This document shows positions 1 to 33,149 of a DNA stretch of 33,149 nucleotides, in pieces. A program made the position numbers and the translations under genes. The notes under the pieces were generated by a model, which saw only the letters and a list, made by a program, of their open reading frames with translations, searched no databases and had not been told where the DNA came from. Location of the stretch: positions 195,538 through 228,686 of the forward strand of contig JAFYER010000012.1 of assembly GCA_017544165.1 (NCBI GenBank). The letters are read 5' to 3'. The DNA comes from Bacilli bacterium (GTDB lineage Bacteria; Bacillota_I; Bacilli_A; RF39; UBA660). Each line of letters starts with the position of its first letter. The stretch's first letter is position 1.

Positions 1-608
1 GATGGTAAAGAATAAAAATTCAAATTAAATGTCCATGTTACCGTTGTACCAGCAACAGTATTAGTGTAAATTTTAGCATCAGAAATGATAGTTGAATATC
101 TCCCTACAGTTCCAGCGCTTCCATTCCATAAAAACTGTGACAAATCCTTCTCCATTAAGTTTTTAGATGAATAATCATAAGAACTAAATGAATCTCCTGT
201 AGCATTAGCGGTTGCAGCTAAGGATATCTCGTATGGATATGTCGGGGTTAATGTCATGGATGGAGTTATATATTGATCAGTACTATCCCACACATATTGG
301 ATATCATAAGTGCACTCATAATCATCATTAGCAACTGGTGAAGAATACTTAACAATTAAATCGCCTGTATCTGTCACAACAGCTATCGCTGATGGATTAA
401 TCATATTGGCAAGGCCAACATTTAATTGTAAAGGATTTGTTGAATAAGATGTAAATGTCGCTCTACTTGCATTGGGCACTGTAATATTTAAAGCGACATT
501 ATTTGTTAGTGACATAGAAGTAGCAAAATAAGCATATGTTGCTGCCACTACTATAACTAACATTATAATGATTGTTACAATCATAAGAGAATAATTAGGC
601 TTTTTCAT
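1..608 (-). CDS. Secreted/anchored surface protein with TYAYF-type N-terminus (3' end outside window)
   Basis: The frame is open from an ATG at 608 to the window edge (202 complete codons, no stop), so the C-terminus is missing. An AGGAGGTTAA Shine-Dalgarno lies just upstream (611-620) and overlaps the stop codon of the preceding gene, so the two are almost certainly co-transcribed and translationally coupled. The N-terminus is a short basic stretch, then about 17 hydrophobic residues ending in AATYAYFA, then a Ser/Thr/Asn-rich extracellular-type region. This motif resembles the N-termini of SipW-processed TasA/CalY-type fibre proteins, but that is inference because no SipW or fibre partner is visible. 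There is one Cys (ECTYDIQY) and no catalytic motif. I do not recognise the mature domain. Confidence 0.75.
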   Translation of the reverse strand, partial: MKKPNYSLMIVTIIIMLVIVVAATYAYFATSMSLTNNVALNITVPNASRATFTSYSTNPLQLNVGLANMINPSAIAVVTDTGDLIVKYSSPVANDDYECTYDIQYVWDSTDQYITPSMTLTPTYPYEISLAATANATGDSFSSYDYSSKNLMEKDLSQFLWNGSAGTVGRYSTIISDAKIYTNTVAGTTVTWTFNLNFYSLP

Positions 609-618
609 AATTAACCTC

Positions 619-1713
619 CTACGAAGCAACATACGTTAATGTCAACGTATTGCCAGTATCAAACTTTATATTTACATTACTAAGTGGTGAATTATCATAT
701 GTGTCAGGTAATCTTATATAATTATATTTTGGTGTAGTATATGCTACAGATGGTATATAATTAGAATTTGTTGATAAATTGTTTGTTTTTATTATTTTAT
801 ATGTTGTAGTATATCTTGTGTTTGCAGCTCTTTGAACATACCAGCCTTGCGTTGCTGTATATGAATATGGGCCAGGCTGAGTAATGGCTGTAACAGAAGG
901 GTCTCCCGCAACCCTCATTGTCGTCGAATAGGTTTGATTATTGTTGTTATCAATTACATCTAACGTCCATGTGCCTATAGGAACATTTGGTATTGTATAG
1001 GCACCACTACTATTTGTTGTTGCAACAAGAACATTTTGGAATATTACAGATGCACCCGAAACTGGGTTATTGGAGCTATCATAAACATAACCACTAAAAT
1101 TGTGATAAGAAGAATGGTACAAAGGATATTGATAAACATAAATGGATATATCAACAGTTGCCGAATCATATAAAGAAGCTTTTTCAGGATCTCCCCATAT
1201 GACAGCTGCTATTTTCTTAGATGTTGTTGTGCTATTTAATATGCCCTCGTGAATTATATATTGAGCATTTGCATAAGTTGGACTACTACTTAAAATAAAA
1301 TTATCGGCTATCCGAGTTGGCTGAGTAACTGCCGTCGATGTTGGAGCTCCGTTACTATCAGCAGCAAATAACTGAACATATAAATCCTCAAACGGAATGA
1401 AATTTGCTTGATTAGTTGCATTAACAGAAGTAGAAGTATGAACAAAAACAATGTAATAATGAGTTGAATACCCAGATGGTTTAGCAAATTGAATAGTTGC
1501 ATATTTTGAAGTATCAGGATAAAAACCATACTCTGCACCAGTTAATCTTGTAATTGTAGATGTAAAATCCATATTGGTAGTGACAGCCTTAACTGTATTT
1601 CTATTGGCTTTAGCTTGAATAATATAAGAATAAGACACAGCAAAAGAAAGGCTCATAAAAGATACGAGCACCATAACTACTACTATAGAAAGAATATGCC
1701 TATTATCCTTCAT
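619..1713 (-). CDS. Membrane-anchored surface protein with carboxypeptidase-regulatory-like domain
   Basis: 364 residues. The open frame extends upstream to 1740, but the ATG at 1713 has GGTGAG six bases upstream and begins a typical signal/anchor (MKDNRHILS then a hydrophobic segment ending FAVSYSYI), so I start there. Residues about 205-260 carry a prealbumin-like carboxypeptidase-regulatory fold: FSGYVYDSSNNPVSGASV, then NSSGAYTIPNVPIGTWTLDV. Proteins with this fold are usually adhesins or cell-surface proteins. The rest is Ser/Thr/Asn/Tyr-rich with no Cys-based or catalytic motif. It precedes the gene ending at the window edge, and that gene's ribosome-binding site overlaps this stop codon. 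Role inferred: structural or adhesive surface protein acting with its neighbour. Confidence 0.72.
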   Translation of the reverse strand: MKDNRHILSIVVVMVLVSFMSLSFAVSYSYIIQAKANRNTVKAVTTNMDFTSTITRLTGAEYGFYPDTSKYATIQFAKPSGYSTHYYIVFVHTSTSVNATNQANFIPFEDLYVQLFAADSNGAPTSTAVTQPTRIADNFILSSSPTYANAQYIIHEGILNSTTTSKKIAAVIWGDPEKASLYDSATVDISIYVYQYPLYHSSYHNFSGYVYDSSNNPVSGASVIFQNVLVATTNSSGAYTIPNVPIGTWTLDVIDNNNNQTYSTTMRVAGDPSVTAITQPGPYSYTATQGWYVQRAANTRYTTTYKIIKTNNLSTNSNYIPSVAYTTPKYNYIRLPDTYDNSPLSNVNIKFDTGNTLTLTYVAS

Positions 1714-1730
1714 ACTCTCACCATAATATA

Positions 1731-1759
1731 ATAATAACACAATAAAATAATTAACTCAA
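1731..1759 (-). promoter_or_regulatory. Sigma-A-like promoter of the surface-protein pair
   Basis: On the minus strand a TTGAGT -35 (1754-1759) and TATTAT -10 (1731-1736) are separated by 17 bases, about 17 bases before the ATG at 1713. Several overlapping TATTAT/TATATT alternatives exist in this AT-rich stretch, so the exact -10 is uncertain. Confidence 0.45.
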
Positions 1760-1768
1760 TATTGATAT

Positions 1769-2206
1769 TTAAACAATCTTATCTATTTTTATTAAATTGC
1801 TTATATTTTTATTTAATGTCTTAATAAATAAATCTAAAAATTCTTTAATATCCAATTCTGCATCATCGTATTCTAGTTTTTTTGTTGTTAAAATACCGAT
1901 GCTTTTATAACTACCTTCAATCATCATTTTAATAATTAATTTATCGCTTTCATTTTTCATAAGTTTCATATCACTAAAAAGAGTTGAACTTATTTTGGCA
2001 AACATATTAATTGGTTTACTTTGACCATGCTTACTTTTTAACATTTTTTTAACATTTTTAATTATTTTTTGATATTCTTTTTTTTCAATTTCTAATTCTT
2101 TTAGTAATTTTGGATGATGTACTTTATATAAAACATCTTCAATTCCTATAATACCCATTTCGGCATTTTGATACAAAACATTTAATAATTCAATATTTTT
2201 TTCCAT
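1769..2206 (-). CDS. Small all-helical protein, ferritin-like (DUF2383-type) by pattern
   Basis: 145 residues, ATG at 2206 with GGGTGAT upstream. The sequence is charged and helical throughout, with no signal peptide and no membrane segment. The opening (LLNVLYQNAEMGIIGIEDVL), a second helix full of Glu/Lys, an NMFAKISSTLF-like turn and a later MMIEGSYKSIGI segment resemble short ferritin-like bundle proteins (DUF2383-like) found in Firmicutes. I could not identify a convincing di-iron Glu/His set, so metal binding is not supported. Its Shine-Dalgarno lies inside the hairpin that follows the RNase J-like gene, so translation may depend on RNA structure. Function unknown; the family link is from remembered patterns only. 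Confidence 0.6.
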   Translation of the reverse strand: MEKNIELLNVLYQNAEMGIIGIEDVLYKVHHPKLLKELEIEKKEYQKIIKNVKKMLKSKHGQSKPINMFAKISSTLFSDMKLMKNESDKLIIKMMIEGSYKSIGILTTKKLEYDDAELDIKEFLDLFIKTLNKNISNLIKIDKIV

Positions 2207-2240
2207 AAAAAATCACCCATTATTATTATGGATGATTTTT
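2207..2240 (-). terminator. Hairpin terminator after the RNase J-like gene, containing the next gene's ribosome-binding site
   Basis: On the minus strand the arm AAAAATCATCCAT (2240-2228) pairs with ATGGGTGATTTTT (2220-2208) with one G-U pair, over a 7-base loop, followed by a T run. It lies 6 bases after the stop at 2247. The descending arm holds GGGTGAT, the Shine-Dalgarno of the gene starting at 2206. Confidence 0.65.
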
Positions 2241-2246
2241 ATATAT

Positions 2247-3881
2247 CTATACTTCTTGAACAACAGCAATAATCATTGGTTTACATTCTGTTTCATTATA
2301 TAAATAATTGCCAAGTTGCTCTCGAATTTGATTTTTTATTAAATTATAATCAACATAATTAGCTGTTATATTATTATTAATTACGTCTTCACATATTTTT
2401 TTGATTTCTTCAATCATTTCCTTGGAATCTTTAACATAGATAAAACCTCTTGTAGTAACTTCTGGCCCAACAAGCAACACTTTGTCTTTTTTAGATATGG
2501 TTGCGCTAATTAATACAATACCATTTTCACTAAGGATTTCTCGATCTTTAATGACTAAATCCCCTATATCATCACTACTATTTCCATCGATAAAAATATC
2601 ATCTACTTTGATATGATTAAAGTTTTCTTCGAGAACTTTGTCTTTAATGGAAACAATATCACCATTTTGTTTTAAAATAATGTTTTCATTTGGAATATTT
2701 ACCTGTGATGCAACATTTGCATTACCTACCATATAACGATAATCACCTTTAACAGGCATAAAGTATTTTGGATTTAAAAGCTTTACCATCAACATTAAAT
2801 CTTCTTTCGAAGCATGTTGTAAAATGGTATATTTCGAAGGAATATCTACTACATTGCACCCATATCTTGCGAGTTCGTTTTCAAGTTTGACAAAAATCTT
2901 TTCACTGCTATCATATTTTGGTTCAGCAAAAACAACCGTATCACTTGGAAGTAAATCGATAAATTTATCATAATGATTTAATATTTTATTTAAATTTGCA
3001 TATGGATACGCCTTATCATCACTGACAAGAAGTACCGCATTATCATCTTTTAAATTTGAAAGGTCTCCTAAAATTCCTTCTTCAATTGTTAAATAGTTAT
3101 TTTCAACACTATAATTAATGACGTTTTGAAGTCTTTTACCCATTACTATCACTTTTCGATGTGTCGAAGATATTGCATTAAAAATTTCTTGAATTGTGTA
3201 CAAATGATTTGGTAGAACACTAAATATTATTCTTTTTTCATTATGTTTGACTATATCCTTAAAAAAATCTTGTAATTTGTGTTTTGGGGACGTATGTCCA
3301 GGCTTTTCTGCAAAAATAGACTCACATAAAAGGCATAAAACACCTTGTTTTCCAACATAAGCTATTTTACCTAAATCACTATCATAATTTCCCATCATTG
3401 ATGGATCAATTAAAAAATCGCCTGTATAACAAATAGCGCCATCTGGTGTATTTAGAACATACATTACTGCATCAGGACAACTATGTGAAACTGTCAACGA
3501 AAAAATTGAACACTCACCAAAACTTATTTTTTTGTTTGCCTTAATCTCGACAATGTTATTCTCGTTAACCCCATCCTCAATTAAGCAAAATTTAGTATAT
3601 TTAGTCGCATAAATTTTCACTTCGGGAATTTGTGTAATTAAGTCGACTACGCTACCCATGTTTTCTTGATGACCATGAGTTATAAAAACACCTTTAATTC
3701 GATTTTTATTATTAACTAAGTATGAAAAATCAGGAATAATATAATCAATTCCCAAAAGATTACCCGTAGCATATTTAAGCCCACAATCAAAAACAAAAAT
3801 GTCATCGTCTACATCTACCACATAACAATTCTTGCCGTTTTCATTTAATCCGCCCAAGCCAAAAATTTTTATATTACACAT
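2247..3881 (-). CDS. rnj: RNase J-family protein with degenerate metallo-beta-lactamase active site
   Basis: 544 residues from the ATG at 3881, which has GGTGAT upstream and a promoter at 3925-3953. The longer frame to 3953 would start inside that promoter. The full RNase J layout is present: beta-lactamase core, beta-CASP insert, and a C-terminal domain with ATISKKDKVLLVGPEVTTRGF. RNase J degrades and matures RNA as 5'-3' exonuclease and endonuclease. Here the metal-binding motif HxHxDH reads HGHQEN (69-74), so Asp and the third His are lost. The usual PVHGEYR reads PVKGDYR, with Lys378 for His. The TGSQGEP-type RNA/phosphate loop is replaced by VSDDKAYPYANL. H133 and D155 remain. This suggests a weak or inactive paralogue, like the J2 subunits that partner an active J1. 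A second, intact RNase J would be expected elsewhere in the genome. Confidence 0.88.
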   Translation of the reverse strand: MCNIKIFGLGGLNENGKNCYVVDVDDDIFVFDCGLKYATGNLLGIDYIIPDFSYLVNNKNRIKGVFITHGHQENMGSVVDLITQIPEVKIYATKYTKFCLIEDGVNENNIVEIKANKKISFGECSIFSLTVSHSCPDAVMYVLNTPDGAICYTGDFLIDPSMMGNYDSDLGKIAYVGKQGVLCLLCESIFAEKPGHTSPKHKLQDFFKDIVKHNEKRIIFSVLPNHLYTIQEIFNAISSTHRKVIVMGKRLQNVINYSVENNYLTIEEGILGDLSNLKDDNAVLLVSDDKAYPYANLNKILNHYDKFIDLLPSDTVVFAEPKYDSSEKIFVKLENELARYGCNVVDIPSKYTILQHASKEDLMLMVKLLNPKYFMPVKGDYRYMVGNANVASQVNIPNENIILKQNGDIVSIKDKVLEENFNHIKVDDIFIDGNSSDDIGDLVIKDREILSENGIVLISATISKKDKVLLVGPEVTTRGFIYVKDSKEMIEEIKKICEDVINNNITANYVDYNLIKNQIREQLGNYLYNETECKPMIIAVVQEV

Positions 3882-3924
3882 ATTATCACCTTCAAAAATA
3901 AAAAAAGTTTTTCTTGGTAAATTT

Positions 3925-3953
3925 ATTATACCAAATAGTTCATTATAAATCAA
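3925..3953 (-). promoter_or_regulatory. Sigma-A-like promoter of the RNase J-like gene
   Basis: TTGATT (3948-3953) and TATAAT (3925-3930) on the minus strand with 17-base spacing, preceded by G as in GGTATAAT. It ends about 43 bases before the ATG at 3881 and abuts the stop codon of the upstream gene. It supports the internal start at 3881. Confidence 0.7.
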
Positions 3954-3956
3954 CTT

Positions 3957-4712
3957 TTATGCTTCTTCGGAAATAAACTCGCTTAAAAAATAGAGTGTTA
4001 AATCTCTCGTTTTTATTATATTTAACAAATATTTAAAATCATTAATTTTTAAACTATCTTCTAGGTAAAGAATATTTCCTGATACTACTTTACTTTTTAA
4101 ACCAATACTATTACTTATAATATAGGTACTATTTACTAAATATTTGTTTTTCTCTATACATTTATTTTTTGAAAGATAATCTTCAAAACATATATATTTG
4201 TTTAATTTATATTTATCAAAAAGTTTATCAACATTTTCTTCAATGCCAATTTGCTCATATTTTGCATTTTTATTAAAAGATTTGACTGTTACTAATCTGT
4301 TAATTATGATATTATGATCACTTAAATAATCCAATATTTGTTTATTGTCTTTAAAAACTAAAGCTATTCCACTTTTTGTTGATACTTTGTTTATTACTAA
4401 TTCTTTATTATTGCTAATACTTATATTGGGTTTAACTTGTTTAAATACGAGTTTTGAAGAATTGAATGTATTATCACTTTTCATTTGATAATAACTAGCA
4501 AGTTCATCAACTACTATGCCATTTTTGCCGGGAACTATATAGTTATCAATAATTACTGCATCATCACTTGATTTATTATAATTAACTGATTCTATTTTTA
4601 TTTTTTTCATTAATTCACTGTTATTAATCATAATTTTAGAAACTTTGTCTGCATAAAAAAAGCTAACAAATAGTAAAGAAAATAAAAATATATATTTAAT
4701 TACATATTTCAT
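3957..4712 (-). CDS. Membrane-anchored NodB/polysaccharide-deacetylase-like protein lacking catalytic residues
   Basis: 251 residues, ATG at 4712 with GAGGT four bases upstream. An N-terminal hydrophobic segment (about residues 5-20) anchors or exports it. Residues 50-95 (DAVIIDNYIVPGKNG, then LVFKQVKPNISI) match in pattern the N-terminal domain that precedes NodB deacetylase domains in related low-GC Bacillota. The following region has the expected order: GIALVFKDNKQILDYLSDHNI, and late ILYLEDSLKINDFKYLLNIIKTRDL. It has no TFDDG and no HxxxH metal site. If this reading is right, it is a non-catalytic member of a cell-wall deacetylase family. This rests on remembered patterns; the conservative name is membrane-anchored protein of unknown function. 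Confidence 0.6.
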   Translation of the reverse strand: MKYVIKYIFLFSLLFVSFFYADKVSKIMINNSELMKKIKIESVNYNKSSDDAVIIDNYIVPGKNGIVVDELASYYQMKSDNTFNSSKLVFKQVKPNISISNNKELVINKVSTKSGIALVFKDNKQILDYLSDHNIIINRLVTVKSFNKNAKYEQIGIEENVDKLFDKYKLNKYICFEDYLSKNKCIEKNKYLVNSTYIISNSIGLKSKVVSGNILYLEDSLKINDFKYLLNIIKTRDLTLYFLSEFISEEA

Positions 4713-4766
4713 AATACCTCATTAAATATATATTTATGTTTTTTTAAAATATAATAAATCTATCTT

Positions 4767-4985
4767 TTATCTTTTTTCAGTGCCAAAATTTTCTTCAAAA
4801 GATTTTTTAGCTTCCTCATAAGATAAAGGTTGACCCCCGTTAACGTTAGTTAAATCTATCTCTTCGTCTCTTGGAATACTTTCTACTTGCTTTTTTAATT
4901 GTTCTAATTCTTCTTTAGTAGTTGCATTTTTAATGCCTGCCTTTATTTGTTCTAGTTGTTCTTGTGTAAGTTCATTATCACTCAT
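4767..4985 (-). CDS. Small acidic protein of 72 residues
   Basis: ATG at 4985 with a strong AAGGAGG Shine-Dalgarno and a good promoter at 5008-5036, so expression is well supported despite the small size. It is rich in Glu, Lys and Gln and predicted helical: LTQEQLEQIKAG, then KEELEQLKKQVESI, then DLTNVNGG and a 21-residue tail. There is no Cys, signal peptide or membrane segment. The two leader-like motifs ending in AG and GG resemble double-glycine leader peptides, but no maturase or ABC exporter is nearby. Function unknown. Confidence 0.65.
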   Translation of the reverse strand: MSDNELTQEQLEQIKAGIKNATTKEELEQLKKQVESIPRDEEIDLTNVNGGQPLSYEEAKKSFEENFGTEKR

Positions 4986-5007
4986 TATTTAGCCTCCTTA
5001 TAAGAAA

Positions 5008-5036
5008 ATTATAACATATCTAAAATAGTCAATCAA
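5008..5036 (-). promoter_or_regulatory. Extended -10 promoter of the 72-residue protein gene
   Basis: On the minus strand TTGATT (5031-5036) and TATAAT (5008-5013) are 17 bases apart. The -10 is preceded by TGT, forming the TGnTATAAT extended motif. It lies about 22 bases from the ATG at 4985, with AAGGAGG between. Confidence 0.65.
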
Positions 5037-5071
5037 TTATTGGACAATTACTTAACACTTATTATACATTT

Positions 5072-5219
5072 TTATTTACTAATCATTTTATATTCTTCAG
5101 CAATTATTCTTTCATCTGAACAATATTTTATGATATATTGGCTTTCTTGCCGACATATTATTATACCAACTATATTACTTTCCCCGATTGTTTTTAAATT
5201 ATCATCGATGAAATTTCAT
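5072..5219 (-). pseudogene. C-terminal relic of a YhcG/DUF1016 (PDDEXK) nuclease
   Basis: Between the SSB gene and the 72-residue gene the minus strand has 48 open codons ending in TAA at 5072: NFIDDNLKTIGESN, then IVGIIICRQESQYIIKYCS, then DERIIAEEYKM. This matches the C-terminal end of the DUF1016 family, whose members typically read 'FYMNFIDxxLK...TIGIIICK...EY.SD.RI...Y'. The frame is blocked upstream by TGA. Removing one A from the AAA at 5214-5216 would restore Met-Asn-Phe-Ile, so a single-base insertion joined the decay. Nothing of the N-terminal domain remains. Intact homologues are often found near mobile or defence genes. Confidence 0.65.
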
Positions 5220-5230
5220 AATCCTCTTAG

Positions 5231-5255
5231 AAAAACGGATTATTCATCCGCTTTT
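5231..5255 (-). terminator. Terminator of ssb, overlapping its stop codon
   Basis: On the minus strand CGGAT (5250-5246) pairs with ATCCG (5240-5236), flanked by an A run before and a T run after (5235-5231). The TAA stop at 5242-5240 lies in the loop and first arm base. The stem is short but has a classic U-tract. Confidence 0.55.
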
Positions 5256-5623
5256 TTCTTTTTACTACTTTTTTCATTTTTTACTTCTTCAGTGGTTTCT
5301 TTTGGCTTTGCTGAAGATAAAAATGATACTTTCTCAGCTACTACTTCCGTATAATAAACTTTTTGTTTATCTTCATTTTCATAACTACCTGTCTGAAGTC
5401 TTCCTTTAATTCCAATTACATCACCCATATGGCAATATTCACATGTGTTACTTGCAATACCATTCCATAAAATACATCTTATAAAATCAGTTTCATATAT
5501 GCCTTCAGGATTTTTATAATTTCGAGTTACGGCAATTGTAACACTTGTCATTTGTTTTCCCGTTTCAGTATCAATAACTTTTGGGTCTTCAACAAGCCTT
5601 CCTACTAAAACAACGTTGTTCAT
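5240..5623 (-). CDS. ssb: Single-stranded DNA-binding protein, atypical basic tail
   Basis: 127 residues, ATG at 5623 with AAAGGAGGTTAA upstream. The OB-fold is complete: MNNVVLVGRLVEDPKV, VTIAVTRNYKN, TDFIRCILWNGIA, GDVIGIKGRLQTGSYE. SSB coats single-stranded DNA in replication, recombination and repair as a tetramer. The usual acidic C-terminal tip (DDDIPF-like), which recruits partner enzymes, is absent; the protein ends KKKKADE after a short charged linker. It therefore resembles the short second SSB of many Firmicutes rather than the essential replication SSB. It is not with rpsF/rpsR as the main ssb usually is. It lies alone between terminators. Confidence 0.92.
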   Translation of the reverse strand: MNNVVLVGRLVEDPKVIDTETGKQMTSVTIAVTRNYKNPEGIYETDFIRCILWNGIASNTCEYCHMGDVIGIKGRLQTGSYENEDKQKVYYTEVVAEKVSFLSSAKPKETTEEVKNEKSSKKKKADE

Positions 5624-5700
5624 TTAACCTCCTTTCAAAGCCAAATTATCATATTTTTTTCAAAGTAGCTAATCACCAATTTTTCCATTTGAATAGTCAA

Positions 5701-5736
5701 ATTAAAAAAATGAGCTATGCAAACTCATTTTTTACT
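5701..5736 (-). terminator. Terminator of sufB, overlapping its stop codon
   Basis: AAAAAATGAG and CTCATTTTTTT form a stem on the minus strand around a loop (TTTGCATAG), with the T run at its 3' end. The sufB TAA at 5734-5732 is in the ascending arm. Confidence 0.65.
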
Positions 5737-7021
5737 CTTTTAATAAACGATTTAATTCAACAGCATATTCCATAGGAAGGCTTTTCTTAAAATCAGATAT
5801 AAAACCTAAAACAAATAAATCTTTTGCAGCCTTTTCGCTTAATCCTAGACTCATTAAATAAAATAATTTTTCTTCATTTATTTTTGATATAATGGCTTCA
5901 TGCTCAAGGACACTTGAATTATTCAAAACTATATTTTTTGGAAATGTATCTGATTTAGATTTATCATCTAAAATAATGGTATCGCATTTAACTTTTGCAT
6001 AACTACCCATTGCTTCTTTTGCAATTTTAACAGTTCCTCGATAATTACTTCTTCCACCATTTTCACTAATTGACTTACTTAAGATATTACTTTTAGTATT
6101 TTTACCAAGATGAATCATTTTAGCACCAGCGTCTAAAAATTGATTTTCTTTAGCATATGCTATACTAATTGAATTGCCAACAGCATTATCGCCTTTCAAA
6201 ATGCAAGATGGATATTTCATTGTAACACCACTGCCAATATTACCATCAACCCATTCCATATAACCATTTTCTTCGACTATCGCTCTTTTGGTAACCAAAT
6301 TATAGACATCTTTACTCCAATTTTGAATTGTTGAGTATTTACATTTGCTATTTTTTCCAACATATATTTCCACAACCCCTGCATGAAGAGAAGTTGTCGA
6401 ATAATTTTTAGCGGTACAACCCTCGATATAATGTAATTCTGAATCATGATCGACAATTATAATTGTTCTTTCAAACTGTCCTAAATTTTGCGTATCTATC
6501 CGAAAATAACTTTGTAAAGGTCTATCAACTTTTGTAAACGGAGGAACATAGATAAAACTTCCACCGCTCCATAAAGCACTATTTAATGCAGTATACTTAT
6601 TTTCGTTATATTTTACCAGATTATTAAAGTATTTTTTGAATAAATCTGGATATTGTTTTAGAGCTTCATCAGTTGACAAAAAAATTACATCACTATTTTT
6701 ATTTTGGTGGTAAACAACTTCACTTTCATATTGATTTGAGACACCATCAAGATAGCGATTTTCAGCATCTATAACTCCAAGTGAGGAAAAAGTGGTTTTT
6801 ACATTTTCATCAACTGTTTGCCAATCACAACTTGGTTTTTGAAAATTGCCTTTATAATAATTAATCTTATTAAAATCAATATCTAAACTTGGGCCAAAAT
6901 CAGGATTAGGTATTTCCAAAAAACTCTTATATGCTTGCAAACGAAAATTGCGCATCCATATAGGCTCACCTTTTTTTTCAGACAAATTGTTAATAAACTC
7001 CTCGTTTAACTCGCTTTTCAT
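5732..7021 (-). CDS. sufB: Fe-S cluster assembly scaffold protein SufB
   Basis: 429 residues from the ATG at 7021 (MKSELNEEF). The frame runs on to 7129, but that would cover the divergent promoters, and family members start near this Met. SufB with SufC and SufD forms the scaffold on which Fe-S clusters are built in the cytosol. Diagnostic segments are SGGSFIYVPP, ELHYIEGCTAKNY, SLHAGVVEIYV, GGRSNYRGTVKIA, AKVKCDTIILDDKSKSDT (the conserved catalytic Cys) and SVLEHEAIISKINEEKLFYLMSLGL. The Shine-Dalgarno is weak (GATTGGT). It is monocistronic, with its own promoter and terminator; no sufC, sufD, sufS or sufU is in this window, whereas most Firmicutes keep them in one operon. A NifU-like gene lies about 6.4 kb away. 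Confidence 0.95.
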   Translation of the reverse strand: MKSELNEEFINNLSEKKGEPIWMRNFRLQAYKSFLEIPNPDFGPSLDIDFNKINYYKGNFQKPSCDWQTVDENVKTTFSSLGVIDAENRYLDGVSNQYESEVVYHQNKNSDVIFLSTDEALKQYPDLFKKYFNNLVKYNENKYTALNSALWSGGSFIYVPPFTKVDRPLQSYFRIDTQNLGQFERTIIIVDHDSELHYIEGCTAKNYSTTSLHAGVVEIYVGKNSKCKYSTIQNWSKDVYNLVTKRAIVEENGYMEWVDGNIGSGVTMKYPSCILKGDNAVGNSISIAYAKENQFLDAGAKMIHLGKNTKSNILSKSISENGGRSNYRGTVKIAKEAMGSYAKVKCDTIILDDKSKSDTFPKNIVLNNSSVLEHEAIISKINEEKLFYLMSLGLSEKAAKDLFVLGFISDFKKSLPMEYAVELNRLLKE

Positions 7022-7036
7022 ACCAATCACAAATAT

Positions 7037-7065
7037 ATAATACAATAATTGAATTTTAAAAACAA
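7037..7065 (-). promoter_or_regulatory. Sigma-A-like promoter of sufB
   Basis: TTGTTT (7060-7065) and TATTAT (7037-7042) on the minus strand, 17 bases apart, about 15 bases before the ATG at 7021. It sits back-to-back with the divergent promoter at 7066-7094. Confidence 0.55.
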
Positions 7066-7094
7066 TTGTAATACAAATACTTTTTTGATAAAAT
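7066..7094 (+). promoter_or_regulatory. Promoter of the divergent tail-anchored protein gene
   Basis: TTGTAA (7066-7071) and TAAAAT (7089-7094) with 17-base spacing, followed by AGGAG and the ATG at 7118. Its -35 abuts the sufB -35, so the two promoters could interfere with or regulate each other. Confidence 0.5.
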
Positions 7095-7117
7095 GATGAT
7101 AATAGGAGTATGCTAGA

Positions 7118-7573
7118 ATGGAAAAACAATATAGTCCTTCTTTAGAGGAAAATATTAATGCAATCTATGAATTATTATATTTACCTAATTTGGATAATAC
7201 TATGAACGAAATGTTATCTATGTATTTAAATGCATACAACCAAACAATTCAAGAGTACAATAGTAATCCTACCGATGAAGTTAAGAAAAGACTAGATTTA
7301 TTATATGGTCCTATTAATTACGTTTTAAAAAACTTTCCAGATGATGATAATCCCGTACCATTTCCAGCAGTTGATATCATTAAAAAGAATTTTTGGAAAC
7401 AAAGTGTTGCTCAAAATAACGCCTATTCAAGAGCTCTAAAACCTAATATTCCAAATATTTTACCAGATGACAGTTCTTACAAAATTAATGGATTTAGTTA
7501 TGCTATAATTATAGTTATTATAACTATTCTTCTAGGCATCGGTCTTGGCACATTACTTTGGTTCATAAAGTAA
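7118..7573 (+). CDS. C-tail-anchored membrane protein, unknown function
   Basis: 151 residues, ATG at 7118 with AGGAG nine bases upstream. The first ~125 residues are soluble, helical and rich in Asn and Tyr, with a proline-rich patch (DDDNPVPFPAVD). A single hydrophobic segment near the C-terminus (YAIIIVIITILLGIGLGTLLWFIK) would insert as a tail anchor, leaving the bulk in the cytosol. There is no Cys, enzyme motif or recognised domain. It is a single-gene unit with promoter and terminator, divergent from sufB. Confidence 0.8.
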   Translation: MEKQYSPSLEENINAIYELLYLPNLDNTMNEMLSMYLNAYNQTIQEYNSNPTDEVKKRLDLLYGPINYVLKNFPDDDNPVPFPAVDIIKKNFWKQSVAQNNAYSRALKPNIPNILPDDSSYKINGFSYAIIIVIITILLGIGLGTLLWFIK

Positions 7574-7602
7574 ACTATGTTGATAATAACATAGTTTTTT
7601 AT
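7572..7602 (+). terminator. Intrinsic terminator after the tail-anchored protein gene
   Basis: AAACTATGTT (7572-7581) pairs perfectly with AACATAGTTT (7588-7597) over a 6-base loop, followed by a T run. The TAA stop at 7571-7573 overlaps the first arm. Confidence 0.85.
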
Positions 7603-7605
7603 TGA

Positions 7606-7632
7606 ACAAAAAAAGTCTTTTAACAAGACTTT
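7606..7632 (-). terminator. Intrinsic terminator of the uppS-spoVS unit
   Basis: On the minus strand AAAGTCTT (7632-7625) pairs with AAGACTTT (7619-7612), followed by T residues. The spoVS stop at 7622-7620 lies in the loop region. It faces the terminator at 7572-7602, so the two convergent units are well separated. Confidence 0.8.
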
Positions 7633-7880
7633 ATAATAAGCTTTATCGCAGTTTTTGCTTCACCAGCTATTTCAATGTCATTAAAAGCCGGCACTATAAC
7701 TAAGTCAATTCCCATCGGAGCTACAAATCCCCTAGCAATTGCCACAGCTTTAATTGCTTGATTTAAACTACCAGCTCCGACTGTTTGCATTTCACATTCG
7801 CCATTTTCTCGATAAATATTTGCGATTGCTCCAGCAACTTTACTAGGATTTGATTTTGAACTTACTTTTAATATTTCCAT
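7620..7880 (-). CDS. spoVS: Stage V sporulation protein S
   Basis: 86 residues, the usual family length; ATG at 7880 with AAAGGA upstream. The sequence is a close match to SpoVS: MEILKVSSKSNPSKVAGAIA, then VGAGSLNQAIKAVAIARGFV and IDLVIVPAFNDIEIAGEAKTAIKLII. SpoVS is a small Alba-like nucleic-acid-binding protein that affects late sporulation and septation in Bacillus. It also occurs in non-spore-formers, so alone it does not prove sporulation. It is the last gene after uppS and the DUF308-like gene, followed by a terminator. Confidence 0.95.
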   Translation of the reverse strand: MEILKVSSKSNPSKVAGAIANIYRENGECEMQTVGAGSLNQAIKAVAIARGFVAPMGIDLVIVPAFNDIEIAGEAKTAIKLIIKSC

Positions 7881-7931
7881 ATATTTTCCTTTCTCATAGT
7901 TAAATATATGGCAATTATTAATTAATTATGA

Positions 7932-8468
7932 TTATTTCTTATTCTCAATTTGAATTAAAAAATTGGTTATTGGATCGACTAACTCTAATAGTCCGTGAAC
8001 AAAATAAAAATATCCTAATACCAATATTTGAACTCTAGCATCATAGTATAAATTTATAACTGTTAAAAGACCTATTAAAATAAAAATAACTAAAGTAATG
8101 AGTTTTAAAATGTAAACTCTTTTATGACGATCATGATAATAATCGCACTTTTTCAATTTAATCAAACTCATCAAAATAATCCACATTAGCATCACCAAAG
8201 CTAAATTCTTTGGATTGCCATCAATATTTACAAAACCAAGGATTATTAAGCAAATCATACTAGCAAGCATTGTAAACAATCCCTCATAATCCTTTGAATC
8301 ACTAGTAGCTAGGAATTGAGCTAAATTCATAACTCCATAAAATGTAAGGACACCAATAAAAATATATTTAACATTAGTAAGGTTTAAAAGAGGAAAAGTA
8401 AGTACAATACTACCAAATACTACAAGTGTTGCAGCAACAACTAAATCAACTATTTCTTTCTTTTTCAT
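7932..8468 (-). CDS. DUF308/HdeD-like membrane protein
   Basis: 178 residues with about six hydrophobic segments separated by short loops, and a His/Lys-rich cytosolic loop in the middle (KKCDYYHDRHKR). The segment spacing and GxxxxxxGxxxL-type helices resemble DUF308/HdeD-like proteins, but no signature is decisive. It overlaps the end of uppS by 23 bases, so it is translated from the same mRNA by coupling. In many Firmicutes the gene after uppS is cdsA; this protein is too short and lacks the CdsA signature, so it is not a replacement on sequence grounds. Confidence 0.65.
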   Translation of the reverse strand: MKKKEIVDLVVAATLVVFGSIVLTFPLLNLTNVKYIFIGVLTFYGVMNLAQFLATSDSKDYEGLFTMLASMICLIILGFVNIDGNPKNLALVMLMWIILMSLIKLKKCDYYHDRHKRVYILKLITLVIFILIGLLTVINLYYDARVQILVLGYFYFVHGLLELVDPITNFLIQIENKK

Positions 8469-9168
8469 TTATACCTCCAAATCGACGATCAACATCATAA
8501 TAATTATCAATTATATCGTCAAGTTCTTTCTCATTAAAATCCGGAAAATATGTATCAATAAAATAAATTTCGGCATACATCATTTGATATAACATAAAAT
8601 TTGATAATCTTCTTTCCCCGCCCGTTCTTATCATTAAATCAATCGGAGGAAGGTTATTATCCATATATTCATAAAACTTATCGCGATTCATTTCTTCCAT
8701 CTTAATTTTACCTGAATTTAAATCTTTATGATAACGTTCACTAGCTCGAATAATTTCTTCTTGACCACCATAGTTTAAACAAATGTTTAAAACGCCATTT
8801 TGATTATCTTTAGTTTTTTCAATTATCGTTTTCATTGATTCAACTACATCGTCTGGAAGATTATCTGTTACACCACTAAAAACGACTTTAATGCCCCTAT
8901 TATCAAATTTATTATTTGTACTATGAAAACTATCTACAAATAATTTCATCAAATAATCCACTTCTTCTTTGCTTCTTTTAAAATTATCCGTTGAAAAAGC
9001 ATATACACTTAAGCACTGTACACCTATGTCCACAGCATGTAAAGCAATTCTTTCTAATGCGCCAACGCCCGCTTTATGGCCATAGCTGCGCTTTTTTCCT
9101 TGTTTTTGAGCCCACCTGCCATTACCATCCATGATAATTGCTAAATGCTTTAACTCATTTTTTTCCAT
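8446..9168 (-). CDS. uppS: Undecaprenyl diphosphate synthase (isoprenyl transferase)
   Basis: 240 residues, ATG at 9168 with AAGGAG upstream. It adds isopentenyl units to farnesyl diphosphate to make the C55 lipid carrier for peptidoglycan and surface polymers, at the cytosolic face of the membrane. Diagnostic motifs: HLAIIMDGNGRWAQ (catalytic Asp), GHKAG, YAFSTDNFKRSKEEV (usually STENW), LNICLNYGGQEEI, and IDLMIRTGGERRLSNFMLYQ (usually RTSGE, here Gly for Ser), then YAEIYFIDTYFPDF. Length and motif order are normal. It leads the unit uppS - membrane protein - spoVS; cdsA, dxr and rseP, its common partners, are absent. Confidence 0.95.
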   Translation of the reverse strand: MEKNELKHLAIIMDGNGRWAQKQGKKRSYGHKAGVGALERIALHAVDIGVQCLSVYAFSTDNFKRSKEEVDYLMKLFVDSFHSTNNKFDNRGIKVVFSGVTDNLPDDVVESMKTIIEKTKDNQNGVLNICLNYGGQEEIIRASERYHKDLNSGKIKMEEMNRDKFYEYMDNNLPPIDLMIRTGGERRLSNFMLYQMMYAEIYFIDTYFPDFNEKELDDIIDNYYDVDRRFGGINEKERNS

Positions 9169-9275
9169 TTACTACTCCTTCATATGACATTATTATATTA
9201 AATTTTTTTTACTTTTACTATTCTTTTTTATTTTTGGGTATGTTATTATTTTTATAATGGGAGATGGTAAGACAA

Positions 9276-10751
9276 ATGAAGATAGGATTTGATAATGATA
9301 AATATGTCAAAATTCAAAGTGAAAAAATTAGAGAAAGGTTCAAATTATTTGACAAATTATATTTAGAAATTGGTGGGAAACTATTTGAAGACAACCATGC
9401 TGCAAGAGTACTTCCCGGTTTTAAACCAGATGCAAAAATAAATATGTTTTTAGAGCTTAAAGACGACTTAGAGATTATTTTTTGTATAAATGCTAATGAT
9501 ATTGAAAGGCATAAAACAAGAGCGGATTATGGTATTACATATGATGTTGAAGTTTTAAGATTAATTGAACAATCAAAAGAAAAAGGTTTTTCAGTTAATA
9601 GTGTTGTTATAACTCTTTATAACAATCAAGAAAGTGTCAAAAGCTTTATCAACAAATTAAAAAGATATAAAATAAAAACCTACACTCATCATGCAATTGA
9701 TGGATATCCCGAAAATATCGACAAAATTGTTTCAGATGGTGGATTTGGTTCAAATGATTACATTAAAACAACTAAAAAACTAATTTTAGTAAATGCGCCT
9801 GGTCCTGGTAGTGGAAAACTTGCAACTTGTCTTTCCCAGCTTTATCATGAACATAAATTAGGTATTAATGCTGGTTATGCTAAATTTGAAACATTTCCAG
9901 TTTGGAATCTTCCTTTAAAACATCCAGTTAATCTTGCATATGAGGCCGCAACAGCTGACTTAAAAGACGTTAATATGATTGATCCATTTCATCTTGAAAA
10001 GTATGGTATTAGTACAGTTAATTACAATCGTGATATTGAAACATTCCCTATTTTAAAAGCTACTCTTAACAAAATAACGGGAAAAGATATTTATTTTTCA
10101 CCAACCGACATGGGGGTTAATATGGTTGCCAGCGCCATTGTCGATGAGGATGTAGTTATTCAAAGTTCAAAAAAGGAAATAATGCGCAGGCTTTATCAAG
10201 AAAAATGTAACCAAAAATTGGAGCTTAGCGATGATGAAGCTGTTTCAAAAGTAAGTATGTTAGTAAGCGAACTTGAAATTGATAAATCTATTTTACCAGC
10301 AATACCAGCGGCTCTGGAAAAAGCAAATTCATCAGGCCACCAAGCACTTGCTATCGAACTAACTAATGGTAAAATTATTACAGGACGTGAGACCGATTTA
10401 TTAAGCCCTGCAAGTAGCGCAATTATTAATGCAATAAAAGATATTACTAAAATTCCTGATGAAATTGATTTATTATCTGATACAGTTTTAAAACCAATTT
10501 TAAATATTAAAAAAGAAGCATTAATAAGTAATTACAAAACGTTACAACTGCAAGAAGTTTTAATAGCTTTAAGTATTTGCGCGGTTACAAATCCTGTTAT
10601 AAAAAAAGCTTTAAACAATTTATCAAAATTAAAAGGATCAAATGCTCATTGTACGTATATACTAACTGATAATGATGCTAAAGTACTCAAAAATTTGAAA
10701 ATAAACTTAACATGCGAGCCACAATTTTATAATGATGCAATAGGAAGTTGA
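9276..10751 (+). CDS. DUF1846 family protein
   Basis: 491 residues from the ATG at 9276 (MKIGFDNDKY); an in-frame ATG at 9264 is also possible, but GGGAG directly abuts it, and homologues I remember begin at the later Met. The family is strongly conserved here: YLEIGGKLFEDNHAARVLPG, LVNAPGPGSGKLATCLSQLY, AKFETFPVWNLPLKHPVNLA, YEAATADLKDVNMIDPFHL and SPTDMGVNMVASAI. The GPGSGK segment looks like a nucleotide-binding loop. DUF1846 proteins are cytosolic, widespread in Firmicutes and structurally known, but their biochemical role is not established. It is a single gene divergent from uppS. Confidence 0.93.
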   Translation: MKIGFDNDKYVKIQSEKIRERFKLFDKLYLEIGGKLFEDNHAARVLPGFKPDAKINMFLELKDDLEIIFCINANDIERHKTRADYGITYDVEVLRLIEQSKEKGFSVNSVVITLYNNQESVKSFINKLKRYKIKTYTHHAIDGYPENIDKIVSDGGFGSNDYIKTTKKLILVNAPGPGSGKLATCLSQLYHEHKLGINAGYAKFETFPVWNLPLKHPVNLAYEAATADLKDVNMIDPFHLEKYGISTVNYNRDIETFPILKATLNKITGKDIYFSPTDMGVNMVASAIVDEDVVIQSSKKEIMRRLYQEKCNQKLELSDDEAVSKVSMLVSELEIDKSILPAIPAALEKANSSGHQALAIELTNGKIITGRETDLLSPASSAIINAIKDITKIPDEIDLLSDTVLKPILNIKKEALISNYKTLQLQEVLIALSICAVTNPVIKKALNNLSKLKGSNAHCTYILTDNDAKVLKNLKINLTCEPQFYNDAIGS

Positions 10752-10753
10752 TA

Positions 10754-10783
10754 TTGATTTTTATTTCTAAACTATTTTATAAT
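10754..10783 (+). promoter_or_regulatory. Sigma-A-like promoter of the TadE-like gene
   Basis: TTGATT (10754-10759) and TATAAT (10778-10783), spacing 18, about 27 bases before the ATG at 10811. A second TATAAT at 10791-10796 has no good -35. Confidence 0.55.
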
Positions 10784-10810
10784 AATTATGTATAATAAGA
10801 GGTGATTTAA

Positions 10811-11302
10811 ATGCGTGATGCTGTCGGTGGTGCTTGGGTATATGGAATGGTAATGGTTTTTACGCTTCTTTTTTCTGCATTTTTAGCACTTGCATTAACA
10901 TATGCAAGAGCTTATCGATTAAAGAATGAAATGACTGCCATAATTGAAAAATATCAAGGAATTACCATTGATGATTCACTAAGTGGTTTAGGATCTGTAA
11001 GCATAATTAATAATTATTTAAAGAATAATGGTCATGATACGAAAGGTCATTGCCCTGAGGGGAGTTATGGTGTAACTGATCTTGATAGTGAGGCTTTAGA
11101 ATTAACCAATTCATCAAAAAAATATCGATATTGCATTAGTTATGAAAAAAATACATTTAAAAATTGCACGTATATATTCAAAATTAGAGTTTTTTATGAT
11201 TTTAACTTACCTCTTCTTGGGCGTGTCCGTAAGTTTAATGTAAACGGGCAAACAAATGAATTAAATATTGCATATATGAATGGTAAATTATTACCATGTT
11301 AA
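10811..11302 (+). CDS. TadE-like/pseudopilin-type membrane-anchored protein
   Basis: 163 residues, ATG at 10811 with AGGTGA upstream. A single hydrophobic segment close to the N-terminus (VYGMVMVFTLLFSAFLALALTY) is followed by a charged turn and an extracellular domain with four Cys (HCPEG, YCISY, NCTY, LLPC). The arrangement, and the end PLLGRVRKFNVNGQTNEL, resemble TadE/TadF minor pseudopilins in Clostridia-like genomes, which usually sit in tight-adherence pilus operons. No other tad gene is visible, so it is either an orphan or of unknown function. It is transcribed alone. Confidence 0.6.
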   Translation: MRDAVGGAWVYGMVMVFTLLFSAFLALALTYARAYRLKNEMTAIIEKYQGITIDDSLSGLGSVSIINNYLKNNGHDTKGHCPEGSYGVTDLDSEALELTNSSKKYRYCISYEKNTFKNCTYIFKIRVFYDFNLPLLGRVRKFNVNGQTNELNIAYMNGKLLPC

Positions 11303-11305
11303 TTC

Positions 11306-11330
11306 AAGCAAGCATACTGCTTGCTTTTTT
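11306..11330 (+). terminator. Intrinsic terminator after the TadE-like gene
   Basis: GCAAGCA (11308-11314) and TGCTTGC (11318-11324) form a perfect stem extended by two A-T pairs, with a 3-base loop and a T run. It is 5 bases after the stop. Confidence 0.88.
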
Positions 11331-11337
11331 TATGCAC

Positions 11338-11360
11338 AAAAAAACTAACCATTGGTTAGT
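11338..11360 (-). terminator. Intrinsic terminator of the minus-strand tRNA cluster
   Basis: On the minus strand ACTAACC and GGTTAGT (11360-11344) pair over a 3-base loop, followed by seven T. It lies about 17 bases after the 3' end of tRNA-Phe. Confidence 0.85.
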
Positions 11361-11376
11361 AAATTGTTTACCTTTA

Positions 11377-11452
<76 letters not shown>

Positions 11453-11455
11453 AAA

Positions 11456-11532
11456 TGGCGGTTCCGAAGGGATTTGAACCCTCGATCTTCTGCGTGACAG
11501 GCAGACGTGATAGGCCACTACACTACGGAACC
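11456..11532 (-). tRNA. tRNA-Asp (anticodon GTC)
   Basis: 77 bases with encoded CCA. Acceptor GGTTCCG/CGGAACC; anticodon arm TCTGC-CTGTCAC-GCAGA with GTC; T-arm GGGTTCAAATCCC. Only 3 bases separate it from tRNA-Phe. Confidence 0.95.
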
Positions 11533-11536
11533 AAAT

Positions 11537-11614
<78 letters not shown>

Positions 11615-11625
11615 ATAAAAATTAG

Positions 11626-11718
11626 TGGCGGGGGAAAAGGGATTCGAACCCCTGCGCCGGTTACCCGACCTCCTGGTTTTCAAGACCAGTCCCTTCAACC
11701 AGACTTGGGTATTCCCCC
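11626..11718 (-). tRNA. tRNA-Ser (anticodon TGA)
   Basis: 93 bases with encoded CCA and the long variable arm of class II tRNAs. Acceptor GGGGGAA/TTCCCCC; anticodon arm CTGGT-CTTGAAA-ACCAG with TGA; T-arm GGGGTTCGAATCCC. It is the first gene after the promoter at 11738-11767. Confidence 0.95.
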
Positions 11719-11737
11719 ACTTATTTGGAACAAATTG

Positions 11738-11767
11738 ATTATAGCATACGATAAATTATCTTGTCAA
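11738..11767 (-). promoter_or_regulatory. Strong promoter of the Ser-fMet-Asp-Phe tRNA operon
   Basis: Consensus TTGACA (11762-11767) and TATAAT (11738-11743), spacing 18, about 20 bases before the 5' end of tRNA-Ser. This is the strongest promoter match in the window, as expected for stable RNA genes. Confidence 0.85.
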
Positions 11768-11790
11768 TAAAGTTTTATGAAAAAAGGGAC

Positions 11791-11819
11791 TTGAAAATAG
11801 CCTATATTCGGGTTATAAT
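11791..11819 (+). promoter_or_regulatory. Promoter of tRNA-Leu
   Basis: TTGAAA (11791-11796) and TATAAT (11814-11819), spacing exactly 17, about 31 bases before the tRNA. It is divergent from the tRNA operon promoter, 23 bases away. Confidence 0.8.
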
Positions 11820-11850
11820 TAAGTAGTCTTATTAACTTAAGACAGTGCCT

Positions 11851-11939
11851 GCCCGAGTGGCGGAATAGGTAGACGCACAGGACTTAAAATCCTGCGAGAT
11901 TTAAACCTCGTGCCGGTTCAAGTCCGGCCCCGGGCACCA
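11851..11939 (+). tRNA. tRNA-Leu (anticodon TAA)
   Basis: 89 bases with encoded CCA; class II with a variable arm. The anticodon arm CAGGA-CTTAAAA-TCCTG carries TAA; the T-arm is GCCGG-TTCAAGT-CCGGC. In the acceptor stem GCCCGAG/CCCGGGC, positions 6 and 67 form an A-C mismatch. Transcribed alone, opposite to the other four tRNAs. Confidence 0.94.
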
Positions 11940-11949
11940 TCTAGATAAT

Positions 11950-11981
11950 AAAAAAAAGAACTTATTAAGGTTCTTTTTTTT
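11950..11981. terminator. Bidirectional terminator between tRNA-Leu and the NlpC/P60-like gene
   Basis: AAAAAAAGAAC and GTTCTTTTTTT pair over an 8-base loop with A and T runs on both sides, so it can end transcription from tRNA-Leu (+) and from the convergent gene at 11980 (-). Confidence 0.85.
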
Positions 11982-12966
11982 ATTGGATTTTATATCTATA
12001 AACAGTTGGTATAGTAGCTATTGGCATAATTGCATCATATACAGCTACATTTGAGCCATTAAAGCCGCCATGAACAGCAAGACCATTACCAATATAGGTT
12101 GCAACATGTGGTTGACCATAACCATTGTTAGCATAGCGAAGTTCATCGCCAGGCATTGCTTCTAAAAGCGAAACTTCATATCTATTTTCATCAACAAATT
12201 TTTGACGATCACTATAAACATGTATTTGTTCTTTAATTCCTGGCGTGTTAAATAGTGACATAAAGAAAAACGTTTCACAGTTATATCCACTTATTCCAAC
12301 ATATGATAATGCTTGACTGGCTATCGGATTAGATGAAGAAAAACCAGCGTTTGAATAATATATTCCGTATTTTGTGGACATTTCGACACCATTATCAATT
12401 ACATAATTAATAATCTTATATGTTTTATTATTGTTATCATCATATGCTTCTAGAATATAAGTATGTTCCCCTACCTCATGAGAAAATGATGATACGAGAT
12501 TTTCTTCTTCATCGTAAACATGGTAACGACATTCATAAGATGTATTATCTTTACAATTTTTAACGAATGTAGCTATTTCTAAATAATCATTACTATTAAA
12601 TGTATTTTTATCATTTAATTCAATTTCCGGGCCAGAATTATCAATAACTGTTACAATACTTTCATATTCCAAACTGGTTTTTTTATCTTTTATAACTACT
12701 TCGTAAACACCAGCCTCTAAAGATTCATCAAAAGTTTCCAGTTTATCATTGCTTAAATAAGCAATTTCATAATTATTCAAATCAACCTTTTGATTAAACA
12801 TTTTTTCAACATCAAAAGCATCATTAGTATTAAAACTAAAATTATTTACAACTTTAATAGGTTTTTTATTATAAATATTTTTATTAAATCCCATAATAAT
12901 ACAAATTGTTAAAACAATTAATGTTATAATTAAAATAATTATTTTTTTATGTATCATTTTTTTCAT
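11980..12966 (-). CDS. Membrane-anchored NlpC/P60-like papain-fold hydrolase with Ig-like domains
   Basis: 328 residues from the ATG at 12966 with GGTG ten bases upstream. The frame extends to 13008, but that start lies upstream of an extended -10 (TGGTATAAT, 12988-12993) and would not be in the mRNA. Residues about 8-27 are an N-terminal anchor. Residues 100-195 look like one or two bacterial Ig-like domains (VTVIDNSGPEIEL...TYILEAYDDNNNKTYKI). The C-terminal domain has an NlpC/P60-like order: Cys230 in SGYNCETFF, MPGDELRYAN, then His287 in QPHVATYIGNG and His299 in AVHGG. Such enzymes cut peptidoglycan stem peptides outside the membrane. The sequence is divergent, so substrate and even activity are inferred. 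Confidence 0.72.
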   Translation of the reverse strand: MKKMIHKKIIILIITLIVLTICIIMGFNKNIYNKKPIKVVNNFSFNTNDAFDVEKMFNQKVDLNNYEIAYLSNDKLETFDESLEAGVYEVVIKDKKTSLEYESIVTVIDNSGPEIELNDKNTFNSNDYLEIATFVKNCKDNTSYECRYHVYDEEENLVSSFSHEVGEHTYILEAYDDNNNKTYKIINYVIDNGVEMSTKYGIYYSNAGFSSSNPIASQALSYVGISGYNCETFFFMSLFNTPGIKEQIHVYSDRQKFVDENRYEVSLLEAMPGDELRYANNGYGQPHVATYIGNGLAVHGGFNGSNVAVYDAIMPIATIPTVYRYKIQ

Positions 12967-13013
12967 TTTTTCTTGACACCGCTGGCTATTATACCATAAT
13001 TCCTTCAAAAAAG

Positions 13014-13043
13014 CAAAAAGCAGTCCTTATTTAGAACTGCTTT
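13014..13043 (-). terminator. Terminator of the S1-domain protein gene, overlapping its stop codon
   Basis: On the minus strand AGCAGTTCT (13041-13033) pairs with AGGACTGCT (13027-13019) with one G-U pair, followed by T residues. The TAA stop sits in the loop and descending arm. Confidence 0.75.
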
Positions 13044-13386
13044 CATTAATTTCGGATAATTTATCGTTTATCCACTTTTCAAGATTATTCTTAAGTGGTA
13101 AAAAACCAAGTCTTGATTCTTTCATTTTGCTATTAGACTTTGTTTTATAATTTATGTTCTTTATTGATAGTTTTAATTGTTTGTGATTATTATCGACTTC
13201 TAATATTTGACAATATATAATCTCACCAATTTCCAAAAAATTATGTATATCGCTAACAAAATCATTTGATACTTCTGAAATATGAATAAGCCCTGTATAA
13301 TCGTTATCAACTGATACAAAAGCACCATATTTCTCTATTCCTGTGACTTGGCCTTTGACGATACTTCCCGTCTTCAAATCAGCCAT
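13027..13386 (-). CDS. S1 RNA-binding domain protein (YugI/CvfD-like)
   Basis: 119 residues, ATG at 13386 with AGGAG upstream. Residues 5-75 are a single S1 domain: GSIVKGQVTGIEKYGAFVSV, TGLIHISEVSNDFV, then GEIIYCQILEVDNNHKQLKLSIKNI. The C-terminal 40 residues are charged and helical. The size and layout match the small S1 proteins YugI (general stress protein 13) and CvfD, which bind RNA/ribosomes and influence post-transcriptional control. It is transcribed alone, divergent from the NifU-like gene. Confidence 0.85.
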   Translation of the reverse strand: MADLKTGSIVKGQVTGIEKYGAFVSVDNDYTGLIHISEVSNDFVSDIHNFLEIGEIIYCQILEVDNNHKQLKLSIKNINYKTKSNSKMKESRLGFLPLKNNLEKWINDKLSEINESSSK

Positions 13387-13453
13387 AACTTGTCTCCTGG
13401 CACAATTATATCAAAAATTATAAAAAAATGGTATAATAAATTGAGTGATTTAC

Positions 13454-13678
13454 ATGAAAGAAAAAATATTGAATTTAATTGAGAAAATTAGGCCTTATCT
13501 AAATATGGATGGTGGTGATATTGAATTTATAAAATATGAAGACGGATATATTTATATAAAACTCATTGGTGCATGTAGTAGTTGCATGTACCAAGATAAC
13601 ACCATCAATGATAGTTTACTTGATTTTTTTAAAAATGAAATTCCTGAAATAAAAGGAATTATAAATGTTAGTATATAA
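13454..13678 (+). CDS. NifU C-terminal-domain Fe-S scaffold/carrier protein
   Basis: 74 residues from the ATG at 13454; a GTG at 13445 would add three residues but overlaps the GAGTGA Shine-Dalgarno. An extended -10 (TGGTATAAT, 13432-13437) is upstream. The NifU-type domain is clear: LNLIEKIRPYLNMDGGDIEF, then LIGACSSCMYQDNTI with the CxxC that holds a [4Fe-4S] cluster. Such proteins receive clusters from the SUF machinery and pass them to apoproteins, which links it to SufB in this window. It resembles Bacillus YutI in being next to a YutH-like gene. It overlaps the convergent YutH-like gene by 11 bases. Confidence 0.9.
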   Translation: MKEKILNLIEKIRPYLNMDGGDIEFIKYEDGYIYIKLIGACSSCMYQDNTINDSLLDFFKNEIPEIKGIINVSI

Positions 13679-14564
13679 GCCAGTCTATTTTTAATAATTT
13701 TGCATATGAGGATATTAACTTATATGCTTTTTTTAAAAATAGCTCATATTCATTCACCCCATTTAAAAATATGATTATTTTCTCACTATTTTCATGATTA
13801 TTAACAACTTTTTCATATACATCAAAATAATATGAAGGATATAAAAGTCTTGCAAAAAGCATATTGTAAGAATATGGTGTTAATCTTTTTGTTTTTAAAT
13901 ATGCCTGTAGTTCCCCATATGCATCATCTTTCGCCCAAAACATTGCCTTTAAATACTCGGCAATGTCCCTAACCTCAAGATCAATAATAAAAGATAAAGG
14001 ATTTAAATAATTTAATTGCGTGTTAGGAAAATATACTCTTTTATGTGATAAAACTGGCTTATCTTTCAAATAATCCCTATTAATCATATTCACATAATAT
14101 ATGCTATTTTCTGCTAAGCCTATGTAATAGTCAATACTGGAATTAATTATTTTATCAATTTTTATTTCTGATATTTGATTTTCAATATAATCTATTTTTT
14201 TACTCCATAGAATAGTCCAATTATTAGAATAATTGTCAAAAGTTATGTTTACCTTTCGATTTAATTCTAACATATCAAATAATGAATATTGCCTATTCTT
14301 ATCATGTACTTTCATTAAGAGATAATTAACTTCGTCTATTTTTGTTAAATAACTCTTTTTAATGTTTAATAATATTTCATGACAATAAATATTTTTTCTT
14401 TTTAAAAAGACTATATATTCAATTATTTTATTAACTGTCTTTTCATCATATAAAAAAGGTAAAAAATAATAATCATCATTATCAATTTTAAAATGATAAA
14501 CATTATTTTCAATATACAATTTCCCAATTATTAAATCGTAATAATATTCAATCGTATTTTTCAT
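13668..14564 (-). CDS. yutH: YutH/CotS-like spore coat-associated kinase-fold protein
   Basis: 298 residues. The pattern of the second half matches YutH: SSIDYYIGLAENSIYYV, LSHKRVYFPNTQLNYLNPLSFIID, VRDIAEYLKAMFW, then YNMLFARLLYPSYYFDVYEKV. YutH and CotS have an aminoglycoside-phosphotransferase-like fold and associate with the spore coat in Bacillus; their substrates are unknown. The N-terminal part (NDDYYFLPFLYDEKTVNKII, NYLLMKVHD) fits the N-lobe. There is no clear HxD catalytic loop, as in other YutH members, so it may not be an active kinase. There is no Shine-Dalgarno before the ATG, and TATAAT sits 5 bases upstream (14570-14575), so the mRNA may be nearly leaderless. Neighbours YutD, YunB and the NifU-like gene support the assignment. 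Confidence 0.6.
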   Translation of the reverse strand: MKNTIEYYYDLIIGKLYIENNVYHFKIDNDDYYFLPFLYDEKTVNKIIEYIVFLKRKNIYCHEILLNIKKSYLTKIDEVNYLLMKVHDKNRQYSLFDMLELNRKVNITFDNYSNNWTILWSKKIDYIENQISEIKIDKIINSSIDYYIGLAENSIYYVNMINRDYLKDKPVLSHKRVYFPNTQLNYLNPLSFIIDLEVRDIAEYLKAMFWAKDDAYGELQAYLKTKRLTPYSYNMLFARLLYPSYYFDVYEKVVNNHENSEKIIIFLNGVNEYELFLKKAYKLISSYAKLLKIDWLIY

Positions 14565-14575
14565 AATAAATTATA

Positions 14576-14603
14576 TAAAAAAAGCTTAGGATTATACCTA
14601 AGC
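14576..14603 (-). terminator. Intrinsic terminator of the Pro-rich protein gene
   Basis: On the minus strand GCTTAGG (14603-14597) and CCTAAGC (14590-14584) form a perfect stem over a 6-base loop, followed by seven T. Confidence 0.88.
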
Positions 14604-14609
14604 ATCTAT

Positions 14610-15365
14610 TTACTTTTCAAACTTTTTTATTAAAGCATCAAACATATTTTCACATGATTTCATAAAAGAATCTTTTAAAACCTGAATATCATCTGATGGG
14701 CTTACCAAAGGTTGCTCTTGAGCTGGAAGCGGTGTTGGATTAGGAGCTTCACCCGGCGTTGTAACCGGTACTGGTTCAGGCATTGGTGATGAAACTTCAG
14801 GATTTGTTGGCAATGGTATTGCAACAGGTGCATCCATTGCAGGCGCGCCCACTGATGTAGTTGTTTGCACAGGACCTAATGTAGATGCAGTATTAAGTAC
14901 CGTTGCATCGCCTAAACTTGGAGAAGAATTTGTTACTGGAGCAGCTTGTGGAGCTTCAATCGGAGCTGGTTCAACTACTGGCGCAGCCGGAGTTTCAGGC
15001 GCAACCGGAGTCTCAACTGGAACTACGTAAGAATTTTTTAATACATCAAAAGATGCTACTGGTAAAGTTAGTTGTTTATAAAAATCATCTTGAGCAGTTA
15101 GTTGTTCAGGAACACTAACATAAACAGGAGTTGTTCCCCCAATAATAGTCCTCAAATTTTCTTTAACAGCATTCCATTCACCTTCGTCAGATATTTTTTC
15201 TACAACATTATTATTTAACCTGGTTATACAAATAATAGGATAACCCATTTGACCATTTGCTTCATTATCTAAAATTAAATAAGTAGCATTGTTACCTTTA
15301 AAACAAGTTACTATAGGTTTTTCAATTATATTACCACTAACTAAACTAATTTTTACCTTACTCAC
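14610..15365 (-). CDS. Cytosolic protein with long Pro/Ala/Val-rich linker, unknown function
   Basis: 251 residues from the GTG at 15365, which has AAGGGA nine bases upstream. An in-frame TTG at 15374 would add three residues but lies too close to the same site. Residues 1-110 are a compact domain (VKISLVSGNIIEKPIVTCF, ATYLILDNEANGQMGYPIICI, TTPVYVSVPEQL). Residues about 115-220 are a low-complexity linker rich in Pro, Ala, Val and Glu (PVAPETPAAPVVEPAP-like). A short helix (LKDSFMKSCENMFDALIKKFE) closes the protein. There is no signal peptide or membrane segment. The layout suggests a sensor or adaptor that ties two interaction modules, but no family is recognised. Confidence 0.75.
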   Translation of the reverse strand: MSKVKISLVSGNIIEKPIVTCFKGNNATYLILDNEANGQMGYPIICITRLNNNVVEKISDEGEWNAVKENLRTIIGGTTPVYVSVPEQLTAQDDFYKQLTLPVASFDVLKNSYVVPVETPVAPETPAAPVVEPAPIEAPQAAPVTNSSPSLGDATVLNTASTLGPVQTTTSVGAPAMDAPVAIPLPTNPEVSSPMPEPVPVTTPGEAPNPTPLPAQEQPLVSPSDDIQVLKDSFMKSCENMFDALIKKFEK

Positions 15366-15390
15366 TCTACTCAATCCCTTCTATCATAAA

Positions 15391-15418
15391 AAAATTATAA
15401 CAAAAATGTTATAATTTT
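15391..15418 (-). terminator. A/T-only hairpin after yutD, overlapping the next gene's -10
   Basis: AAAATTATAAC (15391-15401) and GTTATAATTTT (15408-15418) form an 11-bp perfect inverted repeat over a 6-base loop. On the minus strand it follows the yutD stop (15411-15409, in the first arm) and is followed by T residues, so it fits a weak terminator. The TATAAT in the same arm could also be the -10 for the gene starting at 15365. Confidence 0.45.
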
Positions 15419-15690
15419 TCAATCTTTTTTAGAATAAAGTAACGACACCCATAAGCACAATTATCTTTGAGATAATTTTTTATATTATTATAGTCATTTA
15501 TCGGTTTATAGTTTTTATTCTTTTTATCATTAAACCCTTTTAAACGAAGTTTTCCATATGCCCAATCGCCCAAAATATAGTCAAATTCTTCAAAATAATC
15601 GGTTATTTTTTCTTTTAATAAATCACTATCAATTGCGTCCTTATAATTTTCAATGATTTCATATTTGATATCATTTATTAAAACATTCAT
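15409..15690 (-). CDS. yutD: YutD family protein (DUF1027)
   Basis: 93 residues, ATG at 15690 with GGGGG upstream. It matches YutD closely: IKYEIIENYKDAIDSDLLKE, DYFEEFDYILGDWAYGKLRL, KGFNDKKNKN, then IKNYLKDNCAYGCRYFILKK. YutD is a small conserved Firmicutes protein of unknown biochemical role. It starts 9 bases after the stop of the upstream tail-anchored protein and is the last gene of the yunB unit. Confidence 0.85.
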   Translation of the reverse strand: MNVLINDIKYEIIENYKDAIDSDLLKEKITDYFEEFDYILGDWAYGKLRLKGFNDKKNKNYKPINDYNNIKNYLKDNCAYGCRYFILKKIEKL

Positions 15691-15699
15691 AGATACCCC

Positions 15700-16500
15700 C
15701 TATAATATAATAAGTGTAATAATAAATATAACCATCACAAGAGTAGCTATTATACTCAAAATAAACAAGATATCAACATAACCATTTCCAGTTGATAACG
15801 CACTTTTTGGATGATTATAATCATAAACAGCCTTATCTAATAAATACTTTTTGTTAATAGCATTGGCGTTTATATCGAAATAATTATATACCTTTTTATT
15901 GACGTCATCAAGTTCATTTGCACTCATATTTTTAATATCCTCAAGAGAATATTTTAATATTTCATATGCCTCTAAATTTAACGTTTCTTTAATTGGTTCC
16001 GGTTCGACTTTTACATTTTCTTCAAGTTGTTTTTCAAAATAATCAATTATTTCATTTGGATTATTTGCCATCAAGAAATTATATGAAACCATAAGCGGAT
16101 TTTGAGCTTTAGGACTATATAATAATATCCTAAATTTATTTATTTCATCTTCTGATAAATTCATGCTCTTATACTTTTCAATAAACATATCAACAAGTCT
16201 TTTTTCTATAAAAATGAATCCATCATCATTTTCCTTATCATAATACTTTTGTAGTTCCTTAAATAACTCATCTATTTCAACATTACCATAGCCGTATTTT
16301 GTCATATTAGTATATAACAAAGTTTCATCATTGAAATAAAAAGGATTTAAAATGTCAAGTTCATCATAAATAGTCATAAGGCTTCTAATAACAACTGCAA
16401 AAAAAGAATTATATTTCTCGCTTTCAGGCAAATTCTTACTACTTAAATACTCATTAATCGCATATGTAAATGCTTCATTAATAAAACATTTATTGTCCAT
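15700..16500 (-). CDS. C-tail-anchored protein, unknown function
   Basis: 266 residues from the ATG at 16500 (MDNKCFINEAF), with GGTGAG four bases upstream; the longer frame to 16518 lacks a good site. About 240 soluble, helical, acidic residues (Asn/Glu/Asp-rich) are followed by one C-terminal membrane segment (YVDILFILSIIATLVMVIFIITLIIL). The bulk should therefore face the cytosol. No enzyme motif or known domain is visible. It lies between yunB (30 bases upstream) and yutD (9 bases downstream), so it is expressed with them and may act at a membrane during the same process. Confidence 0.75.
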   Translation of the reverse strand: MDNKCFINEAFTYAINEYLSSKNLPESEKYNSFFAVVIRSLMTIYDELDILNPFYFNDETLLYTNMTKYGYGNVEIDELFKELQKYYDKENDDGFIFIEKRLVDMFIEKYKSMNLSEDEINKFRILLYSPKAQNPLMVSYNFLMANNPNEIIDYFEKQLEENVKVEPEPIKETLNLEAYEILKYSLEDIKNMSANELDDVNKKVYNYFDINANAINKKYLLDKAVYDYNHPKSALSTGNGYVDILFILSIIATLVMVIFIITLIIL

Positions 16501-16529
16501 AGTCTCACCTATTATCAATTATATCACAA

Positions 16530-17183
16530 TTAATCATTAATGGGAATATCTAAAATATTACTATCCGCATTAATTAGTCCTCCATAATAAAGCGGTATTC
16601 TTCCATTGATTACTTTCGAAGCAATTAGCATGTTGTAGTCAACCTTTTTTTCACTATTTCCTACTGGTGTTATTATTTTACCTGTTATTGATATCTTTAT
16701 ATAGGATTCTACCAAAGCATTATTCATACCATAATTAGTTATTTTACTATATATATTAGTTAATAATGAATCTATAAAATCAATTTTTATCGTTATTCTG
16801 GGGCCTAAATTACTAAAAAAAGCATTATTCACGCCGATTAAAAATGGTAATTTTAAAACAATATACTCCTTTTTATTGAGTTCATTTATTATATTTTTAG
16901 TTACTTGATCTAATAACATATAAGTATTAGTCATATTATAATCAACGTACAATATTTCTCCATCTTTATTTTTGTATATTTGCAATATATCATCAAGTAT
17001 AACTTGCCTACTTATATTATTTAAATAACTATATAATTCTTTTTCAAAATATATTTTAGATATATTCTCAATTCTTTTTGAAGTCTTTCGAGTATAAATA
17101 CTGAGTAAAAGTATTGCACAAAAAAAGATTAAAAACATCGTTATTAAATAGTAATAAAATCTTTTAATCTTTTTAATTTTCAT
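16530..17183 (-). CDS. yunB: Sporulation protein YunB
   Basis: 217 residues, ATG at 17183. One N-terminal membrane segment (about 9-28) is followed by an extracytoplasmic domain with the YunB pattern: ILYVDYNMTNTYMLLDQVTKNI, LPFLIGVNNAFFSNLGPRITIKI, NIYSKITNYGMNNALVESYIKISITGKIITP, and INGRIPLYYGG. YunB is a mother-cell sporulation protein in Bacillus; its molecular role is not settled. A promoter (17199-17228) lies just upstream, but there is no Shine-Dalgarno and the leader is only about 8 bases. It heads the unit yunB - tail-anchored protein - yutD. Confidence 0.82.
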   Translation of the reverse strand: MKIKKIKRFYYYLITMFLIFFCAILLLSIYTRKTSKRIENISKIYFEKELYSYLNNISRQVILDDILQIYKNKDGEILYVDYNMTNTYMLLDQVTKNIINELNKKEYIVLKLPFLIGVNNAFFSNLGPRITIKIDFIDSLLTNIYSKITNYGMNNALVESYIKISITGKIITPVGNSEKKVDYNMLIASKVINGRIPLYYGGLINADSNILDIPIND

Positions 17184-17198
17184 ATTTAATTGTATGCA

Positions 17199-17228
17199 AT
17201 TATAATAATGATTTAACTAAAATAACAA
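17199..17228 (-). promoter_or_regulatory. Promoter of the yunB-yutD unit
   Basis: TTGTTA (17223-17228) and TATAAT (17199-17204) on the minus strand, spacing 18, within the end of the upstream gene. The -10 ends 15 bases before the ATG, implying a very short leader without a Shine-Dalgarno. Confidence 0.5.
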
Positions 17229-18093
17229 CGCCTATTATAAATACAATTAATAATATAATGATAGCTATTTTTATAATTGGTCCTGTTTTTTCTTCTTCAA
17301 TTTCTCGGTAATCTTCAAAATCAGATTTTTTAAAGTCATTTTCTTTAGTAAAAAACGAGTCTTCAAAAGATGTTGTATCTTCCATTTTTTGAATTATTTT
17401 TTGAGTTTTTTCTTGAAGTCCCTCTAATACAGCCGTTGTTCCATCTCCCTTTAAATCTTCAAAAATATCAAGAGGATCACTATTACTTTTTTTATCTAAA
17501 GGAATAATTTTATTAGTAACATCAGTACTACTTTCTTTTTTTGTTGTTTTTTTCTTAGTATCTGACTTCTCATTAATTGTAATTGTATTAATTAACTTTT
17601 CTAGTTCCTTAACGTTACTTGTTGTATGACTAGGCTCTTGAATTTTAACCTTTTTACTTTCTTCTTCATAATCTTCGATATAATCATTTGGATCAATATT
17701 CAAATTGTTCAAGATATCAAACTGTGTATTTCTTAGTTTCTTAGAGCGCTCTTCTTCATAATTTTCAACTTTATCTTCTTTTGCTTTATCTATAATAACA
17801 TTAATATCATATTCTTTTGTCTCAAAAAAAGGTTTTGTTTCCGCACTAGACTCTTCAGTTTCAATTTTAATGCCTCTTCTAGCGGGCGTGTCTTTATAAT
17901 GGGTATCAAGAATATTTTTAATCTTTTCAACATCAATATTACTACGATTATTTCCTATAACAGTTGCATTACTCTTAACCTCAAAACTATCTAATTCCGT
18001 TTTATTAATCTCTTTATATAGCTCGGTATTTCTAGCCGTTCTAGACCCAATTTCAAGGTTTTTGTCTTGATATTTTTCTACTCTGGAATCCAT
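17200..18093 (-). CDS. Highly charged C-tail-anchored protein, unknown function
   Basis: 297 residues from the ATG at 18093; another ATG at 18099 directly abuts GAGGTGG and is too close, while 18093 has six bases. Residues 1-265 are Lys/Glu/Asp/Ser/Thr-rich and look largely disordered or coiled (EDYEEESKKVKIQEP, KKKTTKKESS). One membrane segment ends the protein (IIKIAIIILLIVFIIGVVILVKSLL). No catalytic motif. It is upstream of yunB, which has its own promoter in the end of this gene. It shares its tail-anchored plan with the gene at 15700-16500. Confidence 0.75.
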   Translation of the reverse strand: MDSRVEKYQDKNLEIGSRTARNTELYKEINKTELDSFEVKSNATVIGNNRSNIDVEKIKNILDTHYKDTPARRGIKIETEESSAETKPFFETKEYDINVIIDKAKEDKVENYEEERSKKLRNTQFDILNNLNIDPNDYIEDYEEESKKVKIQEPSHTTSNVKELEKLINTITINEKSDTKKKTTKKESSTDVTNKIIPLDKKSNSDPLDIFEDLKGDGTTAVLEGLQEKTQKIIQKMEDTTSFEDSFFTKENDFKKSDFEDYREIEEEKTGPIIKIAIIILLIVFIIGVVILVKSLL

Positions 18094-18150
18094 AGCCATC
18101 CACCTCTTAGCATAATAATATCATAAATGTAAAGCAATATAAAGGCATTA

Positions 18151-18179
18151 TTGCTTTTTATCACTATTTTTACTATAAT
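18151..18179 (+). promoter_or_regulatory. Sigma-A-like promoter of the ferredoxin gene
   Basis: TTGCTT (18151-18156) and TATAAT (18174-18179), spacing 17, just before GGAGG and the ATG at 18196. It excludes the upstream in-frame start at 18151. Confidence 0.7.
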
Positions 18180-18195
18180 TGGACATGGAGGTACA

Positions 18196-18441
18196 ATGAA
18201 AAAACTAGTCGTAAACGATAATTGTATTGGTTGTGGTGCATGTATTGCTGTCGATAGTGAACATTTTGATTTTAATGAAAATGGTTTATCACATCCAATT
18301 AGCAATGATAACTTAGAAACCGCCGAACTTCAAAACGCAATATCTTCTTGTCCTGTTAATGCTATTAGTTTAACTGAAGAAGGAAGTAATGAATGTGATG
18401 GTTGTGAGAGTTGTCAAGGTAACTGCACTAATCATGAATAA
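18196..18441 (+). CDS. [4Fe-4S] ferredoxin with extra Cys-rich tail
   Basis: 81 residues from the ATG at 18196 (GGAGG four bases upstream). The single-cluster ferredoxin pattern is complete: DNCIGCGACIAV (CxxCxxC) and, 40 residues later, SSCPVNAI with the fourth Cys before Pro. It is a cytosolic one-electron carrier. After the fold ends, a 17-residue tail reads NECDGCESCQGNC, adding four Cys that normal monocluster ferredoxins lack. These could bind a second metal centre or form a redox thiol patch. Monocistronic, ended by a bidirectional terminator shared with rluB. Confidence 0.92.
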   Translation: MKKLVVNDNCIGCGACIAVDSEHFDFNENGLSHPISNDNLETAELQNAISSCPVNAISLTEEGSNECDGCESCQGNCTNHE

Positions 18442-18442
18442 T

Positions 18443-18468
18443 AAAAAAGGACTAAACAGTCCTTTTTA
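18443..18468. terminator. Bidirectional terminator between ferredoxin and rluB
   Basis: AAAAAGGACT and AGTCCTTTTT pair perfectly over a 4-base loop, with A and T runs on either side. It serves the ferredoxin (+) and the convergent rluB (-). Confidence 0.9.
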
Positions 18469-19176
18469 AATGTTATAAAGTTTTTTCACTTCTTTAATTG
18501 TAAGATAACGATATTCACCAGATTTTAAATCTTTAATATCTAAAAATGCATAGTTCGTACGAGTTAGTTTTTCAACTAAAAAGCCTAATTCTTTAAATAA
18601 ATTTTTGACAATATGATTTCTTCCTTCAATAATTGTAATAGAAATATATGTCATATTTTTCTCTAAATCTTTCTTTTTAATTTTAAAATCGACAATCTCT
18701 ACTTTTTTGCCATCGACGATTACGCCATTTTTTAATTTATCAATGCTATTTTTATCTAATAAACCTTTTACTTTTGCTAAATATGTTTTAGGAACATTAT
18801 TTTTTGGGTGCATTAATTTATTAGCAAGCACGCCATCATTGGTAAGGATGAGTAACCCCGTTGTGTCATAATCAAGTCTACCTATCGGATAAATTCTTAA
18901 ATCACTATCAATTAAATCAATAACTGTTTTTCTACCCTTTTCATCCTTTGCACTGCTTATAACACCCCTTGGTTTATTTAACAAAATATAAACTTTGTTG
19001 TCATTTTTTTCAAGCATTTTACCTTCAACTTCTATTATATCTTTGTTATCAACCTTTGTCCCTAATTCGCTTATTATTTTGCCATTTACTTTTACTTTTT
19101 TTTCAAGGATTAGTTTTTCAGCATTACGCCTTGATGTATAACCGCTTTGGGCTATTACTTTTTGAAGTCTTTCCAT
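18466..19176 (-). CDS. rluB: Ribosomal large-subunit pseudouridine synthase RluB
   Basis: 236 residues, ATG at 19176 with GAGGTGG upstream. An N-terminal S4 RNA-binding domain (MERLQKVIAQSGYTSRRNAEKLI) is followed by the RsuA/RluB catalytic domain: YILLNKPRGVISS, then IYPIGRLDYDTTGLLILTNDG with the catalytic Asp, and ITIIEGRNHIVKNLFKELG. It converts a 23S rRNA uridine to pseudouridine. It follows spmB, as in the Bacillus dacB-spmA-spmB-rluB region, which supports this paralogue over RsuA. Confidence 0.93.
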   Translation of the reverse strand: MERLQKVIAQSGYTSRRNAEKLILEKKVKVNGKIISELGTKVDNKDIIEVEGKMLEKNDNKVYILLNKPRGVISSAKDEKGRKTVIDLIDSDLRIYPIGRLDYDTTGLLILTNDGVLANKLMHPKNNVPKTYLAKVKGLLDKNSIDKLKNGVIVDGKKVEIVDFKIKKKDLEKNMTYISITIIEGRNHIVKNLFKELGFLVEKLTRTNYAFLDIKDLKSGEYRYLTIKEVKKLYNI

Positions 19177-19205
19177 AAGCCACCTCGAATAAAGTATATC
19201 ATAAC

Positions 19206-19715
19206 TTAAAAGAAAATGTTAGTAAGGATAAAAGCCATAACAATTCCTACAAGATCTGCCATAAGGCCTACAAAAACAGTGTATCTTGTTTTTGAAACTT
19301 TTATAGAACCATAATAAAGGGCGATTACATAAATTGTTGTATCTGTACACCCTTGTAATACAGATGACAACCTTCCATAAAAAGAATCCGGCCCATATAT
19401 TTTAAAAATATTTGTCATAATACTTAATGAAGCTGTACCACTTATTGGTCTTAGAAAAGCAAGTGATAATATTTCAGAAGGAAAATGCATTATTTTATTA
19501 ATAGGCATTAAAATAAAATTTAAAACATTACTATCTAAAAATATATTTACTGCAAAAACCATCGCAAGAATCGCAGGAGCGATATTGACAACAATTTCCA
19601 TCCCCTCTTTAGCCCCGTTTAAAAAAGATGCGTAGATATCAATTTTCTTAATATATCCATACAAAACAATAAGCAAAACAACAATTGGCAAAACGATTAT
19701 TGATACTATTTTCAT
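19206..19715 (-). CDS. spmB: Spore maturation protein B
   Basis: 169 residues with four to five membrane helices and a Gate-domain/nucleoside-recognition pattern: LNGAKEGMEIVVNIAPAILAM, LRPISGTASLSIM and LSSVLQGCTDTTIYVIALYYG. SpmB acts with SpmA in spore core dehydration and heat resistance in Bacillus and Clostridium; homologues also occur in non-spore-formers. Its ATG overlaps the spmA stop by 4 bases, which is classic coupling. Confidence 0.92.
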   Translation of the reverse strand: MKIVSIIVLPIVVLLIVLYGYIKKIDIYASFLNGAKEGMEIVVNIAPAILAMVFAVNIFLDSNVLNFILMPINKIMHFPSEILSLAFLRPISGTASLSIMTNIFKIYGPDSFYGRLSSVLQGCTDTTIYVIALYYGSIKVSKTRYTVFVGLMADLVGIVMAFILTNIFF

Positions 19716-20287
19716 TTTTTTCTCCTGATAAAGTAATCAATAGTAATTGCAGCTATACTTGAACACATTGTTGAAAGGACTGCAGGAGCAATAATTTCAG
19801 TAGGATTTTTGGATCCGTAGCCTAAACGAAGTGCAATTATCAAGGTCGGTATAATTGTTACTCCAGCCGTATTAAGTACTAAAAAAGTAATCATCGCTTG
19901 CGAAGCTCTATTCTTATTATCGTTTATTTTTTGGAGTTCTATCATAGCTTTTAATCCAAAAGGTGTTGCTGCACTACCCAGGCCAAGCATATTTGCTGCT
20001 ATGTTCGAAGAAATATATCCAAGCGCTTTATTATCTTTAGGCACCGACGGGAATAATTTACTTAAAACCGGTCTTAAAAAATTAGAAAACTTTGTCAAAA
20101 GGCCAGCATCTTCAGCAATTTTCATAATACCGGTCCACAAAACAATTGTTGGTAAAAAAGATATTATTAATTCTAATGCTTTATTAGCATTAACCAAAAT
20201 ACTTTCATTAATAATTGATACATTACCATTTAAAAATGCATAAATAATACCTATTACTATTAAAAAAGCCCATAATATTGATACCAT
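19712..20287 (-). CDS. spmA: Spore maturation protein A
   Basis: 191 residues, hydrophobic, with about five helices. Conserved segments: NANKALELIISFLPTIVLWTGIMKIAEDAGLL, LGYISSNIAANMLGLGSAATPFGLKAM and FLVLNTAGVTIIPTLIIALR. It forms a pair with SpmB in the forespore or cell membrane. The start has no Shine-Dalgarno (only AT-rich sequence precedes the ATG at 20287), and a terminator lies at 20306-20338, so it probably has its own promoter in the short gap or depends on readthrough. Confidence 0.93.
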   Translation of the reverse strand: MVSILWAFLIVIGIIYAFLNGNVSIINESILVNANKALELIISFLPTIVLWTGIMKIAEDAGLLTKFSNFLRPVLSKLFPSVPKDNKALGYISSNIAANMLGLGSAATPFGLKAMIELQKINDNKNRASQAMITFLVLNTAGVTIIPTLIIALRLGYGSKNPTEIIAPAVLSTMCSSIAAITIDYFIRRKK

Positions 20288-20305
20288 ATTAAAATATATG
20301 AATTA

Positions 20306-20338
20306 ATAAAAAAATAAGACTTACATTTCCGTCTTATT
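20306..20338 (-). terminator. Intrinsic terminator before spmA, overlapping the upstream stop codon
   Basis: On the minus strand AATAAGAC (20338-20331) pairs with GTCTTATT (20320-20313) over a 10-base loop that contains the TAA stop, followed by a T run. Confidence 0.75.
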
Positions 20339-20707
20339 CTTAATATCAATTATTATTTTTTCATCATTATATGTGAGAATAATATAATTATTGCTATTTT
20401 TTATTCGTTCTTGTGGATGATTTTTGCTCTTCAATGTATAATTTGTTGTCTCATCATTAAACTCAACTTTTAGTGATACTTCTATTTCCCCATCATCAAT
20501 ACATTTTTTCTTATCCTGACATATGGTACTTGCTACATGCAAAACCGTCACTTTCGTTTCATATTCTTTAAATTCTAAAACATCGCCATTTTGAATATTA
20601 AACTTTTTATTACTAACCTTTTGCTTACTAATTATTGTAAAGGTAATTAAGATGCTTATAATAACAAGTATAATAATTAAAATAATTAAACCTATATTTT
20701 TTTTCAT
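20321..20707 (-). CDS. Membrane-anchored small protein, unknown function
   Basis: 128 residues, ATG at 20707 with AGGATGGT upstream and a TATAAT at 20725-20730. An N-terminal membrane segment (IGLIILIIILVIISILITFTI) is followed by about 95 extracytoplasmic residues predicted as beta strands (GDVLEFKEYETKVTVLHV, GEIEVSLKVEFNDET, IILTYNDEKIIIDI). Two Cys (ICQDKKKCI) could form a disulfide. It lies between the dac gene and spmA, where Bacillus has no gene, so a link to spore or cell-wall maturation is possible but unproven. Confidence 0.72.
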   Translation of the reverse strand: MKKNIGLIILIIILVIISILITFTIISKQKVSNKKFNIQNGDVLEFKEYETKVTVLHVASTICQDKKKCIDDGEIEVSLKVEFNDETTNYTLKSKNHPQERIKNSNNYIILTYNDEKIIIDIKNKTEM

Positions 20708-20764
20708 GTTACCATCCTATGAATATTATATCAAAAAAAACATTTTTAGTCTATATAACTAACA

Positions 20765-21814
20765 CTAATGAAATAGATTGTTTCTTTTCTTTTTTAATTT
20801 AACATAAATTGGTTCAGAATTAATAATTTTGTTTTTTAAATATACATTAACATAACCGACTTTTTCATTATTATTATAACTATCCTTTTTAACCAAATAA
20901 TATTTTATTTTTAATTCATTTTCCTCAGATTTTTTTAATGTAACATAAATATTTTTTTTAATATATAAATGATCATTAGCAAATATAGTATCATCAATTA
21001 CTTCAAAGTCTTTCTTATTTACAATACTTATTTTTTTATACATTTTGCTTACATAATTATAAAGTGATATATGATCTTGCCAATCATTGCTATCATTAAG
21101 AGTTACTACTACAACATTTATATCATTAATCTTAGCAGTAGTGACTAAAGTACGCTTTGCCTTAATTGTATAGCCAGTTTTTCCACCATTTATATAATCA
21201 TACTTCAAAAGTTTATTTTTACTATACCACTTATATGTTTTCTTATCGCTTTTAGCAGTATATTCTTTAGTGGAAAATATTTTTTTAAAAATCTTATTTT
21301 TCATCGCATAACTAGTAAGTATTGCCATATCATAAGCAGTTGAAATGTTACCATTACCATTTGTCTCTTCTAAACCATGACTATTGTAAAAAATGGTATT
21401 TTTCATTCCAAGTTTTTTGGCATACTCATTCATTAATGAAACAAAATTATCCATTGAACCAGAAATTGTTTTAGCAATCATTATTGCAGCGTCATTCCCA
21501 CTTCGCATCATCATTCCATATAGTAAATCCTTTAATGTTATTTTCTCACCTATTTCAATATAAATTGAACTTCCTACTGCTTTTAATATATCTTTATCTA
21601 CAGTAACTATAATATTTAAATCTCCTTTTTCAATAGCAATAATACAGGTCATTATTTTACTAATTGAGGCAATTAAGTGTTTATCATTAATATTTGTCCC
21701 ACTTAAAAATTGTTTAGAATCCATGTCCATCACAATATAACTTTGAGCACTAATTGCATTACAAGTATGATTGAAAGCAAAAATACATAGTAGAATTGCT
21801 AATATTCTTTTCAT
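20765..21814 (-). CDS. dacB: D-alanyl-D-alanine carboxypeptidase (DacB/DacF-like, PBP5 family)
   Basis: 349 residues with a signal peptide (about 1-20, ending CNA). It removes the terminal D-Ala from peptidoglycan stem peptides outside the membrane. All three serine-peptidase S11 motifs are present: SISK in LIASISKIMTCIIAIE (SxxK), SGN in MRSGNDAAIMIAKTI (SxN) and KTG in INGGKTGYTIKAKRT. The order dac - spmA - spmB - rluB matches Bacillus dacB, the spore-cortex carboxypeptidase, hence the symbol; DacF is the alternative. There is no Shine-Dalgarno before the ATG at 21814. The C-terminal ~100 residues look like the beta-rich PBP5 C-domain, ending in a Lys-rich stretch. Confidence 0.9.
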   Translation of the reverse strand: MKRILAILLCIFAFNHTCNAISAQSYIVMDMDSKQFLSGTNINDKHLIASISKIMTCIIAIEKGDLNIIVTVDKDILKAVGSSIYIEIGEKITLKDLLYGMMMRSGNDAAIMIAKTISGSMDNFVSLMNEYAKKLGMKNTIFYNSHGLEETNGNGNISTAYDMAILTSYAMKNKIFKKIFSTKEYTAKSDKKTYKWYSKNKLLKYDYINGGKTGYTIKAKRTLVTTAKINDINVVVVTLNDSNDWQDHISLYNYVSKMYKKISIVNKKDFEVIDDTIFANDHLYIKKNIYVTLKKSEENELKIKYYLVKKDSYNNNEKVGYVNVYLKNKIINSEPIYVKLKKKRNNLFH

Positions 21815-21826
21815 ATTAAAAATATA

Positions 21827-21891
21827 TTTTTTTTAATAAAATATTTAACCAATATTTTAAAAAAAATATTATCTTTTTTTTAATAAAATAT
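21827..21891. repeat. Two 18-bp direct repeats flanking a palindrome in the dac/protease intergenic region
   Basis: TTTTTTTTAATAAAATAT occurs at 21827-21844 and again at 21874-21891 (offset 47). Between them AATATTTT and AAAATATT (21851-21870) form a palindrome. The copies lie between two divergent genes. They may be binding sites for a regulator or just AT-rich similarity. Confidence 0.5.
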
Positions 21892-21902
21892 ACCTCTTTG
21901 AA

Positions 21903-21932
21903 TTGACAAATTTACTATAAAATAGTAAATTT
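21903..21932 (+). promoter_or_regulatory. Promoter with overlapping 11-bp inverted repeat upstream of the protease-cohesin operon
   Basis: A consensus TTGACA (-35, 21903-21908) is followed at 17 bases by TAAATT (21926-21931), a moderate -10. The whole core is a perfect inverted repeat: AAATTTACTAT (21908-21918), 3-base centre, ATAGTAAATTT (21922-21932). A repressor dimer on this site would cover both promoter boxes. The site is 26 bases before the ATG at 21959, which has GGTGAT upstream. Confidence 0.6.
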
Positions 21933-21958
21933 TATATAGAGAATATGGTGATGTAATA

Positions 21959-24900
21959 ATGAAGAAAAAAATTTTAGTATTATCGTTAATAATGGTTATT
22001 GTGTTAGTTTTGGCCATTGTTAAGAATCACAATAATTCTTATGCATATGATGAAAATAATTTAATAATAAATCCCCTTTGGGAAGAATATAATTCTTTAT
22101 CTGAAGAAGAAAAAGCTACATGGGAATCAATTCCAGAACAATATGTTGTAGAGTTTAAAGCTCCTATAAAAAAAAGGGGGCAAAAAAGAAGCACTTCAGA
22201 AGCATTTAATCCGCCTAGTAGTTATGACTTACGAAATGTTGATGGTGTAAATTATGTCACACCAATGAAAAACCAAAGCTCTTTAGGATTATGTTGGGCT
22301 TTTGCTACAGTATCATCATTAGAAACAAATATATTAAAATTAGGTTTGAGAACGCCTGATAATCCAGCCATTTTTGCTGAAAATCAAATTGATTATATCT
22401 CTGCTAACCCTGCTTCTCATACAACGTATGTGAATTCTACAGTTCAAACTATAACTGAAGCCTATAATCCGTATCACCCTACAAGAAGTCTAGGAAGCGG
22501 CGGCAACTTTTTTGGCGAGACACTTACTCGCGGAGTTTCTGTACCCTATCAAAGTGGAATTTGGGGTTCTAGTTATTCTACTTCGTTAAAAACTCGTAAT
22601 TTAAAAGATGTATTTGATATGTCTGGAACAGATTACATAGCAACTGATTACGTAAACTTTCCATATATTAATAATCAAACCGCCTCTGAAGAAGCTAAAA
22701 TTGCATGGCGAAATTTAATTAAAGAGCACATTATGAATTATGGCTCTACTTATGTTGCAACTTTAGCCCCACAAAGATCATCAAGTTATGCTTGTTATGT
22801 ATATTATACAAATACCAGTGATCGCATGGGCCTTATCAATTGGACTGACGATTGTAAATATGGAAGTGCATATCCATATAGTGGTTCTCATGCCATGTCA
22901 ATCATTGGTTGGGATGATAATTACACCCAATCTTATTGTGCATTACCTGATTTAGGTAACACTAATACAACTTACAATCAAGAAACTTGCGAAGCAAATG
23001 GTGGTGTCTATCGAACAGTTATAGGTGCTTGGATACTAAAAAATTCATGGGGTAATTCTCAATCATATAATTTCGTTCACTTAGCATATGATTCAAAACT
23101 ATCTAGTGTTTCTGGAATCAAACGGACAATTGTTAAAGATTTTGATAACACCTATAATACCATTGGACCCAAAACAACTACAACAAATAGTACCACAAGA
23201 ATTACAGAGCAAAAATTTTATAAAACAAATAATACAGAAACTTTAAAAAGAATTTCATTTTTAACAAATGCAACAAATAATACTACCTATGAAGTTTATT
23301 TGATTAATGAATACACTAATAGGCAAATAAAACTTGGCACAGTTGGTCCAGTTAGTATTCCCGGAAGATATAGTTTAGATATCAATAACGACTATGAATT
23401 AATTGGTTCATCATTTAAAATAAAAGTTATCCCTTCAAACCAAACTTATTCAGATCAAGTTTCTAATATATATGCATTCACAAATAATACTATAGATGAT
23501 TTAGTAAATAATATAACTACTGTTAATAGTTCATCTATTTCAAGTGGTGTTTATTCTTATAATGTTACTACAAGAACAAGTAATGCCGAAAATGCTACAA
23601 AATTAACTTTTGAAATTACTGATCAATCAGGTAATGTACAACCTCTATTAGAGGGAAATGATTTTGGATATACTGTGGCAAATGCTGATACAACAACTTT
23701 AAAATCTGAAAATAATTTTGGGTATGGACTTTATCATATAAAAACATATGCAAATGGAAATCCTATGGGAACTGATGCATTTTCGATTGCCACTTCTCTA
23801 TCCGGATTTGGAACGGAAGCAAGCCCATATTTAATTCAATCAATTAATGATTTTGATTATATGTTTACTAGTAAATTTGGCGATAAATACTTTAAACTCG
23901 CTAACGATATAGATTTAAGTGACTATGATAATTTTACACCAATAAACAGCGAGAATTTTAATAATATGTTTACAGGAACGCTTGATGGCGATAACCATAT
24001 TATTAGTAACCTAACACAAAATACTGATAATGCCGGTTTCTTTGCAAGTATTTCTGGTACAATTAAGAATTTACATTTTGTAAATGCAGATATTACCGCA
24101 AATAATTATGGTGGTATACTTGCTGCTGAAGCAGAGTATGCTAATATTTCAAACATTTCAGTCGAAGGAACAATAACTGCAGGAAGTAATCAAGCTTATA
24201 TCGGCGGAATTGTCGGCAAGGCTAATAATACAACAATTGAAGAGTCATATAATAAAGCAACTTTAAATGGCGGTATTTCTGGAAGTTTTGTCGGAGATTT
24301 GCAAGAATATTCTAGCATTTTAAATTCATTTAATCTTGGCTTATTTGTTAATCCATCTCCAGCACTATCTTCTTTTGCTGGTAATATAGCAGCAAATCAT
24401 AACAGAATTGCTTATTTAATTGATTATAGTGGAAAAGAACATGATGATTGCTATAAAACATTGAGTCAGTCATATAGTGATAATGAACTAATTATAAATA
24501 ATGTATACTATTATAAAAGTAACACATGTGAATATTTAGGTAATGATTTAGATTATGATGAAATACGTGATATCAATAACTATGCAAACTTTGATAATAC
24601 AATATGGCACATCGAGGATAATCTTTTACCTACATTAATAAATAAGCCTGTTGTACTAACCTATAGTTTTGATATTGAAAAACTTACTAATGTAGTTGTT
24701 AATCAAACATATGATTTAAATTATGTAATGAATCCAGGAATAGTAACTTATCCCAATATCGAAATTACATCAAATGATATAACAAAAGCTAATTTTACAA
24801 ATAATAAGGTTACTACATACAAGCCTGGCTTAGTAACATTTACAATTAACGCACTAGACGGATCACGTACTAAAAAATCAATTGACATATATGTATTTGA

Positions 24901-25270
24901 TGTAAATTCATACACAGAAATCAATAATGAAAGTTTTATAACTTTTAAAACTAAAAACGAATTAAACACTCAAGCGCAAACAGATGGTATAATAATTGAA
25001 GCAAGTTCTACAATAGGTACCGGAGCAACAGTCACTTATAAAAAGGATAATGAAGTGATTAGTACATTCAAAGTAATAATAAAAGGTGATTTAAATGGTG
25101 ATGGCAATAACAATTCATTAGATTTATCAGCAATGTTAAATCATATTTCAGGTAAAAAAGGATTACAAAACGAATATTTAAATGCAGCCCAACTAAATAG
25201 TGATGTAAATGTTAATTCATTAGATTTGGCATACTTACTCAACAAAATAGCAGGAAAGGCAGGTTATTAG
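21959..25270 (+). CDS. Secreted papain-like (C1A) cysteine protease with C-terminal type I dockerin
   Basis: 1103 residues, ATG at 21959 with GGTGAT upstream. Signal peptide about 1-29; short propeptide; then the C1A domain (about 85-375): SYDLRNVDG, oxyanion Gln106 and Cys112 in NQSSLGLCWAFA, His311 in GSHAMSIIGWDD, Asn362 in LKNSWGNS. The triad is complete, so it should be an active protease. Residues about 615-770 hold GLUG-like adhesin repeats (GFGTEASPYLI, FKLANDIDLSDYDNF, FTGTLDGDNHIISNL). Residues about 900-1030 include a further beta-rich region. The last ~62 residues are a dockerin with two EF-hand-like repeats, GDLNGDGNNNSLDLSAMLNH and LNSDVNVNSLDLAYLLNK. In repeat 2 the first Ca ligand is Gln instead of Asp. 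The stop is one base from the cohesin gene's ATG. Confidence 0.9.
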   Translation: MKKKILVLSLIMVIVLVLAIVKNHNNSYAYDENNLIINPLWEEYNSLSEEEKATWESIPEQYVVEFKAPIKKRGQKRSTSEAFNPPSSYDLRNVDGVNYVTPMKNQSSLGLCWAFATVSSLETNILKLGLRTPDNPAIFAENQIDYISANPASHTTYVNSTVQTITEAYNPYHPTRSLGSGGNFFGETLTRGVSVPYQSGIWGSSYSTSLKTRNLKDVFDMSGTDYIATDYVNFPYINNQTASEEAKIAWRNLIKEHIMNYGSTYVATLAPQRSSSYACYVYYTNTSDRMGLINWTDDCKYGSAYPYSGSHAMSIIGWDDNYTQSYCALPDLGNTNTTYNQETCEANGGVYRTVIGAWILKNSWGNSQSYNFVHLAYDSKLSSVSGIKRTIVKDFDNTYNTIGPKTTTTNSTTRITEQKFYKTNNTETLKRISFLTNATNNTTYEVYLINEYTNRQIKLGTVGPVSIPGRYSLDINNDYELIGSSFKIKVIPSNQTYSDQVSNIYAFTNNTIDDLVNNITTVNSSSISSGVYSYNVTTRTSNAENATKLTFEITDQSGNVQPLLEGNDFGYTVANADTTTLKSENNFGYGLYHIKTYANGNPMGTDAFSIATSLSGFGTEASPYLIQSINDFDYMFTSKFGDKYFKLANDIDLSDYDNFTPINSENFNNMFTGTLDGDNHIISNLTQNTDNAGFFASISGTIKNLHFVNADITANNYGGILAAEAEYANISNISVEGTITAGSNQAYIGGIVGKANNTTIEESYNKATLNGGISGSFVGDLQEYSSILNSFNLGLFVNPSPALSSFAGNIAANHNRIAYLIDYSGKEHDDCYKTLSQSYSDNELIINNVYYYKSNTCEYLGNDLDYDEIRDINNYANFDNTIWHIEDNLLPTLINKPVVLTYSFDIEKLTNVVVNQTYDLNYVMNPGIVTYPNIEITSNDITKANFTNNKVTTYKPGLVTFTINALDGSRTKKSIDIYVFDVNSYTEINNESFITFKTKNELNTQAQTDGIIIEASSTIGTGATVTYKKDNEVISTFKVIIKGDLNGDGNNNSLDLSAMLNHISGKKGLQNEYLNAAQLNSDVNVNSLDLAYLLNKIAGKAGY

Positions 25271-25271
25271 T

Positions 25272-26702
25272 ATGAAGAAAATAATAAAAGTATTGATTTT
25301 TATCTTACTATTTCCAATCGTTAATGTTAATGCTTTTACAGCAAAATTGACTGGTTCTAATTATATTTCTGAAAATAGCAGTTTTACTATCAATTTAGAA
25401 TTGAGCAACACTAGCGATTTAACAGCTTTTGATGCTGAATTAAATTACGATTCTTCCCTACTCGAATTAACAAATACTTTGGGATTAAATAATTGGCAAA
25501 TGGTTGTTGGAACAAACATAGCTGGTGTTAATTTTTCAGGTATGAATGGTACAGGTAATATTTTAAGTTTAACATTTAAAGCTAAAAGCACATTCACCAT
25601 TGGCAAATCTACAACAATAAGCATTAATAACCCTGAAGGTTCAAATTCCAATGTTGAGTTACAAACCGGCAATAATGCTACATTTACTGTAAATGTTATA
25701 GATAATGTATTAAGTAGCCTATCACTATCAAATGGGACTTTATCCCCTACATTTAATCCAAATACTACGTCGTATACCGCTACTATTAACAGTAATTCGA
25801 CAACAATTTCTGCTACTGCTTCGGCATCAAGCTCGACAATAACAGGAATTGGTACAAAAGAACTTGCATATGGATTAAACAAGTTTGAAATAAAGGTTAC
25901 AGATAAACTTAATAATACGAAAGTATACACAATTAATATAACAAGAACTGATAATCGAAGTTCCGATAATACACTAAAAACATTAACAGTTTCTAATACT
26001 TCTATTTCATTTAACGGTTCATCTAACTATTATGATAATGTTGAAAATGATATAACCACCGTTACTATTAACGCTACAGCATCAAATTCAAAAGCTACAA
26101 TTGCTGGTACTGGAACTAAAAAATTAGATGTTGGATTAAATACATTTAATATTACTGTAACCGCAGAAAATGGCGCAACACAAACATATACAATCAAGAT
26201 TAATAGAAAAAGTCAAAATAAATCAAATAATAAGTCATTATCAACAGATAATAATTTATCATCACTAAGTATAAACGGTAAAAAAATAGATTTTGGCAAA
26301 AAAAAGAATTATACATACCATGTAGATAATGATGTAACAATTGCAAATATTGAGTATACAACTTCGAGCAATTTGGCAACTGTTACTCTAGATGGTGATA
26401 AAAATTTAAAAGTTGGAAACAATGTTTATTTTATCCTTGTATATGCTGAAAATGGTGACTTGAATGCCTATAGTTTAAATATAATTCGTGACGAAGAAAA
26501 AAGTGTAACGCCTGATGATAATAAAAAAGATAATACTAACACCATAGTTGATGATAATAATGATAAAAACAAAATCGAAAATGATGAAAAAGAACCGCTT
26601 AATAAAAAGGCAAAAACATTATTATTAGTTGCTGATATCCTGATAATTGTTCTTATCGCATATGTATTTATAATAAAATTTAAAAATAAAAACAAAAAAT
26701 AG
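25272..26702 (+). CDS. Membrane-anchored cohesin-domain protein with cadherin-like beta-sandwich repeats
   Basis: 476 residues, ATG at 25272, one base after the protease stop, so the two are translationally coupled. Signal peptide 1-21. Residues 22-145 have the cohesin pattern: FTINLELSNTSDLTAFDAEL, NYDSSLLELTN, GVNFSGMNGTGNILSLTFKAK. Three cadherin-like beta-sandwich domains follow (about 147-226, 230-312, 325-403), each with the LxxLxxSNG/S start, a YTATI or YDNVEND-type strand, a GLNxFxIxV core and a final YTINITR-like strand. An acidic linker (about 410-445) leads to a C-terminal membrane helix (TLLLVADILIIVLIAYVFIIKF) and a Lys-rich cytosolic end. The plan is a receptor on a stalk: cohesin outward, anchored in the membrane. 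The obvious ligand is the dockerin of the gene before it. Calling the first domain cohesin rests on motif reading. Confidence 0.82.
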   Translation: MKKIIKVLIFILLFPIVNVNAFTAKLTGSNYISENSSFTINLELSNTSDLTAFDAELNYDSSLLELTNTLGLNNWQMVVGTNIAGVNFSGMNGTGNILSLTFKAKSTFTIGKSTTISINNPEGSNSNVELQTGNNATFTVNVIDNVLSSLSLSNGTLSPTFNPNTTSYTATINSNSTTISATASASSSTITGIGTKELAYGLNKFEIKVTDKLNNTKVYTINITRTDNRSSDNTLKTLTVSNTSISFNGSSNYYDNVENDITTVTINATASNSKATIAGTGTKKLDVGLNTFNITVTAENGATQTYTIKINRKSQNKSNNKSLSTDNNLSSLSINGKKIDFGKKKNYTYHVDNDVTIANIEYTTSSNLATVTLDGDKNLKVGNNVYFILVYAENGDLNAYSLNIIRDEEKSVTPDDNKKDNTNTIVDDNNDKNKIENDEKEPLNKKAKTLLLVADILIIVLIAYVFIIKFKNKNKK

Positions 26703-26727
26703 TGCAATAATATTACACTATTTTTTT
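26697..26727 (+). terminator. Intrinsic terminator of the protease-cohesin operon
   Basis: AAATAGTG (26697-26704) pairs with CACTATTT (26716-26723), with further A-T pairs inside, followed by a T run. The TAG stop overlaps the first arm. Confidence 0.82.
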
Positions 26728-26732
26728 AATTC

Positions 26733-27419
26733 CTAATGAATCATTCTAGACAATAACAATAGCATAACAGCATATGTATTATGAATAAAATGGCATGTCA
26801 TTGGCACACATATATTTTCCGTTTTAACGAACATATATGCAAAATACATTCCACAAAAAACATACGGTAATCCGATTAATATGGTTTCAGCCAAAGAGAT
26901 TTCACCTATAGTATGTAAAAAGCCAAAAACTGAGCCAGATATAATAATAAATATATTATCATTTTTTATAATTCTTCGAATAGATCCGCGAAATAATAAC
27001 TCTTCAACAAAAGGTGCATAAATAATTGCAATAAACAAAAGAATTAATACAGGTAGTTTTTCTATTTCTTGTTGATTAAGTGATGTTGATGGATTACGCA
27101 TGATAATCGTAACTATATAAGATATAAACAAATAGATAACAAACATAATAATCTGATTTTTTAAAATATATTTTAAATATTCTTTTATATTTTTTTTAAA
27201 AAAAACAAAGTCTTTCTTTAATCGCTTTTGAAAAAAGAAAAACAAAACTGTTATATTAAAAAAATAGTATGAAAAACTTATTATTGTTTTATAATTCGGA
27301 AAATAATATTCTAAGCAAGAATAAATAATAATTGAAATTAATAATACTAATATAGCTTTTATGCCTAAAAAAATGGTTTGTTTATTACTTATTTCTTTAT
27401 CAAGTTTAAGATTACTCAT
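26733..27419 (-). CDS. CPBP family intramembrane metalloprotease
   Basis: 228 residues, six to eight membrane helices, ATG at 27419 with GAGGGTT upstream. The CPBP/Abi signature motifs are all present: EELLFRGSIRR (EExxxR), FGFLHTIGEI (FxxxH) and CHFIHNTYAV (HxxxN). The family includes CAAX prenyl-protease-like enzymes that cut within the membrane and, in Firmicutes, bacteriocin immunity and signal-release proteins. It starts 2 bases after the CBS-PPase stop, so the two are one transcript; no functional link is evident. Confidence 0.93.
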   Translation of the reverse strand: MSNLKLDKEISNKQTIFLGIKAILVLLISIIIYSCLEYYFPNYKTIISFSYYFFNITVLFFFFQKRLKKDFVFFKKNIKEYLKYILKNQIIMFVIYLFISYIVTIIMRNPSTSLNQQEIEKLPVLILLFIAIIYAPFVEELLFRGSIRRIIKNDNIFIIISGSVFGFLHTIGEISLAETILIGLPYVFCGMYFAYMFVKTENICVPMTCHFIHNTYAVMLLLLSRMIH

Positions 27420-27421
27420 TA

Positions 27422-29038
27422 TTAACCCTCTAATTGTTTCATTATCGCAGGAATAATTTGTTTTTTACGTGACATTAAATCTTTAACGAATACACCCTCT
27501 TTAATATTTTCAATGCCAAATGAATTTGCTATTAACTCTTCACCATTATCATTATATAAAATATAACTACCTTGTTTTAGAATATCAACAATGAATATAA
27601 AAACAGCTTTGTAACTATCTTTACTCATTTCATTTAGTTTCAATATGTATTGATCCATTTCTTTAGCAATTTCTTCATAATCCATTGTAGTAATAACAGC
27701 AATTCCATATTTTTGTTCATTAATAAGATAACTTTTAAAGTCTTGATTAATTAATTCAGTCACAGATAATCCTTTAATCGAACTAGCTGCCTTTAGCATT
27801 TGCATACCATAATCTTTTAAATTTACACCTGCTATTCTAGCAAGTTTTCGAGCATACTTTTTGTCTGTTTCTGTAACCGTTGGAGATGTAAATAATAAGG
27901 TATCTGATATGATAGCAGATAATAGTAAACCTGCCATATTTTTCGGAATGGTTATGCCTTCACTTAAAAAACAATCATAAATAATAGTTCCTGTACATCC
28001 AACTGGTTGACATGTAAAATAAATTGGTGAAGTTGTACCAATATTTCCAATATTATGGTGGTCATAGACAGCAAGTATTTCTGCTTCATTAAGGCCATCA
28101 ACTGATTGTTCATAATTATTATGATCTACTAAAATACACCTTTTTTTCTCATAATCGATAGTGTCTTTGGCTCTAAGCATTCCTACACATTCGTTTTTCT
28201 TATTAATAATTGGATAGTTGGAATAACTAAGCTTTTTTGTTTGGGAAACATAATCAGAATAAAAACTATGTGAGGAAATAGCTCTTGGATTTGTCGTCTC
28301 ATTCAATATATTTACATAATTACATAATGAAAGTTTATTACATAATTCAAAACTCGAATATCCACTTGTAATAACACTGACTTTATTTTTAACGGCCTTA
28401 CTTAAAAGTTTTTTAGGAATAACTCTATTTCTTGTTAAAATAATGAGTTGAACTTTTGAATCAATAGCATATTCAATTACTTTATAGCGATCACCTACTA
28501 CTAAAATGCTTTCATTAGAAAGAGGAACCTCTTTGATAAAAGTATCACTACTAAAAGTAACTGTTGAAATAAGTCCTTCAAAATCGCTTTGAAAATTAGT
28601 TATAATTCGCGCATTTAAAGTCTTTAATAAAAATTTAAGATTAGTTTTTATATAATCTCTTTTTTCACCTATTAAATATTTAGCCATTCCTTTTAGTGTT
28701 ACATACCCCGCAAGTTTTTTCTTTTCATCCACAAGAGGTATCGCCGTTAAATCAAGTTTATGCATCTTATCAAAAGCAGCTGCTATACTATCGTTTTCAC
28801 TTATATAGGCTCTTTTTACAAAATTTATATCGCTTATTTGCACCCGAACATCATTTAAATATGCAGGTTCAGGAACATCAAAATAATTTAAAGCAAACTT
28901 TGTTTCTTGATTAATTGTGCCAATTACCCTTGGTTCACATTTTAAACCTTGTTTATTTTTTAAATAAGCAAGAGCTATGGCAGAACATACTGAATCCGTA
29001 TCAGGATTTTTATGTCCAAAAATATATACTGGTTTCAT
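27422..29038 (-). CDS. Manganese-dependent inorganic pyrophosphatase with regulatory CBS/DRTGG insert
   Basis: 538 residues from the ATG at 29038, eight bases after GGAG; in-frame GTG 29047 and ATG 29044 lie too close to that site. It hydrolyses pyrophosphate to phosphate, pulling biosynthetic reactions forward. Family II motifs: FGHKNPDTDSV (metal-binding His and Asp), VYDHHNIG (DHH), and a DHHA2 C-terminal domain. Between them are a CBS pair (AYISENDSIAAAFDKMHKLDLTAIPLVDE; YSNYPIINKKNECVGMLRAKD) split by a DRTGG domain, the layout of nucleotide-regulated CBS-PPases inhibited by AMP/ADP and activated by ATP or diadenosine polyphosphates. Regulation is taken from the family. Confidence 0.94.
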   Translation of the reverse strand: MKPVYIFGHKNPDTDSVCSAIALAYLKNKQGLKCEPRVIGTINQETKFALNYFDVPEPAYLNDVRVQISDINFVKRAYISENDSIAAAFDKMHKLDLTAIPLVDEKKKLAGYVTLKGMAKYLIGEKRDYIKTNLKFLLKTLNARIITNFQSDFEGLISTVTFSSDTFIKEVPLSNESILVVGDRYKVIEYAIDSKVQLIILTRNRVIPKKLLSKAVKNKVSVITSGYSSFELCNKLSLCNYVNILNETTNPRAISSHSFYSDYVSQTKKLSYSNYPIINKKNECVGMLRAKDTIDYEKKRCILVDHNNYEQSVDGLNEAEILAVYDHHNIGNIGTTSPIYFTCQPVGCTGTIIYDCFLSEGITIPKNMAGLLLSAIISDTLLFTSPTVTETDKKYARKLARIAGVNLKDYGMQMLKAASSIKGLSVTELINQDFKSYLINEQKYGIAVITTMDYEEIAKEMDQYILKLNEMSKDSYKAVFIFIVDILKQGSYILYNDNGEELIANSFGIENIKEGVFVKDLMSRKKQIIPAIMKQLEG

Positions 29039-29075
29039 TTTCATCACTCCACATTATATTGATTTTACCATAATT

Positions 29076-29098
29076 AAAAGGGATTTTAAATCCCTTTT
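29076..29098 (-). terminator. Intrinsic terminator of uvrB
   Basis: On the minus strand AAAAGGGA (29098-29091) pairs with TCCCTTTT (29083-29076) with additional A-T pairs near the loop. The T run is short. The uvrB stop is in the loop. Confidence 0.7.
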
Positions 29099-31032
29099 AG
29101 TTCAAATAAAATATCACGAAGTTCCATTGCTCTTTCGAAATCGAGCCTTCTAGCAGCATCATTCATTTCATTTTCAACTTTGATAATCATATCGTTTAAT
29201 TCCTTTTTATTCATCTTTTTCTTTTCATTAGGTTTATCAAGTGAAGTTGAAACAACTTCTTTAATATCCTTAATAATTGTTTTTGGAATAATGCCATGCT
29301 CTTCATTATATTTTTCTTGGATAGTCCTTCTTCTTTGGGTTTCTTTAATAGCTTTATCCATAGCATCGCTTATTTCATCAGCATACATGATAATGTGGCC
29401 ATTTTTATTACGAGCAGCTCTACCTATTGTTTGGATCAAACTTCGTTCACTGCGTAAGAATCCTTGTTTATCAGCATCTAAAATGCATATAAGACTTACT
29501 TCAGGAATATCTAGTCCTTCCCTTAAAAGATTGATACCCACTATGACATCATATATGCCTAGTCTTAAATCATGAATTATTTTGAGTCTTTCAAGGGTTT
29601 TTACTTCATTATGAAGATAAGCTACTTTGATATTGAGTTCTTTTAAATAATCAGTTAATTCCTCACTCATGCGAATTGTTAAAGTAGTTATTAGTACTCT
29701 TTCATTATTTGCAACTCTCTTATTAATTTCTGCAACAATATCATCAATTTGACCATTTGTTTTTCTAATCTCAATTGTTGGATCAAGAAGGCCTGTTGGC
29801 CTAATAATTTGTTCAACATATTTATTATCAGTAAGTTCAAGTTCATAATCTCCAGGTGTTGCAGATACATATATTACTTGATTAATTTTATCACGAAATT
29901 CTTCGAATCTAAGAGGCCTATTATCAAGAGCACTTGGAAGCCTAAAACCATAATCGACAAGTGTTTGTTTACGCATCCTATCACCATTAAACATTGCCTT
30001 TACTTGGGGTATAGTTACATGTGATTCATCAATTACTAATAAATAATCTTTAGGAAAGAAATCCATAAGAGTTGTTGGTGTTTCTCCGGGACCTTTTAAA
30101 GCTAAATGTCTCGAATAGTTTTCAATGCCACTGCAAAAACCAGTTTCGCGAAGCATTTCAATATCGTAATTAGTTCTTTCTTTTAAACGTTGTTCCTCTA
30201 AAAGCTTGTTTTGCGAGTGTAATTCTCCAAGTCTTTCATGAAGTTCATCTTCAATATTTTTAAGAGCTTTTTCCATTGTTTCCTTGCTAGTAACAAAAAG
30301 TGATGCTGGTGAAATAATAACTGTCTGTTTATTCTTAACGACTGCCCCCGTTAATGTATCAAATATGTATAAAGATACTATCTTATCATCTTCAATTTCA
30401 ATTCGAATTGCATTTTCCTTTTCATTGACAGGAACGACATCAATTTGGTCGCCTCTTACTCTAAATGTCCCCCTATGAAAATCAAAATCAGTTCTTTCAT
30501 AAGTCATGTCAACCAACCGATTTAATATTTTATTACGTGAAAAGGTGTCGCCTACATTTAAAACTAACATGTTATTTTCATAGTCTTCTTTTTGACCAAT
30601 ATTATAAATACAAGACACACTTGATACGACAATAACATCATCAAAATTGATAAGTGCTGATGTAGCTTTATGGCGAAGTTCATCGATTTCATCATTTATC
30701 GAAGAATCTTTTTCAATATATGTATCTGAGGATGGCACATAGGCCTCAGGTTGATAATAATCATAATAACTAACAAAATATTCAACATGGTTTTCGGGGA
30801 AAAGCTCTTTTAATTCAGCATATAGTTGACCTGCTAAGGTTTTATTATGAGCAAGAACTAACGTGGGCTTACCCGTTTTTTCAATAACATTAGCAATTGT
30901 AAATGTCTTGCCTGTTCCTGTTGCACCCAAAAGAACTTGGTCTTTTTTACCAGAATTTAAACCACTTACAAGCTCTTCAACAGCTTTTGGTTGATCGCCA
31001 CTTGGTTTATAATTTGAAACAAGTTTAAACAT
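29086..31032 (-). CDS. uvrB: Excinuclease ABC subunit B
   Basis: 648 residues, ATG at 31032 with AAAGGAGG upstream. UvrB verifies DNA damage delivered by UvrA and recruits UvrC for incision. Seen in order: Walker A ([18 protein letters not shown]), the beta-hairpin region ([26 protein letters not shown]), Walker B ([11 protein letters not shown]), helicase motifs V and VI ([30 protein letters not shown]), and a C-terminal UVR domain ([30 protein letters not shown]) that binds UvrC. Length is normal. uvrA is not in the window. Confidence 0.98.
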
Positions 31033-31095
31033 ATATACCTCCTTTTTTCATCAGTTGATTTTATCATTTATTATTATTTAACACAAGAAATTTTA

Positions 31096-32556
31096 TTATT
31101 CTACCTCTTTTAATTTTTCAAGGATTTTAACCATTGCATATGTATCTAGCTTACAATACTTAAGTAAGTTATTTCTTAAACTATCTAATTCTTTTCCACT
31201 TAAATCTTGCATCATAAAATACGCATTCATCGCTTCGGAGCCATTATGAACTTCCTCTAGGTTGTGATAATCAAGATCCGGATCATCAGGAAATAATGCA
31301 GGTAAAACATATTTAATTGAATATGAACCAGCCATCTTACCATTATAATAATCCATATTATAAAAAGGAACCATTAAATCTTTCATATTGTCATGAATAT
31401 TCATAAGATGCTTCTTTAAATCCGGATAAATATTTGCTAAACGCTTAATGACACTTTTTTCAAAATTCATATTATAAGCTAGACTGCATACATCCATAGG
31501 AATATCCTCACATAGTTTTTCAGCGAGTGTTCTTCTTGGGTCTACCCCAGGATATGCTAAAAACTCTTTATGTTTTAGTTCATCATTTTCAATGTAATGA
31601 AGAGAATATTGAAATGGTACTTGCTCATATGGTCTTTGTTTATCAAGCGAAGGAATAACTTCTTGAAAAGTTTCAAAATCTAAAAAATATAAAGGATAAG
31701 AAAGTGTATTTAAAAACCCTTTAATACTTTCTTTATTAATCAAATCTTCTTTCTTATCTTTATAACCAAGTTCTACTCTTACTTTTTCCTCAATACCACT
31801 ATTTTTTAAATCAGGCAAAGATACAATACCTTCATTAAATAATTTAAACTTTGAAGTACTTCTTAGTCTTTTTAAATCAAATATATTTGGTTTTTCTAAG
31901 CTAGAGGTGCAATATGCAAAATATGGGCATTCATAAGGACTAATACAATTTTTAGATATTGGATTATTGGGTTCTTTTTTGTTGCTTAAAATATTATTTA
32001 AACTATTAATGTTTTTCTCTATTTCATAGTATTTAGACTTAGCTATTTCAGTTACATCTTCAATGTTAAATAGAGAATTTAAATCTAAATCACCATTTCT
32101 TTCATAAAAAGAATTAATATAAACCACACATGCTTTTTCAACATTCATTTCTAATTTTGTTAATACATAATATTGATAAGATATATCCTCAATATAAATA
32201 TCTTTTACTTTCGTAGAGCTTTTTACTTCATATATTTCATATGAATTACCCTTCTTTTTTAAAATATCAACACTACAAAAATTATTATCAAAACAAAATG
32301 ATGCCTCGGTTATAATGGCATTTTCATTATTTTCAATAACCTCATTAGTTTTATCAAGCATTAATGATAAATCCTCACTAAAAGGTATATCAATGTTTTC
32401 TCCGAATAATTTTTTAGCAAGTTCACCAGCCTTTTTACCATTTTCAAAAACAGCTTCATTGTTAATTTCCGTCCCGACTTCAGGATTATTAACATCTAAC
32501 CATAACATTTTAGGACATGTAATTCCTCGACAATATTTAGACTTTGATAAGCTCAT
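31096..32556 (-). CDS. DUF2779 protein: Cas4-like Fe-S PD-(D/E)XK nuclease fused to DEDD-type exonuclease-like domain
   Basis: 486 residues, ATG at 32556 with GAGGT upstream. N-terminal half: Cys9 and Cys14 (SKYCRGITCPKMLW), the nuclease core Asp97 in NFCSVDILKKKG and Glu110/Lys112 in YEIYEVKSSTK, then Cys203/Cys209/Cys215 in NCISPYECPYFAYC. This is the arrangement of Cas4/AddB-type nucleases with an Fe-S cluster. C-terminal half (DUF2779): YFLDFETF (Asp292, Glu294), SLAYNMNFEKSVIKRLA and YCKLDTYAMVKIL match a DEDD/RNase H-like exonuclease fold. It probably processes DNA or RNA ends, but its role is not known. It is alone between uvrB and the Rpn-like gene; no CRISPR genes are near. Confidence 0.85.
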   Translation of the reverse strand: MSLSKSKYCRGITCPKMLWLDVNNPEVGTEINNEAVFENGKKAGELAKKLFGENIDIPFSEDLSLMLDKTNEVIENNENAIITEASFCFDNNFCSVDILKKKGNSYEIYEVKSSTKVKDIYIEDISYQYYVLTKLEMNVEKACVVYINSFYERNGDLDLNSLFNIEDVTEIAKSKYYEIEKNINSLNNILSNKKEPNNPISKNCISPYECPYFAYCTSSLEKPNIFDLKRLRSTSKFKLFNEGIVSLPDLKNSGIEEKVRVELGYKDKKEDLINKESIKGFLNTLSYPLYFLDFETFQEVIPSLDKQRPYEQVPFQYSLHYIENDELKHKEFLAYPGVDPRRTLAEKLCEDIPMDVCSLAYNMNFEKSVIKRLANIYPDLKKHLMNIHDNMKDLMVPFYNMDYYNGKMAGSYSIKYVLPALFPDDPDLDYHNLEEVHNGSEAMNAYFMMQDLSGKELDSLRNNLLKYCKLDTYAMVKILEKLKEVE

Positions 32557-32609
32557 ATTCTACCTCTTTAACTTATTATATCATTTTAGCTAAATAAATA
32601 ATAATTTAA

Positions 32610-32638
32610 TTTTTTTTAACAAATTTGGTTAAAAAAAA
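32610..32638. repeat. 11-bp inverted repeat between the DUF2779 gene and the Rpn-like gene
   Basis: TTTTTTTTAAC (32610-32620) and GTTAAAAAAAA (32628-32638) are perfect complements around a 7-base centre. The arms are mostly A/T runs, so it is a weak hairpin. It lies in the divergent control region of two nuclease genes. Confidence 0.45.
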
Positions 32639-32686
32639 AGGAAATCAGATAAAAACTCGGTATATATAAGGGTGAAAGGAGGTTAA

Positions 32687-33149
32687 ATGTTTTTTACATC
32701 TAGATATGATCGTATTTTTCGTACTATTTTTGTAGATGATACTGATTTTCACTTACTTGAGGCTCTTTTATCTACCTGTTTAGATAAAGATATTAAAATT
32801 ATTAAGATTTTAAAAACTGAACTAAGTGTTAGTTCTAGTAAAGAAAGAGTTAAAAGATTAGATTTACTCGTGGAAACTAATGGTGAAAAAATTAATATTG
32901 AGTTAAATACTAGCTTTGATGATGCTACGAAAGTTAGAAATTTTAATTATTTTACAGCTTTTTATAGTTCTAATGCAAAAATTGGCGAAAGATATGATTA
33001 CAAAACGGAATTTATTCATATTGATCTATCATATCACATGGGACTTAATAAACCTGTATTTACGGATTATTATGTATGTAATAAAGATGGTAATGACTTA
33101 TATATTAACAATTTTAAAATAATTGTTATCAACATGGACAAGATTATGA
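32687..33149 (+). CDS. Rpn/PDDEXK-family transposase-like nuclease (3' end outside window)
   Basis: ATG at 32687 with AAAGGAGG upstream; 154 codons remain open to the window edge. The start SRYDRIFRTIFVDDTDFHLLEALLS is typical of Rpn (recombination-promoting nuclease) and PD-(D/E)XK transposase-like proteins, followed by the core VKRLDLLVETNGEKINIELN, with Asp and Glu in place. The family usually reads IEIQ where this has IELN, so the last active-site position differs. The next stretch, YFTAFYSSNAKIGERYDYKTEFIHI, is also family-like. Members nick or cleave DNA and can promote RecA-independent recombination; many copies per genome are common in gut Firmicutes. Confidence 0.85.
   Translation, partial: MFFTSRYDRIFRTIFVDDTDFHLLEALLSTCLDKDIKIIKILKTELSVSSSKERVKRLDLLVETNGEKINIELNTSFDDATKVRNFNYFTAFYSSNAKIGERYDYKTEFIHIDLSYHMGLNKPVFTDYYVCNKDGNDLYINNFKIIVINMDKIM

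What the first reader, a model, noticed from the sequence alone, without database searches (positions are those of the whole stretch)
21959..26702. Two-gene dockerin-protease / cohesin-anchor system: a minimal cellulosome-like device built around a cysteine protease
The first gene has a complete papain triad (Q106, C112, H311, N362) and a C-terminal type I dockerin; the second, starting one base later, has a cohesin-like domain, three cadherin-like beta-sandwich domains and a membrane anchor. Cohesin and dockerin are known partners in cellulosomes, which carry glycoside hydrolases. Here the pair would dock a protease on the surface of an organism with no polysaccharide-degrading genes in the window. 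The pairing of enzyme and receptor in one coupled operon is inferred to be functional.
Basis: partly seen in the sequence, partly recalled or inferred. Interest (0 to 1): 0.78.

Follow-up and report, generated by a model that had tools for sequence, protein, structure and literature searches.

The report
Protease docked by dockerin–cohesin anchor
A small-genome bacterium makes a secreted protein-cutting enzyme and, from the next gene, a membrane-bound socket that very probably holds it on the cell surface; the same plug-and-socket gene pair, mostly carrying a cell-wall enzyme instead, recurs through most of its relatives, far from the cellulose-digesting machines where such plugs are usually studied.

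Summary
P1 (21959-25270, 1103 aa) is a secreted papain-type protease with an intact Q/C/H/N active site and a C-terminal type I dockerin. P2 (25272-26702, 476 aa), one base later, has a cohesin domain (AF2 pLDDT 84; best PDB matches are cohesins, Z up to 16.6), three cadherin-like domains and a C-terminal transmembrane helix. The genome held (88% complete) has exactly two Pfam-detectable dockerins and two cohesins, arranged as two such operons: this protease, and an Atl-type glucosaminidase. In 145 genomes (144 genera) of the family, 109 have dockerins. In fetched loci, 96 enzyme-dockerin genes are followed, usually within 25 bp, by a signal-peptide/TM anchor. Dockerins and cohesins co-evolve (Mantel 0.74; 0.59 given the enzyme), and covariation falls on known recognition positions (48 of the top 100 couplings in 8 of 60 columns, against 12 for the rest of the anchor). 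A one-enzyme/one-anchor docking system is well supported; 'cellulosome' is the wrong label. Binding, activity and substrate are untested. A dockerin-borne cysteine peptidase binding a surface cohesin is known in Ruminococcus flavefaciens, so this is a new variant of a known kind, surprisingly widespread.

The parts
21959..25270 (+). P1: secreted papain-type (C1) cysteine protease with C-terminal type I dockerin, 1103 aa
21959..22045 (+). P1 N-terminal signal/hydrophobic segment (about aa 1-29)
   Evidence: read from the sequence
22214..23158 (+). P1 papain-fold catalytic domain (about aa 86-400) with Q106, C112, H311, N362
23798..24268 (+). P1 GLUG-repeat region (about aa 614-770), non-catalytic
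   Evidence: Glug, 2 stretches, just under cut-off; 3n6z match
25082..25249 (+). P1 type I dockerin (aa 1042-1097); recognition positions S-L / L-N repeated in both halves
25253..25259 (+). GGAAAGG, likely ribosome-binding site of P2, inside the P1 coding sequence
   Evidence: read from the sequence
25272..26702 (+). P2: cohesin-bearing membrane anchor, 476 aa
25332..25706 (+). P2 cohesin domain (aa 21-145)
25707..26471 (+). P2 three cadherin-like beta-sandwich domains (about aa 146-400)
   Evidence: PF12733, three stretches; outer limits approximate
26616..26681 (+). P2 C-terminal transmembrane helix (about aa 449-470), basic tail after it
   Evidence: hydropathy; sequence
21903..21931 (+). 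promoter-like TTGACA-17-TAAATT upstream of P1 (consensus match only)
   Evidence: promoter-like matches in the region are no more than chance gives

Best explanation
A two-gene, one-enzyme surface-docking system. P1 is exported and folds into a papain-type protease, a GLUG/beta-rich middle and a Ca-dependent dockerin. P2 is exported and stays in the membrane by its C-terminal helix, with cadherin-like domains as a spacer and an outermost cohesin. The P1 dockerin binds the P2 cohesin and holds the protease on the cell surface, probably to digest extracellular protein near the cell. The genes are probably translated from one message, with P2's ribosome-binding site inside P1, which would keep plug and socket in step. 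The pair is one of two such systems found in the genome; the other holds an Atl-type glucosaminidase, and its dockerin has different recognition residues, so each enzyme probably goes to its own anchor. Shown here: domains, active-site residues, predicted cohesin fold, gene adjacency, recurrence and co-evolution. Inferred: binding, calcium dependence, export, proteolysis, substrate and in vivo specificity.
For: Only two dockerins and two cohesins were found in the genome, forming two adjacent pairs. In 145 family genomes 109 have dockerins and 73 cohesins; 49 of 101 listed cohesins lie 90-158 bp after a dockerin on the same strand. 96 enzyme-dockerin/anchor pairs, 93 with a gap of 30 bp or less. 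Protease-dockerin genes followed by an anchor recur in G007, G012, G032, G044 (three tandem proteases, one anchor), G115 and L091, L094, L099, L102, L105, L137, L146, L153, L163, some labelled Clostridia, with active-site residues intact where aligned. Co-evolution: Mantel dockerin-cohesin 0.74, 0.59 given enzyme, 0.56 given anchor C-terminus; dockerin-anchor C-terminus given cohesin 0.15. Top couplings fall on dockerin positions 10, 11, 17, 18 of both repeats: 48/100 for cohesin, 12/100 for the anchor C-terminus (13.3 expected). They also fall on P2 residues 50-53, which by motif alignment correspond to the strand holding Asn37/Asp39 of the C. thermocellum cohesin, known contacts (PMC5772552). 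P2 models as a cohesin.
Against: No binding data. The AF2 run of dockerin plus cohesin in one chain was uninformative (dockerin pLDDT 39-57 by ten-residue blocks). P2's own PF00963 score is marginal. The second dockerin loop has Q instead of D at position 1. G008 has a protease-dockerin with no anchor next to it. Genes in one operon share history, so part of the tree correlation need not be contact; the enzyme also shows some coupling to the recognition columns (24/100), and in the 69-pair subset with a classic cohesin motif the contrast is weaker (29 for cohesin, 13 anchor C-terminus, 25 enzyme).
Confidence: 0.84

Rival explanations
1. The dockerin and cohesin bind, but mainly across cells or to other ligands: P2 is an adhesin whose cohesin captures dockerin proteins of neighbouring bacteria, and P1 is released to dock elsewhere.
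For: P2 carries three cadherin-like domains, as adhesins do. Many related genomes and gut neighbours carry dockerins and cohesins.
Against: The two genes stay adjacent across genera in different flanking contexts, and co-evolution is with the adjacent gene. Recognition residues differ between the two pairs of the same genome.
Confidence: 0.08
2. Co-evolution reflects only shared operon history; the dockerin binds a different partner or is vestigial, and P2 is an unrelated surface protein.
For: The second Ca-loop is slightly degenerate and P2's own Pfam cohesin score is marginal.
Against: Couplings concentrate on recognition positions for the cohesin domain but not for the rest of the same anchor, which shared history alone does not predict. 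The genome's only other detected cohesin sits with the other dockerin.
Confidence: 0.06
3. A true cellulosome or its remnant: the anchor serves several carbohydrate enzymes and the protease is an accessory.
For: Dockerin and cohesin families are those of cellulosomes; cellulosomes can carry peptidases and serpins (PMC5301203, PMC3573020).
Against: One cohesin per anchor, two dockerins in the genome, neither on a plant-polysaccharide enzyme. The neighbouring window genes with Pfam matches are housekeeping or of unknown function. About 12% of the genome is missing, so this is not absolute.
Confidence: 0.02

Closest known systems
Ruminococcus flavefaciens cysteine peptidase with X-dockerin bound to the surface cohesin ScaE (PMC3573020, PMC5301203)
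   Same: A dockerin-borne cysteine peptidase held on the cell surface by a single-cohesin anchor; binding reported experimentally.
   Different: NlpC/P60 fold rather than papain C1; X-dockerin; sortase-linked anchor; embedded in a cellulosome system of over 220 dockerin proteins; ScaE also anchors the cellulosome.
Clostridium perfringens non-cellulosomal cohesin modules of secreted glycoside hydrolases (2vo8, 2jh2, 2w1n)
   Same: Nearest cohesin folds to P2 by structure; not part of a cellulosome.
   Different: There the cohesin sits on the enzyme itself; here it sits on a dedicated membrane anchor.
Cell-surface anchoring cohesins OlpA and OlpC of Clostridium thermocellum (3ul4, 4dh2)
   Same: Type I cohesin on a surface protein, solved in complex with a dockerin; OlpA is among the best profile matches.
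   Different: Part of a cellulosome organism; different spacer and anchor domains (from memory).
Archaeoglobus fulgidus non-cellulosomal cohesin (2xdh)
   Same: Cohesin outside cellulosomes; matched by fold and profile.
   Different: Archaeal; from memory its partner arrangement differs.

Membership tests
Papain-family peptidase (C1, PF00112) | profile match and Gln-Cys-His-Asn active site | tested here: met
   32.2 bits against 20.7; Q106, C112, H311, N362 invariant
Papain-family peptidase (C1, PF00112) | proteolytic activity | not testable with these tools
   needs the purified enzyme
Type I dockerin (PF00404) | two Ca-loop/helix repeats with profile match | tested here: met
   33.8 bits against 22.9, aa 1042-1097; second loop has Q at position 1
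Cohesin (PF00963) | profile match above curated cut-off | tested here: met
   24.6 bits against 24.1 in the genome search, marginal and not listed by hmmscan; 47.5 bits in the anchor next to the same-genus protease-dockerin of G007
Cohesin (PF00963) | cohesin beta-sandwich fold | tested here: met
   AF2 pLDDT 84.3; top PDB matches cohesins, Z 16.6, 1.9 A
Cohesin (PF00963) | binds a dockerin | not testable with these tools
   indirect support from residue covariation only
Cellulosome | scaffoldin with several cohesins | tested here: not met
   one cohesin per anchor, two anchors in the genome
Cellulosome | dockerins on plant-polysaccharide enzymes | tested here: not met
   two dockerins only, on a protease and an Atl-type glucosaminidase; genome 88% complete
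Sortase-anchored cohesin | LPXTG-type motif before the C-terminal helix | tested here: not met
   none visible in P2 aa 440-476, although the genome has three sortase matches

The most novel reading that the evidence does not exclude
In this family of small-genome Bacilli, cohesin-dockerin is a general one-enzyme/one-anchor surface-display system, and the receptor domain has diverged with its dockerin into several mutually exclusive classes (including short Ig-like receptors no longer recognisable as cohesins by Pfam), giving about a hundred natural, probably orthogonal plug-socket pairs.
Probability: 0.5. Interest if true: 0.75.

Novelty: new variant of a known kind. Interest (0 to 1): 0.6.

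Why it matters
Non-cellulosomal cohesins and dockerins have been known as scattered, mostly unexplained modules. Here they form a compact, repeated gene unit whose plug and socket co-vary at recognition positions, so their role (docking one secreted enzyme) and the way specificity evolves become directly testable. It would also explain how small-genome bacteria keep a protease and a cell-wall hydrolase at their surface, and offers a supply of possibly orthogonal binding pairs for biotechnology.

Tried and rejected
Cohesin anchors as a substitute for missing sortases: rejected, sortase matches in 129 of 145 genomes including this one. AF2 of dockerin and cohesin in one chain (read through the stop, with the signal peptide as linker): dockerin part of low confidence, no conclusion; earlier alignments for it misplaced the cohesins onto the dockerin and were not used. 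The PDB match of P1 to a 'putative immunoglobulin A1 protease' (3n6z) covers the GLUG region, not the catalytic domain, so it is no evidence of IgA cleavage. Plasmid search with P2: nothing. Two papers on Tenericutes/RF39 and small-genome gut bacteria do not mention dockerins or cohesins; keyword searches found no description of this system, within an open-access library only.

Full report
What is there. P1 (21959-25270) and P2 (25272-26702) are the only substantial + strand genes between a D-alanyl-D-alanine carboxypeptidase gene (20765-21814, -) and a CPBP/Rce1-like membrane protease gene (26733-27419, -), so they form a self-contained pair. One base separates them, and a GGAAAGG site for P2 sits in the last codons of P1. 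P1 has a signal segment, a papain-type domain whose Q106, C112, H311 and N362 are invariant in an alignment of eleven sequences, a GLUG-like region and a type I dockerin (33.8 bits). It is the only Peptidase_C1 match in the genome held.

The receptor. Pfam's cohesin model scores P2 just above cut-off in the genome search (24.6 against 24.1 bits) and hmmscan omits it, so I tested the fold. AF2 with 11 sequences gave pLDDT 84 for aa 21-255. Foldseek's best matches were C. perfringens cohesins, and the structural aligner's 25 best rows are all cohesin entries, with 2vo8 at Z 16.6, 1.9 A over 122 residues. A profile of the same alignment found PDB cohesins by sequence (5nrm 6e-9, 3ul4 OlpA 5.6e-8). 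Three cadherin-like domains and a C-terminal transmembrane helix follow; there is no LPXTG motif.

The genome. The 1.05 Mb assembly, 88% complete, has two dockerins and two cohesins. The second pair (L005 4934-6937 and 6952-8352) is an SH3-glucosaminidase-cadherin-dockerin protein (Atl-type autolysin match 6fxo, E 2e-14) followed 14 bp later by a cohesin-cadherin-TM anchor. Recognition positions differ: S-L and L-N in both repeats of P1, I-Q/I-V and Q-K in the second dockerin.

The family. In 145 genomes of 144 genera, 109 have dockerins and 73 cohesins; in a sample of the class 37 of 149 have dockerins, 13 of those 37 being members of this family. 49 of 101 listed cohesin hits lie 90-158 bp behind a dockerin. 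Reading about 100 loci gave 125 of 137 dockerin genes with a same-strand neighbour within 250 bp (a few loci were fetched twice), and, after removing those repeats, 96 with a signal-peptide/TM anchor, 93 of them within 30 bp. The 96 come from the family and from genome-contig loci; 93 distinct pairs entered the co-evolution tests. Loci were chosen because they carry Pfam dockerin or cohesin hits, with paired sites fetched first, so these counts describe the pairs and are not an unbiased rate. Most scanned dockerin proteins are of the SH3_3/glucosaminidase type (40 of 56 have SH3_3). Protease homologues occur in 9 of 145 genomes; of seven whose 3' end can be read, six have an anchor next to them, in differing flanking contexts. 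Similar pairs occur in contigs labelled Bacilli, Lachnospiraceae and Clostridia, with intact active sites where aligned.

Co-evolution. For 93 pairs the dockerin and cohesin distance matrices correlate at 0.74, at 0.59 after removing the enzyme and 0.56 after removing the anchor's C-terminal part, while the dockerin's correlation with that C-terminal part falls to 0.15 once the cohesin is removed (smallest attainable p with 299 permutations 0.003). Listing pairs by dockerin similarity shows matched classes: DLLxVQKxILG dockerins with cohesins of the LGSWxxxLNYDSS kind, DYVxIKNxIMG dockerins with short receptors of the AGKFSVTSSNxxVLSGG kind, NSADLLRxRQxLLG dockerins with AWNIKITSxGNTNGC receptors. 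Mutual information (APC-corrected) puts 48 of the top 100 dockerin-cohesin couplings in the eight recognition columns (positions 10, 11, 17, 18 of both repeats), against 12 for the anchor C-terminus and 24 for the enzyme, with 13.3 expected from column number. In the subset with a recognisable YD-type cohesin motif (69 pairs) the contrast is weaker (29, 13, 25). Position 13 of each repeat also ranks high. On P2 the coupled residues include 50-53 and 91-96. By motif alignment, 50-53 fall on the strand that carries Asn37 and Asp39 in the C. thermocellum cohesin, which contact the dockerin Ser/Thr pair (PMC5772552); the match of 91-96 to contact residues is from memory. The recognition columns were taken from published dockerins, but I first looked at the coupling list without a control and then added the anchor, enzyme and subset comparisons.

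Mechanism and limits. The best reading is a private anchor for one secreted enzyme. It is not a cellulosome. It is not a sortase substitute, since sortases are common in these genomes. What the protease cuts is unknown; the 'IgA1 protease' name of a PDB match concerns a non-catalytic region. Binding, activity and location need experiments; the in silico complex attempt failed to give a confident dockerin.

Compared with what is known. The nearest precedent is the R. flavefaciens cysteine peptidase whose X-dockerin binds the surface cohesin ScaE (PMC3573020, PMC5301203), with a different peptidase fold, dockerin type and anchor. I found no account of the repeated one-enzyme/one-anchor operon in Bacilli, within an open-access library.

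Noticed in passing
L005 4934-8352 (G000:C3:16933-20351): Second enzyme-dockerin/cohesin-anchor operon of the same genome: SH3, Atl-type glucosaminidase, cadherin-like, dockerin, then cohesin-cadherin-TM anchor.
   Followed up: yes
L221, L223-L228, L231, L232, L236, L238, L243, L245, L269 (anchors next to dockerins): A class of dockerins (DYVxIKNxIMG) is paired with short Ig-like receptors that were not listed as Pfam cohesin matches at those sites; they may be reduced cohesins or a different fold that took over dockerin binding.
   Followed up: partly
L083 4014-13953: Three tandem protease-dockerin genes with a LysM-like insertion inside the catalytic domain, followed by one long cohesin anchor.
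   Followed up: partly
L250-L254: Very large surface proteins (open frames up to about 2,900 aa) carry a cohesin and a dockerin in the same chain in G029, G010, G083, G126 and G131.
   Followed up: no
L111 4039-11796: Three successive papain-type dockerin proteases in a contig labelled Clostridia, followed by a further secreted protein cut off by the contig end.
   Followed up: no
window 11980-13008 and 13668-14564, - strand: Two proteins (342 and 298 aa) without any Pfam match at E 1e-5.
   Followed up: no
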